In this document: positions 1 through 64,000 of the stretch, piece after piece
How positions within the stretch are numbered: the first letter of the stretch is position 1
How the letters are laid out: each line of letters opens with the position of its first letter
Assembly: GCA_030147525.1 (NCBI GenBank)
Contig: JASBVF010000030.1
Coordinates: 1 to 64,000 of the forward strand
Direction of reading: 5' to 3'
Source: Bacteroidota bacterium
GTDB lineage: Bacteria > Bacteroidota > Bacteroidia > Chitinophagales > Saprospiraceae
Length of the DNA: 64,000 nt
Made by a program: the position numbers and the translations under genes
The notes under the pieces: model-generated
What the model saw: only the letters and a program-made list of their open reading frames with translations
Databases searched by the model: none
Told to the model about the DNA's origin: nothing

Positions 1-103
1 AACTGGATTTTTGTAAATCCGGTCGTTGCGCTGAATTGACGATCTGTTTTGACATTTGTAAATATGGTGCTCATAGCTCGTTTTTGAAGCAAAAATACAA
101 CGA

Positions 104-2341
104 TTGATTCTCAACGAGTTATGCCCCAACAAGTCTAATAATGATTTGGCGCTATTACTTCATAAATTAAGTGCAGATCATGGAATCAGTTTTTACAAAA
201 TAAACACGCTGAGTGGAGTCATTGGTGGTACAAAAATTAAATTTCCGAATGATATCAACCCCTTCGCTACTTTAAACTTTTCATACCTTGGCAATCAGGT
301 AATATCAACAATCTACTTTATTCATCTCCAATCACCTTTTTTCAGGAAAACTTTGGTTAGTCTTGACTTGACTACCGGGGAATGCTGGGGCAAGCAACTG
401 CTTGGCTACCATAGTTTTGGGCAATCAACAAGCTTCACTAGCTATAATGAGGATAATATAATTGTTGGCAATACTCCAACTCGTGAATTCGGAAGTACTA
501 TACCATCTATGAGCCATCCATATCCTGATTCAGGAGTTGTTGAAATTTTTTCACTTGATTTACAGGGGAATATGGTCTGGAAAAATGGATTTATCTTCAG
601 CGACGAAGTGTCATCTTTACCTTTCAACACCATTATAAAAGACATTGGAACAAATGCTCAGGGAGATATATTCGCCACAGGTGTACTCAAGGAAAAACTG
701 ACGTTTTATGGAGGCGAACAGTTTATATTAAAGTTATCCAATACTGGACAACCGCTTGTCTGGAAAACCATTGAGAAGACCAGTTTCGGAGAAATGGTCA
801 TATCATCTGATGGTGTTTACATCCTGGATAAAGGAGTCCAGCCCGGGTCCATTTATTCATTGGACTATCTCAACCCAGATTATTCCCTATTGGTCAAACT
901 TGACCACAACCTGAACTTTTTATGGGCCAGAAAATATTTTGGTGACAACTTCCTTTATGCCGATGCGGAAATCAGCCTGATAAATGATGGCAATCTCCTT
1001 ATGGCTCATTCCACCAAAGGCGCCTTCCCCGTCATCCTGACCGAAATAGACGAGCAGGGAGAAATTGTTTCTCAGCGAGGTTATCCGAACTATACGCCTT
1101 CTATCAATATTATGCAGGATGGTTCTCTGCTGATGGCTTCTTATGGCAGTGCTCTGGACAGTGCCGGCAACCTGACAGATTTCCTGCCTGTGCTTGCCAA
1201 AACCGACCCCAATGGCAATATCGACGGCTGCACGACCTTTCCCACCTGCTTAATGTCTTCTGACACGACCATCGAAATGGGTAGCTTCCTCATCGAACCT
1301 TACCCCATCTTCGACCTTGTAGATCTCGACGTACACACCGAGCCGAGGGAGATAACCCTTCGGGATTTCTGTGATTTTCCTCCCCCGCCCATCCCCGATT
1401 TTTTTGTACCTGACACGTTGTGCGAAGGCAGCCTCCTGCTACCCACGGGCACCAGCAACCACTTTGCACATGCAAGGCAGTGGCACCTTACCGGCCCGGG
1501 GGTGGATTCACTGCTGAACGATTCGCTTGGGTTCGTTTATCATTTGGCACAGGCCGGAGAATACAAGTTGGCCCAGGCAGTATGGGTATTGGGTTGCAGG
1601 TCTGACTATGAACGCACCTTCATGGTCATCCCCCGGTTGGAGGCAACGATTGAGCAAGATATTTTCTGCCCCGATAGCCCGGCAGTGGTCAATGTGACCG
1701 TCAACCGCCCGGCCACCTCCATCAGTTGGTCAAACGGTCAAACCACCCCGTCGTTGCCCATCCAAATGGGCGGAACTTATGCCGTAACGGTCAGCGACGG
1801 CGCCTGTACCGCCTCCGACATCGCAGAAATCACCCTGGTTGACGAACTTCTTGGCGGCCTGCCTGCCTTAAATCTTCCTTCCGATACTACGATTTGTTTT
1901 ACTGATCTGCCCTTTACTTTGACTCCGGCCAGCGCTTTTACCGATACTTTTTTTCTGCAAACCAATCTTACACCTGCCCAATCGTTTCAACTGGAAGCGG
2001 CCGGACATTACCGCATCGGGGCCAGTGTATTCGGTTGCACCATTTGGGAAGATTTCAACCTGGAAGTGGATTGCCATGCCGATGTTTATGTCCCCAATGC
2101 TTTCAGCCCTAACGGCGACGGCATCAACGACCTGTTCCGTCCCTACGGCACCGATTTCGAAGTGCTGGAAATGGTTATCTATGATAGATGGGGCGGGGAA
2201 CGGTACAGGGCTAAAGGGCAATCCGCTGCCTGGGATGGTGGAGGCGCCAGGCAGGGGGTGTTTACTTACAGGATAAAATACCTTGACCTGCTGAACAGAC
2301 AGGAGAAGGAATTAGTGGGGGAAGTTGTTTTGATGAAATAG
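104..2341 (+). CDS. T9SS type B sorting (gliding-motility C-terminal) protein, 5' end suspect
   Basis: Large exported-type protein whose last ~85 residues (from about 662) form a gliding-motility-associated C-terminal/type B T9SS sorting domain: VPNAFSPNGDG, then IYDRWGGE and a WDGGG...GVFTYRI end. The first ~380 residues look like a repeat-rich beta structure similar to delta-60/propeller proteins; Ig-like segments with paired Cys follow (about 420-650). Odd: the frame opens only after a TAG at 74-76, the first usable codon is TTG, there is no ATG before roughly residue 136, and no signal peptide is seen, although T9SS cargo needs Sec export. Either the gene is 5'-truncated or frameshifted, or a start is missed. 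Domain call is firm; start and functionality are not. Confidence 0.8.
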   Translation: MILNELCPNKSNNDLALLLHKLSADHGISFYKINTLSGVIGGTKIKFPNDINPFATLNFSYLGNQVISTIYFIHLQSPFFRKTLVSLDLTTGECWGKQLLGYHSFGQSTSFTSYNEDNIIVGNTPTREFGSTIPSMSHPYPDSGVVEIFSLDLQGNMVWKNGFIFSDEVSSLPFNTIIKDIGTNAQGDIFATGVLKEKLTFYGGEQFILKLSNTGQPLVWKTIEKTSFGEMVISSDGVYILDKGVQPGSIYSLDYLNPDYSLLVKLDHNLNFLWARKYFGDNFLYADAEISLINDGNLLMAHSTKGAFPVILTEIDEQGEIVSQRGYPNYTPSINIMQDGSLLMASYGSALDSAGNLTDFLPVLAKTDPNGNIDGCTTFPTCLMSSDTTIEMGSFLIEPYPIFDLVDLDVHTEPREITLRDFCDFPPPPIPDFFVPDTLCEGSLLLPTGTSNHFAHARQWHLTGPGVDSLLNDSLGFVYHLAQAGEYKLAQAVWVLGCRSDYERTFMVIPRLEATIEQDIFCPDSPAVVNVTVNRPATSISWSNGQTTPSLPIQMGGTYAVTVSDGACTASDIAEITLVDELLGGLPALNLPSDTTICFTDLPFTLTPASAFTDTFFLQTNLTPAQSFQLEAAGHYRIGASVFGCTIWEDFNLEVDCHADVYVPNAFSPNGDGINDLFRPYGTDFEVLEMVIYDRWGGERYRAKGQSAAWDGGGARQGVFTYRIKYLDLLNRQEKELVGEVVLMK

Positions 2342-2520
2342 AATTTGGGTGGTAAATTTTTCATGTCAGGAACACCGAAAATCTGCCTGACAATTGATGC
2401 GCAGGGTAGGGAGTCCATCCCGGAGGGGTCTGAGATATGGACGGTGGAGGAATAGCCCTCGTTTCTGGTTTTTTCAAAAAACTGTATCTTGGGAGGTGAA
2501 CACCTAAACCAAGGAAAATC
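2342..2520. other. Intergenic spacer with imperfect hairpin
   Basis: No ORF. It contains GTCCAT (2413-2418) and its reverse complement ATGGAC (2437-2442) around a CCCGGAGGGG core, which could fold as an RNA hairpin or be a scattered intergenic repeat. A weak -7-like TATCTTGG lies before the kinase gene. Confidence 0.3.
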
Positions 2521-4404
2521 ATGCACCGAAAAATCCTGCAATTCCTGTACGTTCTGTTTGTTTGTACATCGCCTTGTGTTGCCCAACTTTCAATCTTGGA
2601 TACAAGTAATGTTATTGAATATCACAGCATACAAGACGTTGAAGCAATTGTCTATTCAGATAAAACCGAAATCCTGTCGATTGGGGAAAAAGTAAGTCTA
2701 CTTGAGGATTCTACCAATAGTCTCGGTGTTCACGAGGTTATGACATCGGGCACCTTTGTGCCCAGTAATCAGAAAGTACCCAATTTAGGGCTTTCCAATT
2801 CTTCATTTTGGGTACTATTTAAAATAAAAAACTTATCCGGTGACACCCAATTACTTTTAGAACTTTCCCTGCCTACTATTGATGAAGTCACGCTTTTTTC
2901 AATCCTTCCAAATGGAGGGATAACCCATGTAACGGTGGGAGAATCTTTACCATTTTACACCAGGAAGTACAAAGAACCGAACTACCTTTTTGATTTAGAT
3001 ATTCCGAACGATGAGGTCAGAAGCTTTTTGATAAAAGTAAAAAGTAAAGAGTATATACAATTGCCTTTAGCTATTGGTTCGACCCTTGAAGTATTTGGCA
3101 GAATTAAATATAAAGATATTTTTACAGGAGCTTATGTAGGTCTGATGCTGACAATGATTATCTATAATTTATTTATTTTTTTCGTTGTAGGAGATAAAAA
3201 TTACCTGTATTATGTGATATACGTTTCTTCTGTTCTTATTACGCAAATCAGCATTCAAGGCTATCCTTTTCAATTTTTATGGCCAGATTCGCCATGGCTT
3301 CAAACGCATAACATGTTTATATTTCCTTCACTTGTCGGGATTACGTTCATTGAGTTTTCTAAGAAGTTTCTGGAAATGAAAGAAAGGACGCCGCATTTGT
3401 GGAAAGGAATATGGTTTATCGAAGTTAGTTATATCATTTGTTTTATTTCAGCCATGCTTGGTTTCTATACTTTTAGTTTCAACCTAATAAATATTTCTGC
3501 AGGCTTTGTATCTTTTTACATGTTGGTCACCGCAGTTATTATTGCAAGAAAATTCAAACCGGCAAGATTTTATGTCTTAGCGTGGTCCGCTTTTTTAGTA
3601 GGCGTCATCATTTATGTTCTTAAAGATTTTGGGGTTATTCCTTATAATGAATTTTCAAGGTATTCCATGCAGGTAGGTTCGGCTTTCGAATCTGTATTGC
3701 TTTCATTTGCGCTTGCAGATCGGATTAATATTCTCCAGCGTGACAAAGAGATAGCACAGTCCCAAGCTTTAAAATTTCAGACTTCAGCTTTAAAAGCCCA
3801 AATGAACCCACATTTTATCTTCAACTCCCTCAATGCCATCCAGAGCTACATTGCACAGGGAGACAAGGCCGCAGCCAACCGCTATCTGAGCCGATTTTCA
3901 AAATTGATACGAGCGGCCCTGGAACATTCCCGCCTGACAAAAGTGCTCCTGGAGGATGATATTTGCAGCCTCGAAAACTACCTCGACCTGGAGCAACTGC
4001 GCTTCCAGGGTAGTTTTGATTTTACCATCCATGTTGCGGAGGAGATTGATGTGGCCGAAGTTTCAATACCACCTTTGCTGGTGCAGCCCTTTGTGGAAAA
4101 TGCCATCGTGCATGGGCTGGCCAATAAGGATGGAAAAGGCCGCATCGAGATTGACTACCGGTTGGAAAACGGCTCCCTGCAAATCACGGTAACGGATAAC
4201 GGCATCGGCATCGAGGAATCTAAAAAAAGGAAAACCGGGGTTAACGCTTCCCACAAGTCCATCGGCCTGACGGCGACAAAAAGACGGCTTGACATGTTGG
4301 CCGGCAACGGCGAGACGGGCAGGGTCGATATCAAGGATTTGAAAAATGGGCAGGGAGAAGTCGTGGGTACCTGTGCGAGGATTTGGATACCGCTGGAAGT
4401 TTGA
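2521..4404 (+). CDS. 7TM-DISM sensor histidine kinase, LytS/YehU type
   Basis: Membrane sensor kinase. Residues 1-22 are a signal peptide (cleavage near CVAQ). About 40-190 are an extracellular beta domain of the 7TMR-DISMED2 kind, and about 200-400 hold seven membrane helices (7TMR-DISM_7TM). A short coiled coil leads to a His_kinase domain with the phospho-acceptor His at 431 in MNPHFIFNSLN, followed by an N-box VENAIVHG and G-box GIGLTATKRR. Family knowledge: such kinases sense small extracellular ligands and phosphorylate LytTR-type regulators. No regulator lies in the same operon; the nearest LytTR genes are at 9.6-12.4 kb. ATG start supported by the signal peptide. Confidence 0.9.
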   Translation: MHRKILQFLYVLFVCTSPCVAQLSILDTSNVIEYHSIQDVEAIVYSDKTEILSIGEKVSLLEDSTNSLGVHEVMTSGTFVPSNQKVPNLGLSNSSFWVLFKIKNLSGDTQLLLELSLPTIDEVTLFSILPNGGITHVTVGESLPFYTRKYKEPNYLFDLDIPNDEVRSFLIKVKSKEYIQLPLAIGSTLEVFGRIKYKDIFTGAYVGLMLTMIIYNLFIFFVVGDKNYLYYVIYVSSVLITQISIQGYPFQFLWPDSPWLQTHNMFIFPSLVGITFIEFSKKFLEMKERTPHLWKGIWFIEVSYIICFISAMLGFYTFSFNLINISAGFVSFYMLVTAVIIARKFKPARFYVLAWSAFLVGVIIYVLKDFGVIPYNEFSRYSMQVGSAFESVLLSFALADRINILQRDKEIAQSQALKFQTSALKAQMNPHFIFNSLNAIQSYIAQGDKAAANRYLSRFSKLIRAALEHSRLTKVLLEDDICSLENYLDLEQLRFQGSFDFTIHVAEEIDVAEVSIPPLLVQPFVENAIVHGLANKDGKGRIEIDYRLENGSLQITVTDNGIGIEESKKRKTGVNASHKSIGLTATKRRLDMLAGNGETGRVDIKDLKNGQGEVVGTCARIWIPLEV

Positions 4405-4467
4405 CAAACATTTTTCAAAAAGCACAAAAATATTTTTCACTAAAAGAGAAACGATTATAAAATATTT

Positions 4468-4475
4468 TATATTTG
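4468..4475 (+). promoter_or_regulatory. Candidate -7 element TATATTTG with no adjacent ORF
   Basis: Matches the Bacteroidota -7 consensus TAnnTTTG. No clear -33 TTG at the right distance. The nearest downstream gene starts 650 bases away, so it may drive a small RNA. Confidence 0.4.
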
Positions 4476-4481
4476 TACCGT

Positions 4482-4592
4482 TGACGCAAAAGCTTAGCTA
4501 ACAACAATACTTTCTGCTCTTTTCAACTTCACTGTGAACACTACTAAACCCCGAAGGAAGCTGACCACTTCATCTTTCCTTCCGTTTTTGTT
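4482..4592 (+). ncRNA. Candidate small RNA (~110 nt)
   Basis: Bounded by a -7 element at 4468-4475 and an intrinsic-terminator-like hairpin plus TTTTTG at 4551-4590. There is no ORF of note inside. A small palindrome TTCAC-T-GTGAA sits mid-transcript (about 4526-4536). I recognise no known RNA family. The inference rests only on promoter plus terminator spacing. Confidence 0.35.
4551..4590 (+). terminator. Rho-independent terminator-like hairpin
   Basis: GAAGGAA (4553-4559) pairs with TTCCTTC (4576-4582), with an outer C-G pair after one mismatch, followed by TTTTTG. It is too far from the kinase stop (4404) to be its obvious terminator and fits the end of the candidate small RNA. Confidence 0.5.
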
Positions 4593-4719
4593 TCATTTTA
4601 TATATCGGATGTTCCAAAGGGACGTCCATCGCTAAAGGACGTGGCTTTGCGGTATAACCGGAGATGGCGTACGGGTATCGTGCAATGCAGGGAAAAGACT
4701 TTATTGCCTTCGCACTCGC

Positions 4720-5012
4720 ACAATCGGCAGCCGTTTGTGCGAGTGTAGCGCAGATTATACTACAACGGCGGCCGCCCTTGGACAATCTGCCTCCGTTTGC
4801 GAACAATCTTCCTGTATTCGTCAACAATCGGCGGCCGTGTGTGCGAGCGCTGCGCAGATCGTGTTATGACGGCGACCGTTTGTAGACAAACCGCCGCCTT
4901 TTACAAACAAACTGCCTCCGTTTATAAACAATCGGCAGCCGTTCGTGCTAACGCTGCGCCGGTTACGTTACGACTGCCTCCGTTCAGATACACCCATTGG
5001 CGGCGGTTTTCC
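4720..5012. repeat. Degenerate 21-bp tandem repeat array (~13 units)
   Basis: Units start with ACAA (or a close variant) at 4720, 4762, 4782, 4803, 4824, 4866, 4886, 4907, 4928, 4949, 4970 and 4991, i.e. every 20-21 bases. The unit core is roughly ACAATCGGCAGCCGTTTGT. Because 21 is a multiple of three, one frame reads heptads such as QTAAFYK, QTASVYK, QSAAVRA, but indels break that frame, so it is probably not coding now. GC content is higher than the flanks. Confidence 0.7.
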
Positions 5013-5127
5013 CGAAAGTCTGGCGCAGCCTGAATCCGGCTCTTCTGTAAAACGCTGCGTGGCGTGAAACCACGTGCTGTTAATTTTAATCGTCATCTTT
5101 AATTATTAATCTTTAAAACATTCGATT

Positions 5128-5883
5128 ATGTTTAAAATCCCTTTTTTCTTAAACCGTTCTGAAGTGTACTGGTGGAAATGGCTGATGAATTTTTCCACCA
5201 AGTTACCATCCTATGCAAATTTATTCGGAATCACCCAGGAAACTGTTGATGACATTACGAAAAGAGCGGCAGCCCTGGATTTCGTCATGAAAATTCTCAC
5301 AAGCTTAAAAAACGGAGTCAGTACGTGGATTGAAAGCAAAGACTGGTTATTCGGTTATCTGGCATTAAGCGGCCCGGTTAAATATCCAAAACTTCCGGTA
5401 TTTACCGGAACAGCTCCTGCAGAAGTAATGCCCGGCATTATGGATTTGCCTGTGACAGTGGGCATATCGATCGTAAAAAGTCCTTACGCAACTCCGGAGA
5501 TACTAAGCGACCTGGCGCTTGTTCCGTGGGCCGAATCCGGTATTGAAGTACCGGAAGAAAACCGCAAACCTAAACAGGAAATAGTACGCACGTCCCCTCT
5601 TCTGAAAAGTAAAGTGGAAGGCGATAAAATTACCATTCGGGTGGTAAGAGGAGCCCCATTCAAAGGTTATAACGCCTGCTTGTTTGGGAACAAAGACGGC
5701 ACCGGCAATATGACTTTGCAGGATGTCTCTAACGGCAATATTTTTATTGACAAAGCAGTGTTCCCCGAAAATGTTGATACGGTAGTGTATGCATACCAGG
5801 TTCAGTGTAAAAACGGCGATACGGTCGTCGGCGATCCATCGGAAATTTTACTGGTGCCGGTGAGGCGGCCACTGGGGATGTGA
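5128..5883 (+). CDS. Uncharacterised protein, helical N-terminus plus Ig/Fn3-like C-terminus
   Basis: 251 residues, no signal peptide or membrane span. The N-terminal ~90 residues are helical and aromatic-rich (WWKWLMNFSTKL, FGITQETVDDI). The C-terminal ~100 residues (after KPKQEIVRTS) read as one Ig/Fn3-like beta sandwich ending with a basic tail. The architecture resembles an uncharacterised family known to me only as hypothetical proteins that begin with a short W-rich helical block; this is an impression, not a search result. AT-rich leader before the ATG; a terminator follows at 5909-5948. Confidence 0.75.
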   Translation: MFKIPFFLNRSEVYWWKWLMNFSTKLPSYANLFGITQETVDDITKRAAALDFVMKILTSLKNGVSTWIESKDWLFGYLALSGPVKYPKLPVFTGTAPAEVMPGIMDLPVTVGISIVKSPYATPEILSDLALVPWAESGIEVPEENRKPKQEIVRTSPLLKSKVEGDKITIRVVRGAPFKGYNACLFGNKDGTGNMTLQDVSNGNIFIDKAVFPENVDTVVYAYQVQCKNGDTVVGDPSEILLVPVRRPLGM

Positions 5884-5908
5884 GACGGGTGGATGGTTTA
5901 TGATAAAA

Positions 5909-5948
5909 CAAAAGGGATTAACGGCACTTTGGTCGTTAACCCCTTTTG
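5909..5948. terminator. Bidirectional terminator hairpin
   Basis: CAAAAGGGATTAACG (5909-5923) pairs with CGTTAACCCCTTTTG (5934-5948) with one mismatch. It lies between convergent genes and has A- and T-rich flanks for both directions. Confidence 0.8.
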
Positions 5949-5981
5949 CTTTTAAAATATACCCCCGGTAAAATCACCGCT

Positions 5982-6281
5982 TTATCGTGCCAGTCTGGCC
6001 AGTTCTTTTTTAAATGCGATAGGATCGTCCAGCACGAATAAATCCTCGTGTCCTTCTGCTCCGGTAATTTTAAGTCCCTTCCGGGAAATTTCGAAAATCA
6101 GGAACGACTCGGCTTTTTCGATTTGATCAAGCGGAATCCGGAGGTTGAGGTGGCTTTTCTGAAAATTGTCGAATTTGAAAAAGAGGTTTTTTGGGGTTAG
6201 GGACAGCGTGCCGGGGAGTTGCTGGCGGCCGTCCCAGAGGGAAGCCGAACTTTCGATGATAGTTGTCTTCCCAGGATTCAT
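5982..6281 (-). CDS. Small PH/GRAM-like domain protein
   Basis: 99 residues from the ATG at 6281; the frame extends to a TTG at 6299 that is less likely. Pattern: ESSASLWDG..QLPGTLSLTP.NLFFKF, then RIPLDQIEKAESF and GLKITGAEGHEDLFVLDD. This is the strand order of a GRAM or bacterial PH fold. Such domains bind lipids or peptides, but no function can be assigned here. It stands alone, convergent to the gene on its left. Confidence 0.6.
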   Translation of the reverse strand: MNPGKTTIIESSASLWDGRQQLPGTLSLTPKNLFFKFDNFQKSHLNLRIPLDQIEKAESFLIFEISRKGLKITGAEGHEDLFVLDDPIAFKKELARLAR

Positions 6282-6362
6282 TTGGTTGCTGGATTTCAAT
6301 GAGTAAAGAGAGGATTAGGCAACTTCCAAAGTTTCCTAATCCTGGCACGGGGACGCTGAACA

Positions 6363-8840
6363 CTACCTGCTCACAACCATTTTCTTCGTCTCCACGACTT
6401 TTCCATTTACCACGATGCTGTAGGCATAAAGACCGGAGCTAAGATTGGAGGCAAATACCTCCACGATACCGTCGCCGGTGGACAGCCGCACCTGCCTGAG
6501 GATGCTGCCGTTGTTATCGTAGATATATAATTCAGCTCCTTCGGTGTCCTTCGGTAAGAAGTAAGTGATGACTGTGCGCTCCCGGAAAGGGTTCGGGTCG
6601 TTCTGGTTGAGGATGATGCGCTGCTCGTTGCTGAGATGAACTTCGTGGTAGCTGATGCGCTCCTGTTGAGACTCATACGACTTTAATACTTTTTGGAGTT
6701 TGTTTTCCAGGTCATCAAGCCTGGTGTGCAGTTCAGCATTTTCAGCCGAAAGCTTTTCAATTCGACTTTTGAGCACATCGTTGTATCCTTCCAGTTGCCC
6801 GATTCCATGCTGCTGCTCCCTGAGTCCTTCAATCAAAACTGGGATTAGACCATTATAATTGACGCCTTTATATCCATCTTCATAGGTCTTTACCAGTTCA
6901 GGATAGACTTTTTCCACATTTTGGGCAATAAGACCAAGCTGGTTGTTTTCAGGGAAGCCCCTGTCGATGAAATCTTCGGTGCGAAACTGGTAAGTATAAC
7001 CTTCCAGTTTTGAAATTTTTTCCATGACTCCGGTCAGCCTTTCCACATCTTTTTTGAAGCGCTTATCGGAGCCGGTTATTACGCCGGTTACGTGGATATT
7101 GCCGGCGACATGGAGTTTTTCAGAAGGAGTAGTGGTGCCGATGCCGACATCGCCATTACTTTCCACGGTCATCTTTACATTGTTGGATTGGGTGAAGCGG
7201 ATGCCATCCGAATTGGCAAAGTCTAAAAAAGCATAGCCGGATAGATTATTGAATAGAGCGTGATAAGCGGGAGCTATTCCAACCCTCAATCTATCTGCGG
7301 TACGACTTTCAATGTCTTGTAAAGTTCCTGCTTGCACTTCCAGAAAAGCCATTGTATTAGCCCCCTGACCGATATTACAGATGTTGTGTTCGACCGTGAC
7401 TGCATTGGCAATCTGCATGAAGCGCTGGTCGGAGAAAGTGTAGCCGTTTGGCTTCGTATCGCCTAACAGCACCCCGCCATTGTTACCGTTGCCTGCAATC
7501 AGTTTCAGGCCATGACCATTGGTGAAAATGATGTCTTTACTTTGCCCGCCCGGTTGGTTGCTTGCGATTTCCAGATAATCATTAACGGCCCCATTGCGCC
7601 AGGGTTGGGCTGATTTTCGATGTGCAATCGACGGATAAGCAGTTCCAGGCGACTGCGGGCTGGAAAAGAAAATCTTGGTGGTAAAATTTCCCGGGTCGTT
7701 GTTGGTCAAATGCAGGAAGGGTTGATTAGAAGAACTCCCCACTATATTCAGATATCCCGTGGGATTAAATGTGCCGATGCCCACTACGGAACCAGTACCA
7801 TTCATGATGGACATTCGAGGATTACCATTGGCATCCTCGAAGAGTGCGGCAGCAGTGTTAGTTTGAAAGCTAAGCCCTCGCACATGCAGCGTCGATAAAA
7901 CGTTAGGATTGTTTAAACCGATGGCAACCCGTCTTTCCGTATAGATGTCATCCGTGCTGGAAGCAGGTGGTTCCGAGGTTCCCACTTTAAGCCAATCCGC
8001 ATCTATTTCATTGTTGGGGTCGTTGTCGGCATCATCCACATTGTCCACTCCGTCCTGGAAATCAACGGGAATACCCGGCAGGTTCGACCAGTCCTGCAGT
8101 TCGTTTGTGGGATCGTCATCATCGTCTTGGACGTTATAAGGTAAGGTCACAGCATTGCCGTTGCTGATGGACAGCACCTGCCCGTCGAGGGCAAGGGTCT
8201 GCAACTCGTTAGCCGGATCGCTGTCGTCGTCTGCGCCTGCGAACAATGCGCCATCAGTGCCAAGCGTAAGTTGATTGTTTATATCCGAAGAAATATTGAC
8301 GGACAGTTCATTTCCTAAGTTCCCATCCCCGGTCAGGGTGTTGTCGGTAACTACGCCGGAGAAGCAACAACTGCCAGAACAACTCGACGAACCGCATTCT
8401 CCAAGGTAATCGCCCTGGTCGAGGTGGGATTGCACCGCATTTGGACTTATGCAAATATCCTGTGGGTTAAATGGATTACCCGGTGGTATGTGGCAGACTT
8501 TAACTTTGTTGTTATTGTTGCCACAAATCCAATCAGGTGGCAGGTTGTTGAATCCTTCCCAATCGGCGCAGTCGGGAGTACCGTCGCCGTCGGTGTCAAT
8601 GCTATCGTCCCCGCCCGGGTATAAATCGCAGGCATCACCTACGCCGTCGCAGTCGGCGTCTTCCTGGAATGGATTGGCCACGGTTGGGCAGTTATCAGTT
8701 GCATCGTCAATGCCATCGCCATCAGTGTCGACAATAACTGGTGGTTCGTGCTTCAAAGGATCAAGAGGGCTCAGGGAGAGTGAGAGTTGATTGGCTGCTG
8801 CCACCAGGATAATCGTAAGTGTGAATGTAAATTTCTTCAT
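6363..8840 (-). CDS. Secreted S74 (endosialidase chaperone) tail-fibre-like protein with T9SS type A signal
   Basis: 825 residues from ATG 8840, chosen because MKKFTFTLTIILVAAA begins a signal peptide; a 24-codon upstream extension looks spurious. Order: thrombospondin type 3-like Ca repeats (DTDGDGIDDATDNCP, about 35-95); a CHIPPGNP segment common in Bacteroidota surface proteins; Asp/Asn-rich repeats; a fibre-like region; Peptidase_S74 intramolecular chaperone (SDKRFKKDVE, about 592-671); coiled coil (about 672-735); type A T9SS signal (NQNDPNPF...GLYAYSI, about 744-825). In phage tail spikes S74 trimerises the fibre and then cleaves itself off. Here it precedes the sorting signal, so cleavage would separate fibre from anchor. 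Likely co-transcribed with the gene at 8919-9407. Confidence 0.9.
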   Translation of the reverse strand: MKKFTFTLTIILVAAANQLSLSLSPLDPLKHEPPVIVDTDGDGIDDATDNCPTVANPFQEDADCDGVGDACDLYPGGDDSIDTDGDGTPDCADWEGFNNLPPDWICGNNNNKVKVCHIPPGNPFNPQDICISPNAVQSHLDQGDYLGECGSSSCSGSCCFSGVVTDNTLTGDGNLGNELSVNISSDINNQLTLGTDGALFAGADDDSDPANELQTLALDGQVLSISNGNAVTLPYNVQDDDDDPTNELQDWSNLPGIPVDFQDGVDNVDDADNDPNNEIDADWLKVGTSEPPASSTDDIYTERRVAIGLNNPNVLSTLHVRGLSFQTNTAAALFEDANGNPRMSIMNGTGSVVGIGTFNPTGYLNIVGSSSNQPFLHLTNNDPGNFTTKIFFSSPQSPGTAYPSIAHRKSAQPWRNGAVNDYLEIASNQPGGQSKDIIFTNGHGLKLIAGNGNNGGVLLGDTKPNGYTFSDQRFMQIANAVTVEHNICNIGQGANTMAFLEVQAGTLQDIESRTADRLRVGIAPAYHALFNNLSGYAFLDFANSDGIRFTQSNNVKMTVESNGDVGIGTTTPSEKLHVAGNIHVTGVITGSDKRFKKDVERLTGVMEKISKLEGYTYQFRTEDFIDRGFPENNQLGLIAQNVEKVYPELVKTYEDGYKGVNYNGLIPVLIEGLREQQHGIGQLEGYNDVLKSRIEKLSAENAELHTRLDDLENKLQKVLKSYESQQERISYHEVHLSNEQRIILNQNDPNPFRERTVITYFLPKDTEGAELYIYDNNGSILRQVRLSTGDGIVEVFASNLSSGLYAYSIVVNGKVVETKKMVVSR

Positions 8841-8918
8841 TGTTTTTAATTCTTGATAAATAAGTGAGTGCATTGCCAGCATGTTGCCGGCTATGCGGAT
8901 CCAATCTTCCAAATTACG

Positions 8919-9407
8919 TCAGTGGTTGATTGCGAATTGTTTCGTGTAAAATCCGCTGGTTGATTTGACGGATACCAGGGCCTTCAAAGTCTCAAGGGAA
9001 TTGTTACCGGTTATTTCAAACCTACCTAAAAAACCAGCTATGTTTGAAAAATCAATAGTTGTGAGGCCGGGATTATCGACAACGATTAACTTATCCCCCA
9101 CCTCAATCAGGTTGCTTAAACCTGAAATATCCACCAATACGGCGTTCTGCGAAATCGTCAAACTACCAGTAAGTTTTACCAATCCTGATAATCCATTTAA
9201 ATTCACTATATCCGTTGAGGAGCCAATCGTTAGATGCCCCAGATACGTACATCCGGGGTAGTCTGTCTGAAAGTTATCTACTTGTGCCTGTGTCGTCAGC
9301 GTTACCGGCCCGGCCGGGCACTGAGCTGTTACTTCTGCTGCACTCCATAATAGAGTCAAATTGATAATCAATATTTTACCTGGAAGGGTCAATAAGTACT
9401 TTTTCAT
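8919..9407 (-). CDS. Secreted leucine-rich/receptor L-domain protein, short
   Basis: 162 residues. Signal peptide (IINLTLLWSAAEVTAQ), then CPAGPVTLTTQAQVDNFQ and LRR/Receptor L-domain-like turns (LTISQNAVLVDISGLSNL). Family members I know of run much longer and end in a T9SS signal; this one stops after about three repeats with no sorting domain. It may be a C-terminally truncated copy, or simply a periplasmic or secreted mini-version. It lies 78 bases upstream of the S74 gene's preferred start, same strand, so probably one operon. Confidence 0.75.
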   Translation of the reverse strand: MKKYLLTLPGKILIINLTLLWSAAEVTAQCPAGPVTLTTQAQVDNFQTDYPGCTYLGHLTIGSSTDIVNLNGLSGLVKLTGSLTISQNAVLVDISGLSNLIEVGDKLIVVDNPGLTTIDFSNIAGFLGRFEITGNNSLETLKALVSVKSTSGFYTKQFAINH

Positions 9408-9500
9408 GGTGAGTATTTAAGGTTCCAGCTTACTCTATTCGCCTGTCTTAAGGCTGGCTTTTCGGCTTTCGCCATTCCATCCGATCAAAGGATGCTAATG
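9408..9500 (-). other. Structured 5' leader of the LRR/S74 operon
   Basis: Read on the minus strand the leader contains CATCC...GGATG, then GGC-GAAA-GCC (a GNRA-tetraloop hairpin), then GCCT-TAAGAC-AGGC nested in CAGC...GCTG. Several adjacent GC-rich stems directly before a start codon are unusual in this AT-leaning leader class. No known riboswitch fits fully. Confidence 0.35.
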
Positions 9501-9672
9501 TTGACTTAAAGATATAGATGGCAATTATTCTGTAATCAGAGTATTTATTATCCCGCACATTTCATGAAGTATCCCGCAGGTTTGATTTAAAATCCGGAAG
9601 TCCTTGCACAACTCAACTGACATCGGTATATTCACGATGACACCAATGCACCTTGATCCAAACAAGAAAACA

Positions 9673-10440
9673 ATGACTTCTAAACCCTTACGAGTTGCAC
9701 TCATCGACGATGAACCCCAGTCTCTTCAAACCCTCCGCATTTTCCTCAACGACTACTGTCCACAAGTAAAGGTCATTGGCGAAGCTGACAGCGTACTCTC
9801 CGGCTACAAACTGCTGCAAAACACAAAACCTGATGCCATTTTTCTGGATGTGGAAATGGGCGATGGCACTGGCTTCGACCTGTTGAAGAAGTTCCGCAAT
9901 CCGGCCTTTCAGGTCATTTTTACCACTGCCTTCGATGAATTTGCACTCAAAGCTTTCCAGGTCAATGCGATCGATTACCTGTTGAAACCCATCGATATCG
10001 ACGACTTGTTGCGGGCAGTCAAAAAGATAAAACCGGCGCCCAAAACGCCTGTGGAAGACAAGCGCTATGAAAACCTGCTGGAAACCAGCGAAAAAGGAAA
10101 GTTTGAAAAGATAGCCCTTTCCACCAGCGAAGGACTACATTTCATAGAATTGAAAGAGGTAGTGCGCTTGCAGGCAGATGCCAATTACACGACTTTTCAC
10201 CTCGCTTCCGGGGATAAGATCACCGTAGCCAAAACGCTGAAAAACTTCGATCAACTCCTCCCGGATGAAGATTACTTCCGGCCCCATCAGTCTCACATCG
10301 TGAATCTTGCTTTCGTGAAAAAGATCATCCGGGAAGATGGCGGCTACCTGCTGATGGAAGGCAACTTCAAGGTGCCTATTTCAAGGAGTAAGAAGGAAAA
10401 GCTGCTGGGTTTGATCAGGAACAGTTATTTTTTGCAGTAA
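9673..10440 (+). CDS. LytTR-family response regulator
   Basis: 255 residues from ATG 9673, which follows an A-rich leader; ATGs at 9637 and 9646 are possible. Receiver domain: acidic pocket LIDDE, phospho-acceptor Asp at about 59 (FLDVEMGDG), Thr in FTTAFDE, Lys in YLLKP. C-terminal LytTR DNA-binding domain (ALSTSEGLHFIEL, NYTTFHL, FRPHQSHIVNLAFV). It acts as a transcription factor phosphorylated by a LytS-type kinase. It precedes a LytS kinase and a second LytTR gene by about 150 bases, so two regulators may share one kinase. Confidence 0.92.
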   Translation: MTSKPLRVALIDDEPQSLQTLRIFLNDYCPQVKVIGEADSVLSGYKLLQNTKPDAIFLDVEMGDGTGFDLLKKFRNPAFQVIFTTAFDEFALKAFQVNAIDYLLKPIDIDDLLRAVKKIKPAPKTPVEDKRYENLLETSEKGKFEKIALSTSEGLHFIELKEVVRLQADANYTTFHLASGDKITVAKTLKNFDQLLPDEDYFRPHQSHIVNLAFVKKIIREDGGYLLMEGNFKVPISRSKKEKLLGLIRNSYFLQ

Positions 10441-10555
10441 ACCCTGTTTCATCGAAAATGAACACAAAAGTATTATCGGTGAATGCTAAATTGGTATCCA
10501 GACCCCAGCTACCGGCCCGGAACATAGATAAACCCCCCATGTTCATTGAATAAAA

Positions 10556-10569
10556 TTGCGCTTGCGCAA
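10556..10569. promoter_or_regulatory. Inverted repeat TTGCGC-TT-GCGCAA before the LytS gene
   Basis: Six-base arms with a two-base centre, 23 bases upstream of the kinase ATG. Possible operator or mRNA hairpin over the start region. Short, so weak on its own. Confidence 0.3.
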
Positions 10570-10591
10570 CGCATTTCCCATTTTTGCACTT

Positions 10592-11641
10592 ATGAATTTT
10601 TTACCAAAACGGAATACCTGGCTACAAATTCTCTTTTGGGGAGGGCTGTGGGTACTCATCCCGCTGCTGGTGGCCGGGGGCTGGGAGCATTTCGACCGGT
10701 TCATGATGCGGAGCCTGGTCGTGCTGGGTGGCATCGTGCTCGTTACCTGGCTCAACATGGAGCTGTTGTTGCCAAAGCTTTTTTTCAATAAAAAACAGGC
10801 TGCTTACATCATAGCCGGGCTGGCGTTGGTCATACTTACCGTGTCCATCATCGAATGGAGCGAGGCGCCGTGGGCGGAGTATTTCAGGCGCTCGTCAAGA
10901 CCCAAAGGTGAGGAACGGCCCGGGATCAACCCCTGGCATGTGATGAAATACATCGGCGGCGCCATGCCTTATTTTACGGCACTCATCGGCAGCGCATTGT
11001 TTGAAATCGCCCGTTTTGCGAAGCAAAAAGAAAAGGAAGCCGCCGAATTCCGGGGTGAAAAACTGGAGGCGGAGATGAAATTTCTCAAATCGCAGTTCAA
11101 TCCGCACTTCCTTTTCAACGCCCTGAACAACATCTATACCCTCACCGTCATCAAGTCCGACAAAGCGCCCGACAATCTGCTCAAGCTCTCCGGCATGCTC
11201 CGCTACATGCTCTACGAATGCAAGGCTGAAACCGTGCCGCTCGGCAAGGAAATCGAATACCTGCGCCACTTCATCGACCTGCACCTGCTGAAGGACAGTC
11301 GGGGCCTCAACGTGGAAGTGAACCTCGACGAAAGCCGCCCCGACCTGAAAATTGCGCCGATGCTGTTCATTCCTTTTGTGGAAAATGCCTTCAAACACAG
11401 CCGCATCGAGGATCTTCAAAACGGCTGGATCAAAATCGAGCTAAAAACGAGCGACCACACCGTCGTTTTCGACGTAAAAAACAGCCTGCCGAAGCAGGAT
11501 TTCACCAAAGATAAAATCGGCGGCATCGGCCTCGAAAACGTACGCCGACAGCTCGAACTGCTCTACCCCGACCGCCACGAACTCACCATCCGGGAGAACG
11601 GCGATGCGTTCGAAGTTTTACTCAAAATCCATCTCACATGA
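10592..11641 (+). CDS. LytS/YehU-type sensor histidine kinase
   Basis: 349 residues from ATG 10592; the frame continues to a TTG at 10556 that is ignored. Four membrane helices in the first ~140 residues without a large extracellular domain, then a linker coiled coil and a His_kinase domain with His at about 172 (FNPHFLFNALNN), N-box FVENAFKHS and G-box GGIGLENVRRQL. Its stop overlaps the next start (ATGA at 11638-11641), so kinase and regulator are translationally coupled. Confidence 0.93.
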   Translation: MNFLPKRNTWLQILFWGGLWVLIPLLVAGGWEHFDRFMMRSLVVLGGIVLVTWLNMELLLPKLFFNKKQAAYIIAGLALVILTVSIIEWSEAPWAEYFRRSSRPKGEERPGINPWHVMKYIGGAMPYFTALIGSALFEIARFAKQKEKEAAEFRGEKLEAEMKFLKSQFNPHFLFNALNNIYTLTVIKSDKAPDNLLKLSGMLRYMLYECKAETVPLGKEIEYLRHFIDLHLLKDSRGLNVEVNLDESRPDLKIAPMLFIPFVENAFKHSRIEDLQNGWIKIELKTSDHTVVFDVKNSLPKQDFTKDKIGGIGLENVRRQLELLYPDRHELTIRENGDAFEVLLKIHLT

Positions 11642-12360
11642 ACAAAATCCGCTGCCTCGTCGTGGACGACGAAGAACTCGCCCGCACCCTGCTCGAAAAC
11701 TACATCGGCAGGCTGCCCCACCTCGAACTGGTGGGCCAGTGCAAAGACCCGCTCGAAGCTATGCAGGTGCTGCAAAACGAGCCGGTGGACGTTCTCTTCC
11801 TCGACATCCAGATGCCCGGCCTCACCGGCGTCGAGTTTTTGCGGACGCTGAAGACCCGCCCGGTCGTCATTTTCACCACCGCCTACCCCGACTACGCCCT
11901 CGAAGGTTACACGCTCGACGTGATCGATTATTTGCTGAAACCTTTCAGCTTCGAACGCTTCGTGCAGGCCGTGAACAAGGCCGGTGAAATGCTGCGCCTC
12001 AAAGCCGGCAACGGCAATACCGCCCCGGCTGCACCCGAAGAAGAACCCGCCCGGGACTTTATTTTGGTGAAATCCGAACACAAAATCCACCGTATCAAAT
12101 TCGACGACATTCTCTACATCGAAAGCATGCGGGAGTACGTCGCTTACTACACGCCCAACGGGCGCATCCTGTCTTTAAATTCGCTGAAAAGCCTGGAGGA
12201 GGAATTACCTTCCGGCCGCTTCCTTCGCATCCACAAATCCTACATTGTGGCACTGGAAAAAATTGATACGCTGGAAGGCAATCAACTGCACGTGGGAAAG
12301 GAAAAGCTGCCCATCGGGGCGAGTTACCGGGAGGAGGTGCTGGGGCGGGTTTTTAAGTGA
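11638..12360 (+). CDS. LytTR-family response regulator, coupled to the LytS kinase
   Basis: 240 residues. Receiver with VVDDE, Asp at 56 (FLDIQMPGLTG), Thr in FTTAYPD and Lys in YLLKPF. A Pro/Ala/Glu linker (about 125-140) leads to a LytTR DNA-binding domain (ILYIESMREYVAYYT, FLRIHKSYIVAL). The four-base overlap with the kinase marks it as the cognate output. Confidence 0.94.
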   Translation: MNKIRCLVVDDEELARTLLENYIGRLPHLELVGQCKDPLEAMQVLQNEPVDVLFLDIQMPGLTGVEFLRTLKTRPVVIFTTAYPDYALEGYTLDVIDYLLKPFSFERFVQAVNKAGEMLRLKAGNGNTAPAAPEEEPARDFILVKSEHKIHRIKFDDILYIESMREYVAYYTPNGRILSLNSLKSLEEELPSGRFLRIHKSYIVALEKIDTLEGNQLHVGKEKLPIGASYREEVLGRVFK

Positions 12361-12367
12361 AATTTTT

Positions 12368-12420
12368 CACGTTTTTCCGACAGGGTGCGAATTCAATTCG
12401 CACCCTGTCGGAAAAACGTG
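12368..12420. repeat. Perfect 53-bp palindrome
   Basis: Two 26-base arms (12368-12393 and 12395-12420) are exact reverse complements around a single C at 12394. The arm runs CACGTTTTTCCGACAGGGTG and then six more bases. The 5' arm carries the T-run and the 3' arm the A-run on both strands, so it lacks the T-tail of an intrinsic terminator. It lies 7 bases after the LytTR stop and just upstream of a -7 element for the S9 peptidase. Confidence 0.95.
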
Positions 12421-12437
12421 CTGTTCTCCATTTTACC

Positions 12438-12445
12438 TACTTTTG
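12438..12445 (+). promoter_or_regulatory. -7 element TACTTTTG for the S9 peptidase gene
   Basis: Exact match to TAnnTTTG, 41 bases before the ATG at 12486. The -33 position falls inside the right arm of the palindrome, so the palindrome would touch RNA polymerase contacts. Confidence 0.5.
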
Positions 12446-12485
12446 CAGGCCATTGTAAAATCGTTTCACAAAATCCATTTCCACC

Positions 12486-14525
12486 ATGAAAAAACACAGC
12501 CTGCTACTGGCCTCGCTATTTTTCACCGCTATTCTTTTTGCTCAAACCACCACCCCCGGCCGCCTCACGCCCGAAAAACTCTGGCAACTGGGCCGGGTCA
12601 GCCTCTACGACATTTCACCGGACGGGAAAACGGCCGTGTACGGCGTCACTCATTTCGATATTGAAGGAAACAAGGGCAGCGCTGACCTTTACGCCGTCAG
12701 CACCGACGGCAGCAGTGCCGGCATTGCGAAGCAACTCACCCAACTCGAAGGCAGTGAAAGCGATGCGCAGTATCGTCCGGACGGACAGAAAATCGGCTTC
12801 CTGCACAAGGGCAAACTCTGGGAAATGAACCCCGACGGCTCCGGCGCCAAACAAATTTCAGATGTGGACATGGGCGGATTTCACTACTCGCCCGATGGCC
12901 GCAAAATCCTGTTCATTCAGGAGGTGAAATATGATAAAACCACGCAGGACCTCCACCCTGATTTGAAAAAAGCCAATGCAAGAGTCATCGACGACCTGAT
13001 GTACCGCCATTGGAACGAATGGGAAGATGGCAGCTACAGCAATATTTTCGTAGCAGATTACTCGGACGGCACACTGGCCGGCGAGCCGGTGAATATCATG
13101 GGCGAACCTTTCGATGCGCCGCTGAAACCCTTCGGGGGCATGGAGCAGATCGCCTGGAACCCAAGCGGGCAATTCATCGCTTACACCTGCAAAAAAGTGA
13201 GGGGCAAGGAATACGCCGTCAGCACCAATTCTGATATCTACGTGTATGACCTTTTGACAAAAAGAACCGTCAACCTATCGCAGGGCATGCCGGGCTACGA
13301 CATGAACCCCGCTTTTTCGCCCGACGGCCGTTACCTCGCCTGGGAAAGCATGGCTACCCCGGGTTACGAGGCGGACCGCCACCGGGTTTTTATCTATGAT
13401 TTCAGAACAAAAAAACAATGGGAAGCCACGGCCGGACTGGATCAAAACGCAACCACTCCGCAGTGGAGTGCGGATGGCAACCGGATTTACTTTCAGGGTG
13501 GCGACAAAGGCACGGAGCAATTGTTTTACCTCGATCTGGCTGCCGGCAACCGGGTCGTGCAGGTGTCGGCTGGGCAGTTTAACTATGGCCCGTTCATTTT
13601 GGGTAAAAATAACATCGTGAGTGTCCGTTGCTCCATGGCCGATCCTCACGAACTTTTCGCCCTTCCTTTCGACACGGGACGTGACATCCAACTTACCTAC
13701 ACCAATAAAAACGAACTCCGGGACGTGAAGATGGGCAAGGTCGAAAAACGCATGGTGAAAACCACCGACGGGAAAGACATGCTCACCTGGGTCATTTACC
13801 CGCCCGATTTCGATTCCCGCAAGCAATACCCCACGCTGCTCTACTGCCAGGGCGGACCGCAAAGCACCGTCAGCCAGTTCTGGAGCTACCGCTGGAATTT
13901 CCAGATGATGGCCGCCAACGACTACATCGTGGTGGCGCCAAACCGGCGGGGTTTGCCCTCGTTCGGTCAGGAGTGGAATGCACAGATTTCAGGCGACTGG
14001 GGCGGGCAGGCCATGGAGGATTTGCTCGCAGCCATCGACGATGTGGCGAAGGAACCTTACGTGGACAAAAGCAACCTCGGCGCAGTCGGGGCAAGTTTCG
14101 GCGGCTACTCGGTGTACTGGCTGGCAGGCAACCACAACAAGCGTTTCAAAGCTTTTATTTCGCACTGCGGCCTTTTCAATCTGGAAAGCTGGTACGGCAC
14201 GACGGAGGAAATGTTTTTTGCCAACCACGACCTTCAGGGTCCGTACTGGCAGTCATCACTTCCTGAAACCTGGAAGCTCGATTCTCCACACAAATACGTA
14301 CAAAACTGGGATACGCCCCTGCTGGTCATTCACGGCGGCAAAGATTTCCGGGTGCCGGAAAGTGAAGGCATGCAGGCTTTTCAGGCGGCACAGCTGCAAG
14401 GCATTCCCAGCAAGTTTCTTTACTTCCCGGAGGAGGGGCATTTTGTTTCATCTCCTCAAAACAGCATTCTCTGGCAGCGGGAATTTTTCAGCTGGCTGGA
14501 TCAGTGGCTGAAGGGAAAGCCATAA
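12486..14525 (+). CDS. S9 family dipeptidyl-/prolyl oligopeptidase (DPP5-like)
   Basis: 679 residues with a signal peptide (MKKHSLLLASLFFTAILFAQ), so periplasmic. Residues about 30-420 are WD40/TolB-like propeller repeats (YRPDGQKIGF, FSPDGRYLAW), and about 430-679 an alpha/beta hydrolase. Catalytic triad visible: Ser537 in GASFGGYS, Asp620 in HGGKDFRV, His652 in EEGHF. Such enzymes remove dipeptides from oligopeptides in the periplasm, as DPP5 does in Porphyromonas. The assignment to the DPP5 branch is inferred from length and motifs. Confidence 0.93.
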   Translation: MKKHSLLLASLFFTAILFAQTTTPGRLTPEKLWQLGRVSLYDISPDGKTAVYGVTHFDIEGNKGSADLYAVSTDGSSAGIAKQLTQLEGSESDAQYRPDGQKIGFLHKGKLWEMNPDGSGAKQISDVDMGGFHYSPDGRKILFIQEVKYDKTTQDLHPDLKKANARVIDDLMYRHWNEWEDGSYSNIFVADYSDGTLAGEPVNIMGEPFDAPLKPFGGMEQIAWNPSGQFIAYTCKKVRGKEYAVSTNSDIYVYDLLTKRTVNLSQGMPGYDMNPAFSPDGRYLAWESMATPGYEADRHRVFIYDFRTKKQWEATAGLDQNATTPQWSADGNRIYFQGGDKGTEQLFYLDLAAGNRVVQVSAGQFNYGPFILGKNNIVSVRCSMADPHELFALPFDTGRDIQLTYTNKNELRDVKMGKVEKRMVKTTDGKDMLTWVIYPPDFDSRKQYPTLLYCQGGPQSTVSQFWSYRWNFQMMAANDYIVVAPNRRGLPSFGQEWNAQISGDWGGQAMEDLLAAIDDVAKEPYVDKSNLGAVGASFGGYSVYWLAGNHNKRFKAFISHCGLFNLESWYGTTEEMFFANHDLQGPYWQSSLPETWKLDSPHKYVQNWDTPLLVIHGGKDFRVPESEGMQAFQAAQLQGIPSKFLYFPEEGHFVSSPQNSILWQREFFSWLDQWLKGKP

Positions 14526-14540
14526 GTTAGGAATTGGATT

Positions 14541-14575
14541 AGTTATTGGGGATTTAGATTGAATCCCCAATAACT
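14541..14575. terminator. Bidirectional terminator between convergent genes
   Basis: AGTTATTGGGGATT (14541-14554) and AATCCCCAATAACT (14562-14575) form a 14-bp perfect stem with a 7-base loop. It abuts the stop codon of the minus-strand gene. Confidence 0.75.
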
Positions 14576-14576
14576 C

Positions 14577-15518
14577 CTACCTTTCTATTAATGCTCCAAA
14601 CCGCTCGTTGAATCCCGCAATTCCCTGTAACCCGCCCGTGTGGACAAGCACGACGGTGGAGTTTTTTTTGAAAAAACCTTTTTCAGCAAGGTCGAATGCG
14701 GCAAAAAACAGCTTGCCGGTGTAAATCGGGTCGAGCGGAATGCCGTGCGTTTTTTGAAAATCGTTGATGAAATCGATCAGTTCCGGTTTGAATTTGGCGT
14801 AGCCGCCAAAGTGGTAATCGGTGAGGATTTGCCAATTGTCACGGGCCGGTTCGCCGCAGGATGCGAGGAGGTTGGCGACATCATTTTTCAAAAAGTCACC
14901 CTTGAGCACGGAGATGCCGATGGCTGTACTTTGGCCTTTTAAACCCGAAACGATGCCTGCCAGAGTGCCGCCAGTACCGCAGGCAGTGCATATGTAGTCA
15001 GGCATGCTGACCAACTGCGTTTCGATTTCCTCCACAATTTCGGCGCAGCCGGGCAGGGCGAGGCAGTTGGTGCCGCCTTCCGGTAAAACGTAGCAGCCCT
15101 CCAAATTTATTTTTAGGTCTTCAAGGATGGAAGTATTAGATTTTTTTCTGAAATTTGTTCGGCTCACATACATCAATTCCATTCCACACTCTTCTGCATA
15201 CTTCAGCGTCGGGTTCAAAGGCTCGGTTCTTTCGCCCCTGACCACACCCAATGCAGAAATTCCAGATTCGAAACCGGCTGCGGCAACTGCCGCAAGATGA
15301 TTACTGTAAGCACCTCCGAAGGTGACGAGTTTTGTTGCACCTAAGCGACTGGCTTCCAGGAGGTTGTGCTTTAATTTTCGCCACTTGTTGCCCGAAATGT
15401 ACGGGTGTAGCAGGTCGTCTCGTTTTACATAAACCCGCAGCTGCCGGCTTTCAAATTGGGGAGATTTGATTGCGGTCAGTGGTGAAAAAGGCTTCGAATG
15501 TTCATAAATATTTTTCAT
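14577..15518 (-). CDS. PLP-dependent ACC deaminase / D-cysteine desulfhydrase family
   Basis: 313 residues, cytoplasmic, fold-type II PLP enzyme. Landmarks: VKRDDLLHPYISGNKWRKL (substrate loop and the PLP Lys in GNKWRK), TFGGAYSNHLAA, and the phosphate-binding TACGTGGTLAG. D-cysteine desulfhydrases and ACC deaminases cannot be told apart safely by eye, and many members act on D-cysteine or other D-amino acids. Monocistronic. Confidence 0.88.
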   Translation of the reverse strand: MKNIYEHSKPFSPLTAIKSPQFESRQLRVYVKRDDLLHPYISGNKWRKLKHNLLEASRLGATKLVTFGGAYSNHLAAVAAAGFESGISALGVVRGERTEPLNPTLKYAEECGMELMYVSRTNFRKKSNTSILEDLKINLEGCYVLPEGGTNCLALPGCAEIVEEIETQLVSMPDYICTACGTGGTLAGIVSGLKGQSTAIGISVLKGDFLKNDVANLLASCGEPARDNWQILTDYHFGGYAKFKPELIDFINDFQKTHGIPLDPIYTGKLFFAAFDLAEKGFFKKNSTVVLVHTGGLQGIAGFNERFGALIER

Positions 15519-15660
15519 CCTTTGGTTAAGTCATCAAACAGAGCGAACAACCGGGTGAAATTATCAGTTAAGAATTTTAATCCTTACGAGAATTTTATTT
15601 TGAAATAAACCAAAATTCAAAATGACAATTCTTTTGTTGTCAATTTTAAAATCCTCCCGC

Positions 15661-15777
15661 ATGAAAAAGCAAACTAAGGAGAAAACTGCCGCTTCGACAA
15701 CTTCAACGCAGCAAGAAACGGCAAAGGAACCAAAAACATTGAAAAGCAATGATGGTGGTTACATCTGGATCGTCTGA
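15661..15777 (+). CDS. Small ORF, 38-residue Lys/Thr-rich peptide
   Basis: ATG to TGA encodes a charged, Thr/Gln/Lys-rich peptide starting MKKQTKEKTAAS and ending SNDGGYIWIV. Codon use looks normal, and a small inverted repeat TGACAA...TTGTCA (15623-15642) lies just upstream. Bipartite composition (hydrophilic leader, Gly/aromatic hydrophobic tail) would suit a small secreted or modified peptide, but no modifying enzyme is next door. It could be a chance ORF. Confidence 0.45.
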   Translation: MKKQTKEKTAASTTSTQQETAKEPKTLKSNDGGYIWIV

Positions 15778-15904
15778 CGGAACGGAGTAACTCCCTCGTC
15801 AAACCTTTGGGCCTGTCCGGCCTGTGTTTCAAAATATCCGGCTAAAAAATTTTAGGTGTTTTACCTAACTTGCCAGCATTGTTTCACCAAAAAAACAAAG
15901 TGCA

Positions 15905-16801
15905 ATGGCAATGCTCGAAGTCATCATCGGTATGATTTTCACCTTCATGCTGCTCAGCCTGTTGGGTACGACCGTTAACGAACTCATATCTGCCTGGCGG
16001 GGCTGGCGGGGTTTTTACCTCGAAGAAGGCCTGAAACGGCTGCTCGAATTCAAAGACAATCCGGAGGTTTACGAAAAGTTCAGGAACAATGCTGTCTTCA
16101 GGCAACTCATGCAGCACAAAGCCCCGCTGCGGGTTTCGCAATCTCCTGCTTACCTCAGTTCTTCCAATTTTGCCACCATCTTAACTACTGTTTTAAAAAA
16201 GAAAGGCCAGGCCGTCGAGAAAATTGACGACCTGTTGGAGGGTCTGCCCGAAGACAGCCAACTGCGGGAGGTGCTCGAACAATTGAAAGAAGAAGGCCAC
16301 GAAAGCCTGGATGCGTTCAAGGGCCGTCTTCAGACCTGGTTCGACGATGTGATGTGGCAGGCAAGCGGTTGGTACAAGCGGCATGTGCAGTTCATCACGT
16401 TGTTCGTTGGGCTTTCGATTGCCGGTGTGCTGAATGCGGATAGTTTTCAAATCTACAGACATCTTTCAAACAACGCTTCGGCCCGTGAAAGCCTGGCTGC
16501 CATGGCGGAGAAATATGCAGCTGAAAACGAAACTTTGCCTGAAACAAAAACTTACACCGACACGCTGGCGGTGAAGGATATCAAAAAAGAACTGGACGAA
16601 GTCACTTCCACCGGTGAGTTTGTGGAAATGTCGAATGTGCTCGGGTTGGGCTGGCAGGCGGGCGATGTGCTGGTGAGCCCGGTTAACTGGCTGGTTCGCC
16701 TGCTGGGCTGGCTGATTACAGCGTTTGCCATCTCGCTGGGTGCTTCCTTCTGGTTTGATATTTTGAAAAAAATCGTGACGATCCGGAGCACCGGAAATTA
16801 A
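15905..16801 (+). CDS. Conserved membrane protein of unknown function
   Basis: 298 residues. One N-terminal helix (about 2-24, ending at TVNELISAW), a long soluble helical region, a second helix (about 158-178), then a C-terminal pair around LLGWLITAFAISLGASFWFD followed by ILKKIVTIRSTG. The C-terminal GASFWFDxLxK signature is shared by a widespread but uncharacterised membrane family. A second ATG lies six bases in. Terminator at 16806-16847. Confidence 0.8.
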   Translation: MAMLEVIIGMIFTFMLLSLLGTTVNELISAWRGWRGFYLEEGLKRLLEFKDNPEVYEKFRNNAVFRQLMQHKAPLRVSQSPAYLSSSNFATILTTVLKKKGQAVEKIDDLLEGLPEDSQLREVLEQLKEEGHESLDAFKGRLQTWFDDVMWQASGWYKRHVQFITLFVGLSIAGVLNADSFQIYRHLSNNASARESLAAMAEKYAAENETLPETKTYTDTLAVKDIKKELDEVTSTGEFVEMSNVLGLGWQAGDVLVSPVNWLVRLLGWLITAFAISLGASFWFDILKKIVTIRSTGN

Positions 16802-16805
16802 AAAC

Positions 16806-16847
16806 AAGCGCTGAGGTACGGTGCTATTTTCCTGTGCCTCAGCGCTT
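16806..16847. terminator. Bidirectional terminator
   Basis: AAGCGCTGAGG (16806-16816) pairs exactly with CCTCAGCGCTT (16837-16847). It lies between convergent genes. Confidence 0.7.
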
Positions 16848-16854
16848 TATTTCC

Positions 16855-17565
16855 TCACTTATCCAGCTCAGACAGGCGATATCCTTCGATGATGCCGATG
16901 ACATTTTTTGAAAAATCGTCAGTTTCAGCGATGCCTGCCTTTTGCATCCCGATCGCCCAGTTTTTATAATTTTCTCCTTTCAGATAAGCGAAATTTTCCC
17001 TTGCAAACAAACTGAAATCCCGGAAGCTTTCCCATGCGGTCGTGTAGCGGCGGTAGCGGCGGCCCTGGTAACTTTCGCAGCCGCCTTTCCATCCACCCGT
17101 GCAGGGCAGGGCGAAAAAATTATTGGCTTCGAGTGTCAGGTCACGCTGGCCGGCAAAGCTCTGGTGCAATGCTGTGGCCAAAATAACCGAAGCGGGAATG
17201 CCAAATTTCTTTTGCTCGGTGACCGCCACCCGGGCGAAGCGTTCGAGGAAGGCATGTTTCACGGATTTGTCGATGGAGGCCAGTTCGGAACGGGTGCTTT
17301 TTGAACTCAAAGCAGTGCCGATGAATGGGACCTCCATGCGATCGGTAGCCGCCGGTTTCTCAGCAAGGGAAGGGGTGGCGTCCGTGTATTTTTCCTTGAC
17401 CCTGGCGGCAGGTTTTTCTTCTGTTTTATCAGGCAATTGCACCTGAATGTTGAGGCTCAGATCTTTTATGAAAAACAGGTACAGGCCAATCAGCACCAGC
17501 GCCATCTGAAACCAGTTTCTTTTGAAAAAAGCCAGCGCTTTTTCCAGTGTGATCTCTTTTTTCAT
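16855..17565 (-). CDS. Membrane-anchored glucosaminidase-like (GH73) protein with Gln at the catalytic Glu position
   Basis: 236 residues from ATG 17565 (MKKEITLEK); the frame reaches 17613. One membrane helix (about 19-36), a disordered Lys/Glu/Pro linker, then a glucosaminidase-type domain (about 100-230): FGIPASVILATALHQS, ANNFFALPC, YRRYTTAWESFRDFSLF. GH73/FlgJ-type enzymes cut the glycan backbone of peptidoglycan using a Glu in an AxLESxxG-like motif; the aligned residue here is Gln135 (codon CAG). It may therefore bind glycan without cutting. Fold call fairly sure, activity doubtful. Confidence 0.8.
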   Translation of the reverse strand: MKKEITLEKALAFFKRNWFQMALVLIGLYLFFIKDLSLNIQVQLPDKTEEKPAARVKEKYTDATPSLAEKPAATDRMEVPFIGTALSSKSTRSELASIDKSVKHAFLERFARVAVTEQKKFGIPASVILATALHQSFAGQRDLTLEANNFFALPCTGGWKGGCESYQGRRYRRYTTAWESFRDFSLFARENFAYLKGENYKNWAIGMQKAGIAETDDFSKNVIGIIEGYRLSELDK

Positions 17566-17753
17566 CGCATTTTGTTTTAAATATCGAAGCGGTCTTTGAG
17601 GAATAGGCTTCAAAATTAAAACAAAATGTTTTTAAAAACAAATTGTTGTTGATTTTTGACCGAATATTTTTCCCGATGAAAAAATGATTTATCTTGCATC
17701 AGTCATGGCAACCTTGCCGTTTTAAAGTTTGTTTTATTCGAAAATTTGCCATT

Positions 17754-18017
17754 ATGGAATTACAGGCCATCAAATTGGAATTAATCAAATTGCTGTTGGA
17801 GACAGACGAAAAAAGCATTTTGGAGAAAGTGCGAAAATTACTTTCGACACAAAAAAACGGGGCTAAGTCCGTTGAAGACGCAGTTGGTTACCAGCCCGAT
17901 GGCAGCCCTATTACCAAAGAGCAGCTTTTGAAACGCATTGAAGAATCTGAGGAAGCAATTCGCAAGGGTGAAGTTATCAGCATGGAGGATTTAATGAAAG
18001 AATCTGAGAATTGGTAA
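17754..18017 (+). CDS. Antitoxin of a ParE/RelE-type module
   Basis: 87 residues from ATG 17754; a TTG extension is ignored. Two-part layout: an N-terminal helical region (LELIKLLLETDEKSILEKV), then a GYQPDGSPITKEQLLKRIEE block ending in SMEDLMKESENW. This is the usual antitoxin form paired with ParE toxins in Bacteroidota: it binds DNA through its N-terminal part and the toxin through its C-terminal helices. One base separates its stop from the toxin ATG. Confidence 0.8.
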   Translation: MELQAIKLELIKLLLETDEKSILEKVRKLLSTQKNGAKSVEDAVGYQPDGSPITKEQLLKRIEESEEAIRKGEVISMEDLMKESENW

Positions 18018-18018
18018 C

Positions 18019-18318
18019 ATGCAGATTACATTCACCCACCCCGCCATGAGAAGCCTGAAACGCCTGTACGATTATCGGAAGGGCAGGTCAGGCGTAGAAT
18101 CTGCCCGCAAATTCCGCAAAGCCATTTTCGATGCGGTGAATCCTTTGGAAGAATTTCCCCGTCTCGGCAAGCAGGAAGAAAGCCTCGTTGATCAGGAAAA
18201 TGAATATCGATCATTGTTGGCAGCCAACTGCAAAATCATTTACCGGGTCGAAGCAACTGAAATTTTTATCATCGAAATATTCGACACCCGCCAAGATCCA
18301 GACAAACTTATTTTTTAA
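18019..18318 (+). CDS. RelE/ParE-family toxin
   Basis: 99 residues with the ParE core: ITFTHPAMRSLKRLYDY, FRKAIFDAVNPLEEFPRLGKQ, YRSLLAANCKIIYRVE and a final VFDTRQ-like IEIFDTRQDP. ParE toxins poison gyrase while RelE toxins cut mRNA on the ribosome; the sequence alone does not settle which. The last four bases overlap the end of the convergent M28 peptidase gene. Confidence 0.88.
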   Translation: MQITFTHPAMRSLKRLYDYRKGRSGVESARKFRKAIFDAVNPLEEFPRLGKQEESLVDQENEYRSLLAANCKIIYRVEATEIFIIEIFDTRQDPDKLIF

Positions 18319-19949
18319 TCCTTGTCCTCGACGTTTACCCTGATCCTCTCCGTTCTGTTAGCCAGTTCCCACGTCGTATAAAAAATCAACCTTCCGATTT
18401 TTTCCATTTTTTCAAACATGATCTTGTCCACCGTGTCGCTGGGCTGGTGGTAGTCTTTGTGGACGCCGGAGAAGTAGAAAATTGAGGGGATGCCTTTCTT
18501 CGCAAAATTGTAATGATCGCTGCGGTAGTAGAAGCGGTTCGGGTCGTTTTTGGCGTTGAAGGTGTAGTCGAGTTCGATGTTGGTGTACATTGAGTTGGCG
18601 GCCTCGTTGATGTCGTGCAGGTCGGTGCTGAGGCGGTTGGAGCCGATGACGTAGATGTAATTCGGATTGTCGTCGTGCTTTTTATCGGTGCGGCCGATCA
18701 TGTCCACGTTTACGTCGGCAACGGTTTTTTCCAATGGGAAAACCGGGTGTTCAGCGTAGTACTCCGAGCCGAGCAGACCCTTCTCTTCGCCGCTCACCAA
18801 CAGGCACAGCACGCTGCGGCGTGGGCCGTGGCCTTCTTTTTTCGCCTGAACGAATGCTTGGGCAATGTCCATGACCGTGCTGGTGCCGGTGCCGTTGTCG
18901 TCAGCGCCGTGGTAGATCGAGGTGCCCCGTTTGCCGAGGTGGTCGTAGTGTGCGGAAACGACGACGACTTCGTCCTTCAGCTTGGGGTCGGTGCCTTCGA
19001 TGTAGCCGAGTACGTTGGAGCCTGCGATCTGGCGGGTATTTTTCTTTTGCATCATGGTCAAATCCGCTTTCAGGGCGAGGTGGTCAGGCTTACCACTTTT
19101 TTTAATATCGTCCCGTAGTTTGACGAATTTCTTGAATTTTTTACCCACGATTTCTTTGGCTAAAGTGCTGGAAATGAAGGCGTTGTTGGCGAAGCGTCCT
19201 TCGGCCTGGCCGCCTTCGCCCATTTTCATTTCACTGCTCAGCAGGGTTTTGCGGGCCTCACCCACGCTTTTTTTAATGTCCGGGTCGATGATGAGTACGG
19301 TGCTGACGCCGTAGCGGTGGGCTATTTCCAGTTTTTTGCGCCAGTCGGTTGACCAGGTGGAAAGTTCCTTCGTGCCGGTGAGGTGTGAAATGCCATCGCT
19401 GTTCACCGGCTCATCCATGTAAATCAGGATGGTTTTGCCCTGCACGTCCACGCCCCGGTAATCGCTGTATTTCGGGTCGTCGATGCCGTAGCCGAGGAAA
19501 ACGACTTCATCGGTGGCGAAGCTTTCCCGGTTGGAATTGGTAGAGGGAAACGACAGAAAATCGGAGAGGTGGCGGTAGCTTTTGCCGTTTACGTTGAGTT
19601 CGATCTGGCCGTTGTTCCAGCTTTCGGCGGTGAAGGCGATGTTTTGAAAATACGAACCGTCGTCGCCCACCTTCGGCAAGCCGAGTTTTTCAAAATGAGC
19701 GGCGATGAAATCCGCTGCTTTGCGCTGGCCTTCGGTGCCCGTCTCCCGTCCCTCGAATTCGTCGGAGGCAAGCACTGTGAGGTAGCTGCGCAGGTCTTCA
19801 GCGGTGATGGTAGCGGCGAAGGGCGCCGCACTTTCCGTGGCTGTGAGGATGGGGAAGTCAGGGGATTTGACCGCCAACTCAGGAGCGAGTTGGGCGTGGA
19901 TGGCGGTAGTGAAAACCGTGATTATTGCGAAGAAAAATAGTTTTTTCAT
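18315..19949 (-). CDS. M28 family zinc aminopeptidase with PA domain
   Basis: 544 residues from ATG 19949 (MKKLFFFAIITVFTTAIHAQ, signal peptide). Central PA insert (about 130-290) and M28 catalytic domain with the metal ligands in order: His in SAHYDHLG, Asp in GADDNGTGT, Glu-Glu in SGEEKGLLG, Asp in NVDMIGR, His in YHQPSDT. A periplasmic or secreted aminopeptidase acting on peptides released by other proteases. No T9SS signal. Monocistronic. Confidence 0.93.
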   Translation of the reverse strand: MKKLFFFAIITVFTTAIHAQLAPELAVKSPDFPILTATESAAPFAATITAEDLRSYLTVLASDEFEGRETGTEGQRKAADFIAAHFEKLGLPKVGDDGSYFQNIAFTAESWNNGQIELNVNGKSYRHLSDFLSFPSTNSNRESFATDEVVFLGYGIDDPKYSDYRGVDVQGKTILIYMDEPVNSDGISHLTGTKELSTWSTDWRKKLEIAHRYGVSTVLIIDPDIKKSVGEARKTLLSSEMKMGEGGQAEGRFANNAFISSTLAKEIVGKKFKKFVKLRDDIKKSGKPDHLALKADLTMMQKKNTRQIAGSNVLGYIEGTDPKLKDEVVVVSAHYDHLGKRGTSIYHGADDNGTGTSTVMDIAQAFVQAKKEGHGPRRSVLCLLVSGEEKGLLGSEYYAEHPVFPLEKTVADVNVDMIGRTDKKHDDNPNYIYVIGSNRLSTDLHDINEAANSMYTNIELDYTFNAKNDPNRFYYRSDHYNFAKKGIPSIFYFSGVHKDYHQPSDTVDKIMFEKMEKIGRLIFYTTWELANRTERIRVNVEDKD

Positions 19950-20117
19950 GTTGAGATGTTGTAAAAAAATTCCGGCAAACATACACAGGATTTAAGGGTT
20001 CCGCCTGTCGTTTTGCCGCTGAAAAGACAAGGTTAACGTGGGTTTTGTTGCGTGGATTGCGGATTTGAGAGGAGAAAGATTTTAGAATTGGACAGTGAGG
20101 TGGTGCGCACAGAGAAA

Positions 20118-20150
20118 TTGCTGAGAATTTAGTCCCAAAAATTATCTTTG
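20118..20150 (+). promoter_or_regulatory. Promoter for the DUF4365/subtilase module
   Basis: TTG at 20118-20120 and TATCTTTG at 20143-20150 match -33/-7 elements with slightly long spacing. The ATG follows 30 bases later. Confidence 0.5.
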
Positions 20151-20180
20151 ACAGGAATTCAGCACTCAAAAAACAATACT

Positions 20181-20735
20181 ATGACGGAAGCGAAAATTAA
20201 GGAAGAACTTGCCATCCATTTTTTATCAGGCCTTGCGGCAAGAATGGGCTTTATTTCATCCTCGCCAAGAATTGACGAAGGTGTGGACCTCGTGCTTGAA
20301 CGCCTGAGTAAACTGCCTGTGAAAGACCGTAACCAATTTACCCCTTCAGGTGCGGCGCTGACAGTCCAGCTTAAAACGACCACCCGGTCGAAAGTCTCTG
20401 AGGCGGACGGTCATTTGATGTACGATCTGAAAAGAAAGAACTAAGATGATTTGATTTTCAGGAAGAACCTCTGGAATGAACCGATGTACAGCGTAGCGCC
20501 GTTGATTTTGATTTTGCTCGTTTTACCGGATGAAAATCGAAAATGGATCGAAGTGGATTTGAGGCAACAACTCTACCAGCTTCGGGGTTTATTTTATTGG
20601 TATTATCCAGATGAGCAGGAGGATTTTTCAACAAACAAAAACCGGCAAAGAATCAAAATACCAACCGCTAACAAGATTGATTTGGGTTTTTTCGATAACA
20701 TCTTTAACTTGTTTTATCAAATTGATCAGCCATGA
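20181..20735 (+). pseudogene. DUF4365 protein gene interrupted by one in-frame TAA
   Basis: A single reading frame encodes the whole domain but is cut by TAA at 20442-20444. The N-terminal half (87 codons) has FLSGLAARMGF, IDEGVDLVLERL and the QxK motif VQLKTTT. The second half resumes DDLIFRKNLWNEPMYSVAPL-ILILLVLP and ends at 20735. In family members I know this spot reads N-Y-x-x-L, so one base change from TAT/TAC gives the stop. DUF4365 has a predicted PD-(D/E)xK-like nuclease fold. Its true end overlaps the next start (ATGA). It could be a pseudogene, a sequencing error or a stop that is read through. Confidence 0.8.
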
Positions 20736-21088
20736 GGATTTTTCAAGCTCCGAAAGTGAATTATAAAAAACCAAAGGTGGATACCTTCATTGCTTTCCTC
20801 CAGTCCAAAGGATGGACGCCGGGCAAGCAGTGGAAGGGGTTTCTTTTGATGAACCCACCCGAAAAAAATGGGACGGCTGCCACATTTTATCTTCCCTGCA
20901 ATGAAAATGATACGGGCTACGATGAACTCGCCTTCAGGGCCGTTGAAACCTTCGCCGGATTGTATGAAATGAAACTCCAGGATCTCTTCGATCTGCTCTC
21001 GAAATCTTTGAATGAAATTGAAAGCGAGGTCAAAAAACAACCCCAACAACTCGAAATCAAACGTGCCATGCTCGCCGCTACCCGGTAA
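20732..21088 (+). CDS. Small protein coupled to the DUF4365 gene
   Basis: 118 residues, soluble, not recognised. An N-terminal mixed region (TFIAFLQSKGWTPGKQWKGFLLMNPPE) is followed by Asp/Glu-rich sequence and a C-terminal helix (LFDLLSKSLNEIESEVKK). The start overlaps the DUF4365 stop by ATGA, so the two were made together. 40 bases separate it from the subtilase gene. Could be a partner or inhibitor of DUF4365 (inference from coupling only). Confidence 0.65.
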   Translation: MRIFQAPKVNYKKPKVDTFIAFLQSKGWTPGKQWKGFLLMNPPEKNGTAATFYLPCNENDTGYDELAFRAVETFAGLYEMKLQDLFDLLSKSLNEIESEVKKQPQQLEIKRAMLAATR

Positions 21089-21128
21089 CCGGGCCTATCT
21101 GATAACCGCCAGCTAAATGTAAACTGCC

Positions 21129-23189
21129 ATGTACAAATTCACCTACGGCGGCAAAGAAGGAACCGCCTTCCAACTCGTCGAAGCCAAAGACCTTGTCGTC
21201 GTCAGAACCAAAGAATCCACCTCCATCGAAGACCTCGAAATGTCTACCCAGGCCAGGGACCTCGTGCCTGGCATGTTGCCGGTGGCGGCTTTTCCCGAGG
21301 CTAATGTCACTGTTTACAAATGCGTGCCAACGGGTGAGCGCTCGGCAACTGCCATGCGCAATGCCGTTCGGAAAACCCTGTCGCAGGAGGACAACATCCG
21401 CTTTGCCGGGCGGGTGCTCAAAGACCCCACGACCGGCGAGATTGTCGTTTACACCGAAAATCTATACCTGCAATTCAAGGCGGATTTAAAGAAAAAAGAT
21501 TGCGAAGCGATCCTGAAAAAATACGGCCTGAAGCTCAAGGAAGATCTCGGCATCACGCCCAACTCCTACTTCGTGGAAGCGCCTGACGGCACCGGCCTGA
21601 AGGTGTTCGAATTGGCGGAGGAACTGCTCGCCCTGCCGGAGGTCGAAGCCTGTCACCCGGAGCTGGTGCGGGAGCGGAAGTACAAATTCGTGCACCCGAT
21701 GCAGTGGCATTTGAAAGAAACTGTCATCAACGGCATGGTCATCAACCAGCACGCCAATGTGGAGGCGGCATGGGCGTTTTCAAAAGGTGAAAATGTCACG
21801 ATCGCTGTGCTTGATGACGGATTTGATATTGACCACGAGGAGTTTAGCGGTAAAGTCGTCGCTCCCCGTGACACAGTCGTCAACTCCGATAACCCACGCC
21901 CGAAAAGCGCCTCTGAACGGCACGGTACGCCTTGCGCAGGTGTGGCCTGCGCCGGCGGTAAAAACAAAGCCTGGGGCGTTGCGCCTGCGGCGAAATTGCT
22001 GCCCATCCGGCTGGGGAGTATTGGCTCCATCTCTGAAGCAAAAGCGTTCAAATGGGCTGCTGACAACGGGGCTGATGTGATTTCCTGTAGTTGGGGACCA
22101 ATGGACGGCTCCTGGTGGAATCCCAACGATCCGCTGCATTTCTCGCAGTCCCGGCTGCCGGACAGTGCCCGTGCGGCCATCGATTATGCCATTGAAAAAG
22201 GCCGGAACGGCAAGGGCTGCATCATCACCTGGGCTGCCGGCAACGGTAACGAGGACGTGAAATTCGACAAATACGCCAGTTACCCGAAGGTGATCGCCGT
22301 GGCGGCGTGCAACGACTTCGGCAAACGCAGCGTGTACAGCGATTTCGGCGAAGCGGTGTGGTGCTGTTTTCCCAGCAATGATTTTCACATGCCGCAAATG
22401 AACCACCCCCGCCCTCAAACACCGGGCATCTGGACGACTGACCGGGGAGGCCGTTTTGGGTACAACTCCGGCGGTATCAACGCCGAGAACCTCGTTGGTG
22501 ATTTGGACGGAAACTACACGGCGACTTTCGGTGGCACGTCGAGTTCCTGCCCCGGTGTTGCCGGTGTAGTTGCGCTTATGCTGGAAGTTAACCCGGACCT
22601 GACCTGGCAGCAGGTGCGGGAAATCATCAAAAACTCCTGTGACCGTATCGACGAGGCAATGGGGAACTACGACGCCAACGGCCACAGCCCATTCTATGGT
22701 TACGGCCGCTTGAATGCGTTAAGGGCGGTGCAGAACGCCAAAGCCGCCTCGCAACAGCTACCGAAAGAGACAACTTTCGAGGTGAAAGGCCTCGCTCATT
22801 TCAACAAACAGGAAAACGTGCCGCTGGCCCAGGACAAACCGGTGGGTAACTTTCCCGAGACGGAACGTTTACTCGGCCTGCAACTCAGCGTCGAGCCGTT
22901 TCACCCGGACCTGCACATCGTTTACAAACTCATGGTGCGCAGCCTCGGCGTTTCGGAGCCCGGCAAGGACGGCACATTTTCCGGTACGGACGACAAGCGG
23001 CGCTCGGTCATCGGCGTCTCCATTTCACTGGAGGGCTCGCTGGCGAAGCAGTTTGAGGTGAAATATGCTGTCAATTTCAGAACCGGGGAAGATTGGATCA
23101 CAGCCCGGAACGGCGCATGGGCCGGTAGTTCTGATAAGAAAAAAGGAGAGACGATTGAGGGGGTAAGGGTGGAGGTTTTGAAAAAGTGA
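21129..23189 (+). CDS. S8 subtilisin-like protease, no signal peptide
   Basis: 686 residues. The N-terminal ~200 residues form an uncharacterised/prodomain-like region (LVEAKDLVVVRTKES), then the S8 catalytic domain with Asp229 (VLDDGFDI), His265 (RHGTPCAG), oxyanion Asn in WAAGNGNED and Ser471 in GGTSSSCPG. The C-terminal ~130 residues look like a beta P-domain (FPETERLLGLQLSVE). The lack of a secretion signal suggests a cytoplasmic protease, unusual for S8 enzymes of this size. It may be the third gene of the DUF4365 module. A terminator follows. Confidence 0.9.
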   Translation: MYKFTYGGKEGTAFQLVEAKDLVVVRTKESTSIEDLEMSTQARDLVPGMLPVAAFPEANVTVYKCVPTGERSATAMRNAVRKTLSQEDNIRFAGRVLKDPTTGEIVVYTENLYLQFKADLKKKDCEAILKKYGLKLKEDLGITPNSYFVEAPDGTGLKVFELAEELLALPEVEACHPELVRERKYKFVHPMQWHLKETVINGMVINQHANVEAAWAFSKGENVTIAVLDDGFDIDHEEFSGKVVAPRDTVVNSDNPRPKSASERHGTPCAGVACAGGKNKAWGVAPAAKLLPIRLGSIGSISEAKAFKWAADNGADVISCSWGPMDGSWWNPNDPLHFSQSRLPDSARAAIDYAIEKGRNGKGCIITWAAGNGNEDVKFDKYASYPKVIAVAACNDFGKRSVYSDFGEAVWCCFPSNDFHMPQMNHPRPQTPGIWTTDRGGRFGYNSGGINAENLVGDLDGNYTATFGGTSSSCPGVAGVVALMLEVNPDLTWQQVREIIKNSCDRIDEAMGNYDANGHSPFYGYGRLNALRAVQNAKAASQQLPKETTFEVKGLAHFNKQENVPLAQDKPVGNFPETERLLGLQLSVEPFHPDLHIVYKLMVRSLGVSEPGKDGTFSGTDDKRRSVIGVSISLEGSLAKQFEVKYAVNFRTGEDWITARNGAWAGSSDKKKGETIEGVRVEVLKK

Positions 23190-23206
23190 TATTCAAAGTG
23201 AAAAAC

Positions 23207-23243
23207 AAAAATGCCCGCCGGCACAGTGCTGACGGGCATTTTT
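23207..23243 (+). terminator. Intrinsic terminator
   Basis: AAAAATGCCCG...CGGCAC pairs with GTGCTG-ACGGGCATTTTT around a 1-2 base centre, with T-run on the 3' side. Ends the subtilase transcript and may serve both strands. Confidence 0.8.
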
Positions 23244-23324
23244 CATAAAAAACGAGTTGTTACTGATTGAAAATCAATCTTCACAAACACGCAAGTACAC
23301 AAGCGAATAAACACCTGCCAAAGC

Positions 23325-24731
23325 CTACGGCTTCGCCCGTATGATCGTCGATTCCTGGATCCAACAAGGTACGTAGAAGCTATCTCCCGGCTTTTTCAGC
23401 CTTTGAAAAATATCTTCCATCGTCGGCATGTACTGCGTGTACTGGTTGATGAGTTTGTTTGCCTCGGAAGCTACACTGGAGTCAATATTTTTTGCTTTCG
23501 TCCACATATCGATGGCCGGCCAAACAACGACCTGGCTATCCCAACCCCTGCCGGGGCCACAAAGCGGACCGCTTGAGGCGTACATCGTGCCGATGAGCAG
23601 GTAGGGTTGTCCCCAACCTGGCCGCTGGCGGGCCGCTTCGAGCGCATACTGCCTGGCTCGTGGGTAATTTTTCAGGTAAACAAAATAGATCTGGGCGATC
23701 AAAAAGTTGTATTGGGCCTTGCCTTTGTTGTCGGAGATATTGGGCAGCAATTCTTCGAGGCACTTCACGGCATCCCGGTATTTGCCATCTTTCAGCAGGT
23801 CGTTGCAGGTAGGGCCTGCAGCTGTCCGGCAGTTTTCGTTATAGGCAGCATCCAGGGCCATCAATTGCGGGTCATCTTCCGGGCACTTGCCCCATTTCAG
23901 GCGGCTGTAAACTTCAATGATGACGTCGCAATTTTTAGGATCGGCTTCAAAGCTGGGGTAGTATTTGTTTTTGTAATAAGCACAATCGTAAAAATTCTCA
24001 ACGGATTCGAGTGCTTCGAGCCGTGCAGGGGCATATTCATTAATGATATTCCAGTTGTCGCACTCGGTGCCTTTGCATTCAGCCAACCCTTTGGAGATGG
24101 CGTTGCGGATCATTTCATTATATCGCTGAGCTTCTTCAATGGGTACTTTTTCTTCCAGTGTCAGGTCAACGAGCAGGGAGGTGAATGGGTTGAGGATGAA
24201 ATACCGGGGTTCTCCTTCATCCATTTCAATGGATTTTTTGAAAAGTGCGTACTGCTCTTCTTTTGAAATGCGATCGGGATATTTGAAAAAATAATCGAAC
24301 GCTTTCAGGCCGGTGACCATGCCGCCCTCGGGGTAACACTTTTCCATTTCGTCGTAGAGCTGGAAAATTTTAGAGATGTACTCCTCTTTTTTGGAGGAGT
24401 CCTGCGACATGAAATACTCGTAAAACTTCATTCCGTCGGTGAAAACGGAAGTGCGTTTGCCATCGGCTGCCGGTGCGTTTTTGTGAACATACTCCCACTT
24501 TTTGAAGGCATTGTTCCAGTCATTCATTTTCATAAAATCCCGGTAGAGGACGAATTCTTCCAGCGCCAGGTCAGGATTAGGGGCATCGCTGAAGGTGGGG
24601 CAGGGGTTCTTTGTTTTTTCGGTGACGGGTGGCTGAGTGGGCTTGGTTTCGGTCGTTTGCTGCTGCGTCTTTGGTGTGCAGGCAAAGAGCAAGCCTATTG
24701 CGAAGCAGGATAAAAAGATTCTGGTTATCAT
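23325..24731 (-). CDS. TPR-like lipoprotein, paralogue of the next gene upstream
   Basis: 468 residues. Lipoprotein signal (IGLLFACTP, lipobox Cys about 18). The body is helical with TPR-like repeats, Cys-rich in the middle (FYDCAYYKNKY, CNDLLKDGKY). The C-terminal RPGWGQPYLLIGTMYASSG and a CWIQEST end are shared almost word for word with 24838-26223 (KPNWGQPYMLIGDMYAQ, CWIGESV), so the two are tandem duplicates that differ in export type. Probably a periplasmic scaffold; no enzyme motif. Confidence 0.85.
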   Translation of the reverse strand: MITRIFLSCFAIGLLFACTPKTQQQTTETKPTQPPVTEKTKNPCPTFSDAPNPDLALEEFVLYRDFMKMNDWNNAFKKWEYVHKNAPAADGKRTSVFTDGMKFYEYFMSQDSSKKEEYISKIFQLYDEMEKCYPEGGMVTGLKAFDYFFKYPDRISKEEQYALFKKSIEMDEGEPRYFILNPFTSLLVDLTLEEKVPIEEAQRYNEMIRNAISKGLAECKGTECDNWNIINEYAPARLEALESVENFYDCAYYKNKYYPSFEADPKNCDVIIEVYSRLKWGKCPEDDPQLMALDAAYNENCRTAAGPTCNDLLKDGKYRDAVKCLEELLPNISDNKGKAQYNFLIAQIYFVYLKNYPRARQYALEAARQRPGWGQPYLLIGTMYASSGPLCGPGRGWDSQVVVWPAIDMWTKAKNIDSSVASEANKLINQYTQYMPTMEDIFQRLKKPGDSFYVPCWIQESTIIRAKP

Positions 24732-24770
24732 GTGTCGTGATTTTTAGGTTGATTTTTTTTACAAAAAAAC

Positions 24771-24807
24771 GAAAAAGCCCCGTTTTTTTGAAAAACGGGG
24801 CTTTTTC
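24771..24807 (-). terminator. Intrinsic terminator between the TPR paralogues
   Basis: GAAAAAGCCCCGTTTTT (24771-24787) and AAAAACGGGGCTTTTTC (24791-24807) form a 17-bp stem with a tiny loop; a T-run follows on the minus strand. Separates the two paralogous genes into different transcripts or reduces read-through. Confidence 0.8.
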
Positions 24808-24837
24808 AGGATGATCACAGGTTGAAGAACCTGATGT

Positions 24838-26223
24838 TTATTTCACCCGGACTCTTACTGACTCGCCAATCCAGCAAGGCACTGTTACAGTGTCGCCTTC
24901 GTTGACTTTGCGCATGAACGCTTCACCCCGATCAGGATAGTAGCCGCTGTAGCGGCTGATCTTGCTGTTGGCATCGCCGGAGACGCTGCTGTCGATGGAC
25001 TTTGCGTAGCTCCACTTGTCGATAGCTGCAAGAATTGCGAGTGACGCATCAAAAGCATCGTTACCACAAGAGCTGCTGGTTTGTGCGTACATGTCTCCGA
25101 TGAGCATGTAGGGCTGTCCCCAGTTAGGCTTGTAACGTGCGGCAATACGTGCATCTTCACGGGCTGCCGAGAATCTGTTTAACTGACGGAACTCGATTGA
25201 AGCCATGTAGAAATAGTAGTTGGCCAGTTTTTCGCTGTCATTGGCGCCGGCTTTCTCTTTTTGAATACCTTGCTCAAATTTGTTCAGAGCTTCGGTGTAT
25301 TTGCCTTCTTTGAACAGAGCGATACCGTGATCGCCGGGGTTTTCGGCGTAGTAAGCTGCAAGCTTGGCTGCATTTTCTTCCGCAACGATGGTTTCGTAGC
25401 GCCCTTTCATTTCCTGAACGAGAGGATCTGTTTCAGGACAACCTTTCGATACGAGTTTGTTGTAGATGTACTTCAAAACTTCGGTATCGTCCGGATGCTC
25501 ACGGTACTGAGGTTCCAGTTTGCCTTTGAAGTAAGCGCAGTCGAAAATTTCATCTTCGATCTGGGCGAAAGTGGCGTTCATGGCATCTTTTGCCTGCTGG
25601 AAGTAAGCTGAATATTCTTTGTTATTTGCAATGCTGTGGTCAGCAATTTCGTTCAGCTTGTCATAAATTCTTCTCGCCTCTTCAGCTTCCATTTGCTTGT
25701 TCTGATACTGCCATACAGCAATGGATGCGTAAGGCTGAAAGACTACATAGCTGGTGTTTTTTCCGCCGGCTGCGACTGCTTCCTCACATGCTTTTTTATT
25801 CTCGGAATAAGGAGAGTTCAGCGTATAGAACATTTCGTAAGCCTTTAATGCAAGTGTCAGCTCTTTTTCTTTAGGGTAGCACTGCACCTGCTCGTCAAAT
25901 AGTTTGATGACCATGTCGGCATACTCCTGTTTTTTAGCGTCGTCTGTGGCATTTTTAAACTTGTGGATGTAAATCGAGCGTCCATCTTTGTAGTGGGATG
26001 AACGCTGCCCGTCAGCGGCGGGAGCGCCTTCGTAGGCTGTTTTCCAATATTCAAAAGCTTTATCGTACTCTTCCGTTTTCACGAATTGACGATACAGCAC
26101 GTGTGCCTCTTCCAAGGCGTCTTTGTTGGGTTTATTGACCCATGTTTCACACTGGCTGAATGCAGGAATGGCTAAAATTCCGGCCAAAAGGGTGAAAAAG
26201 AAAGGCTTCAATAGTTTTTTCAT
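24838..26223 (-). CDS. TPR-like secreted protein, paralogue
   Basis: 461 residues from ATG 26223; the frame reaches a TTG two codons earlier. A normal signal peptide (PFFFTLLAGILAIPAFSQ) replaces the paralogue's lipobox. Helical repeats throughout, with motifs shared by position with 23325-24731: AFEYWKTAYEGAPAADGQR, FDCAYFKGK, ALNKFEQGIQ. Lies downstream of coaX and an outer-membrane protein on the same strand, an order I recall as common in this phylum. Confidence 0.85.
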   Translation of the reverse strand: MKKLLKPFFFTLLAGILAIPAFSQCETWVNKPNKDALEEAHVLYRQFVKTEEYDKAFEYWKTAYEGAPAADGQRSSHYKDGRSIYIHKFKNATDDAKKQEYADMVIKLFDEQVQCYPKEKELTLALKAYEMFYTLNSPYSENKKACEEAVAAGGKNTSYVVFQPYASIAVWQYQNKQMEAEEARRIYDKLNEIADHSIANNKEYSAYFQQAKDAMNATFAQIEDEIFDCAYFKGKLEPQYREHPDDTEVLKYIYNKLVSKGCPETDPLVQEMKGRYETIVAEENAAKLAAYYAENPGDHGIALFKEGKYTEALNKFEQGIQKEKAGANDSEKLANYYFYMASIEFRQLNRFSAAREDARIAARYKPNWGQPYMLIGDMYAQTSSSCGNDAFDASLAILAAIDKWSYAKSIDSSVSGDANSKISRYSGYYPDRGEAFMRKVNEGDTVTVPCWIGESVRVRVK

Positions 26224-26355
26224 AATCAATTGAATATTTACTGTTTAAGAATTCGTTACTGTTCGTGAAATTTACATTTGAATTGACTGTAATTTAGCTG
26301 TTTAGTCACTGAAAAAGATTTAAGGAAACAGTTAAAATTTTGTCAAACAAAATTA

Positions 26356-27699
26356 TCATCCAAATCTTCTTTTGAAGAACCAACTGCTGTCATTTAGAGT
26401 AAAGCCGAGCGCTATTTTCACAAATGTTTCTTTGATGGCATCGGAGGTATTGTATTGTCCGATTTCAAAAGCCACGTTGACAAACGAAGTTTGCTGACGA
26501 GGGAGCACCAGTGGAAGCCCCAGTCCCAAAGTTACGGCATACTGTGTTAAATCTTCTAACCGGGGGTCGGTTCTATGATAAATTCCTGCACGGTAGCGGA
26601 TGCGTTTGATGTAATTATTGTAGGAAGACACGTCCGGAATGTATTCCATACCAAGGGCAACACGGCGGCTGTTGACCAAAGATTCCGGTTTTGCATCGTT
26701 TTCATAGTTGCTCCAGCCCTGAAACTGGTATTCTGCGCCCAGCCTGAATTTACCAAGGTTCTGGTACATCAGGCCGAAAGTGAATTCAGCAGGCATTTTC
26801 CCCTTTCCTTCCCGGTCAATTTCACTGAACAAGGTGTCCGCAGCGAGTATCGTCTCATTTGCAGTCAGGTATTCGCCAATCCGATATACCGTGCTTCTGG
26901 TATTGAAATTGGTGGGGCTGTTTCCGTAAGCGCCGATGATCAGGCTTTTGCCAATGTAGCCGGCACCCTGATTTTCCTTTTGTTTGTCAAAATTGTAACG
27001 GTACTGAACGCCAAGACTCCACTGGAGACCACGAATGGAAATGTTGTCCTGAAATTTATTGGAGTAAGAAGAGCTCAATTTCGGGAAGCGTACAATTCGT
27101 TCGCTTTCCAATTGGCCAAAAATGTAACTCAGGTTCAGGCCCGCTGAGAAATTCTTGTAGCGAACGCCATTTCCCCAAACAAATTTATTGGTACCGCCGG
27201 TCCCCTGGAAAATATTGATGGTTGTATCAACATCCGGCTGAAAAACTTCAGTCTGAATGTCGTAACCAACAACCGTATTGGGCAGGAGGGCAAGGTTCAT
27301 GGCCCAAAAAAAGGTCCTTTCCTTTTTTTGCATCACATCGTTCAAACGATTGCGCATCGGGAAGGCCAGGGCGAGATGGCTCAGGTTGCCTGTCCAGGCG
27401 GAAGCACTCTGGTCTCTGAATTTCAGGTTGCTGTGCTCTGCAAAAAGTCCTGCTTCAAATGTGGCAGTGTTCAGCCAGCCAAAAGAGGCCGGGTTTTCAA
27501 GATTAACATGTAGCGGGTCGGCGTAAGTTGCCGTCAAGCCACCGAATCCGGCGGCAGAAAGTGACTGGTTCACAGGCTCACCTAATCCAAAACGGGAGTA
27601 GGGGGCGTTGTCTTTCGGTTGTGCAACCAGAGAAAGTGCAAAAATCGAAAGGGTGATCGTTGTCCAAAGTCCTCTAAAATCCTTCAAGTTTTTCGACAT
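26356..27699 (-). CDS. Outer-membrane beta-barrel protein, uncharacterised
   Basis: 447 residues. Signal peptide (TLSIFALSLVAQ), then PYSRFGLGEP and alternating beta strands typical of an outer-membrane porin-like protein (FADL/PorV-like), ending in aromatic FTLNDSSWFFKRRFG. It overlaps coaX by 26 bases, so the two are co-translated. Probably a structural or transport barrel; the substrate cannot be named. Confidence 0.8.
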   Translation of the reverse strand: MSKNLKDFRGLWTTITLSIFALSLVAQPKDNAPYSRFGLGEPVNQSLSAAGFGGLTATYADPLHVNLENPASFGWLNTATFEAGLFAEHSNLKFRDQSASAWTGNLSHLALAFPMRNRLNDVMQKKERTFFWAMNLALLPNTVVGYDIQTEVFQPDVDTTINIFQGTGGTNKFVWGNGVRYKNFSAGLNLSYIFGQLESERIVRFPKLSSSYSNKFQDNISIRGLQWSLGVQYRYNFDKQKENQGAGYIGKSLIIGAYGNSPTNFNTRSTVYRIGEYLTANETILAADTLFSEIDREGKGKMPAEFTFGLMYQNLGKFRLGAEYQFQGWSNYENDAKPESLVNSRRVALGMEYIPDVSSYNNYIKRIRYRAGIYHRTDPRLEDLTQYAVTLGLGLPLVLPRQQTSFVNVAFEIGQYNTSDAIKETFVKIALGFTLNDSSWFFKRRFG

Positions 27700-28453
27700 T
27701 ATGTTGTAAAATTATATTCAGTCCGTACAGGACTAAATTTGGGTGCGCAAATATCTTGGTTTTGAGGTTTTTAACAAAAAAATCGGCATCTCCGCCCGTT
27801 AAAATTACTTTCAGTGGGCTGAAATCCTGTTCGCACTGACGAATAAACCCTTCCAACTCCCACGCCGCCGCCAGCATTCCGCCGTTCCAGATGGCGTGTT
27901 CCGTGCTTTGGCCGAGGTAGTTGGGAATTGGGAATTTGGAATTTGGAGTGGAATCAGCTTGATCAATTCCCAATTCCCGTTTCACCAGCGGCAATCTGGC
28001 TGTAAAATGATGCATGGCCTTCAGTCTCATTTCGAGTCCGGGAGAGATATTGCCTCCCAGAAACGTTCCGCCTGCATCTAAAATATCCGCCGTGATACAG
28101 GTGCCTGCATCAATCACCAGGCAGTTTTCACCCGGAAAAATTCCGAAAGCACCTGCCGTCGCAGCGATTCGGTCTTTACCGAGCGTGTGCGGCGTTTTGT
28201 AGCGGATGGTAATTGGTAAGGGTGTTTCAGTGGTGAGTTGCAGGTAGAAAAAGTTACTTTTTAAAAAAACTTCTACTTCCTCCGGAATCTCTGCCACGCT
28301 GGAAAGGATGACATTTTCAATCTTTTGGTTGTATACAAGCGATTTGATTGTGCTCAAATTCAGCGAATCCAGCGTCTCTTTATGGGACAATTGCGTAGCA
28401 TCAAAAACAGCCAGTTTTGTGCGGGTATTGCCGATGTCGATGCAGAGATTCAT
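27674..28453 (-). CDS. coaX: Type III pantothenate kinase
   Basis: 259 residues, cytoplasmic. Phosphorylates pantothenate, the first step of coenzyme A synthesis. ASKHA-fold motifs: N-terminal DIGNTRTKLAVF, catalytic GKDRIAATAGA, DAGTCITADIL, GGNISPGLEMRL. Family members usually have a short loop between LPLV and GxST. Here it is lengthened by about ten residues (IDQADSTPNSKFPIPNYLG) encoded by a repeat-like insert. It sits first in an operon with the outer-membrane gene. Confidence 0.93.
   Translation of the reverse strand: MNLCIDIGNTRTKLAVFDATQLSHKETLDSLNLSTIKSLVYNQKIENVILSSVAEIPEEVEVFLKSNFFYLQLTTETPLPITIRYKTPHTLGKDRIAATAGAFGIFPGENCLVIDAGTCITADILDAGGTFLGGNISPGLEMRLKAMHHFTARLPLVKRELGIDQADSTPNSKFPIPNYLGQSTEHAIWNGGMLAAAWELEGFIRQCEQDFSPLKVILTGGDADFFVKNLKTKIFAHPNLVLYGLNIILQHNVEKLEGF
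27923..27978. repeat. Inverted repeat inserted in frame inside coaX
   Basis: GGGAATTGGGAATT (27923-27936) and AATTCCCAATTCCC (27965-27978) are exact reverse complements 28 bases apart, within a run of GGAATT words. The block encodes the extra loop of CoaX without breaking the frame. Confidence 0.85.
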
Positions 28454-28643
28454 GCAGTGTTTGTTTAAAAAAGTGCAAAGCTGGCTTTTTTTGTGGGAGT
28501 AGTTGACTGGTGGGGAGATTTTTTTGAAAAACCCCTCTCCTGGGATGGCTTATGTGCGGGTACGTCTTTCCGGGCAGACTTTTTATTGTTGAACATCTAT
28601 CCTGCCGGGTTCGTACGAATGCCTGATTTTGTTTTTTCGTCCA
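28454..28643. other. Divergent spacer between coaX and the hybrid sensor
   Basis: No ORF. A weak hairpin (GGGGAG...CTCTCC, near 28512-28540) lies in the middle. The 3' end holds the hybrid-sensor promoter. Confidence 0.3.
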
Positions 28644-28674
28644 TTGCGAAAACTGTAAAATGGGCGTAAATTTG
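28644..28674 (+). promoter_or_regulatory. Promoter of the hybrid two-component sensor
   Basis: TTG at 28644-28646 and TAAATTTG at 28667-28674, with 23 bases between element starts, the same spacing as the rpoD promoter. The -33 is embedded in GTCCATTGC (28640-28648), which resembles the GTCCAATGC word near 32882 and could be an autoregulatory site. Confidence 0.6.
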
Positions 28675-28760
28675 ACTACTGTGTTCTAAAAAAAAATTGG
28701 TCTCATCTCCAGCATTGAAGGCATGGGTGATTGTTATTGATTAGCAAAAGCGCTGAAACT

Positions 28761-31700
28761 ATGACATCCCACTGCCAGAAATATCTTCAAATTCTATTGC
28801 TCGCCGTCCTCACCTGTTCAGGAGGTAACTCCCATTCCCAGACCTCTGATCTTCGTTTTGAAGTGATTACTCCAAGAGAAGGTTACTCAGGTAATTTCGT
28901 TGCAAATATTTTTCAGGACAGCAAAGGTTTTATGTGGTTTGACACTGATGAAGGCATCACCAGGTACGATGGCTATGATTTTAAGAAATACGGATACGAC
29001 CCTGACAATCCCAACTCTTTTCATATCAGTGGATTCAGAATGCAGGAGGGCAGGGATGGAATTTATTGGATGGGCGGGTCGAACGGATTGATCCGTTTCG
29101 ATCCGAAAAAAGAAGGGTTTACCCGATATAAACATGACCCTGATGATACTGAAAGCATCAGCAGCGATAATATTTCAGCAATCTATGTTGGCAAAGATGG
29201 AGTAATTTGGGTGGGAACTCGGTTTGAAGGGCTGAATCGTTTTGACCCGGTCTCCGGAAAATTCAAGCGATTTCAGCATGACCCTGGTGACCCTTTGAGC
29301 TTGTGTCATAATCGTGTTACCTCAATCTGTTCTGATAAAAACGGTTATATCTGGATAGGAACAAATGGCGGCGGAGTGGACCGGTATGATCCCTTAACAG
29401 AAACATTCCGGCACTACTATGACAGTAACATGGACCCGGACTGCAGCTTCAAGAGTAAAAATATTAACAACCTGTTCATTGATCACAAAGGTATTATTTG
29501 GGTTAATACCTGGTTTTGTTTAACTGGTTTCAACCCGGTCACGGAGGAAGAAGAAGTTTACAGGGCGCCAAGAAAAGTATCGCAGTACAGTGAGTGGGAT
29601 GCGATTTTCGGCGCACGAACTGCAGTGGTAGACCAAAAGGGAAAAATATGGACGGGCTGGAGGGATGGCCTGGCTTGTATTGACAGGCAGACAAAAACCA
29701 TAAAGCGCTATCAGTTTGATCCGTCCAACCCGTACAGCATAGTCTCCGGTACCATTTTAAGAATTTATGAAGACAAAGAAGGCATTTTATGGATAGGTAC
29801 GGAAAATGGCATGAGTATCCTCAAACCGCAGGCCTTTCACTTTAAGTATCTCGTCCAGAATACTTCTGGTTCCAATGGTTTGTCAAGCAGTGCCATTACT
29901 TCCATTTTTGAAGATAAGCAGGGAGGTATATGGGTAGGTACCAAACACGCTGGCTTCAACCGGATTGATACTTCCTTTACTGACGTTCGCTATTTTTTAC
30001 AAAATACCAATTATTACAAAAGTTATGTCTCAACCATCTTTCAGGATAAGAATGATAATTTCTGGATAGGGACATACGGAGGCCTGCACCAACTTGACCG
30101 TCAATCAGGGCTCTTGAAATGGATTCCAGACCTTGTAGGTCCTAAAGGTTGGATATGGTGCCTTTTTGAAGACAGGAATGATGTACTTTGGATAGGTGCT
30201 GCGGGAGGTATGAGCCGTTATGACAGGGCACCTGATCAGTACACATTCTTTCCATACGCTCCTGAGCATCCATCACAAAGTGGCAACGGCGTGGTAACGG
30301 GCATTGTGGAAAACTCGAAGGGCGAAATGTGGGTTGGGTCCAACCTCTATGGTTTAAACCGTTTCGACCGGCAGAAGGGCATCTATCAGAGGTTTTTGTT
30401 TGATCCCGAACATGTTGGCTTGCAGGGTTATAATGCGATTACCTGTCTGTTTCTGGATTCAAAGAATCAGATATGGGCTGGTACAAACCGGGGGTTAATG
30501 CGCTTTGATCCGAATGATGAAACTTTCACGTTCTACACGAAGAAAGACGGTCTTCCGGATAACGATATTAGCTGTATACTGGGAGCCGGCCATCAAAGTC
30601 TTTGGTTGGGTACAAGGCAGGGTTTGGTTAAGTTTACCCCGGATACCAAAGCGGTCTTTCATTTGAAAGCAGAGGATGGATTGTTGTCAAATTCAATCAC
30701 CACAATGTTCAAAAGTCCATTAAGTGAAAAATTATTCATTGGGAGCAATAGCGGCGTAACCATTTTTCATCCTGATAGTATCCATGTTGATTCTTTTATT
30801 CCCCCCGTGGTAATCACTTCATTTCGCAGATACAACACTTTCTCCGAAAGTCAGGAATTCATCGATGAAGAAGGTATTTCAGAAAAAAAAGAACTTACAC
30901 TGTCTTACCGGAACAACATCCTTTCATTCAAATTCGCCGCCCTCAGCTACTGTAAAACCGCAAAAAACCAATACGCCTACAAACTTGAAGGTCTTACGAA
31001 CAACTGGATTCCTCTAGGCACAAAACGGGAAGTTACCTTTACCCACCTCAGCCCTGGCACTTACACGCTGCGTATCAAAGGCTCCAACGGCGATGGTGTC
31101 TGGAACGAGGAAGGTGCCTCTTTAAAAATCATCATTACACCGCCGTGGTGGCGTACCTGGTGGGCGTACCTGCTGTATACTTTGACTGGATTGGGCCTGC
31201 TGCTCGGCCTTTGGCAATACGACCTGCGGCGGAAACTGGCCAGGGCTGAAGCCGCCAGGCTCAAAGAACTCGACACCTTCAAAACCCGCCTTTACACCAA
31301 CATCACCCATGAATTCCGAACCCCGCTGACGATCATTTCCGGCATGGCCGATCAAATTCTCGAACACCCGCAGCGCTGGCTCATTGAGGGCGTCGGGGCC
31401 ATTAAACGAAACAGCCTCCAGCTCCTCTACCTCGTCAATCAGATGCTTGATCTGCAAAAACTCGAAGCCGGAAGAATACCGCTGAATATGGTACAGGGCG
31501 ATATTTTGATTTACATGAAATACCTGACGGAATCTTTCCATTCGCAGGCACAGCTAAAAAATATTGAACTCCGTTTTGAAACGGACCTGCCCGAACTGGT
31601 CGTGGACTATGACCCGGATAAGCTACAACAAATCGTGTCCAACCTGATATCCAACTCCCTCAAATTCACACCGGCAGGTGGGCGGGTGCTTGTGAGTGCT

Positions 31701-32837
31701 GGTTTGTCAAATGGTCAAAACACGCCCCATCTTATCCTGAAGGTAAGTGATACCGGCATTGGCATCCCCGCAGCATCCCAACCCTACATCTTCGACCGTT
31801 TTTACCAGGTGGACGATTCGCATACCAGGAAGGGAGAAGGTACGGGAATCGGTCTGGCCATCATCAGGGAATTGGTGAAATTACTTGGTGGTGAAATTTC
31901 AGTAAAAAGCGATCCCGGGCAGGGGTCGGAGTTCAAAGTGGTATTGCCGGTCACTCACAAGGCGCCGCTCATGGCCGGAGTGGAAGAAAACGAACTGGAA
32001 GAACCGGCTTCAGGAGCGGGGACAACATTCATCTTACGTGAAAATATTACCTCAAATAATGGTAACCTGCCCCAGGTGCTCATCATCGAAGACAACACCG
32101 ACGTTCAGCAATACCTGTCAATTTGCCTGGAAAATGATTATCAGCTGTTGTTTGCGGGCAATGGCCGGGAGGGGATTGAAAAAGCCACCGAATTTATCCC
32201 GGACCTCGTTATCAGCGATGTAATGATGCCGGAAAAAGACGGTTTCGAGGTCTGCCGGACATTGAAAGACGACATCCGCACCAGCCACATTCCCGTCATC
32301 CTGTTGACAGCTAAGGCGGACAATGAGAGCCGCCTGCAAGGGTTGACCTGTGGCGCCGATGCCTACCTTGCGAAGCCGTTTAATAAAAATGAGCTGTTGG
32401 TACGCATTCAAAAGTTGCTGGAATTGAGGCAAAAATTGCAGCAGCATTATTTTTTGCAGGGGGGCGGTGACGGCGGTGAAGCAGTTTCGCCGGGTGGAAG
32501 CAAGGAGGAGGTATTTGTTGAGAAGTTCCGTGAAATCGTTTTGAATCACCTCGATGAAAGCCACTTTTCGGTAGATGAATTGTCCCGTGAACTGGCCATG
32601 AGCCGCTCTCAATTATATCGTAAAATCACAGCGCTGACGGGAGTTTCCCCCAACCGTTACACTCGCCACCTTCGGCTGCAAAAGGCCCGGAAGTTATTGG
32701 TCGAAACCGATGACACTATTGCCAATATCGCTTACGATACCGGCTTCAATGATCCGGCTTATTTTACCCGGGTTTTTACCCATGAATTTGGGATGACGCC
32801 GTCGGAGTTTAGGGATGCACACGAACACAGAACCTGA
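28761..32837 (+). CDS. Hybrid two-component system (propeller sensor, kinase, receiver, AraC regulator)
   Basis: 1,358 residues from ATG 28761; a TTG at 28731 is ignored. Signal peptide, then ~12 two-component-regulator propeller repeats (IWVGTRFEGLNRFDP-type, about 25-700), Y_Y_Y domain (about 715-800), one membrane helix (about 806-827), HisKA with His850 (THEFRTPL), HATPase (NLISNSLKFTP, GTGIGLAI), receiver with Asp1153 (VISDVMMPEKDG), and an AraC-type helix-turn-helix at the C-terminus (FSVDELSRELAMSRSQLYRK). It binds a ligand in the periplasm and DNA in the cytoplasm. These systems usually govern polysaccharide loci, but no SusC/SusD pair is in view; the adjacent T9SS gene is the likeliest target. 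Confidence 0.95.
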   Translation: MTSHCQKYLQILLLAVLTCSGGNSHSQTSDLRFEVITPREGYSGNFVANIFQDSKGFMWFDTDEGITRYDGYDFKKYGYDPDNPNSFHISGFRMQEGRDGIYWMGGSNGLIRFDPKKEGFTRYKHDPDDTESISSDNISAIYVGKDGVIWVGTRFEGLNRFDPVSGKFKRFQHDPGDPLSLCHNRVTSICSDKNGYIWIGTNGGGVDRYDPLTETFRHYYDSNMDPDCSFKSKNINNLFIDHKGIIWVNTWFCLTGFNPVTEEEEVYRAPRKVSQYSEWDAIFGARTAVVDQKGKIWTGWRDGLACIDRQTKTIKRYQFDPSNPYSIVSGTILRIYEDKEGILWIGTENGMSILKPQAFHFKYLVQNTSGSNGLSSSAITSIFEDKQGGIWVGTKHAGFNRIDTSFTDVRYFLQNTNYYKSYVSTIFQDKNDNFWIGTYGGLHQLDRQSGLLKWIPDLVGPKGWIWCLFEDRNDVLWIGAAGGMSRYDRAPDQYTFFPYAPEHPSQSGNGVVTGIVENSKGEMWVGSNLYGLNRFDRQKGIYQRFLFDPEHVGLQGYNAITCLFLDSKNQIWAGTNRGLMRFDPNDETFTFYTKKDGLPDNDISCILGAGHQSLWLGTRQGLVKFTPDTKAVFHLKAEDGLLSNSITTMFKSPLSEKLFIGSNSGVTIFHPDSIHVDSFIPPVVITSFRRYNTFSESQEFIDEEGISEKKELTLSYRNNILSFKFAALSYCKTAKNQYAYKLEGLTNNWIPLGTKREVTFTHLSPGTYTLRIKGSNGDGVWNEEGASLKIIITPPWWRTWWAYLLYTLTGLGLLLGLWQYDLRRKLARAEAARLKELDTFKTRLYTNITHEFRTPLTIISGMADQILEHPQRWLIEGVGAIKRNSLQLLYLVNQMLDLQKLEAGRIPLNMVQGDILIYMKYLTESFHSQAQLKNIELRFETDLPELVVDYDPDKLQQIVSNLISNSLKFTPAGGRVLVSAGLSNGQNTPHLILKVSDTGIGIPAASQPYIFDRFYQVDDSHTRKGEGTGIGLAIIRELVKLLGGEISVKSDPGQGSEFKVVLPVTHKAPLMAGVEENELEEPASGAGTTFILRENITSNNGNLPQVLIIEDNTDVQQYLSICLENDYQLLFAGNGREGIEKATEFIPDLVISDVMMPEKDGFEVCRTLKDDIRTSHIPVILLTAKADNESRLQGLTCGADAYLAKPFNKNELLVRIQKLLELRQKLQQHYFLQGGGDGGEAVSPGGSKEEVFVEKFREIVLNHLDESHFSVDELSRELAMSRSQLYRKITALTGVSPNRYTRHLRLQKARKLLVETDDTIANIAYDTGFNDPAYFTRVFTHEFGMTPSEFRDAHEHRT

Positions 32838-32860
32838 CGTCGCTCAACCATGCGACAAAA

Positions 32861-32917
32861 GTCCAATAGAATGGTGTTTTTGTCCAATGCTTTACATCGC
32901 TCTTCAAGTTAAATTTG
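32861..32917 (+). promoter_or_regulatory. Candidate operator (GTCCAAT direct repeat) and -7 element for the FG-GAP gene
   Basis: GTCCAAT occurs at 32861-32867 and 32882-32888, 21 bases apart, two helical turns on one DNA face as AraC-type regulators bind. TAAATTTG (-7) lies at 32910-32917. The repeats fall in the usual activator position just upstream of the -33 region. Confidence 0.45.
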
Positions 32918-33113
32918 GTGAATACAAAAGCAGTTTTTTAAAACCATTGGATAATTAAAACAGTCTGCCTAATCCTTTGAGGCAGTTGTTCCGCCTATGT
33001 GTTCTCACCTTGTTTTCAAACAATCAGTCAAGAATTCTGATGTCTGTCACGTCGGATAGTCGCGCCCTTCTCAAGGAATTTCAAAATATTTTTTTACTTC
33101 AAAATCTTAAAAC

Positions 33114-35438
33114 ATGAAAAAGATTTTACTCCTCGCATTATGGCTTTTGCCATGTTTTACACCACTATTATTGATTTCCCAAAACTGGGAAATCGAAACC
33201 ATCAGAGACAATATCGTCGGCGCCTGGAGTCGTACCGCTGATTTTGATCTGGATGGAGACCCTGACATTCTTGTACAAGCCGGAGATAGTATCCTTTGGT
33301 ACGAAAACCTGCGGCCGGGCTGGGCCGGGCATTTGATCGACCCTACGTTTTTCAACTCAGTATACGCATACGTGGATGTAGTGGATATAGACAGCGATGG
33401 CGATATGGACGTAATAAAGGTCCCGGCGACGTTCGGAGATGGTACTGAAGAACTCACATGGAACGAAAACATTGAAAACGGCGCCTCCTGGGAAAAGCAT
33501 TTAATCATAACCATGGCAGCCACTGCCGGCTGGTTCGAGAATGCTTATGGCGATCTGGACGGCGACGGCGACATCGATATTTCAGTGGCAGAATATGACT
33601 TTGTCAATCCTACGCCCCTGGGCAGTCTGTATTGGTTAGAGCAAACACCTGGCGGATGGGTGAAGCACCCTCTGAAGAACGGGAACCACTGGCTGAGTAG
33701 CATAGCGGACATGGATGGCGACGGCGACCTAGATATCATGGCATCGTGGGACTCCATTTTCTGGCTGGAAAATAATTTACCGACACAAGATTGGACGGAA
33801 CACTTTGTAGCCAGTTCGATTGGCGCTGGATTTTTGGGTACCTGTGCAGACATGTCCGGAGACGGATTGGCAGATGTTATTTCTGCACCTTCCGGATCGA
33901 GCGGTGGCTTGGCACTTTTTATCAATCCTGCCTGGGAGGAGTTTACTGTTAAAACGGAATTTGGGATTTACCCGGGAGTTCCAGGTGACATCGACGGAGA
34001 CGGAGATCTTGACTTGCCTTATGGAGGTGCAGGGTTTGGATTCGTCCTTTCTTTTGGTTGGGCAGAGAATCAAAACGATGGCACTGAATGGGTTTTACAC
34101 GATGTTATTCCTCCTTCTCACCTTCAAATTATACCTACCGGCGTAGCGGATATTGATGGCGATGGCGATATGGACCTGGTCGCATTAACCTTCAACACAG
34201 ATATGGGCGTAGGCTCTGTGTTCTGGGCAGCTAACCCCCAGATAGTTTTGCCCCGAATCAAGGTACACTCTATCACAACGGCCCGGCAGTCAGGAGGTGA
34301 CCACGGCTACACCCTCGACGGTATTCGCATGAAAAATACCGCAAGGCCCAAATTGTTAAACCAAGCCAATTTTGGCACTAATGGCTCCTATCCCAAGTCC
34401 GTTTCAATCACAGATGCTTATGGTACAGCTGGCAGTTTGGAAAACATTCCTACGGACATTGACCTGTTTTACTTCGGAATATTCAACACGCTAGAGGCAA
34501 GTTATATTCCCTTCACGGAGGCAGAACTGGATTCGCTTTACGCTTGGTCGGAACGTGGCGGGAAATTGATCATCGGTGCCTCCGCACCTGGTAGCCCGAC
34601 AGTTCACAATCCCAACGTCTTAAATGCCAAGTGGGGCTTTGATGTGTTGTTGAACTTCCCTTCGACAACTATCATACCCACGCAAACGGGGACGGAAACG
34701 GTCATTTTCAATGGTCCTTTTGGTGAGGTCCCCACAGCCAATCAAGGCGGCTTTGCAAAAGGCTATTTCAACTTACTGCCCGATGACGTAGTCATATTAG
34801 GAGAAGATGCCAGCGGCAATCCTGCACTTGTACTGGACTGTAAGACGCTCGACCTCATCGTTGCAGATGGCGACGCCTTTACAGATCTGGGCGGCATCAG
34901 CGCTGGTAATAATGTTGTGAACAACAACGACCGTTTCTGGCTGAACACCATTGCCTATATGGATCAGTTGCAAGGCCCGCCGGTGGTAGAACAGGATGGC
35001 TTTACCTTATCAACGAGCGGCTACCTGGGCTACCAATGGTTGCTCGACGGCCAACCAATTGTCGGGGCGACTGACAGTGTTTTCACGGTCATCACCTCCG
35101 GGAATTACAGTGTGAAGGTTTCTATGAGTTGTGGTTGCGAGGTGAGCTCCAAAGAGGTGTTTGTCGTCGCATCTGGCACAAGTGATGCGCCGCAGGAAGT
35201 AGTGATTGGTATATTCCCTAATCCAGCTACAGAGCAGGCAATGTTTGTCTTGTTTTCTGCCAAATCAGAACGTTATGAGGTTCAAATCTTGGACGTGAAT
35301 GGCAAGTTGATGGAATCTATGAAAATGAAGAGTGGCACAACTTACAAGCTCAACTTGACGGGCTGGAGTGCCGGTAACTACGTCGTTCGGGTTTTCAATG
35401 AGAAAAGCGTAGTAACCACAAGACTGGTGAAGATTTGA
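33114..35438 (+). CDS. Secreted FG-GAP/VCBS repeat protein with T9SS type A signal
   Basis: 774 residues. Signal peptide (LLALWLLPCFTPLLLISQ). About 30-370 hold seven Ca-binding FG-GAP/VCBS repeats (DIDSDGDMDV, DLDGDGDIDI, DMDGDGDLDI, DIDGDGDMDL). A middle alpha/beta region (about 380-620; YFGIFNTLEASY, AWSERGGKLIIGA) resembles a GATase/ThuA-like fold. An Ig-like piece and a type A sorting signal (IGIFPNPATEQ...NYVVRVFN, about 695-774) follow. Cell-surface or released adhesin or binding protein. Downstream of the hybrid sensor and probably under its control. Confidence 0.88.
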   Translation: MKKILLLALWLLPCFTPLLLISQNWEIETIRDNIVGAWSRTADFDLDGDPDILVQAGDSILWYENLRPGWAGHLIDPTFFNSVYAYVDVVDIDSDGDMDVIKVPATFGDGTEELTWNENIENGASWEKHLIITMAATAGWFENAYGDLDGDGDIDISVAEYDFVNPTPLGSLYWLEQTPGGWVKHPLKNGNHWLSSIADMDGDGDLDIMASWDSIFWLENNLPTQDWTEHFVASSIGAGFLGTCADMSGDGLADVISAPSGSSGGLALFINPAWEEFTVKTEFGIYPGVPGDIDGDGDLDLPYGGAGFGFVLSFGWAENQNDGTEWVLHDVIPPSHLQIIPTGVADIDGDGDMDLVALTFNTDMGVGSVFWAANPQIVLPRIKVHSITTARQSGGDHGYTLDGIRMKNTARPKLLNQANFGTNGSYPKSVSITDAYGTAGSLENIPTDIDLFYFGIFNTLEASYIPFTEAELDSLYAWSERGGKLIIGASAPGSPTVHNPNVLNAKWGFDVLLNFPSTTIIPTQTGTETVIFNGPFGEVPTANQGGFAKGYFNLLPDDVVILGEDASGNPALVLDCKTLDLIVADGDAFTDLGGISAGNNVVNNNDRFWLNTIAYMDQLQGPPVVEQDGFTLSTSGYLGYQWLLDGQPIVGATDSVFTVITSGNYSVKVSMSCGCEVSSKEVFVVASGTSDAPQEVVIGIFPNPATEQAMFVLFSAKSERYEVQILDVNGKLMESMKMKSGTTYKLNLTGWSAGNYVVRVFNEKSVVTTRLVKI

Positions 35439-35462
35439 TAATAGAATCGAACAGTCATCCGT

Positions 35463-35492
35463 AGCGGAGCCGGGCTTCGGTCTGGCTCCGCT
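35463..35492. terminator. Hairpin between convergent genes
   Basis: AGCGGAGCC (35463-35471) and GGCTCCGCT (35484-35492) are exact complements. No T-run, so a weak or Rho-assisted terminator. Confidence 0.5.
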
Positions 35493-35499
35493 GAGCCAT

Positions 35500-36192
35500 T
35501 TACCCTTTCGTTAAAAACCCCCTGACCCACTGTGCCACCACCGCTGCATGCACCGGTAAGCCGAGGCTTTCCCTTCCCGCCCTCACCTTCTCCACCCCAA
35601 TCCGCTCCACCCGCATCTCCATCAGCGCCCCGGCATACGCCACCGGAAACTCCGGGTGTGCCTGGATGCCCAGCATCCGTTCACCCACCCGGAACATGGC
35701 TACGGGGCAGTCGGTGGATGAGGCCAAAACCTTGCTGTCCGGCGGCAATTCCAGCACCTGGTCCTGGCAGGACATGGGCAGGTTGAAATGTTGTTGGAAC
35801 GGGTCCATCCAGCCTTCCTGCTCCACCGTTTCAAAAGCATGGACGCCCACGCACCAACCGGCGGCGCCTTTGCGCACCTTGCCGCCCAGCGCCTCACCCA
35901 GCATTTGGTGGCCGAAGCAAACGCCCACGAATTTCCGCTCCCGGTCCCGCAGTTCCTGCACGAAGTTTTTCAGCTCCAAAATCCAGTCAACCTCGTCGTA
36001 CACGGAATATTTCGATCCCGTGCAAAGCCATGCATCACAGTCGCCCGACGAGGAGGGAAATTGGCCGTTGCACACATCAAAATTCACGAATTCCAATTCC
36101 GGCAGCAGGGCCGGGAACATATCCCGGTAATCTCCGCCGATGGAGCGGAGTTCGGGGAGCACGTGGTCGCATTCGAGGAGTCCGATTTTCAT
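35500..36192 (-). CDS. Class I glutamine amidotransferase-like protein
   Basis: 230 residues. Stand-alone GATase1 domain with the nucleophile Cys in VCFGHQML and a His-x-Glu in AHPEFPVAY. Such enzymes release ammonia from glutamine or cleave gamma-glutamyl bonds. Last gene of a minus-strand set with an aldehyde dehydrogenase and an SDR; that company recalls gamma-glutamyl-polyamine catabolism (PuuD/PuuC), but the sequence is not diagnostic. Confidence 0.85.
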   Translation of the reverse strand: MKIGLLECDHVLPELRSIGGDYRDMFPALLPELEFVNFDVCNGQFPSSSGDCDAWLCTGSKYSVYDEVDWILELKNFVQELRDRERKFVGVCFGHQMLGEALGGKVRKGAAGWCVGVHAFETVEQEGWMDPFQQHFNLPMSCQDQVLELPPDSKVLASSTDCPVAMFRVGERMLGIQAHPEFPVAYAGALMEMRVERIGVEKVRAGRESLGLPVHAAVVAQWVRGFLTKG

Positions 36193-36196
36193 GTCA

Positions 36197-36225
36197 ATGA
36201 GAGAATGATGGGATGAGAGAATGAT
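36197..36225. repeat. Doubled 13-bp word in the GATase leader
   Basis: ATGAGAGAATGAT occurs at 36197-36209 and 36213-36225. On the minus strand it lies immediately upstream of the GATase ATG. Confidence 0.8.
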
Positions 36226-36241
36226 TGAATTTCTCCGGGTT

Positions 36242-37636
36242 TCAGATTTTTTTCAAATGAAACGACTTCGGCCGTGTCAGGGCCTCGTACCCAAGTGCCG
36301 ACAGTGTGCAGCCCCTTCCCGTATCCTTTACGCCCGTCCATGCCAGCGCCGGATCGAGGTAGTCGCAGCGGTTCATGAAACAGGTGCCCGTTTCAATTCC
36401 GCTACCCAGCCGGATCGCTGCTTCGGTATCCTGCGTCCAGACGGAAGCGGTAAGGCCGTAGCGGCTGTCGTTCATCAGGCGCAAGGCTTTTACGTCGTCC
36501 TTCACCGGCATGATGCCCACCACCGGGCCGAATGTTTCCTCCGTCATCACCTGCATGGAGTGATCGACGTTGACCAACACCTGTGGGGCGAGGTAAGGCG
36601 TACCGGGTTGATGTTTTTGGAAATGAGCCGGATCGATCAGCGCCCGTGCGCCTTTTTCGATTGCTTGCGCAATTTGTTTTTGGGTGAAATCCGCCGCAGA
36701 GGTGCGCACCATCGGTCCCAGCGTCGTATCGGGAAGCATCGGGTTGTCGAGTACGTACTGCTTGGTCATTTCAACAAAACCCTCCACGAAACGGCCGTAC
36801 AACGTTTCATGCACATAAATCCGCTCGATGCCGCAGCACGACTGGCCGGAGTTGAAGAATGCTCCGTCCACCAGGTTTTCAATGGCATATTCCAGCTTCG
36901 CATCCACCCGTACGTAGGCTGGGTCTTTGCCGCCCAGTTCCAGTCCCGCTGCCAGGAAGCGTTGATTTACAGCCTGTTGTACTGCCTTTCCACCTTCCAC
37001 CGAGCCGGTGAAGGCCACATGCGCAATCCGCTCATCGGCGATGACTTGCGCCACTTGCTCATGTGTGAGGTGCAGGTATTGAAAAACGCCCCGTGGCAAC
37101 TCCGCTGCTTCGAAGGCAGCGGCGTAGCGTTCGGCGCAGAGTGGCGTTTGCTGGGCATGTTTTAAAACAACCGCATTGCCCGCCATGATGGCCGGAATGA
37201 CCACATTCACCGAGGTGAGGTAGGGGTAGTTCCACGGCGCCAGCACCAGCACCGTACCCAATGGCTCCCGGCGGATAAACCGTTGAAATTCAGCCGATTT
37301 TTCAATTTTGATATCCACCAGCGATTGCTCCGCAATGCCGATCATGTAAGTCGCCCGCTCCCGAAACCCTTTGTTGATCTCAAACGGCGTGTACCGGATG
37401 GGGCGCCCCATTTGCCAGGTGAGTTCTTCAGCAATTTCACCGGCATGGTCGAGGAAATATTGGACGGCTTTGCGGCAAATTTCAGCCCGCTCGGAGAAGG
37501 AAGTTTCCCGCCATTCACGCTGGGCAATGGCAGCTTTGGCCAGTGTTTTTTCGATTTCAGCGTCTTCGGCAAATGCCCGCTCAGCGTAAACGGAGCCGTC
37601 GATGGGGCTGATGACCTTGAAATATTTATCGTTCAT
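36242..37636 (-). CDS. NAD(P)-dependent aldehyde dehydrogenase (semialdehyde type)
   Basis: 464 residues, full ALDH fold: APWNYPY oxyanion/NAD region, FTGSVEGGKA cofactor loop, general base Glu in LELGGKDPAYV, catalytic Cys in FNSGQSCCGIERIYV, and a C-terminal TEETFGPV. The short length and motifs fit the succinate-semialdehyde dehydrogenase-like group. Lies between the SDR (20-base gap) and GATase genes. The start is preceded by a duplicated copy of the start region (see repeat). Confidence 0.92.
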   Translation of the reverse strand: MNDKYFKVISPIDGSVYAERAFAEDAEIEKTLAKAAIAQREWRETSFSERAEICRKAVQYFLDHAGEIAEELTWQMGRPIRYTPFEINKGFRERATYMIGIAEQSLVDIKIEKSAEFQRFIRREPLGTVLVLAPWNYPYLTSVNVVIPAIMAGNAVVLKHAQQTPLCAERYAAAFEAAELPRGVFQYLHLTHEQVAQVIADERIAHVAFTGSVEGGKAVQQAVNQRFLAAGLELGGKDPAYVRVDAKLEYAIENLVDGAFFNSGQSCCGIERIYVHETLYGRFVEGFVEMTKQYVLDNPMLPDTTLGPMVRTSAADFTQKQIAQAIEKGARALIDPAHFQKHQPGTPYLAPQVLVNVDHSMQVMTEETFGPVVGIMPVKDDVKALRLMNDSRYGLTASVWTQDTEAAIRLGSGIETGTCFMNRCDYLDPALAWTGVKDTGRGCTLSALGYEALTRPKSFHLKKI

Positions 37637-37650
37637 AATTTATCGTTCAT
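37624..37650. repeat. Duplicated start region of the aldehyde dehydrogenase gene
   Basis: On the minus strand ATGAACGATAAAT occurs twice (37650-37638 and 37636-37624). The first copy reads MNDKL then TGA overlapping the real ATG, giving a five-codon upstream ORF coupled to the gene. Confidence 0.85.
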
Positions 37651-37656
37651 CGTTAG

Positions 37657-38430
37657 TTAAAGTGGCGTCACATACGCCGCCGTAATCCCCCCATCCACCA
37701 AAAACTCCGTCCCCGTCACATACGACGACTCGTCGGAAGCGAGGTAGAGGGCCGCCTGCGCCATTTCCCGGGCCTCGCCGAAGCGGCCCATCGGGATGTG
37801 TACCAGCCGTCGCTGCTTTTTTTCTTCGGTGTTCAAAAATTTCATCAGCAACTCCGTGCGGAGCGGGCCGGGGCAGAGCGCATTCACCCGGATGTTTTCC
37901 CGGGCATGGATGATGGCCAGTTCCCTCGACATCGACAGCACGGCGCCTTTGCTGGCCGTGTAGGCGATTTGCGGCGTAGCTGCACCCAAAATCGCCACGA
38001 ACGACGCCGTGTTGATGATGGAGCCGCCACCCGCCCGCCGAAGCGCCGGGATGCCGTATTTGCAGCCCATGAAAACGCCCTTCACGTTGATATTCATGGT
38101 CAAATCCCATACGTCTTCCTCTGTCGAAACGGCGTCGTCGTCGCTGCTGTGCATGATGCCGGCATTGTTGAAGAGGATGTGCAGGTTGCCGTAGGTTTTT
38201 TCAGCGAAAGCCACCATCGCTTCGCAATCGGCAGCCTTGGAGACATCGGCCTGGAAGTAAGCCGCTTGCTGACCTTTCTCTCTGATCATGGCGACGGTTT
38301 CCTGGCCGCCGTTTCCGTTGACGTCCACGACGACGACGTTGGCGCCTTCTTTTGCAAATAAAATAGCGGACTCACGGCCGATACCGCTGCTGCCGCCGGT
38401 GATGAGGGCTGTTTTGTTTTGTAAACGCAT
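37657..38430 (-). CDS. Short-chain dehydrogenase/reductase
   Basis: 257 residues, classical SDR: TGGSSGIG cofactor motif, Asp at the end of beta2 (VVVVDVN, NAD preference), NNAG, catalytic Ser in SIINTAS and YTASK, C-terminal GTEFLVDGG. First gene of the SDR-ALDH-GATase set. Substrate unknown. Confidence 0.93.
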   Translation of the reverse strand: MRLQNKTALITGGSSGIGRESAILFAKEGANVVVVDVNGNGGQETVAMIREKGQQAAYFQADVSKAADCEAMVAFAEKTYGNLHILFNNAGIMHSSDDDAVSTEEDVWDLTMNINVKGVFMGCKYGIPALRRAGGGSIINTASFVAILGAATPQIAYTASKGAVLSMSRELAIIHARENIRVNALCPGPLRTELLMKFLNTEEKKQRRLVHIPMGRFGEAREMAQAALYLASDESSYVTGTEFLVDGGITAAYVTPL

Positions 38431-38433
38431 TAT

Positions 38434-38462
38434 TTTAATGGTGAATGGTAAATGTTTAATGG
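38434..38462. repeat. Tripled ACCATT word in the SDR leader
   Basis: On the minus strand ACCATT is repeated three times within ~30 bases just before the SDR ATG, interleaved with TTAAA words. Confidence 0.6.
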
Positions 38463-38528
38463 TTAATTCTGCCTCGATTTATCGCCGGAAAATTAGTCTG
38501 GAATTACTTTGAAACAAAGTCTTTGTTT

Positions 38529-40946
38529 TCAAAACCCCTTCACTACTCGCACCGCCTCGCTCAGTCGGTCGTCAAGCAGCAAAGCAACGAAGTACACGCC
38601 GGGTGCAAAATCCGTCGTCACCTCCAACCGTCCCAGCGAATCTGTCAGTTTGATCTCCTGCACTTTTTGGCCCAAATCATTGAAAATCAACAGGCTGGCT
38701 TTGTCGTAAGCTTTTTCAATTTTATAATCCAATGTAAAAACGGCGTTGAACGGGTTCGGGTACACCCGCATTTTCACCAGCTCATCTTTCACCACAAAAA
38801 GCTCGTTGGGCACGCCTTCCCACACCCTGAAATTATCGATGCCGGCCTCCACCACGTTCGGTGTTTCGACCCGGTCGGAGGCAGTGAATGAAATGCGCAT
38901 GTCGTCGGTGATTTCAATAAAATCCGCCAGATCGAAGGTGTCGGCGGGCGTCCAGACCTGCACGTTGGACTGGTTGGTGGCGAAGACGGCCAGCACGGCT
39001 GAAATCTTGCCGTTGCTCACTTTCACCACCATCGAGTCGTTGGCGGCATTGTTCGACGGGGAGTTGTAAAACCAGTAGTCGAACGACAACTGCGGGCGGT
39101 TGTACCGCTTGCGCAATTCCATCGGCGGAGAGGTGAGTATAGTTTCACCGCCATCCACCTGGTCGTCGAAAATGGTGTTGCCCTGGTTGCCGGTCACGTA
39201 GGCCCGGTTGCCGGGGTCGTTAGGCGAGTCGCCGGCGGGACGCCATTGGATGTTGGCGGCAAAAATTCCTTTTGGGATGCCTCGTTCCCAGATGCCTTTC
39301 GTGGCGGTGCCCGTCACTGTCCAACCGAGGTTTGTGTTGAAATTGTCCTGGTAGGCGGGGGCGATTTGGTACACTAATTCCGAGTTGCCGGTGAACGGTT
39401 TCGTCTCCGTCAGATTTTCAAAGCCCCAGCTTCCGACGCACACCGTGTACTCGCCCTGCAAGACGGCGGGCAGCTCAAATTTGCCCTCCACATCCGACTC
39501 GGCGGAGTATGCAAAGTCCTGGTTTTCAATAAAAACCTGCGCCCCGACGATGGGTTTCCCGGTCGTTTTATCCAAAACCCGCCCGGCGATCGTGTGTGGC
39601 GGCAGCGGCGTCATTTCAACATTCAAAATGGTCACTTCTCCATTGACGAGCGTGGCCTGGGCGGTGGCATCGAAGTAGCCCTTCGCTTGAACCAGTACCT
39701 CGAACGTTCCCGGTGTCACCTGCCCGGTTTTGTAGTTGCCGGAGGCGTTGCTTGTTTCAAAATTGGCATCCGGCGACTGTATTTTCACCCTGGCTCCGGT
39801 GATCGGGGAACTCGTGGCGGCGTTGGTGATTTTACCTTCCAGATAGCACGCCCGCTGGTAGGTAGGTTTTAAAATAAAAAGTCCGTTCTCCATGTCCGAA
39901 ACGGCGATGAGGCCGGATTTCAGGAACGGATCGGCGCCCCAGGCCCCGTGGAAGCCGTTGGGGAAATCAGGGTTGGTGTCGTAGTTAGCGACCTGCACGA
40001 GGTTGTCGGGCCGGGTGGCATCGAAAATCACGCAGCCGTCGGTGTAGTGTGAAATGACGACGTAATTGCCCAGTACGTGGGCATTGTGCGGGATGACGCC
40101 GGTGTTGAGGGTGGCCGCCGGCCGGAATTCGTCGAGCAGCCGGATGTTGCCGAGGTTGGAAATGTCGTAGGCGGCAGTTGGGGCATTGGCTTTTTCGTCG
40201 GTGGTGAAAATAGTCTTCCCGTCGGCTGTCGTCCAGACGTTGTGGCAAAATTTGAACGGGGTTTGCTGCGTGGCGAGCAGTTGCGGATCGGATTTGTCCG
40301 TCACATCGAACACGCTGAACTGCCCTGCGTAAACGTCCGCCGTATAAAGCCGGTTATTGAGGGCGTAGCAGTCGTGTGCGTACACCGCATCATTGTACCC
40401 GGCGAACTGTGGCATGCCCGGCTGCGAGAAAACATCGATGAAAAGGACGCCGCCCTCGTTCACATTGCAGCCGGAAAGGTAAGCATAGCCGAACTCGTCA
40501 ATCCAGAGGTTGTGGCAGGTGAAAAGCGTGTCGGTTTGCCCGGGCAGCACGGGGCGCCAATTCGTCCAGGTTACTTCATCCGGGACACCGGACAGGTCGA
40601 TGACGAGCAGGCCTTCTTTCGTGCCGTTCTGGTCAGCGGTAACGTAGGCAAAGTTGCCCCAGACTTTCAGGTCCCGCCAGGCAGATTCTTCGCCGGGGAT
40701 GAATTTGACCTCCTGCGGATTGGCCGGGTCGGCCAGGCTGACGACCGAGACGCCGCTGCGCAGGCCCATGAGAACGTAGTCCGTGCCATCGGGGGCGGTA
40801 TAGTGCCAGATGTCGTTGGCGATGGAGTTGTACTCGATACGGGAAACGAGCTCGAGGTTTTTTTGAGCAAAAATTTGAATTGTTGCAAAGCTAACGGCAA
40901 GAAATGTTAGCAGGAACCGGACTTTTGAAGTGCTGATTTTTTTCAT
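38529..40946 (-). CDS. Choice-of-anchor B (LVIVD) protein with carboxypeptidase-like domains and T9SS type A signal
   Basis: 805 residues from ATG 40946 (MKKISTSKVRFLLTFLAVSF, signal peptide); a 20-codon extension is ignored. About 30-365: LVIVD-type propeller (GVSVVSLADPANP, GLLVIDLSGVP, HNAHVLGNYVVISHY). About 370-530: two carboxypeptidase regulatory-like domains (GKITNAATSSPITGARV, GRVLDKTTGKPIVGAQV). About 540-715: a jelly-roll/MAM-like region (FDYWFYNSPSNN). Type A sorting signal at about 725-805 (MRVYPNPFNAVF...GVYFVALL). Surface-exposed; possibly metal-binding (many His in the propeller), not proven. Confidence 0.88.
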   Translation of the reverse strand: MKKISTSKVRFLLTFLAVSFATIQIFAQKNLELVSRIEYNSIANDIWHYTAPDGTDYVLMGLRSGVSVVSLADPANPQEVKFIPGEESAWRDLKVWGNFAYVTADQNGTKEGLLVIDLSGVPDEVTWTNWRPVLPGQTDTLFTCHNLWIDEFGYAYLSGCNVNEGGVLFIDVFSQPGMPQFAGYNDAVYAHDCYALNNRLYTADVYAGQFSVFDVTDKSDPQLLATQQTPFKFCHNVWTTADGKTIFTTDEKANAPTAAYDISNLGNIRLLDEFRPAATLNTGVIPHNAHVLGNYVVISHYTDGCVIFDATRPDNLVQVANYDTNPDFPNGFHGAWGADPFLKSGLIAVSDMENGLFILKPTYQRACYLEGKITNAATSSPITGARVKIQSPDANFETSNASGNYKTGQVTPGTFEVLVQAKGYFDATAQATLVNGEVTILNVEMTPLPPHTIAGRVLDKTTGKPIVGAQVFIENQDFAYSAESDVEGKFELPAVLQGEYTVCVGSWGFENLTETKPFTGNSELVYQIAPAYQDNFNTNLGWTVTGTATKGIWERGIPKGIFAANIQWRPAGDSPNDPGNRAYVTGNQGNTIFDDQVDGGETILTSPPMELRKRYNRPQLSFDYWFYNSPSNNAANDSMVVKVSNGKISAVLAVFATNQSNVQVWTPADTFDLADFIEITDDMRISFTASDRVETPNVVEAGIDNFRVWEGVPNELFVVKDELVKMRVYPNPFNAVFTLDYKIEKAYDKASLLIFNDLGQKVQEIKLTDSLGRLEVTTDFAPGVYFVALLLDDRLSEAVRVVKGF

Positions 40947-41118
40947 TAAAATGAATTTTAATACTGGTCGCAAGTTAAACGCTTTCCTACGGCGAATGAC
41001 TGACAAATGAGTCAGGGATTTGAGTTTTTGTCAATATTCAGGCAAAATTTCAGGTTTCCTTTGGGGGAAGCTATCCTGTTTTTTGTAGAAAAAAATAGAC
41101 TCTGCCCGCTCTGGCAAC

Positions 41119-41126
41119 TACTTTTG
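41119..41126 (+). promoter_or_regulatory. -7 element TACTTTTG
   Basis: Matches TAnnTTTG, 46 bases before the ATG at 41172. No clean -33. Confidence 0.4.
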
Positions 41127-41171
41127 ATCGGAATCGTTTTTTATAAATAAATAAAGCTAAACCACTGCGAT

Positions 41172-41960
41172 ATGAAAACCATCTGCTGTATTCTGCTTTT
41201 CGCTTTAACCTTGCTTCCTCTGGGTACCCAAGCCCAGATAATCGATTCGATAAAAGATGAATTAAAAAATTCCGGTAGCAGCGACGGCAACAACTCCGGC
41301 GGTGGCGAAGAATGGTTTTGGTTCGATCTTTTTTTTAACCTTGGTTTCTGGCCTACTTACGGTTTGCTGTTTGGCTTTGAAAACGAACCTGCCGCCCGTT
41401 ACCTCGAATTCAACGACTACCCCTATGCTGACGGTGAAAACGGTCTCTTTCTTCCGCTTGACTGGGAAGGCCGACGGGTGCGCACGCAGGTTTCGGCTCA
41501 CATTCAAAGCAACGAAGACGCCGTGTATGGTGGCTATTTCCAGGCTAAGTTTTCTCCCAATCGCTACCTGACGCTTGATTTAAACCGTTTGCAACTTTTC
41601 GAAACACTGGAGGATCAGCCGGACGATCATTTTTCCATCACCAATTTCAATGTTCAAATCAATCGGGTGCGGCATTCCAAATTTCACCTTTGGTGGGGTG
41701 GGGGAGTCATGCTGATGAATGGCGATCAACTTTACGGAGGCCCTGCCATGTCGGGCGGTTTTACCTGGTTTTTCAAAAAACCGCTCAGCCTCCACGCCGA
41801 AACCCAAATCGGTTGGCCAAACGGCGTGTTTGCCCGTCAACATCAGGCCCGTATGCAGGTACACCTTGACAGGTTCATGATCTATGCCGGTTACCAGGGC
41901 TTCAAAGTAGGCAGCGTTGGCGTTCCGAACTGGGCGCTGGGGTCGGGGATGTGGTTTTAA
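41172..41960 (+). CDS. Outer-membrane beta-barrel-like protein
   Basis: 262 residues. Signal peptide (CCILLFALTLLPLGTQAQ), a short Ser/Asn/Gly linker, then alternating aromatic strands (GGYFQAKFSPNRYLTLDLNRL, FHLWWGGGVMLMNGD) and a terminal GMWF ending in Phe, as expected for an outer-membrane barrel assembled by BAM. No recognised family. Monocistronic or leading the next cluster (111-base gap). Confidence 0.7.
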   Translation: MKTICCILLFALTLLPLGTQAQIIDSIKDELKNSGSSDGNNSGGGEEWFWFDLFFNLGFWPTYGLLFGFENEPAARYLEFNDYPYADGENGLFLPLDWEGRRVRTQVSAHIQSNEDAVYGGYFQAKFSPNRYLTLDLNRLQLFETLEDQPDDHFSITNFNVQINRVRHSKFHLWWGGGVMLMNGDQLYGGPAMSGGFTWFFKKPLSLHAETQIGWPNGVFARQHQARMQVHLDRFMIYAGYQGFKVGSVGVPNWALGSGMWF

Positions 41961-42071
41961 AAAATTGAAAATGTGACAGATGTTGCCTTCAAAATGCAGG
42001 ATTGAACAATCCGGACGTTACATTTTTCTATTTTAGCATTTTCAAAACAAACCTCAACCCACATCGCCAAT

Positions 42072-43139
42072 ATGACCAACAACCTCCTCGACGGCGTCCA
42101 TCTGGACGAGCTATCCATTTCAAAAGAAACCAGGGAGCTGAGTGAAGCTGTGCGGGATTCTGCGCTGTCTTTGGTCGATCGCATCGAATCATACGAAGAT
42201 ATCATCAGTATCGAAATCGGCGATACGACGCTCTCCCGTGCCCGTAACATCGAGCGGGACACGAGCCTGCGCCAACTTTACCTGAAATTTGAAGGAGGCA
42301 ACCCCACGGGAACGCAGAAAGACCGGATTGCATTTGCCCAGGTGCATGATGCACTGCGGCGTGGTTACGATACAATTACCGTAGCCACCTGTGGGAATTA
42401 CGGCGTGGCAGTGGCATTGGCTGCTCAATTGGCCGGCCTCCATTGCGTAATTTACATCCCGGAAACTTACCATACGCACCGGGTAAAGGAAATGGAACAA
42501 ACCGGAGCCGAGGTGCGCCGGGCTCCCGGTTCTTACGAGGATACCGTAACATTTTCCACCCTGCAAGCGGGCGAGAACGACTGGTACGACGCCAATCCCG
42601 GCGGCCAGAATACGCCCTTGCAAATTATTGCCTACGCTGAAATTGCGTATGAAATATATGACCAGTTGAGGGATGCGCCGAAGGTGGTGGCCGTTCCGGT
42701 CTCGAACGGCACCTTGCTGGCTGGCATCTACCGGGGTTTTGTCAGCCTTTACAAGCGTGGGCGCACATCAAGAATACCGAGGATGATCGCCGCTTCGTCC
42801 TCTCATAAAAATCCGATTATCACTTCTTTTAAAAAAGGCCTCGATTTTTGCGAAGACCTCCGCCCTGAAAAAATCAAAGAAACCAAAGTCAACGAACCGC
42901 TCATCAACTGGCACAGCTTCGATGGGGAGGAGGCGCTCTGGGCTATCCGGCAGTCCGGCGGCGATGCGTTTCACATCAGCGATCAGAAAATGGTGAAATA
43001 TGCACGCCTGCTGGGAGAAAAAGAGGGGCTGAAAGTGCTGCCGGCTTCTACGGCTGGCCTTGCTGCCCTCATCGAAATGCATCGCCAGGAGGAGTTTGAG
43101 CCTGACCGGTTCGTGGCTATTTTAACAGGGAAAGATTGA
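42072..43139 (+). CDS. PLP-dependent threonine/cysteine-synthase-like enzyme
   Basis: 355 residues, fold-type II. PLP Lys at 83 in GGNPTGTQKDRIA, Asn loop ATCGNYGVAVA, phosphate loop PVSNGTLLAG, C-terminal LPASTAGLAAL. The GTQKDR form resembles threonine synthase and related beta-replacement enzymes, but the zinc/N-terminal parts of threonine synthase are absent, so the substrate is open. First gene of the five-gene cluster ending at 47864. Confidence 0.85.
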   Translation: MTNNLLDGVHLDELSISKETRELSEAVRDSALSLVDRIESYEDIISIEIGDTTLSRARNIERDTSLRQLYLKFEGGNPTGTQKDRIAFAQVHDALRRGYDTITVATCGNYGVAVALAAQLAGLHCVIYIPETYHTHRVKEMEQTGAEVRRAPGSYEDTVTFSTLQAGENDWYDANPGGQNTPLQIIAYAEIAYEIYDQLRDAPKVVAVPVSNGTLLAGIYRGFVSLYKRGRTSRIPRMIAASSSHKNPIITSFKKGLDFCEDLRPEKIKETKVNEPLINWHSFDGEEALWAIRQSGGDAFHISDQKMVKYARLLGEKEGLKVLPASTAGLAALIEMHRQEEFEPDRFVAILTGKD

Positions 43140-43201
43140 TTGTTAGATTGCTGGATTGTTTGATTGCTATTTGTTCAACAATCCAACAATTTCAGCCATT
43201 T

Positions 43202-43231
43202 AGCCATCAAACAATCCAGCCATCAAACAAT
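43202..43231. repeat. Doubled 14-bp word in the DUF1611 leader
   Basis: AGCCATCAAACAAT occurs at 43202-43215 and 43218-43231. Partial inverted copies (ATTGTTTGATTGC) lie 45-60 bases upstream. It ends directly before the ATG. Confidence 0.85.
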
Positions 43232-43245
43232 AGAACAACCAAACA

Positions 43246-44322
43246 ATGAAAAAACCACTCGACGGAAACGCTATCGTCTATTGCCAGGGTGCCTTCAACA
43301 CCCCGAATGGAAAAACTGCTCACGGGCTCGTTCGCTTCACCGAACGCTACCGGGTGCTTTGTGTTATTGATGAAAAATACGCCGGGAAGGATGCCGGCGA
43401 AGTGTTGGACGGTAAAAAGAAAAACATTCCCATTTACGCTACGGTGGAGGAAGCACTCCTTGAAGTGGGCAAACAAACCCAAAACTTCGTCATTGGCATT
43501 GCTCCGGACGGCGGCAGGCTGGCTCCTCACGCTCGAAAAGACGTGAAAACTGCGCTGAAACACGGCCTGAACGTTGACAGCGGACTACATGATTTTCTCT
43601 CCAATGACCCCGATATCATTGCGCTGGCGCAAAACCACGGCTGCCGAATCCGGGACATACGCAAGACGCCGGGTCGTGAGGAGCTGCATTTCTTCTCCGG
43701 TAAAATCGAAGAGGTCGATTGTCTGAAACTGGCAGTCCTCGGTACGGACTCTGCCATCGGAAAGCGTACCACGGCCTGGATTATCGTGCATGGCTTTCGG
43801 GCTATCGGAAAAAAGGCTGAAATGATCGGCACCGGCCAAACTGCCTGGATGCAAGGCGCAAAATACAGCATGGTCATGGATTCACTGATCAACGATTTCG
43901 TCTCCGGAGAGATCGAGCATGCCGTTCACGAAGCCTGGAAAAATGAAAGTCCGGACGTCATTATCATCGAAGGGCAGGGCAGCCTGATGAACCCGGCTTA
44001 CCCCGGTGGCTTTGAAATTCTGGCCGCCGGCCGCCCTGATTACGTCATCCTTCAACATGCTCCGAGGCGGAAGGAATACGACGGGTTTCCCGGCTATCGG
44101 TTGCATTCGCTGCCAAAGCAAATTCAGGCGATTGAAGTTATTTCAGGAAAAAAAGTCATTGCCATCACGGTCAATCACGAAGACATGCAGCCTGATGAAA
44201 TTGAAGCAGAGTGCAGGAAAATTACCGCTGAAACCGGTCTGCCTGCGTTCGACGTGCTGGTGCAGGGAGCGGAGGGGCTGGTTGGGGTTTTAAAACCATT
44301 TCTCAAAAAAAGGAAAACGTGA
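43246..44322 (+). CDS. DUF1611 protein, DgcN-like (D-glutamate N-acetyltransferase family)
   Basis: 358 residues. An N-terminal Rossmann-like part (about 1-135; FVIGIAPDGGRLAPHARKD) and a C-terminal P-loop domain (GTDSAIGKRTTAW, about 168-180; VIIIEGQGSLMNPAYPG). Family knowledge: DUF1611 includes DgcN, which N-acetylates D-glutamate before its racemisation by an enolase-superfamily partner, DgcA. An epimerase of that superfamily is at 46800 here, so the pair is present. Specificity is inferred. Confidence 0.82.
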   Translation: MKKPLDGNAIVYCQGAFNTPNGKTAHGLVRFTERYRVLCVIDEKYAGKDAGEVLDGKKKNIPIYATVEEALLEVGKQTQNFVIGIAPDGGRLAPHARKDVKTALKHGLNVDSGLHDFLSNDPDIIALAQNHGCRIRDIRKTPGREELHFFSGKIEEVDCLKLAVLGTDSAIGKRTTAWIIVHGFRAIGKKAEMIGTGQTAWMQGAKYSMVMDSLINDFVSGEIEHAVHEAWKNESPDVIIIEGQGSLMNPAYPGGFEILAAGRPDYVILQHAPRRKEYDGFPGYRLHSLPKQIQAIEVISGKKVIAITVNHEDMQPDEIEAECRKITAETGLPAFDVLVQGAEGLVGVLKPFLKKRKT

Positions 44323-44384
44323 CGGTTGGTATTTTTAGTTAAAAAAATGATAGTCAGAACTTTTTGAATTTGAAAAAGCCAGAC

Positions 44385-45884
44385 ATGCAACCCGGTCTTC
44401 AGTCTTTATTGGTATTCCCTCAACTCAAAATCCACGATCTCATCGTCGAGCCAAAGCGGGTGAAAGCCACCTATCTGCTCACCAAACCCGACGGCAGCGA
44501 GGTGCAAAACGAGCTGATCTACTCCTACGACGAAAAAATCTTCGATCCGAAAAGCCCCGAAAGCATCAACCTTGCCTCCATGGCGGCGGCGCAGGTAGCC
44601 ATGAACTACGGCCTGTTTTGCAAAGAAATCATCTTCGATGGCCTGTACGACGAGGCCGACCGCCGCTTCATTCTCGACATGACGGAGAACACGTCACGGG
44701 AGATTTACGTCAACAAATTTTTGATGGAAAACGAGTTCCTGCTGCCGCCGTTCAACCAGATTTTACTCGAAAAAAAAGAGCGGTACACGGGCGCCGAGAT
44801 CAAGTTCGTCAACACAAAATTCCCCGGTTTTAAAACGGAAAAAATCTTCCCTGTAACGGAAAAAAATAAATTCGCCATCCTCAGTAGCGGCGGCAAGGAC
44901 AGCTTGCTGACTTACGGAATCGTGAAGGACATCGGCGGCGAGGCGCATCCGGTTTTCATCAATGAGTCGGGGCGGCACTGGTTCACAGCCATCAATTCGC
45001 ACCGCTATTTCGCTGAAAATGAGCCGAATACGGGACGGGTCTGGTGCAACAGCGACCGCATTTTCAACTGGATGCTGCGCCAGATGCCTTTCATCCGGCA
45101 GGACTACGCCAACGTGCGGGCCGATTATTACCCCATCCGGCTGTGGACGGTGGCGGTGTTCCTCTTCGGCGTGCTGCCGGTAGCCCGGCGTAAAAACATC
45201 GGCAACATTCTCATCGGCGACGAATACGACACGACGCTGCAGGAAAATTTCAACGGCATCACCCACTACGCCGGGCTGTACGACCAAAGCAAATATTTCG
45301 ACAACGCCCTCACGAGGTATTTTTTTAAAAAAGGCTGGAATACGCACCAGTACTCGATTCTGCGCAGTCTGGGCGAACTTTTGATCATGAAAATTCTGGT
45401 GAAACGCTACCCGGAATTACAGCGGCACCAGGTCAGTTGCCACGCCTCCCACGAGCATGAGGGCCGCATTTACCCCTGCGGCAAATGCGAAAAATGCCGC
45501 CGCATCGTCGGCATGCTCAAATCCCTCGATGAAGATCCCGGCCGCTGCGGCTACACACCTGAGCAAATTCAGCTTTGCCTCAAAGCCCTCGAAGGAAAAA
45601 AAGTAAAACAAATCGGCTCGGATGCTGCACATTTGTACCACCTTTTGCTTGAAAAAGGCCTGATTGAAAGAAACGCCCACACGGAAAAGCTGGCCCGGCC
45701 GCACCCGGAGATCATGAAATTACGTTTCGACAAGGAGCGCAGCAACCTGGCAGACCTGCCGCCGTATATCAGGGAGCCGGTTTTGAAAATTTACAACCAG
45801 TACGCCGACGGCGCTGTGGTGCGGGAGAACCGGAAGTGGAAAGAGGTGGATGTGTCAGAGCTCCCCGGTGATTATTTTAACTGA
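44385..45884 (+). CDS. PP-loop ATP-pyrophosphatase-type enzyme with Cys cluster (possibly MurL-like)
   Basis: 499 residues from ATG 44385; the frame reaches a TTG at 44364. N-terminal ~150 residues unassigned. PP-loop SGGKDS at 168-173, which binds ATP and releases pyrophosphate. Then HASHEHEGRIYPCGKCEKCRR (C-x2-C-x2-C, likely Zn) about 355-378, and a C-terminal helical tail. PP-loop enzymes activate carboxyl or carbonyl groups by adenylation. The best-fitting described family I can think of is MurL, which epimerises the terminal L-Glu of UDP-MurNAc-L-Ala-L-Glu. That fit is recollection plus context (neighbouring dipeptide epimerase), not a search result. Confidence 0.72.
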   Translation: MQPGLQSLLVFPQLKIHDLIVEPKRVKATYLLTKPDGSEVQNELIYSYDEKIFDPKSPESINLASMAAAQVAMNYGLFCKEIIFDGLYDEADRRFILDMTENTSREIYVNKFLMENEFLLPPFNQILLEKKERYTGAEIKFVNTKFPGFKTEKIFPVTEKNKFAILSSGGKDSLLTYGIVKDIGGEAHPVFINESGRHWFTAINSHRYFAENEPNTGRVWCNSDRIFNWMLRQMPFIRQDYANVRADYYPIRLWTVAVFLFGVLPVARRKNIGNILIGDEYDTTLQENFNGITHYAGLYDQSKYFDNALTRYFFKKGWNTHQYSILRSLGELLIMKILVKRYPELQRHQVSCHASHEHEGRIYPCGKCEKCRRIVGMLKSLDEDPGRCGYTPEQIQLCLKALEGKKVKQIGSDAAHLYHLLLEKGLIERNAHTEKLARPHPEIMKLRFDKERSNLADLPPYIREPVLKIYNQYADGAVVRENRKWKEVDVSELPGDYFN

Positions 45885-45894
45885 AAATCTTCTC

Positions 45895-45970
45895 CCGCAG
45901 ACCCCGCAGACTCCCGCAGAGATTTTTTTGAAGTCGAAATCTGCGAAAATCTGCGTGATCTGCTGGAGCA
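45895..45970. repeat. Imperfect inverted/tandem repeat in the creatininase leader
   Basis: Three CCCGCAGA-type words (CTCCCGCAGACCCCGCAGAC and one more) are followed by three complementary TCTGCG/TCTGCT words in the second half. It could fold into a long imperfect hairpin between two genes of the cluster. Confidence 0.7.
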
Positions 45971-45986
45971 AAACGAACTGCGACCC

Positions 45987-46778
45987 ATGTCAAAAAAAGA
46001 AATCTTCCACTGGGAGAAGCTCACCTGGCCCGAGATCGAGGAGCGCCTGAAATACGTCGATACAGCCATTCTGCCCTGCGGTGCCATCGAGCAACACGGC
46101 CCGCATCTTCCCGTCGATATCGACTATTTCGATGCCGTGTACCTCGCCAACCGTGTAGCCGAAGCTTGCAGCGACCCAAAGCCGTTCGTGCTGCCGCCCA
46201 TCCCGTTCGGGGTGTCCTACCACCACGAAGATTTCAAAGGAACGCTGAGCGTCACCAACGACGGGCTGTCCCGCTTCGTGTATGACATCGGCATGAGCCT
46301 TGCGCAAAATGGAATCAAAAAACTCATCATCCTCAACGGCCACGGCGACAATGCGCCGACCCTCAGCTACGCCGCCCAGATGATCAACCGGGACGCCCAT
46401 ATTTTCGTCTGCGTGGAAACGGGCGAGACCAGTGATACCGACATCTACAACCTCATTGGCACCCACAACGACATTCACGCCGGGGAGATCGAAACGAGTA
46501 CCACGCTGGCCATTCGCCCGGAAGTGGTGCAGATGGACAAGGCCGTGAAGGAAACCCTGAAATTTGAAAGCGACTACCTCGACTACACATCCGACCGGGG
46601 CGTGAGCTGGTACGTTCGAACCAGGAAAATTTCAGAATCGGGCGTGATGGGCGACGCCACGGCCGCCACAGCCGAAAAAGGCAAACAGATGTGGGACCTC
46701 ATGGTGGACCACCTCGTTCGTTTCATCGAAGTCATTAAGCGCAGTAAGCTGGACGAATTGCACCAACAGCGGTATTAA
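45987..46778 (+). CDS. Creatininase-family metal amidohydrolase
   Basis: 263 residues, cytoplasmic. Metal/active-site motifs are complete: GAIEQHGPHLPVDID, NGHGDN, and DIHAGEIETS. The family (creatininase, MftE, FAPy hydrolase) opens or cleaves C-N amide bonds, often in small peptides or lactams. Here it lies 21 bases before the dipeptide epimerase, so a cyclic or N-acylated Glu derivative is a reasonable substrate guess. Confidence 0.88.
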   Translation: MSKKEIFHWEKLTWPEIEERLKYVDTAILPCGAIEQHGPHLPVDIDYFDAVYLANRVAEACSDPKPFVLPPIPFGVSYHHEDFKGTLSVTNDGLSRFVYDIGMSLAQNGIKKLIILNGHGDNAPTLSYAAQMINRDAHIFVCVETGETSDTDIYNLIGTHNDIHAGEIETSTTLAIRPEVVQMDKAVKETLKFESDYLDYTSDRGVSWYVRTRKISESGVMGDATAATAEKGKQMWDLMVDHLVRFIEVIKRSKLDELHQQRY

Positions 46779-46799
46779 ATTTCGATTCAATCATTTTTC

Positions 46800-47864
46800 A
46801 TGAAAATAACCCGCCTTGAATGCTGGCCTGTCGAAATGCCGCTCACTGAGCCGTACACCATTGCCTACGAGACGATCGACCGTTGCGTAAACGTGATTTT
46901 AAAAATCAATACGGATTCCGGCCTCGTCGGTTGGGGCTGTGCTGCACCCGATTTGCCGGTAACGGGCGAAACGCCAAAGGGTGTGCTGAACGATTTTAAA
47001 AATACCATCGAACCCTGGCTGAAGGGTATGAATCCGTTTCGTTACGCCTTGATTGACAGGGAGATGCAGCAGTTTTTACCCAAAAGTCCATCGGCACGAA
47101 CCATGGCTGACATGGCGATTTACGACCTCATGGCCAAGCAGGCGCAGGTGCCGCTGTATCAGTTTCTCGGCGGCTACCGGGAACGCATTCCGACCAGCAT
47201 TACCATCGGAATTCTGCCCGTGGAAGAGACGCTGGCGAAGGCCCGTGATTTTATCAAAAAAGGTTTTTTTATCCTGAAAGTTAAAGGCGGCAAGGACGTG
47301 GAGGAGGACATCGAGAAAATGATAAAACTCAGGGAAACGCTCGGCCATGCCATCGAACTTCGCTTCGATGCCAACCAGGGCTACACCGTCGAGCAGTCCG
47401 TCCGTTTTATCAAAGAAACCATGGACGTGGGGATTGAACTTTTCGAACAGCCGACCAACAGCTCGGCTTCCGAGCTGCTTGGCGAGGTGACTTCTAAGGT
47501 TCCGGTACCCGTCATGGCCGACGAAAGCCTGCTGAGCCTGAAGGATGTTTTTCACCTGACCAGCAATAACTGGACGGACATGATCAACATCAAACTGATG
47601 AAAACCGGCGGCATCACTGAAGCTATGCACATCAACTCCGTGGCAAAAGCGGCAGGTGTGGAGGCGATGGTGGGCTGCATGGACGAGTCGGCGCTGAGTA
47701 TTTCCGCCGGGTTGCATTTTGCGCTCAGTCGCCCGAATATCCACTACGCCGACCTCGATGGCCACCTTGATTTGCTGGATGATCCGTTTGCCGGCACCGT
47801 GATTCTGAAAGACGGAGTACTTTGGCCGAATGAGGGAAATGGGTTGGGTTTTGATGAAAAATGA
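46800..47864 (+). CDS. Enolase-superfamily dipeptide epimerase (L-Ala-D/L-Glu or N-acetyl-Glu type)
   Basis: 354 residues. Capping domain then a TIM barrel with the muconate-lactonising subgroup residues: K-x-K (FILKVKGG), Asp in RFDANQG, Glu in ELFEQP, Asp in VMADES, and the opposing base Lys in IKLMKTGG. A DxD in YADLDGHLDL matches dipeptide epimerases. The same fold includes DgcA, the N-acetyl-glutamate racemase partner of DUF1611. Last gene of the cluster; lspA follows 75 bases on. Confidence 0.9.
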   Translation: MKITRLECWPVEMPLTEPYTIAYETIDRCVNVILKINTDSGLVGWGCAAPDLPVTGETPKGVLNDFKNTIEPWLKGMNPFRYALIDREMQQFLPKSPSARTMADMAIYDLMAKQAQVPLYQFLGGYRERIPTSITIGILPVEETLAKARDFIKKGFFILKVKGGKDVEEDIEKMIKLRETLGHAIELRFDANQGYTVEQSVRFIKETMDVGIELFEQPTNSSASELLGEVTSKVPVPVMADESLLSLKDVFHLTSNNWTDMINIKLMKTGGITEAMHINSVAKAAGVEAMVGCMDESALSISAGLHFALSRPNIHYADLDGHLDLLDDPFAGTVILKDGVLWPNEGNGLGFDEK

Positions 47865-47939
47865 CCTAAAAACGGTAAAAATCGACTGTTTGGGCAAACT
47901 ATTTGGGGATAAAATGCATCTTTCACCCAAATTCGTTTT

Positions 47940-48434
47940 ATGAAATTCAATTCAGCTTTTCGTACTCTTCTCATTTTACTGATCGTTTTTGCCAATGCCG
48001 GTTGCGATCAATTTTCGAAAGCCGTCGTCCGGGATAACGTGCAGGATTACGAGCAAATCGAATTGCTCAACGACAATTTCATACTCACCAAAGTTGAGAA
48101 CCGGGGCGCATTTTTTGGGTTGGGTGAAAACCTTCCACCTCTTATCAAAAACATCACGTTATCCCTTATCCCTATCATTGCCATGCTGGCAATCCTGATG
48201 TTTACATTGGCCGGGAGGGGGCTATCAGGAACAACGGTTTTTGGTCTTGCCTGCATGGTTGGCGGCGGTATCGGCAATATTTTCGACCGGGTCGTGCACG
48301 GCTCGGTGACGGATTTTCTACACATCAATCTGGGTGGTATTTTTAAAACCGGCATCTTCAACCTGGCCGATGTTTCGATTATGTTCGGCCTGATTGTGAT
48401 TATTTTCGGAGCGTTGAGGCAGCCGGGTGATTGA
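47940..48434 (+). CDS. lspA: Signal peptidase II (lipoprotein signal peptidase)
   Basis: 164 residues, four membrane helices. Cleaves the prolipoprotein signal peptide before the lipidated Cys. Conserved blocks are present: CDQFSK, VENRGAFFG, GGGIGNIFDRVVHGSVTDF with catalytic Asp116, and FNLADVSI with catalytic Asp144. Housekeeping gene; the cluster upstream makes this an operon end. Confidence 0.95.
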   Translation: MKFNSAFRTLLILLIVFANAGCDQFSKAVVRDNVQDYEQIELLNDNFILTKVENRGAFFGLGENLPPLIKNITLSLIPIIAMLAILMFTLAGRGLSGTTVFGLACMVGGGIGNIFDRVVHGSVTDFLHINLGGIFKTGIFNLADVSIMFGLIVIIFGALRQPGD

Positions 48435-48447
48435 AAATTTTACAAAA

Positions 48448-48473
48448 AAGCTGCCCCCGGCCGGAGACAGCTT
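48448..48473 (-). terminator. Minus-strand terminator left from the fasciclin gene
   Basis: AAGCTG (48448-48453) and CAGCTT (48468-48473) close a GC-rich stem (CCGGCCGG centre). Read on the minus strand a TTTTTTG run follows. It faces away from lspA and fits the end of the decayed gene at 48506. Confidence 0.55.
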
Positions 48474-48505
48474 CCCTGAATAAAAAAGAGAACACGACGG
48501 AGTAT

Positions 48506-48607
48506 TTATTTTGGTAAAACCACCGAGTCAATTACGTGAATGACGCCGTTTGAGGCATCCACATCGGCTTGATTGACTATTGAAATGCTGCCGTAGATCT
48601 TTTTAGC
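48506..48607 (-). pseudogene. C-terminal relic of a fasciclin-domain gene
   Basis: On the minus strand, 33 codons from an in-frame TAG (48608-48610) to TAA (48506-48508) read AKKIYGSISIV-NQADVDASNGVIHVIDSVVLPK. This is the last strand block of a fasciclin domain (SNGVIHVID...LLP signature). The rest of the gene is gone. It lies beside an ECF sigma/RskA-type anti-sigma pair, the classic regulators of fasciclin genes. Confidence 0.85.
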
Positions 48608-48681
48608 CTAAACAAAAAACAGGGTTTGCAGTTACGTTTCTGCCCGCTGAGACTTCGTAAATTTTTAACCGTACATTCTTC

Positions 48682-49248
48682 GTGGACCAATCTGAAATAC
48701 AAATCATTCAACTCCTTCAAAGTGGAGACCGAAAAGCGATCGAACTTTTGTACGATCGTTATGCCGACGGGCTGTTTGGGATCTTGCTAAATATGCTGAA
48801 AGACGAAGCAACGGCGAAGGACGTGCTTCATGAATGTTTTATCAAAGTCTGGAAAAACGCCGGGCGCTATGATCCGGGGCGGGCAAGATTGTTCACCTGG
48901 CTGGTGCAAATTGCCAGAAATACCGCCATCGACCACCTGAGGGCAGCGAAAACACGTAAGGGCTACGAAATCCAAACGGCGTCGTCAAACGTATCAGATT
49001 TGCATGAAAAAGGAATCGTTCCTGAACACATCGATATTCCCGACCACCTGGCTTCGCTTGAACCCAAATATCGGGATGTGTTGCAGGCGCTTTATTTTAA
49101 AGGGATGACTCAGCAGGAAACCAGTGAGGCACTCGATTTGCCACTCGGAACGGTGAAAACAAGACTGAAAATCGGTCTGCGGGAGTTGAGAAAAGTATTT
49201 GGACTACAAATTTTAAAAATCATTTTATCTATCATATTGCTACCATGA
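48682..49248 (+). CDS. ECF sigma factor
   Basis: 188 residues with a GTG start (48682). Sigma-70 region 2 (LYDRYADGLFGILLNML, KDVLHECFIKVWKN) and region 4 (EPKYRDVLQALYFKGMTQQET, GTVKTRLKIGLREL). SigK-like in layout. Directs transcription of a regulon that probably includes its own operon. It overlaps the anti-sigma gene by four bases, so the two are co-translated. Confidence 0.93.
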   Translation: MDQSEIQIIQLLQSGDRKAIELLYDRYADGLFGILLNMLKDEATAKDVLHECFIKVWKNAGRYDPGRARLFTWLVQIARNTAIDHLRAAKTRKGYEIQTASSNVSDLHEKGIVPEHIDIPDHLASLEPKYRDVLQALYFKGMTQQETSEALDLPLGTVKTRLKIGLRELRKVFGLQILKIILSIILLP

Positions 49249-50027
49249 ATGCAGACGTAAAAATATTTCTGGAGTCGGGGATGCTGGAAGAGTACTTGCT
49301 CGGAATTGCAGAAGAAGAGCAAATTCCGGTAATCGAACGCTACATCCGAAAGTACCCCGAAGTGAAGGCTGAATATGAAGCTATGCAGGCAGCTATGGAG
49401 CAGATGACCCTTGAACACGGCATCCCGGCACCGGATGGCACGAAAGAGGCAATCATGGTGGATATTGACAGGATGTCAAAAAATAGGACCGCTACCGTCT
49501 TGCTTCCCCAGCGTAATCTCTGGGCCGTTGCAGCCAGCCTTGTTGCATTGGTATTTGCGCTTTCAACCTTGCATTTATGGAACCAGTCAAATGATTTTGA
49601 AAATGAAAATAACCTGCTTACCGCTGAATTAGCAGCACAGACCCTCACCATGCAACAGCAACAGGAAGCATGTCAGGCCACCGAAAATCAACTTCGCCTG
49701 CTTGCTGACCCCAACACAGCAAAGCTGCTGCTGCAAGGCAATCAAAAAGCGCCGGACCTGAAAATAGCGGCCTACTGGAACGAGCAGTCGCAGCAATCAT
49801 TTCTCAGCTTGACCTCCCTGCCGGAACTTCCCGGCAAAAAATGTTTTCAAATCTGGGCCGACGTGGACGGCGAAATGGTCAGTCTTGGGATGTTACCCAA
49901 CCAGCCGAACGAGGTCGTTTCCATTCCTTTCAAATTAAATGCAGAGAGCCTCAACGTGACCATTGAACCGGAAGGCGGCAGTGAGCACCCGACGGTGTCG
50001 GATTTGGTGGCAAGTGTTGCGATTTGA
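49245..50027 (+). CDS. Anti-sigma factor, RskA-like
   Basis: 260 residues. Cytoplasmic N-terminal sigma-binding part (ESGMLEEYLLGIAEEEQIPVIERYI), one membrane helix (about 91-112; LWAVAASLVALVFALST), a coiled coil, then a periplasmic RskA C-terminal domain (AYWNEQSQQSFLSLTSLPELP, CFQIWADVDGEMVSLGML). Holds the ECF sigma factor at the membrane until cleaved. Confidence 0.92.
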   Translation: MNADVKIFLESGMLEEYLLGIAEEEQIPVIERYIRKYPEVKAEYEAMQAAMEQMTLEHGIPAPDGTKEAIMVDIDRMSKNRTATVLLPQRNLWAVAASLVALVFALSTLHLWNQSNDFENENNLLTAELAAQTLTMQQQQEACQATENQLRLLADPNTAKLLLQGNQKAPDLKIAAYWNEQSQQSFLSLTSLPELPGKKCFQIWADVDGEMVSLGMLPNQPNEVVSIPFKLNAESLNVTIEPEGGSEHPTVSDLVASVAI

Positions 50028-50037
50028 TCCTCAAAGA

Positions 50038-50844
50038 TTATTGTTTCATCGCCAGTTCAACTTCTGCCCAGGTAGCCCAGATGGCATCCAGCAGCGGGCC
50101 GAAAACGGCAGCGTCTTCCCCGGCTTTCAATTGATCGAAGAGATCGTGCATTTCACCCCGGAGCTTCGGGTATTTTTCAGCCAGTGGAATCATGGCAAGC
50201 CAGGCCTGACGGTGTTTTTCAAACGCTGTCGCAAACGAGGGCGGGCAACTGCTGAAGTCGAGTTTTTGCAGGCTGGCGGCATAATTTCGGATCGTTTCTG
50301 CGAGTGAAACAGTTTCGCAGGCGTGATTGCGGATTGTACCGAGCGAGTCATCCATGGCAATGATTTTTTTCATGCAGTCCGCCGGGGCGATGAATTCCAG
50401 TGGTACCCGGTTCCAGATGTCGAGATAGATTTTCCAGACTCCTTCCTCAACTTCTTTCCAGATGATGACGTACTTGCCTTTCCATTCCGTTTCCCGGCCG
50501 TCTTCGCCGAGCGTTTTCCCTTCGTAGTAGCCCCAGTCGTAGGCCTCGTTGCCGAGGATTTTGATTTCTTCGGGCAGGATGCGATGGTAGCTGGTGCGGC
50601 TTTTCCGGTCAGCCGGGGGCGTCCAGTAGCTGCGAAGGTCATGCCCTTGCAGGATGTCCCTGCCGTGCGGGAAAATTTTGGCGTCGTCCGTATAGGCAGC
50701 GAGGAGGCCGTCGATATTTCCGGCAACGAGATTTTTGGAGAAATCTGCTATGTTCCGCCGGATGGCAGTTTCGGCTGTTTCATTTTTTTGGGAAAATGCC
50801 AACAGCGTGATGAAGGAAAAAAACAGGGTCGGCAAGAATTTCAT
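50038..50844 (-). CDS. Secreted SnoaL/DUF4440-like protein
   Basis: 268 residues from ATG 50844 (MKFLPTLFFSFITLLAFSQ, signal peptide); the frame extends to 50895. The first ~130 residues form an NTF2-like/DUF4440 domain (NLVAGNIDGLLAAYTDDAKIF, YVIIWKEVEEGVWKIYLDIWN); the rest is helical with no assigned domain. DUF4440 domains are often non-catalytic binding folds. Convergent to the anti-sigma gene. Confidence 0.85.
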   Translation of the reverse strand: MKFLPTLFFSFITLLAFSQKNETAETAIRRNIADFSKNLVAGNIDGLLAAYTDDAKIFPHGRDILQGHDLRSYWTPPADRKSRTSYHRILPEEIKILGNEAYDWGYYEGKTLGEDGRETEWKGKYVIIWKEVEEGVWKIYLDIWNRVPLEFIAPADCMKKIIAMDDSLGTIRNHACETVSLAETIRNYAASLQKLDFSSCPPSFATAFEKHRQAWLAMIPLAEKYPKLRGEMHDLFDQLKAGEDAAVFGPLLDAIWATWAEVELAMKQ

Positions 50845-50912
50845 GGCGGATTTTAAGATTTGATAATTGCAGATATAGTAGTAATCAATAGGCAAGTTAC
50901 TGTTTTCGCTAA

Positions 50913-50951
50913 CTTAATAAAAAACCGGAACCCAAATGCTGGACTCCGGTT
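50913..50951 (-). terminator. Minus-strand intrinsic terminator
   Basis: AACCGGA (50923-50929) pairs with TCCGGTT (50945-50951); read on the minus strand a T-run (TTTTTTATT) follows. It lies 5' of the DUF4440 gene, so it ends transcripts from the thioesterase gene or attenuates. Confidence 0.6.
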
Positions 50952-51088
50952 GGCACCTTGCTATCAAGCAAGTTATCACACATTAAGTTTAAGAAATTTT
51001 AGTAAAAAAGTTCATTTAATGGATTGAATCCAAAGGACTTTATGTAAAATATTTTCCCTTCGAAAAAGTGCTGTTCAGTTAAGTATAG

Positions 51089-51364
51089 AAGGGGTTTTAC
51101 CTACTGTTAGATCAGGGTGAAAATCTAAAGATTAACGGCATCGGGCACACTTTCGAAGCCGGGGAAATAAAAATGAATCCTGTTGAATACAGGTTGTGGA
51201 ATGCGCAGTAAGAAAAGTTTCTGAAAGTGAAATCTTTCAGGAAATACGTAGTTCTGGAAGCGTTCTGCAAAATAGAGAGTTATCGCCGGGCATACTTGGA
51301 CGATTTTATCAAATGCTTGGATAAAACAGGCGAAACACACAAAAATGAAGTTTTTTTTGAGTAA
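51089..51364 (+). pseudogene. Decayed ORF of unknown family
   Basis: Reading one plus-strand frame gives KGFYLLLDQGENL-KINGIGHTFEAGEIKMN-PVEYRLWNAQ, then TAA at 51209, then EKFLKVKSFRKYVVLEAF-CKIESYRRAYLDDFIKCLDK up to TAA at 51362. The composition is protein-like on both sides of the internal stop, so this looks like a gene remnant rather than chance. The minus-strand ORF opposite is its shadow. Family not recognised. Confidence 0.45.
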
Positions 51365-51394
51365 AGCGAAGGTTTGGGTGGGCGCTGCAGGAAC

Positions 51395-51820
51395 TCAATG
51401 TTGATCCACAACAGCAACGGTTAACCTGCTGACGCAGGTCAATCTGCCTCGCTCATCTTTAATTTCAATGCTCCAGACGTGCATCGTCCGGCCTACCCGA
51501 ACGGGCATGACTTTTCCGTAAACGAAGCCATTTTTGGCCGGGCGGAGGTGATTGGCATTGATTTCCACACCGACCGGCATTTTTTTACTCAAGTCTTCGA
51601 TGCAAAAACTGGATGCAACGCTGCCCAGCGTCTCTGCCAGTGCCACCGATGCGCCGCCGTGAAGTAGCCGGAAGGGCTGAACGGTACGGTCATCCACGGG
51701 CATTTTTGCCACAATGAAATCATCGCCAATTTCAGTGAATTCAATTCCAAGATTCTCTCCCAGTGTCTTGGCATTCATTGCATTGAGGCGGTTGAGGTCG
51801 GGCTCGTTTTTCCAGATCAT
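51395..51820 (-). CDS. PaaI-family hot-dog thioesterase
   Basis: 141 residues from ATG 51820; a GTG extension is ignored. Hot-dog fold with VQPFRLLHGGASVALAETLGS (HGG and catalytic Glu/Asp position), HLRPAKNG and VWSIEIKDERG. Hydrolyses acyl-CoA thioesters, probably aromatic or misloaded CoA species. Confidence 0.9.
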   Translation of the reverse strand: MIWKNEPDLNRLNAMNAKTLGENLGIEFTEIGDDFIVAKMPVDDRTVQPFRLLHGGASVALAETLGSVASSFCIEDLSKKMPVGVEINANHLRPAKNGFVYGKVMPVRVGRTMHVWSIEIKDERGRLTCVSRLTVAVVDQH

Positions 51821-51909
51821 TTCACAATAATTTTTAAAACGGCACACTGCTGCAGGGTGATGCCGAAGTTTTGGATTTTCAACACTTCCGGCAAAACAAC
51901 TAAAAAATC

Positions 51910-52059
51910 ATGGATAACCGTCAGCCGAAAACAGCCGGTGACTGGAAAAAGCATTTTTTCGAATCAACCGTTATTGTCACCTGCATTGTGGCCGCCTACA
52001 ACGAAACCCCTGTCTTCCGGAGCGTAATCGCAAGGGCGTGTTTAGGGCTCTGCCATTGA
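51910..52059 (+). CDS. Small 49-residue ORF, possibly a gene fragment
   Basis: ATG to TGA; starts MDNRQPKTAGDWKKHF, with a short hydrophobic stretch VIVTCIVAAYNETP that recalls the opening strand of family 2 glycosyltransferases (VxxAAYNE). It then stops. Either the remnant of such a gene or chance. The next ~140 bases to the DUF4199-like gene hold nothing else. Confidence 0.3.
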   Translation: MDNRQPKTAGDWKKHFFESTVIVTCIVAAYNETPVFRSVIARACLGLCH

Positions 52060-52203
52060 ACAGTGTTCAAAGGGCTCCGTTACTTAAGGACAAAAGTTGT
52101 TAGGTTGATGAGAAGGCTTCTGCAGTTTTAATTTCAAATTGCAGCGGGCCTTTCTTTATTGTAAATTGGTTTTCAATTAATTAACCAATCAAAAAAGAGT
52201 GTT

Positions 52204-52647
52204 ATGAAAAAAATTGCCTTGAAGTACGGTTTCCAGATGTTCACAGGTTTTGCGTTGCTGTTCCTGATCGTCCACCTTTTGGGATGGAGTCAGAATTATT
52301 ATCTGCGGGTCCTGAATGGATTCATCCACATAACTTTTATTTATCTCTGTATCAGAGATTACCGCCGGGATTTTCCGGATAGTCAGGGGAACTACCTTTC
52401 AGGCGTGGCGGCGGGTTTTTACGCTTCCATCATTGGTGTGGCTTTGTTTACGGTTGCCATGTGCCTTTTTTTGGCGATCGATCAGTCTTTTTTCGAGTTG
52501 CTCAAAGAACAGGCGCCTTTCAGTGAATATTTTACACCAGTCACGGCGTCGCTGTTTATTTTCGTCGAGGGTGTGGTGGTAAGTCTGATCGGATCCTACC
52601 TTGTCACCCGTGTAATTGATGCGCAGCTTGAAAAAGCTGGTAGTTGA
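52204..52647 (+). CDS. DUF4199-like membrane protein
   Basis: 147 residues, four predicted helices (about 10-28, 36-52, 72-97, 118-138) with a charged loop RDYRRDFPDSQGNYLSG between helices two and three. The layout matches DUF4199 proteins of Bacteroidota. No known function. Confidence 0.75.
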   Translation: MKKIALKYGFQMFTGFALLFLIVHLLGWSQNYYLRVLNGFIHITFIYLCIRDYRRDFPDSQGNYLSGVAAGFYASIIGVALFTVAMCLFLAIDQSFFELLKEQAPFSEYFTPVTASLFIFVEGVVVSLIGSYLVTRVIDAQLEKAGS

Positions 52648-53131
52648 GGGTTTTATTTAAAAAAATCCGAACATTTTCCCCGGAAACGGGTTAGTATATC
52701 AATCGCCATAGACAAACACATTCTCTTTCCCTTGCAACCAGCTTCAAACAACCGAAATACCCTCAAACCATAACCCTCAAACCGAATCCTTGAAAAGCCT
52801 CCCTGGTAACTTAATTGTTCACCAGGGATTTTTTTTGCCTGAAATTTGACGGTTGCCTGTTATTTCTTGTTCTCAGATTGAATTTTATGGAAAAAACCTG
52901 CAATTCTCATCCTTAATTCCGAAAAGTTTTTTCCAGTAATGGAAACGTGGACTAACAAATCAAAAATCCGGGCAGAGTGTGCAGAACATTATGCGTTTTG
53001 CACAACTCTGTATCTCCCGGTATGATTACTTTTGGTCTAAATGGATTCCTGCTTTAGCTTCACCTGACATTCTTCTTTCCAAGTCTGTTTTTGAAAAACA
53101 ATCACTCATAACCTGATAAATCAATCTATTT
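52648..53131. other. 484-base intergenic region
   Basis: Holds a repeated word ACCCTCAAACC (52759-52769, 52773-52783), the terminator at 52800-52836 and a -7 element TACTTTTG at 53027-53034 ahead of the next gene. No ORF of note. Confidence 0.5.
52800..52836 (+). terminator. Intrinsic terminator
   Basis: TCCCTGGT (52800-52807) and ACCAGGGA (52821-52828) followed by eight T (52829-52836). Ends a plus-strand transcript, presumably from the DUF4199-like gene. Confidence 0.8.
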
Positions 53132-53827
53132 ATGAAAACCTTACTTCTGCCAGTTTTTACCTTCCTGCTTGCCTTTACAGCAAATTCACAAGACAACATT
53201 TGCGAATCGAGTTACATGCCTTACAAAGAAGGCATCTCCTTTGAGCTGACCAGCTACGATAAAAAAGGCAAGGAGGCCTCCGTTGCGAAGCACAAGGTCG
53301 TCAGCCTCGACAATGAACGTGACGGCTTTAAGGCCACGATCGAAATGGAAATTGCTGACCCCAAAGGCAAGAATGTCACCAAAGGCAGCTACTCCATGGA
53401 GTGCAAAGACGGCGTTATTTACATGGACATGACCTCCATGCTCGACCCCCGGACAATGGAAAGTATGTCCAGCATGGAAATGGAAATGAGCGGCGACGCC
53501 CTCGAAATTCCCAGCAACCCCGAACCCGGCCAAACACTGCCCGATGGCACGCTGACGATGAAAGCCAGCGCCGGTGGGCTTGGATTGATGACCATGACGC
53601 TGTCAGTCACTGATCGTGAAGTGGGAGAAAGGGAAACGGTTACGACTCCGGCAGGCACCTTCGATTGCATCAAAATCAGCCAGGAGTCGGAGATGAGAGC
53701 CATTATCAAGAAAAAATTCAAGAGCACCAGCTGGTATGCCAAAGGAATTGGCATGGTGAAAACCGAGAACTACGACAGCAAGGGCAACGTGGAAAGCTCG
53801 ACGGTGCTGACAAAGCTGGAGGAATGA
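53132..53827 (+). CDS. Secreted TapB/DUF3108-like protein
   Basis: 231 residues. Signal peptide (LLLPVFTFLLAFTANSQ), then a beta-rich domain: YMPYKEGISFELTSYDKKGK, GTLTMKASAGGLGLMTMTL, TTPAGTFDCIKISQE, WYAKGIGMVKTENY. This strand pattern is shared by TapB/DUF3108 proteins, which are periplasmic and of unclear role. Lies alone with its own promoter and a strong terminator. Confidence 0.75.
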   Translation: MKTLLLPVFTFLLAFTANSQDNICESSYMPYKEGISFELTSYDKKGKEASVAKHKVVSLDNERDGFKATIEMEIADPKGKNVTKGSYSMECKDGVIYMDMTSMLDPRTMESMSSMEMEMSGDALEIPSNPEPGQTLPDGTLTMKASAGGLGLMTMTLSVTDREVGERETVTTPAGTFDCIKISQESEMRAIIKKKFKSTSWYAKGIGMVKTENYDSKGNVESSTVLTKLEE

Positions 53828-53844
53828 ATTACGTAGTCAAAATA

Positions 53845-53880
53845 AAAAAGGCCCGGCATGTCAGATTGCCGGGCCTTTTT
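53845..53880. terminator. Bidirectional intrinsic terminator
   Basis: AAAAAGGCCCGGCA (53845-53858) and TGCCGGGCCTTTTT (53867-53880) form a 14-bp stem with an 8-base loop. The 3' end touches the stop of the convergent gene. Confidence 0.9.
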
Positions 53881-56660
53881 TATTCCACCAGGTTGATGAG
53901 TGTCTTATAGTCATCCCAGGGAGCATCACTGCCTTTCATTTCCAGCAAGTCGAACATTTGTTCACCAAGCCCGTCGGCGGAATAGCTTTCTTCGATATCC
54001 CGCATGGTTTGTTCGCAGCGGATTTCGATCTGTCCTTTTTCGAGTTGAGTGAGGCGCCAGTGCCATGTGGCTTCCATTTTCCGAAGGATGGATTCGTTAA
54101 CCTCCCGGTAGTCCCTGTCGGGAGCCAGAGGTGTTATTTTTTCAAAAGCCAGATTGTTGCGGGCGATCAACTTTCCGTTTTCTACTATAAAATAACCGGT
54201 GTGCGCCCATTTATTTTCAGTTGAAACAAGGCGGGAGTACAGCACAAGCTGGAGGTCTTCCTCATTGCGCAACACCATTTCCCGGCGAGTACTTCCCCGC
54301 CATTTCAGGTCGAGTACAGCCAGTTCGTCACCACGTTTCAGCAGGAGGTCGGCAATGCCTCTAACCTCCACGGCATTTGCACCCTCAGCGAAAGTGCCCG
54401 ATAAATCTTTTTCAGTCTCGACTACCTGCCACCCATTGTTGCAAATATGGTTCAGCAGGCTCCAGGCCGCATATTTCAACTTATTGATAAAATTAATGCG
54501 GTCGGGCTCCCGGCCGTACATCAGCAGCACGGCGCCTTCCCTGCTCAGCAGGCTGCGGGTTTCCCGGTCGACCCATTGCTCCAAAGCGGGTTTGTCGAAC
54601 GCACGAATGTCTTCTTTCAACAATTTTTCAAATACCCGGTGTGCAAGGTTGCCCTTCAGCGTATTCTCCGGCACTACGCTGAGAATTGAAGATTTGTGCA
54701 GCCGGATTTTATACCTGAAAACCCACTGGTAGGGATAATAAAACAGCGATTCGAGACTGGTAAGTGTCTCATAATCCCGCTGCAGTTTGTCGAGGTTGCG
54801 AATGTGTAGAAAAGGTTTTGGCTTGCCCAATTGCCGCACTTCTATTGGCTCTTTGCCCGGCAAAATGAAGTGCTTTGCAAATGCTGACGCATGGCCGTCC
54901 ACTTCTGAATGTGTGCTGATGTGTTCTGTGACAATGTCGAGGTTGGAAAAGGTAGCCTGCAGGTCGCCAAAAAGGGAGTGGGGGAGTACGTCATCGCCAT
55001 TAACGGTGTCCGGGATTACCAGTACAAGCCGCTTTTTAGCTAACAAAACGGGGCGCTGTTGCTGCCAGAGCATCCGGGCGTTTTCCTGCTCCGGTGTATC
55101 CAGTAAAATATGAAGGGCGTTCAGGTAATTTCGCTCATGCCGGTACCACCTGGAAAAAAAGTGCGGCGGGTCATTTTGGATGAAATTCCACCACCAGACT
55201 TCCGCTACCTCACCTGTGAATGCTCCGGGATGCATGACGAATGGCAGGTGCCCGGCCTCACGCTCCTGAAAAACTACCGGCGAAGGTTCGTAAATAGTGC
55301 GTACGATTCGTTCCAATTCCAGGTGAGTCAACTCTGTTTCGGGCAGCGTTTCGAGCAGTTCCACAATGCGCTTTGACTGTTCGCTCAGCACGAGCAGCGA
55401 GTTATTTTTCCCGCCGCTTTCATCAAAAGTGGCGTAAGCCCATTCCCGCAGATAGTTGAAAATCGTCACAACTTCGCTTTTGGGTACGGTGCGGTTCATG
55501 TCGAAGCGCTGCCGTTCGAACCAGAAATTGTACTGCTTGCGTACTTCGGCTGGTTTCAGACTGGGGTCTGCTGCAGCTTGTTCTTCCAGCTCTGAAAAAT
55601 AGCGGGCGATCATGGCAAACCAGCCATCGCTCCGCAACCCGGGTTGCCGGGCAATCTGGTTGGCGATGAGTGTCGCCAGGTCATCGGCCAGTGGTTTGAC
55701 AGACAGCGAGACGAACTCCAGTATCTTGAACGGGTCCACCGGTTCCCACAAAAAGGTTGGTACGAGCTTCAAAATCTGCAACGATGGTCTTGCCAGCGAA
55801 GCCGACTGAATGCCGAGACTTGGGAAGCCCTCGTGGATGAGGGCAATGTCAAGCGTGCGGTTTTTTTCAGGAACGAGCAGGTTGGCTGACAGCTTGTTGA
55901 GCCTGATGAGTTGAGCGAGCCAGGAGGCAGCTTCGCCGGCCCTTTTTGCTCGGAGGATCAGGAGTGTGCCATCGTTGAAAAGGCTGAGCGGGACTGGAGT
56001 CTGTTGTGTTTGAGTGTTTTGGAGGCGTTGTTGAAATTTTTGCAGATCAGTGTTTGCCTCGGTTGAATGGCCTTGCCCGAGGCTGCTTTCCAATTGTTTG
56101 ATCGCTGGTCTGGCAGCAGTTTCGCTTAGTTTTTTCAGCAACCTTTGAAAGTGGCAGGGCAACAACTCAAAAGGCTCGTTGAGCCGGATTTCGGAAAATG
56201 GATGCTTTCGAATATCCAGGGCTTTCAGCATTTCGCAGAACCGATCTGCGTAACCGGGGGTAAGTGCAATACCAGTCTCAGTTTCACTATGATGAAAAAT
56301 GGCTTCAATTTCAGCCAAAGTAACCAGCCGTTGCGGCGTATTTTCTTTTATGTTAAAATCCCAGCCTGCCAATAGCAGTTCATCCCGCCGGGATAGCAAC
56401 TCTGCCGCCGTTGCAAACTGATCCGCCTCGAATGATTTTTTATAAAATGCCGGAGTTGAAATGCCGGGTTGATGGCTCAGCATCGCCTGCCTGTATTGTT
56501 CGATCCGCAGGTAGTCGATGTTGTCAGGGTGGCCGTCAAGGCCAAGATAACTTTCAAGAAGTGAGAGCAGGCTTTTCCGCCCGCAGTAGTGGATGCCGCC
56601 TTCCGAGGGCGGGCGGGGGAGCGTCAGGTCGTCGAGTTCGAGGCCAAAGAGGAGGGTCAT
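53880..56660 (-). CDS. AddB-like PD-(D/E)xK nuclease protein
   Basis: 926 residues. The N-terminal part lacks Walker motifs and looks like an inactivated helicase of the AddB type (WLAQLIRLNKLSANLLVPE). The C-terminal nuclease domain (about 700-870) has GNLAHRVFEKLL, VRGIADLLLK and the catalytic VLDLKWRG (around residue 775-785). AddB/RecB-type proteins process double-strand breaks and usually pair with a UvrD/AddA helicase encoded next door; none is adjacent here. A -7 element TACATTTG lies at 56682-56675 on the minus strand, close to the start. Confidence 0.85.
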   Translation of the reverse strand: MTLLFGLELDDLTLPRPPSEGGIHYCGRKSLLSLLESYLGLDGHPDNIDYLRIEQYRQAMLSHQPGISTPAFYKKSFEADQFATAAELLSRRDELLLAGWDFNIKENTPQRLVTLAEIEAIFHHSETETGIALTPGYADRFCEMLKALDIRKHPFSEIRLNEPFELLPCHFQRLLKKLSETAARPAIKQLESSLGQGHSTEANTDLQKFQQRLQNTQTQQTPVPLSLFNDGTLLILRAKRAGEAASWLAQLIRLNKLSANLLVPEKNRTLDIALIHEGFPSLGIQSASLARPSLQILKLVPTFLWEPVDPFKILEFVSLSVKPLADDLATLIANQIARQPGLRSDGWFAMIARYFSELEEQAAADPSLKPAEVRKQYNFWFERQRFDMNRTVPKSEVVTIFNYLREWAYATFDESGGKNNSLLVLSEQSKRIVELLETLPETELTHLELERIVRTIYEPSPVVFQEREAGHLPFVMHPGAFTGEVAEVWWWNFIQNDPPHFFSRWYRHERNYLNALHILLDTPEQENARMLWQQQRPVLLAKKRLVLVIPDTVNGDDVLPHSLFGDLQATFSNLDIVTEHISTHSEVDGHASAFAKHFILPGKEPIEVRQLGKPKPFLHIRNLDKLQRDYETLTSLESLFYYPYQWVFRYKIRLHKSSILSVVPENTLKGNLAHRVFEKLLKEDIRAFDKPALEQWVDRETRSLLSREGAVLLMYGREPDRINFINKLKYAAWSLLNHICNNGWQVVETEKDLSGTFAEGANAVEVRGIADLLLKRGDELAVLDLKWRGSTRREMVLRNEEDLQLVLYSRLVSTENKWAHTGYFIVENGKLIARNNLAFEKITPLAPDRDYREVNESILRKMEATWHWRLTQLEKGQIEIRCEQTMRDIEESYSADGLGEQMFDLLEMKGSDAPWDDYKTLINLVE

Positions 56661-56780
56661 GGAGGTGTTTTTTGCAAATGTAGAAATATCCCGGCGGGCG
56701 TGTTTGGGTCAGGAAAAAATTAATTACCGGAGGCTACACAGAGGCAGAAGGGCAAGGGTTAAGCGGTATTTTAAAATAAA

Positions 56781-56814
56781 AAATACGCTCCTGGCTATCC
56801 CCGGGAGCGTATTT
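56781..56814 (-). terminator. Intrinsic terminator
   Basis: AAATACGCTCC (56781-56791) pairs with GGGAGCGTATTT (56803-56814); a T-run follows on the minus strand. Ends the START-domain gene. Confidence 0.8.
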
Positions 56815-56843
56815 CAGCGAAGAATCAATCGTTGATCTGACCG

Positions 56844-57233
56844 TCAGCCGCCGCTGCCCGTTTCTTTTTTCAGCGATTTGATTTGCGTTTCCCAAAGTTC
56901 ACGTTGCTGGTCTACTTCGTCCTCATCGCAGAAGTCGGTAATGGTCAAAATGGTTTCGCCAGTGACCGGCGATATGGATATTTTGAATTCGAGGTATTCT
57001 CCTTCCCGGTCATCTTCGAGCCAGTTGAAGTGAACGAGTTCTTCCTCAATATCTTCCGTAAGTTGTGCTACTTCCTCGTAGCCACTCCATTCAAAAGTAT
57101 AAATGCCATCTCCCTGAATGTCAACCCCGTCGCAGAACCAGCGTACCAGTGCAGATGGGGTGGTGAAAAATTGATATAAAAGTGCCGGAGATGCACGGAG
57201 CAGATATTCAACTTCGATTTTGACTCTTTCCAT
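56844..57233 (-). CDS. START-like (SRPBCC/AHSA1) domain protein
   Basis: 129 residues, cytoplasmic. Helix-grip fold: EYLLRASPALLYQFFTTPSALVRWF, FEWSGYEEVAQL, TILTITDFCDEDE. AHSA1-like START domains bind hydrophobic ligands or act as chaperone cofactors. Very acidic. A conserved single-copy type of gene in this phylum as I recall; role unknown. Confidence 0.85.
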   Translation of the reverse strand: MERVKIEVEYLLRASPALLYQFFTTPSALVRWFCDGVDIQGDGIYTFEWSGYEEVAQLTEDIEEELVHFNWLEDDREGEYLEFKISISPVTGETILTITDFCDEDEVDQQRELWETQIKSLKKETGSGG

Positions 57234-57251
57234 TCCCTCATTTTTAGTTTG

Positions 57252-57293
57252 GTGAAAAATAGTTTTTGGTATTTTACCCTAAACTATTTTCAC
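57252..57293. repeat. Inverted repeat upstream of the START-domain gene
   Basis: GTGAAAAATAGTTT (57252-57265) and AAACTATTTTCAC (57281-57293) pair over 13 bases with one bulged A. Lies 19 bases before the minus-strand gene's start; possible operator or RNA hairpin. Confidence 0.65.
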
Positions 57294-57505
57294 TTATTGG
57301 AAGTGAGGCGCAATAAAAAGGAAAATTAGGATTTTTCAAAAAAATCGAACTAATTTCAGTGATACGACCTTAAAGGCAGGCGCTTGGGGAGCTTCAAAGT
57401 TTTTTTTCAGGAAAAAAACACTGCTCCATTGGCGAAGAGTATTTAGAAATCAAGGGGTTTTAAATTGTAAACATGGGTATATAAATTGGATGGCATGTAT
57501 TAGAG

Positions 57506-57536
57506 TTGACTCTCCGGTACAATTAAGCTATTTTTG
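57506..57536 (+). promoter_or_regulatory. rpoD promoter
   Basis: TTGAC (-33, from 57506) and TATTTTTG (-7, 57529-57536), 23 bases between starts: a textbook Bacteroidota promoter. The predicted leader is about 190 bases, long for this region. Confidence 0.75.
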
Positions 57537-57732
57537 CAGCGTTTTTTCCCATCCGTCGTTCAAAACGCTTTTTTTGATAAAACTTTCTGAAAATCAGCTC
57601 GTTTAACATGCTCTGCACAATACATATTACTTTTATTGAACTTGAACACCTGGGACATACCTTCCATCCCCATCTCCAAATCGACATTGAAGAGTAATTT
57701 TACACTAAATTAAATTAAACCGAAGCGGCTCA

Positions 57733-58602
57733 ATGAGACAGTTAAAAATTACAAAATCTATCACCAACCGGGAGAGTCAGTCTCTTGAAAAGTATTTGCA
57801 GGAAATTGGTAAAGTGGACCTGCTGACCCCCGAGGAAGAAGTGGATTTGGCGAAGCGAATCAAGCAGGGCGACCAAACCGCTCTCGAAAAACTAACTAAA
57901 GCTAATCTCCGTTTCGTCGTTTCTGTAGCGAAACAGTATCAAAATCAAGGACTTTCGTTGAGTGACCTTATCAACGAGGGCAACCTGGGTCTCATCAAAG
58001 CAGCTCAGCGCTTTGATGAAACAAGAGGATTTAAATTTATTTCCTACGCTGTTTGGTGGATCCGGCAGTCTATTCTTCAGGCTTTGGCCGAGCAATCACG
58101 TATCGTTAGATTGCCTTTGAATAAAGTAGGATCTTTAAATAAAATCAATAAAGCTTTTTCAGAGCTCGAACAGAACTACGAGCGGGAGCCCTCTGCCGAG
58201 GAATTGGCTGCGCTCCTGGAAATTCCTACCGAAGAAGTTGAAACAACATTGGGTGTAGCCGCCCGTCACGTTTCAATGGACGCTCCCTTCGTGGATGGTG
58301 AAGACAATTCACTCCTCGATGTACTCGAAAATATTCATTCGCCAAAAACGGATCAGGATCTTGAGTACACTGAGTCTCTGCGCCTTGAGATCGAGCGGTC
58401 ACTCAGCACGCTGACCGACCGGCAAATGGATGTCATCAAGCTGTACTTCGGTATCGGCGTTGAGCATCCGATGTCACTCGAAGATATTGGCGACAAATTC
58501 GGCCTTACTCGTGAGCGGGTGCGTCAGATCAAAGACAAAGCGATCAACAAACTCCGCTCTGCAAGCCGCAGCAAACTGCTGAAGCACTACCTGGGCTCCT
58601 GA
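57733..58602 (+). CDS. rpoD: Primary sigma factor RpoD/SigA (short Bacteroidota form)
   Basis: 289 residues, lacking region 1.1. Region 1.2 ([20 protein letters not shown]), region 2 ([43 protein letters not shown]), region 3 ([17 protein letters not shown]) and region 4 ([36 protein letters not shown]). Reads the -33/-7 promoters seen here. ATG start supported by the conserved [11 protein letters not shown] opening. Confidence 0.96.
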
Positions 58603-58629
58603 GTGTTTTGAGAAAAACAGAAAAAAAAA

Positions 58630-58666
58630 GAGCAAGTCGGGACTCCCGACTTGCTCTTTTTTTTTT
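58630..58666. terminator. Strong terminator after rpoD
   Basis: GAGCAAGTCGGG (58630-58641) and CCCGACTTGCTC (58645-58656), loop ACT, followed by ten T and preceded by nine A, so it works for both strands. Confidence 0.9.
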
Positions 58667-58678
58667 GCTCAAATTTCG

Positions 58679-59674
58679 CTATTCAAGTATCAATGCTCCG
58701 GTATTATTGGTCTTGTCGCACTCCAGGTGGAATTGGTCAGATTCAAGTGAAAGGATCAGACTTTTCATGTAGCGGGTTTTTTTTCGAACATCCAGCCGGA
58801 GTTTGCCGGTGTACTGGCCGCCGGGGTAGAGCTCTTTAGGTTCTCCGGCCTCAATACGCACAAACTGCCCTCCAATGGGCAATGCACCTCTTGATAAGAC
58901 CGTAACGCCGGAAATATAGGCCCGGATAGCAAGGTGTTCCTGATTGCCGGCTTGAGGATTGGCCAGTTTGAAGGCACCCTGCCCCTTGTTTTTAATGGTG
59001 TATTCAACGGTGGCCCACTTGTCATCCTGTTCGACAATGCGCAGGTCGGAGAAAAATATATCGGGGCATTCCTCTTTTTCTTTTTGAAATTCTGCCGGTT
59101 CAGGTAGTGGCGCCTCGTTTCCGCCTTTGGAGGAAAAAGCTACCGTTGGCTCGGCAGGTTCCCGGACGGAGGTAGGGTCGGAAAAACTGATGGCAGGTTC
59201 GTTCTGTTGGTCGGACGGGGCAATTGGCATCGTTGAAACTTTGAGCGTTTTTCCTCTGATCACATCACCGGCGGCCATTTGCAGGTTTTCGTCGTACATG
59301 GCCTGTTTGATATTTTCACGAAGGCCGCCAAGTTTATTATCGAAAAGTGAGCGATCAAAGTTGACTTGGACCCAGTGTTCTGTACCTTTTTTGCTGAAAT
59401 CGACATCAATTCTGCCGGAGTTGATGATGGTGCATTTGATTTTCACCCAATCGTTCGTTTGTTTGACGATTTCAAAATCGGTCAGGTGCAACCGGTATCC
59501 ACGGTATTTGATGGTGTCGTTTGGGTCAGAAAGGAATGTGTGTTGTTGAAAAAAAACTTCAGAACTGGATGCATTATTAGCCTGGAGGGTTGACAGAACT
59601 GTGAGGCAGGCAATCATCACAGCTGTGAGATGCAGGCGAAATAGAAGTTGTACAGGTTCCAGATATCTATCCAT
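58679..59674 (-). CDS. Secreted protein with two NEAT-free beta domains, uncharacterised
   Basis: 331 residues from ATG 59674; a TTG extension is ignored. Hydrophobic N-terminus (TAVMIACLTVLSTLQA, signal peptide). Two similar beta domains (about 50-135 and 200-330) share an FEIVKQTNDWVKIKCTIINSG / LRIVEQDDKWATVEYTIKNKG motif, i.e. an internal duplication with a CARDB/Ig-like look, joined by a Pro/Ser/Glu linker. No catalytic motif. Convergent to rpoD. Confidence 0.75.
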   Translation of the reverse strand: MDRYLEPVQLLFRLHLTAVMIACLTVLSTLQANNASSSEVFFQQHTFLSDPNDTIKYRGYRLHLTDFEIVKQTNDWVKIKCTIINSGRIDVDFSKKGTEHWVQVNFDRSLFDNKLGGLRENIKQAMYDENLQMAAGDVIRGKTLKVSTMPIAPSDQQNEPAISFSDPTSVREPAEPTVAFSSKGGNEAPLPEPAEFQKEKEECPDIFFSDLRIVEQDDKWATVEYTIKNKGQGAFKLANPQAGNQEHLAIRAYISGVTVLSRGALPIGGQFVRIEAGEPKELYPGGQYTGKLRLDVRKKTRYMKSLILSLESDQFHLECDKTNNTGALILE

Positions 59675-59752
59675 GGCTAAAGTCAACCCAAGGTTTTACA
59701 GATTAAAAGAGGTGAAAACCCGGTTTTTTCACAAAACGCAATTCAAGCGGCC

Positions 59753-60223
59753 TTATTCTGTCTCGTCTACGAGGATGTCAACCGGCCGGTTGATGCTTTG
59801 CTGGAGGGAAATGAAGGTCTCTGTACGCTGGATGCCCGAAATTTTCTGAATTTTATCATGCAACACATCCCGGAGGTGGTCGGTGTCCCGGCAGTAGATT
59901 TTAGCAAAAATGCTATAAAGCCCGGTGGTGTAATAAGCTTCCACAACTTCAGGGATATTTTTCAATTGTTCGGAAACATCGTCGTACAAAGAACTTTTAT
60001 CCAGGTAAATGCCGAGGAAAGCGCAAATATCATACCCCATTTTCCCGTGATCGACGACCAGGTTCGCACCCTGAACGATGCCGAGGTCCCTTAATTTTTT
60101 CATCCGAACGTGCACGGTGCCGCCAGAAACAAAGAGTTTTTTAGCAATATCGGTGTAGGCCTGTTCGGCATCATGCATGAGCATGGAAAGAATTTGCTTG
60201 TCTAGTTTGTCGATTACACTCAT
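59753..60223 (-). CDS. Lrp/AsnC-family transcriptional regulator
   Basis: 156 residues. N-terminal winged helix (LDKQILSMLMHDAEQAYTDIAKKL, VHVRMKKLRDLGIV) and C-terminal RAM/ligand domain (AFLGIYLDKSSLYDDVSEQL, VVEAYYTTGLYSIFAKIYC). Responds to amino acids and binds DNA as an octamer in the family. Local target not evident. Confidence 0.93.
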   Translation of the reverse strand: MSVIDKLDKQILSMLMHDAEQAYTDIAKKLFVSGGTVHVRMKKLRDLGIVQGANLVVDHGKMGYDICAFLGIYLDKSSLYDDVSEQLKNIPEVVEAYYTTGLYSIFAKIYCRDTDHLRDVLHDKIQKISGIQRTETFISLQQSINRPVDILVDETE

Positions 60224-60603
60224 AATTGTCAGGATTTCATGGTCGCCAAAGGGGGGTGCTTCAGTAATTCGGAGTGAGCTAGTGTAAATTCCTGAAACAG
60301 ATTACCCAATGTGTGCTTTTAATATTTTCAACAAAATTGAATTTTTGATTTCATATTTTCAAAACAGCCTTGAATTATTTCCAGAAATTAATGATTTTGC
60401 AAAGGCTTCGACAAAAACTAGACTTCCTCTCCGATCGGTGATGCCGGGTGCAACGATTTTTCCCAATGCTTGTTAATTGATGGTAAACATTCAGGCCAAA
60501 TTTCACATTAAGCTATTTGTTTACTTTTGCGGCCGGGCTTTCCGGGAAAACTTAGTGTGAACCCGTTTTAACCTAATATCTTATTCATTTTCAACATCCC
60601 AAG
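60224..60603. promoter_or_regulatory. Divergent spacer with promoter for the S41 protease gene
   Basis: 380 bases without an ORF. A -7 element TACTTTTG at 60522-60529 serves the plus-strand gene (leader ~70 bases). The rest is AT-rich; no repeat seen. Confidence 0.5.
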
Positions 60604-62265
60604 ATGAACAACGAGCATGTTCCAAACTTGAAAAAACTTAATATCTGGCTTCCCGTTCTTTTCTCGCTGGTACTGGTTACCGGTATGTTGATTGGTACTA
60701 AAATGCAGTCCAATCCTCCTACCGTTGCTGCCATTGAAGTCCCTAAGAAAGAGGAACTGCCACCCAGCACCCTTGGTCAGGGTAAATTGGAGGAGTTGAT
60801 CCGTTACATTGAGGCACGTTATGTCGACGACGTGAACAAGGATGAACTGGTGAAGGAAGCGATTGACAATATTCTCTTTCAACTTGACCCTCACTCCAGC
60901 TATATTTCAGCCAAACAACTCAAGCAGGTGAACGAACAACTCGAAGGCAGCTTCGACGGTATCGGTATTGAGTTTGTGGTTGTTGACGACACGGTCATGG
61001 TCGTGGCAGCAATAGCCGGCGGCCCGGCAGAAAAAGCAGGTATTCTTTCCGGTGATAAAATTGTCATGATCGAAGATTCTCTGACGGTTGGTGACAACAT
61101 TGATTACGAAGGAATCCTTGGTAAGTTGAAAGGCGAACGGGGCTCAAGTATTGACATCGGCATCCGTCGGGGGAATGACAAGGATTTGATCCGGTTTAAA
61201 CTAACCCGTGACAGAATTCCGGTGAACAGTGTGGAAGTTGCCTACATGCTCGATGAAGAAACCGGCTACATCAAAATAAACCGGTTCAGCGCCAACACCT
61301 ACGAAGAGTTCATGAAAACGCTCGAAGATATGGTGGATAAAAAAGGCATGAAGCACCTCGTGATGGACCTCCGGCAAAACGGTGGTGGATACCTCCAGGA
61401 AGCAACCAACATCCTCAGTCAGCTTTTCAAGGAAAAAGATAAACTGCTCGTGTACACTGAAGGAAAAAACGTGACCCGCAGTGAGTACAAATCAACCGGC
61501 CGTAATTTTTATGATGTTGAGAACATTGCGGTTCTGACGGACGAAGGTTCTGCCAGCGCAAGTGAAATCATCGCAGGGGCCATTCAGGACTGGGACCGTG
61601 GAATCATTATCGGAAGGCGCACCTTTGGTAAAGGGTTGGTGCAGGAGCAGTACCGGTTGCGGGACGGATCAGCCATTCGGCTGACGGTTGCCAGGTACTA
61701 CACACCATCTGGTCGCTGTATTCAAAAACCGTACGAAGACCGTGATCACTATGATCTCGATGTAGCAGGACGGATTGAAAACGGCGAGATGTACGACGAA
61801 AGCAAGATAGAATTTCAGGATACCACCAAGTATTTCACCAGCGGCGGCCGTGTTGTGTACGGTGGGGGAGGTGTTCAGCCGGATATTTTTATTCCGATGG
61901 ATTCCCTGCTGCTCAATCCTTACTTCATTCGCTTACACCAGCACATTCCGGCATTTTCGTTCCGGTACATGGAAAAGAACCGGGAGGAATTGGAAAAGGT
62001 GAGCATGGAGGATTTTACAAAAGACTTTATTGTGACCGATGATCTGGCGAATGAATTCCTTCAGTTTGCTGTGGAGAAAGGCGAAAAGCGAAGCGAGCGG
62101 CAATGGCGTATCATCAAAAACGATACGAAGCGTGCCATCAAAGCTGGAATAGCCAGGATTTTATGGTCGGAAAAAGGATACTTTTATGTGATGAACGCTG
62201 ATGACTTGTCCATCAAAAAGGCAATGCAGGCTGTAAAAAATCCAAAGCCACTTTCCATCAAGTAA
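60604..62265 (+). CDS. S41 family C-terminal processing protease
   Basis: 553 residues. N-terminal membrane anchor or signal (IWLPVLFSLVLVTGMLIG), a CtpA helical region (LEELIRYIEARYVDDVNKDEL), PDZ domain (about 95-180; GIGIEFVVVDD, GPAEKAGILSGDKIV) and the S41 core (KHLVMDLRQNGGGYL). Nucleophile Ser in EGSASASEII (around 318) and the base Lys around 343 (FGKGLVQEQ) are both present. Trims exported proteins from the C-terminus in the periplasm. Confidence 0.94.
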   Translation: MNNEHVPNLKKLNIWLPVLFSLVLVTGMLIGTKMQSNPPTVAAIEVPKKEELPPSTLGQGKLEELIRYIEARYVDDVNKDELVKEAIDNILFQLDPHSSYISAKQLKQVNEQLEGSFDGIGIEFVVVDDTVMVVAAIAGGPAEKAGILSGDKIVMIEDSLTVGDNIDYEGILGKLKGERGSSIDIGIRRGNDKDLIRFKLTRDRIPVNSVEVAYMLDEETGYIKINRFSANTYEEFMKTLEDMVDKKGMKHLVMDLRQNGGGYLQEATNILSQLFKEKDKLLVYTEGKNVTRSEYKSTGRNFYDVENIAVLTDEGSASASEIIAGAIQDWDRGIIIGRRTFGKGLVQEQYRLRDGSAIRLTVARYYTPSGRCIQKPYEDRDHYDLDVAGRIENGEMYDESKIEFQDTTKYFTSGGRVVYGGGGVQPDIFIPMDSLLLNPYFIRLHQHIPAFSFRYMEKNREELEKVSMEDFTKDFIVTDDLANEFLQFAVEKGEKRSERQWRIIKNDTKRAIKAGIARILWSEKGYFYVMNADDLSIKKAMQAVKNPKPLSIK

Positions 62266-62398
62266 ACCGAAATGCCGGGCGACAGGAGCGGGTTTATACT
62301 CAAAAAAATGGTTTGCAAAAATGCAAGGCTTCAAACAATTGAAAATCAATTTGTTTGCCTACCCGCAAACCCGCCTTTTTAAGAATTCAAGGACAGGC
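62266..62398. terminator. Nested hairpins between convergent genes
   Basis: AGCGGGTTT pairs with AAACCCGC across ~70 bases that contain an inner stem CAAACAATTG/CAATTTGTTTG; CTTTTT follows. Likely transcription end for the protease gene. Confidence 0.5.
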
Positions 62399-63154
62399 TC
62401 ATTTCATAAACCTGCTCATGCCCTGCGCTACCTCTTTCCCGTCGTCAATTCTGATGAGCCGGTGTAGAAAGCTGTCGTCGCTCAACTGTTGCACTTCTGA
62501 CATCAGTCCGTCTTTCCAATGTGCTTCAATTTTGTAAAACACATCAAACTCCCGCAGGGTGCCATCCTGTAAAATGTGATCCGGGAGGGCTTCGAGCATC
62601 CACTGAATGTAGTAAACATTGTTCAGGTGGCCATTGAAATCGAGGTCGTGCCAGTCCACACGGAAAGGTTTACTCACTTCTGCAGCTTCAAACGGAGGTA
62701 ATTTGGTTTTGGGCCGGGGCAGACTTTCCTCTGCGGTGGGCATTTGTGATTCGAGTGCCAGCACAAAATCCGGGATTCGAACCATGCGCCGTTCGTTGGT
62801 ATTCATCAGCAGCCAGGTGGAGGAGGACCAGGCGATCATTTCCTTTTCAGCGTCAAAAACTTTGTAGTCCCGATAGGTGAAAAATTTTTCAAAACCACAG
62901 GAATAGGTCACCACGGATATTTTCTCGCCATTCATAGGCAGGCGCTTGATGGTCAGGTTTTTACGAAGCAGAACCCAGGAGAGCGACATGGCGTCCATAT
63001 CCCAGACGGAAACTTTCATCTGCTTGACATTTTGCATGGATGCCTCCTGCATCAGTCGTACGAGCGCAGAAACTGTCATCCGCCGGTGGCTGTCGATGTC
63101 GTACATTTGTACAACATAATCGCAGGTGTAGGTTAGGGGTGAAAGGTCGGACAT
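62399..63154 (-). CDS. Acyl-ACP thioesterase (FatA-like), two hot-dog domains
   Basis: 251 residues from ATG 63154; the frame runs to 63205. Two tandem hot-dog folds: VQMYDIDSHRRMTVSALVRLMQEAS and VDWHDLDFNGHLNNVYYIQWML, the second carrying the catalytic-type Asn/His (FNGHLNN). Hydrolyses acyl-ACP to free fatty acids. No neighbours of related function. Confidence 0.9.
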   Translation of the reverse strand: MSDLSPLTYTCDYVVQMYDIDSHRRMTVSALVRLMQEASMQNVKQMKVSVWDMDAMSLSWVLLRKNLTIKRLPMNGEKISVVTYSCGFEKFFTYRDYKVFDAEKEMIAWSSSTWLLMNTNERRMVRIPDFVLALESQMPTAEESLPRPKTKLPPFEAAEVSKPFRVDWHDLDFNGHLNNVYYIQWMLEALPDHILQDGTLREFDVFYKIEAHWKDGLMSEVQQLSDDSFLHRLIRIDDGKEVAQGMSRFMK

Positions 63155-63495
63155 AGTTGGTGGCTTTAGTTTTAATCTACTGCAAAAATCACAAAAACAG
63201 ACCAACTTTTCACTTCTGCCGGGGACTGAGACGGCCGAAAAAAAAATTCTTTCTCCCGTTTGCCGTACTTCCGGTTGTTTTTTTAATCAAAAACTTGCCC
63301 TACATTAGCAGAAGTTTTTCAAGGACATCTTACCAAAGGCATCATACCCTGTTTTTTTACTACCCTCGAGTTTGAGCAGCTACACTTCCCTTCAGACAAC
63401 TGCTCAATGAACGCAACACATTGATTGAATACCCAACTTCTATCTGCTTGCTGCAGGTAGGGGTTCCGATTATCTGTTTATCTAAAACATTGATT
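63155..63495. other. Divergent intergenic region
   Basis: About 340 bases without a convincing ORF. AT-rich with A/T runs at 63238-63300. Nothing repeated. Confidence 0.4.
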
Positions 63496-64000
63496 ATGAG
63501 CATGTTCCTTACCCAATTGAATCCTTTTTCAAGTAAAAACAAAAAGTCAGGACGTCTTGCCGCAGCAGGTTTGTGCGTCTTGCCAACAATCTTACTGGCG
63601 ATTGCACTTCAGTCCTGGACTTTTCACAAAAATCCAACTTCAGTCAGCGCAAATTTTGATGAAACGAGCTTTGCCGCATGTCCCAACCTCACCGAAGTGG
63701 GCGCCTGGAACCGCCTGACCCCTGCCCAGCGTACCACCCTGAAGAACGGTGGAACGGTGTCAAATTTCAACCTTGGCGTCTGCAACGGTGGCCCGGCTAT
63801 CACGGCCAGTATTACATCGGGGCCGGCTCCTGCAGCACCAACGCCCGGCACCCTGAACAGCCGCCACCCCCGGCGCTGGGGGAACACCTCGTTTTTCCTG
63901 GCCAGAAAAGACATGAACACCGCCGGGGTGCAGTATTGCTTCAATTTCAGCGCTCCAGTAGAGTTCAGCATGGACAGCCGGGAACACGCCTGGTTTACCA
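63496..64000 (+). CDS. Large secreted protein, 5' part only (cut by window end)
   Basis: Open from ATG 63496 through the last base (168 codons). N-terminus MSMFLTQLNPFSSKNKK-SGRL, then a hydrophobic LCVLPTILLAIALQSWTF (signal or anchor), then a mature region beginning ACPNLTEVGAWNRLTPAQR and Ser/Asn/Gly-rich sequence (NTSFFLARKDMNTAGVQYCF). Likely another T9SS-type surface protein, inferred from style; its end is not seen. Confidence 0.75.
   Translation, partial: MSMFLTQLNPFSSKNKKSGRLAAAGLCVLPTILLAIALQSWTFHKNPTSVSANFDETSFAACPNLTEVGAWNRLTPAQRTTLKNGGTVSNFNLGVCNGGPAITASITSGPAPAAPTPGTLNSRHPRRWGNTSFFLARKDMNTAGVQYCFNFSAPVEFSMDSREHAWFT

Follow-up and report, generated by a model that had tools for sequence, protein, structure and literature searches.

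What do five neighbouring genes for a PLP enzyme, a DUF1611 protein, a PP-loop ATP enzyme, a creatininase-family hydrolase and an enolase-superfamily epimerase accomplish together? They occupy positions 42072–47864 of the window, the 64,000-nucleotide stretch of a Bacteroidota contig analyzed here, for which an initial annotation had suggested a role in the stereochemistry of glutamate or dipeptides. Inspection of the open reading frames confirmed that all five of the co-directional genes proposed there are intact and located on the + strand. We assign a probability of roughly 45% to the reading that they form one unnamed two-module pathway whose product is a small metabolite joined by an amide bond and carrying an inverted residue, probably a basic one.

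Conservation of the five-gene set

An identical order of the five genes was observed in 62 of 90 distinct loci, carrying 12 phylum labels, which argues that the cluster is not a chance arrangement and settles the concern of the initial annotation that the families might not co-occur in other genomes. The carriers are many unrelated environmental bacteria. For 18 of the 28 shorter loci a contig end lies at most 1,100 bases away. In 14 of these 18 it falls on the flank where every absent gene would be expected, and for L006, L007, L061 and L113 the nearby end does not account for every missing gene. Within a second phylum, five of the seven gene 1 loci fetched contained all five genes, one of the five (L174) lying on the same contig as L071, and the other two were cut by contig ends. 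The gene trees agree likewise, with distance correlations of 0.64–0.89 across the ten gene pairs from 58 complete loci, as compared to a highest permuted correlation of 0.30 obtained with 500 permutations per pair. Inheritance of the five genes as one set is supported.

The five genes are not strictly inseparable, since reduced sets occur. Genes 1, 3 and 4 only are present in L040, L059 and L089, and a search for a DUF1611 match in the genome of L089 found none; L006, L007, L099 and L106 have genes 1, 2 and 3 with no gene 4 beside them. Furthermore, genes 1, 2 and 5 are kept together in all nine Bacteroidota genomes carrying gene 1 but lacking gene 3, a sample spanning only four genera, one of which supplies five of the nine, and neither gene 3 nor gene 4 was found within the stretch read in these genomes. 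The set is modular, comprising a core of genes 1, 2 and 5 and the add-on genes 3 and 4.

Properties of the core enzymes

Gene 1 (42072–43139, + strand) encodes a PLP enzyme, as annotated initially, with a PALP fold confirmed by Pfam at 206.9 bits. It also passes the NCBIfam model PRK06381, named threonine synthase, with 446.9 bits against a cut-off of 266. Residues Asn154, Ser155 and Arg160 of 1uim, the substrate-phosphate residues of threonine synthase, align with G178, Q179 and Q184 of gene 1, leaving the phosphate residues unmatched; Q179 is variable among the relatives and Q184 is present in 82 of 82. Gene 1 is probably not a threonine synthase, and threonine synthesis was rejected as the role of the cluster because a canonical thrC (291.3 bits) is located elsewhere in the genome. 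An apparent PALP fusion in G815, an 836-residue open frame, was discarded as it looks like a long open frame only. For gene 2 (43246–44322, + strand), a relative of DgcN, both the N- and the C-terminal DUF1611 domains were found, in line with its first assignment, and 2g0t, 2obn and 7xrj are its relatives in the PDB.

Gene 5 (46800–47864, + strand) encodes a dipeptide-epimerase-like enzyme of the enolase superfamily (MR_MLE), in which the acid/base residues and the DxD motif noted before are present and conserved across relatives. K160, K162 and D190 as well as D318 and D320 of the DxD occur in 69 of 69 sequences, and E216, D241 and K265 are conserved to at least 97%. The enzyme thereby possesses the catalytic lysines and the metal acids, K265 aligning with K268 of YkfB, whose catalytic lysines are given as K162 and K268 in PMC5808125. 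At the position of Arg24 in the Bacillus Ala-Glu epimerase, 68 of 69 gene 5 sequences exhibit a glutamate (E24), and D51 (67/68) and D295 (68/69) are further conserved acids. In the L-Ala-D/L-Glu epimerase the DxD is for the dipeptide amine and Arg24 for the Glu side chain. The acids at 51 and 295 have counterparts in 3rit (E51 and D296), which also shares the GCMDES and DLDG motifs with gene 5 but exhibits Arg and Ser in place of Glu24 and His322. As 3rit retains Arg at position 24, the Glu24 of gene 5 is without a solved counterpart among the five aligned chains. The conserved acid pocket, through its position matches with 3rit, suggests a residue with an amine or guanidine side chain, and the inverted residue is probably basic rather than D-glutamate.

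A PP-loop enzyme usually fused to a creatininase-family hydrolase

Gene 3 (44364–45884, + strand), to which we assigned a TTG start at 44364 of uncertain position, encodes a PP-loop ATP enzyme with the motif SGGKDS and a four-Cys site, C-x12-C-x2-C-x2-C. No Pfam family exceeded its cut-off, and a PDB sequence search yielded nothing at E ≤ 1. On the structural level, about residues 167–390 match the QueC-type fold, with QatC, Cap9 and QueC as the best hits (Z 13.4–14.7). These enzymes share the PP-loop and the Cys site with gene 3, differing in the first Cys spacing, which is x8 (PMC13329287) as opposed to x12. The resemblance to MurL suggested by the initial annotation holds at a distance: the MurL model NF041275 gave 15 bits on the gene 3 of the window, against a cut-off of 700, and matched 58 of 62 family members at E ≤ 0.01, with a best value of 4.7e-9 and no match to E. 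coli QueC. The match to a tRNA-type family, considered there as the opposing outcome, did not appear among the NCBIfam models at E ≤ 0.01. These data support a distant kinship of gene 3 to MurL, combined with a fold of the QueC type; by analogy the enzyme should use ATP, adenylating a carboxylate. MurL activity is described in PMC8788868. Gene 3 resembles the MurD2–MurL route as a relative of MurL with expected ATP use, but no Mur ligase is present among the five genes.

Gene 4 (45987–46778, + strand) encodes a metal amidohydrolase of the creatininase family, exceeding the Pfam cut-off with 238.8 bits. The specific models remained below their cut-offs, with 111.9 of 235 for creatininase (TIGR04448) and, as the best score, 144 of 172 for the MftE peptidyl-dipeptidase (TIGR03964). 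The metal motifs, initially read as complete, are indeed present and conserved across relatives, and the metal-site residues are common to creatininase and MftE; Glu122 of creatininase is missing. In contrast to both, and also to the MurD2–MurL route, genes 3 and 4 form a single open reading frame in 63 of 82 loci, with gene 4 as the carboxy-terminal half, and the window shows the split form. The predicted structure of this fusion reached a pTM of 0.67.

The fused enzyme and the five-gene combination seem undescribed, the enzyme families themselves being known. The open-licence literature yielded nothing pairing a dipeptide epimerase with either DUF1611 or creatininase, no operon of creatininase, threonine synthase and epimerase, and nothing on a dipeptide epimerase with Methylococcus capsulatus. 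DUF1611 alone returned only Dickeya papers, which by title and opening of the abstract do not describe the five-gene pathway.

Proposed pathway and alternative explanations

A gene order kept over so many lineages implies that the set must make or use something worthwhile. We infer every reaction, the reaction order and the product as follows. Gene 1 would perform replacement chemistry yielding an unusual amino acid, and gene 2 may transfer an acyl or aminoacyl group to an amine, comparable to DgcN acting on D-Glu. Gene 5 would then invert the alpha carbon of the N-acylated residue, which would carry an amine or guanidine side chain. Using ATP, gene 3 would adenylate a carboxylate, driving either a one-way inversion, as for MurL, or coupling to an amine, as for QueC and Cap9, and gene 4 may cut or close an amide as the last step. 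The product would be a dipeptide-like or N-acyl small metabolite. Slightly more tentatively, the pathway may be ancient or gene-transferred and, needing neither ribosomes nor carrier proteins, yield a new small metabolite that contains a D-residue, with a new bifunctional enzyme at its center that combines a MurL-like adenylating epimerase/ligase and a creatininase-type amidohydrolase.

The fused ATP-activating and amide-cleaving enzyme could instead be a salvage or proofreading unit. If the set salvaged N-acyl-D-amino acids or peptides with D-residues, the D-form would be converted to the L-form by genes 2 and 5, gene 4 would cleave the amide and gene 1 would act as a lyase, consistent with the description of DgcN–DgcA as a D-Glu utilisation route in PMC10845958, with the MftE model scoring best for gene 4 and with a three-gene core devoid of the ATP enzyme. 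However, fusing a hydrolase to an ATP-adenylating partner would be costly for breakdown, and the 25 Pfam families that occur most often in 128 flanking genes include no peptidase, rendering salvage unlikely.

D-glutamate metabolism of the cell wall is more doubtful still. The initial annotation had likened genes 2 and 5 to the DgcN–DgcA pair and, with gene 3 as MurL, the set would supply or recycle wall D-Glu. The pairing itself stands, as the DUF1611 protein adjoins an enolase-superfamily racemase or epimerase and the NCBIfam models are hit; moreover, the remote kinship of gene 3 to MurL and the lack of a glutamate racemase match in the window's own genome would fit. D-glutamate as the substrate is not supported: the DgcN model NF041892 on gene 2 (154.1 bits, cut-off 480) and the DgcA model NF042940 on gene 5 (163.5 bits, cut-off 400) stay far below their cut-offs, as does MurL, the acid pocket with Glu24, D51 and D295 replaces the Glu-binding Arg, and three extra enzymes accompany the pair. 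A glutamate racemase above cut-off was detected in 35 of 44 gene 3 carriers versus 28 of 36 non-carriers, and three same-genus members without the racemase are also without gene 3. Supply of D-Glu for the wall was rejected because the presence of the racemase does not track the operon in these 80 genomes.

Deazaguanine-type conjugation, with gene 3 acting on a deazapurine as QueC, Cap9 or QatC, takes up the best structural matches and the activation of a carboxylate and its coupling to an amine by QueC and Cap9, as stated in PMC13279940. Against it, the Pfam QueC model PF06508 (cut-off 22) gave no match in the gene 3 of the window and was absent or below cut-off in four members viewed singly, matching 37 of 62 relatives at E ≤ 1 with a best E of 0.005. 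Unlike for QueC, Cap9 and QatC, the five genes include no deazapurine gene, the remaining enzymes are of amino-acid and dipeptide types, and the 25 families most frequent in the 128 flanking genes comprise none for queuosine, making such a role very improbable. Alternatively, the five might be unrelated housekeeping genes of metabolism in a loose neighbourhood, gene 1 being an ordinary threonine synthase. This would agree with the NCBIfam name of gene 1 and the ~100-base spacers after genes 1 and 3, but it is contradicted by the order kept across phyla and by the fusion, the separate canonical thrC also speaks against it, and it deserves hardly any credence.

If the two-module pathway towards an amide-linked metabolite is true, the names threonine synthase, creatininase and Ala-Glu epimerase would need correcting for these genes, and DUF1611 and MurL-type enzymes would gain new substrates. 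The named carriers Robiginitalea, Draconibacterium and Desulfosarcina make a metabolite search directly feasible.

Spacers and flanking genes

The spacer between genes 1 and 2 (43140–43245) contains a long inverted repeat with a folding energy of -35.0 kcal/mol, and the spacer between genes 3 and 4 (45885–45986), the site of the fusion in most relatives, forms a strong hairpin (-34.4 kcal/mol). Scanning the window and six of 80 loci with Rfam at the gathering threshold, for a riboswitch that would name the ligand, returned no match. An osmolyte role, an idea derived from ion-transport neighbours, was discarded, with mechanosensitive channels at 3 of 128 flanking versus 2 of 130 farther genes. 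When the open reading frames of 92 loci were clustered, the most widespread family besides the five genes reached 12 loci. It consists of a sigma-54 response regulator located two to seven genes off the set, and YitT membrane proteins constitute a 7-locus family, adjoining the set in six of the seven.

A conserved operon of modular composition

The five genes proposed in the initial annotation were recovered by ORF calling and family searches as intact open reading frames, co-oriented head to tail on the + strand and of the kinds named there. Gene 1 (42072-43139) encodes a PALP enzyme scoring 446.9 bits against the NCBIfam PRK06381 cut-off of 266, gene 2 (43246-44322) carries both DUF1611 domains, and gene 3 (44364-45884) encodes a PP-loop ATP enzyme over the cut-off of no Pfam family, with a weak match to MurL. 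Gene 4 (45987-46778) belongs to the creatininase family and gene 5 (46800-47864) to the enolase superfamily, dipeptide-epimerase kind. The downstream neighbour, encoding signal peptidase II (47940-48434), was left out of the set. Long inverted repeats, each with a fold of about -35 kcal/mol, occupy the spacers between genes 1 and 2 (43140-43245) and between genes 3 and 4 (45885-45986), the latter a strong hairpin at the position where relatives have the two genes fused.

Scanning GTDB contigs with gene 3 as the seed yielded 107 confirmed relatives, a number that undercounts and favours close relatives because only two short peptide patterns were used. The best 80 of the 107, together with ten plus two further loci, gave 92 loci that contain gene 3 by construction. 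Using tblastn and counting distant within-locus copies, we found DUF1611 in 85, creatininase in 85, PALP in 81 and the epimerase in 74 of them. The expected co-occurrence in other genomes was borne out, as 62 of 90 distinct loci (two duplicates dropped) carry all five genes co-directionally, in unchanged order and with gaps below 600 bases. Among the 28 incomplete loci, 18 have a contig end no more than 1,100 bases away, which lies on the side of every missing gene in 14 and fails to explain all missing genes in four (L006, L007, L061, L113); the other ten are away from contig ends (L035, L040, L059, L072, L084, L089, L099, L100, L104, L106). One locus (L012; genome G361, contig 9) has a single TAA stop inside the gene 3 model match.

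The 91 rows of the gene 3 tree bear 14 phylum labels (23 rows unlabelled), 12 of which include a complete locus; these labels derive from submitters' titles and some are doubtful, such as bins titled Deltaproteobacteria labelled Myxococcota. Within the window's phylum, strong gene 3 matches occurred in 11 of 395 genomes including its own, six further matches at E 3.6e-4 to 9.4e-4 being left uncounted, and among near relatives in 3 of 60, the window's genome being one of the three. Pairwise tree distances of the five proteins correlated at 0.64-0.89 across 58 complete loci, against a maximum of 0.30 for any pair in 500 permutations. The enzyme families are known already; the five-gene operon and the gene 3-gene 4 fusion are undescribed in the open-licence papers searched.

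The operon is modular, combining a three-enzyme core with a two-part ATP-using add-on in what appears to be a single pathway. PRK06381 exceeded its cut-off in 20 of the same 395 genomes, counting the window's own; these are the 11 gene 3 carriers and nine further genomes, which span four genera, a single genus accounting for five. All nine were examined: genes 1, 2 and 5 are grouped in every one, gene 1 being oppositely oriented in two, and genes 3 and 4 were not seen in the 16-17 kb examined per locus. In the phylum of Desulfosarcina alkanivorans, gene 1 was found in 8 of 395 genomes; the seven others include five whole sets (in L176 gene 3 is broken by masked bases; L174 and L071 are one contig) and two loci ending at the contig end past the start of gene 2. 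Three loci (L040, L059, L089) hold genes 1, 3 and 4 and lack 2 and 5. In two of these genomes DUF1611 and an epimerase of 40-42% identity are encoded away from the locus, side by side in one of the two, and the third yielded no DUF1611 match and epimerase-fold matches of at most 31%. Genes 4 and 5 are found together elsewhere in genomes G033 and G480, and in G014 the epimerase is likewise encoded away from the locus, gene 4 being without a match.

The PP-loop enzyme and its fusion to the amidohydrolase

The AlphaFold model of gene 3 has a mean pLDDT of 93.1, and its residues ~167-390 match QatC (Z 14.7), Cap9 (14.4) and QueC (13.7); the scores of other PP-loop enzymes do not exceed 11.2. The suggested resemblance to MurL holds as a remote one: 58 of 62 family members match the MurL model at E <= 0.01 (best 4.7e-9), whereas a control search with E. 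coli QueC gave 20 matches up to E 10, MurL not among them. No other NCBIfam model, including any of tRNA type, was matched by the 62 members at E <= 0.01. Four cysteines and the SGGK motif are kept in 92/92 sequences. MurL consumes ATP and releases AMP in a one-way reaction with a proposed adenylate (PMC8788868), and QueC and Cap9 carry out both the activation of a carboxylate and its coupling to an amine (PMC13279940); the words creatininase and MurL are absent from a QueC-family review (PMC13329287).

One open reading frame of 768-836 residues, where uncut by a contig end, spans genes 3 and 4 in 63 of the 82 loci where both are placeable (62 of 81 distinct, L034 and L092 being one contig). 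They are split in 16 loci of a Bacteroidota tree group and in L065, L090 and L103. The window falls within a group of 17 split rows, and since the nearest rows outside it (L047, L041) are fused, fission is the simplest reading of the split form on this tree, which is midpoint-rooted only. The L041 fusion model (mean pLDDT 85.8, pTM 0.67) matched creatininase best in the PDB; next came QatC and QueC, which correspond to the remaining half.

Active sites of genes 1, 2, 4 and 5

In gene 5, the acid/base residues and DxD are intact as first described: K160, K162, D190 and D318-x-D320 are kept in 69/69 sequences, with E216, D241, K265 and K268 each at least 97%. In the L-Ala-D/L-Glu epimerase the DxD binds the dipeptide amine. 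Also conserved are E24 (68/69), D51 (67/68), D295 (68/69) and H322 (67/69). Here the Bacillus Ala-Glu epimerase 1jpm differs, placing Arg24, which binds the Glu side chain, opposite E24, Thr opposite D51 and Ile opposite D295. Structure 3rit, a cationic-dipeptide epimerase of Methylococcus capsulatus, has like gene 5 acids at the 51/295 places (E51, D296) but keeps Arg24. In E. coli YcjG, position 24 is Gly and 295 is Leu, while 51 falls in a gap. Judged from these aligned positions, the pocket points to a basic rather than an acidic epimerised residue. E24, D51, D295 and H322 are kept in six three-gene copies and three copies located elsewhere, except for Q24 in L168; three further epimerases deviate. 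Separate DUF1611 and epimerase pairs occur at L159:4742-6905 (K24/E51/D295) and L162:4469-6627 (T24/S51/S295), and because their pocket residues differ, such pairs may form a general unit with varying substrates.

Gene 1 keeps K83, which aligns with the PLP lysine of the fold, together with Q184 (82/82), Q82 (80/82) and C107 (81/81), and is devoid of the threonine synthase residues that presumably hold the substrate phosphate. Another thrC (291.3 bits, over cut-off) is present in the window's genome. As gene 1 adjoins DUF1611 in the 16 genomes fetched through PRK06381, the family name threonine synthase is probably wrong. In gene 2 the P-loop GTDSAxGKRT is conserved, as is an EGQGSL motif that also occurs in the related structure 7xrj. 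The metal motifs of gene 4 proved complete, all creatininase metal-site residues being kept, whereas creatininase Glu122 is replaced by Gly (51/81) or Asp (30/81).

Proposed product and flanking genes

We tentatively propose, as the most likely reading at a probability of about 0.45, that the product is a small metabolite joined through an amide and bearing an inverted residue that is probably basic. The main rival, salvage of peptides containing D-residues, we consider rather unlikely. Still less likely is D-glutamate metabolism through a DgcN-DgcA pair, as initially suggested: glutamate racemase went unmatched in the 98% complete genome of the window (E <= 0.001), which initially spoke for the idea, but the window proteins score far under the DgcN (154.1 vs 480) and DgcA (163.5 vs 400) cut-offs, E24 stands opposite Arg24 of 1jpm, racemase exceeds its cut-off in 35 of 44 gene 3 carriers vs 28 of 36 non-carriers (80 genomes; G019, of the three-gene form, counted among the latter), and racemase and gene 3 are jointly absent from three congeneric genomes. 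Of nine other genomes tested from this genus, three gave no racemase match.

Among ORF neighbours no sixth family occurred in more than 12 of 92 loci. Of the 130 immediate flanking genes of 78 loci, crudely called, 128 were scanned, and DUF2179 membrane proteins (YitT or DUF5698 domains) stood out with 8/128 (for example L080:13687-14580, L055:13538-14392, L057:6538-7140, L061:4633-5223 and L102:6943-7602), the YitT cases mostly in deltaproteobacterial bins. DUF2179 was absent from the 25 commonest families of a comparison set of 130 out of 232 genes five or more genes away. Together with MFS transporters (4/128), these neighbours could be exporters or sensors.
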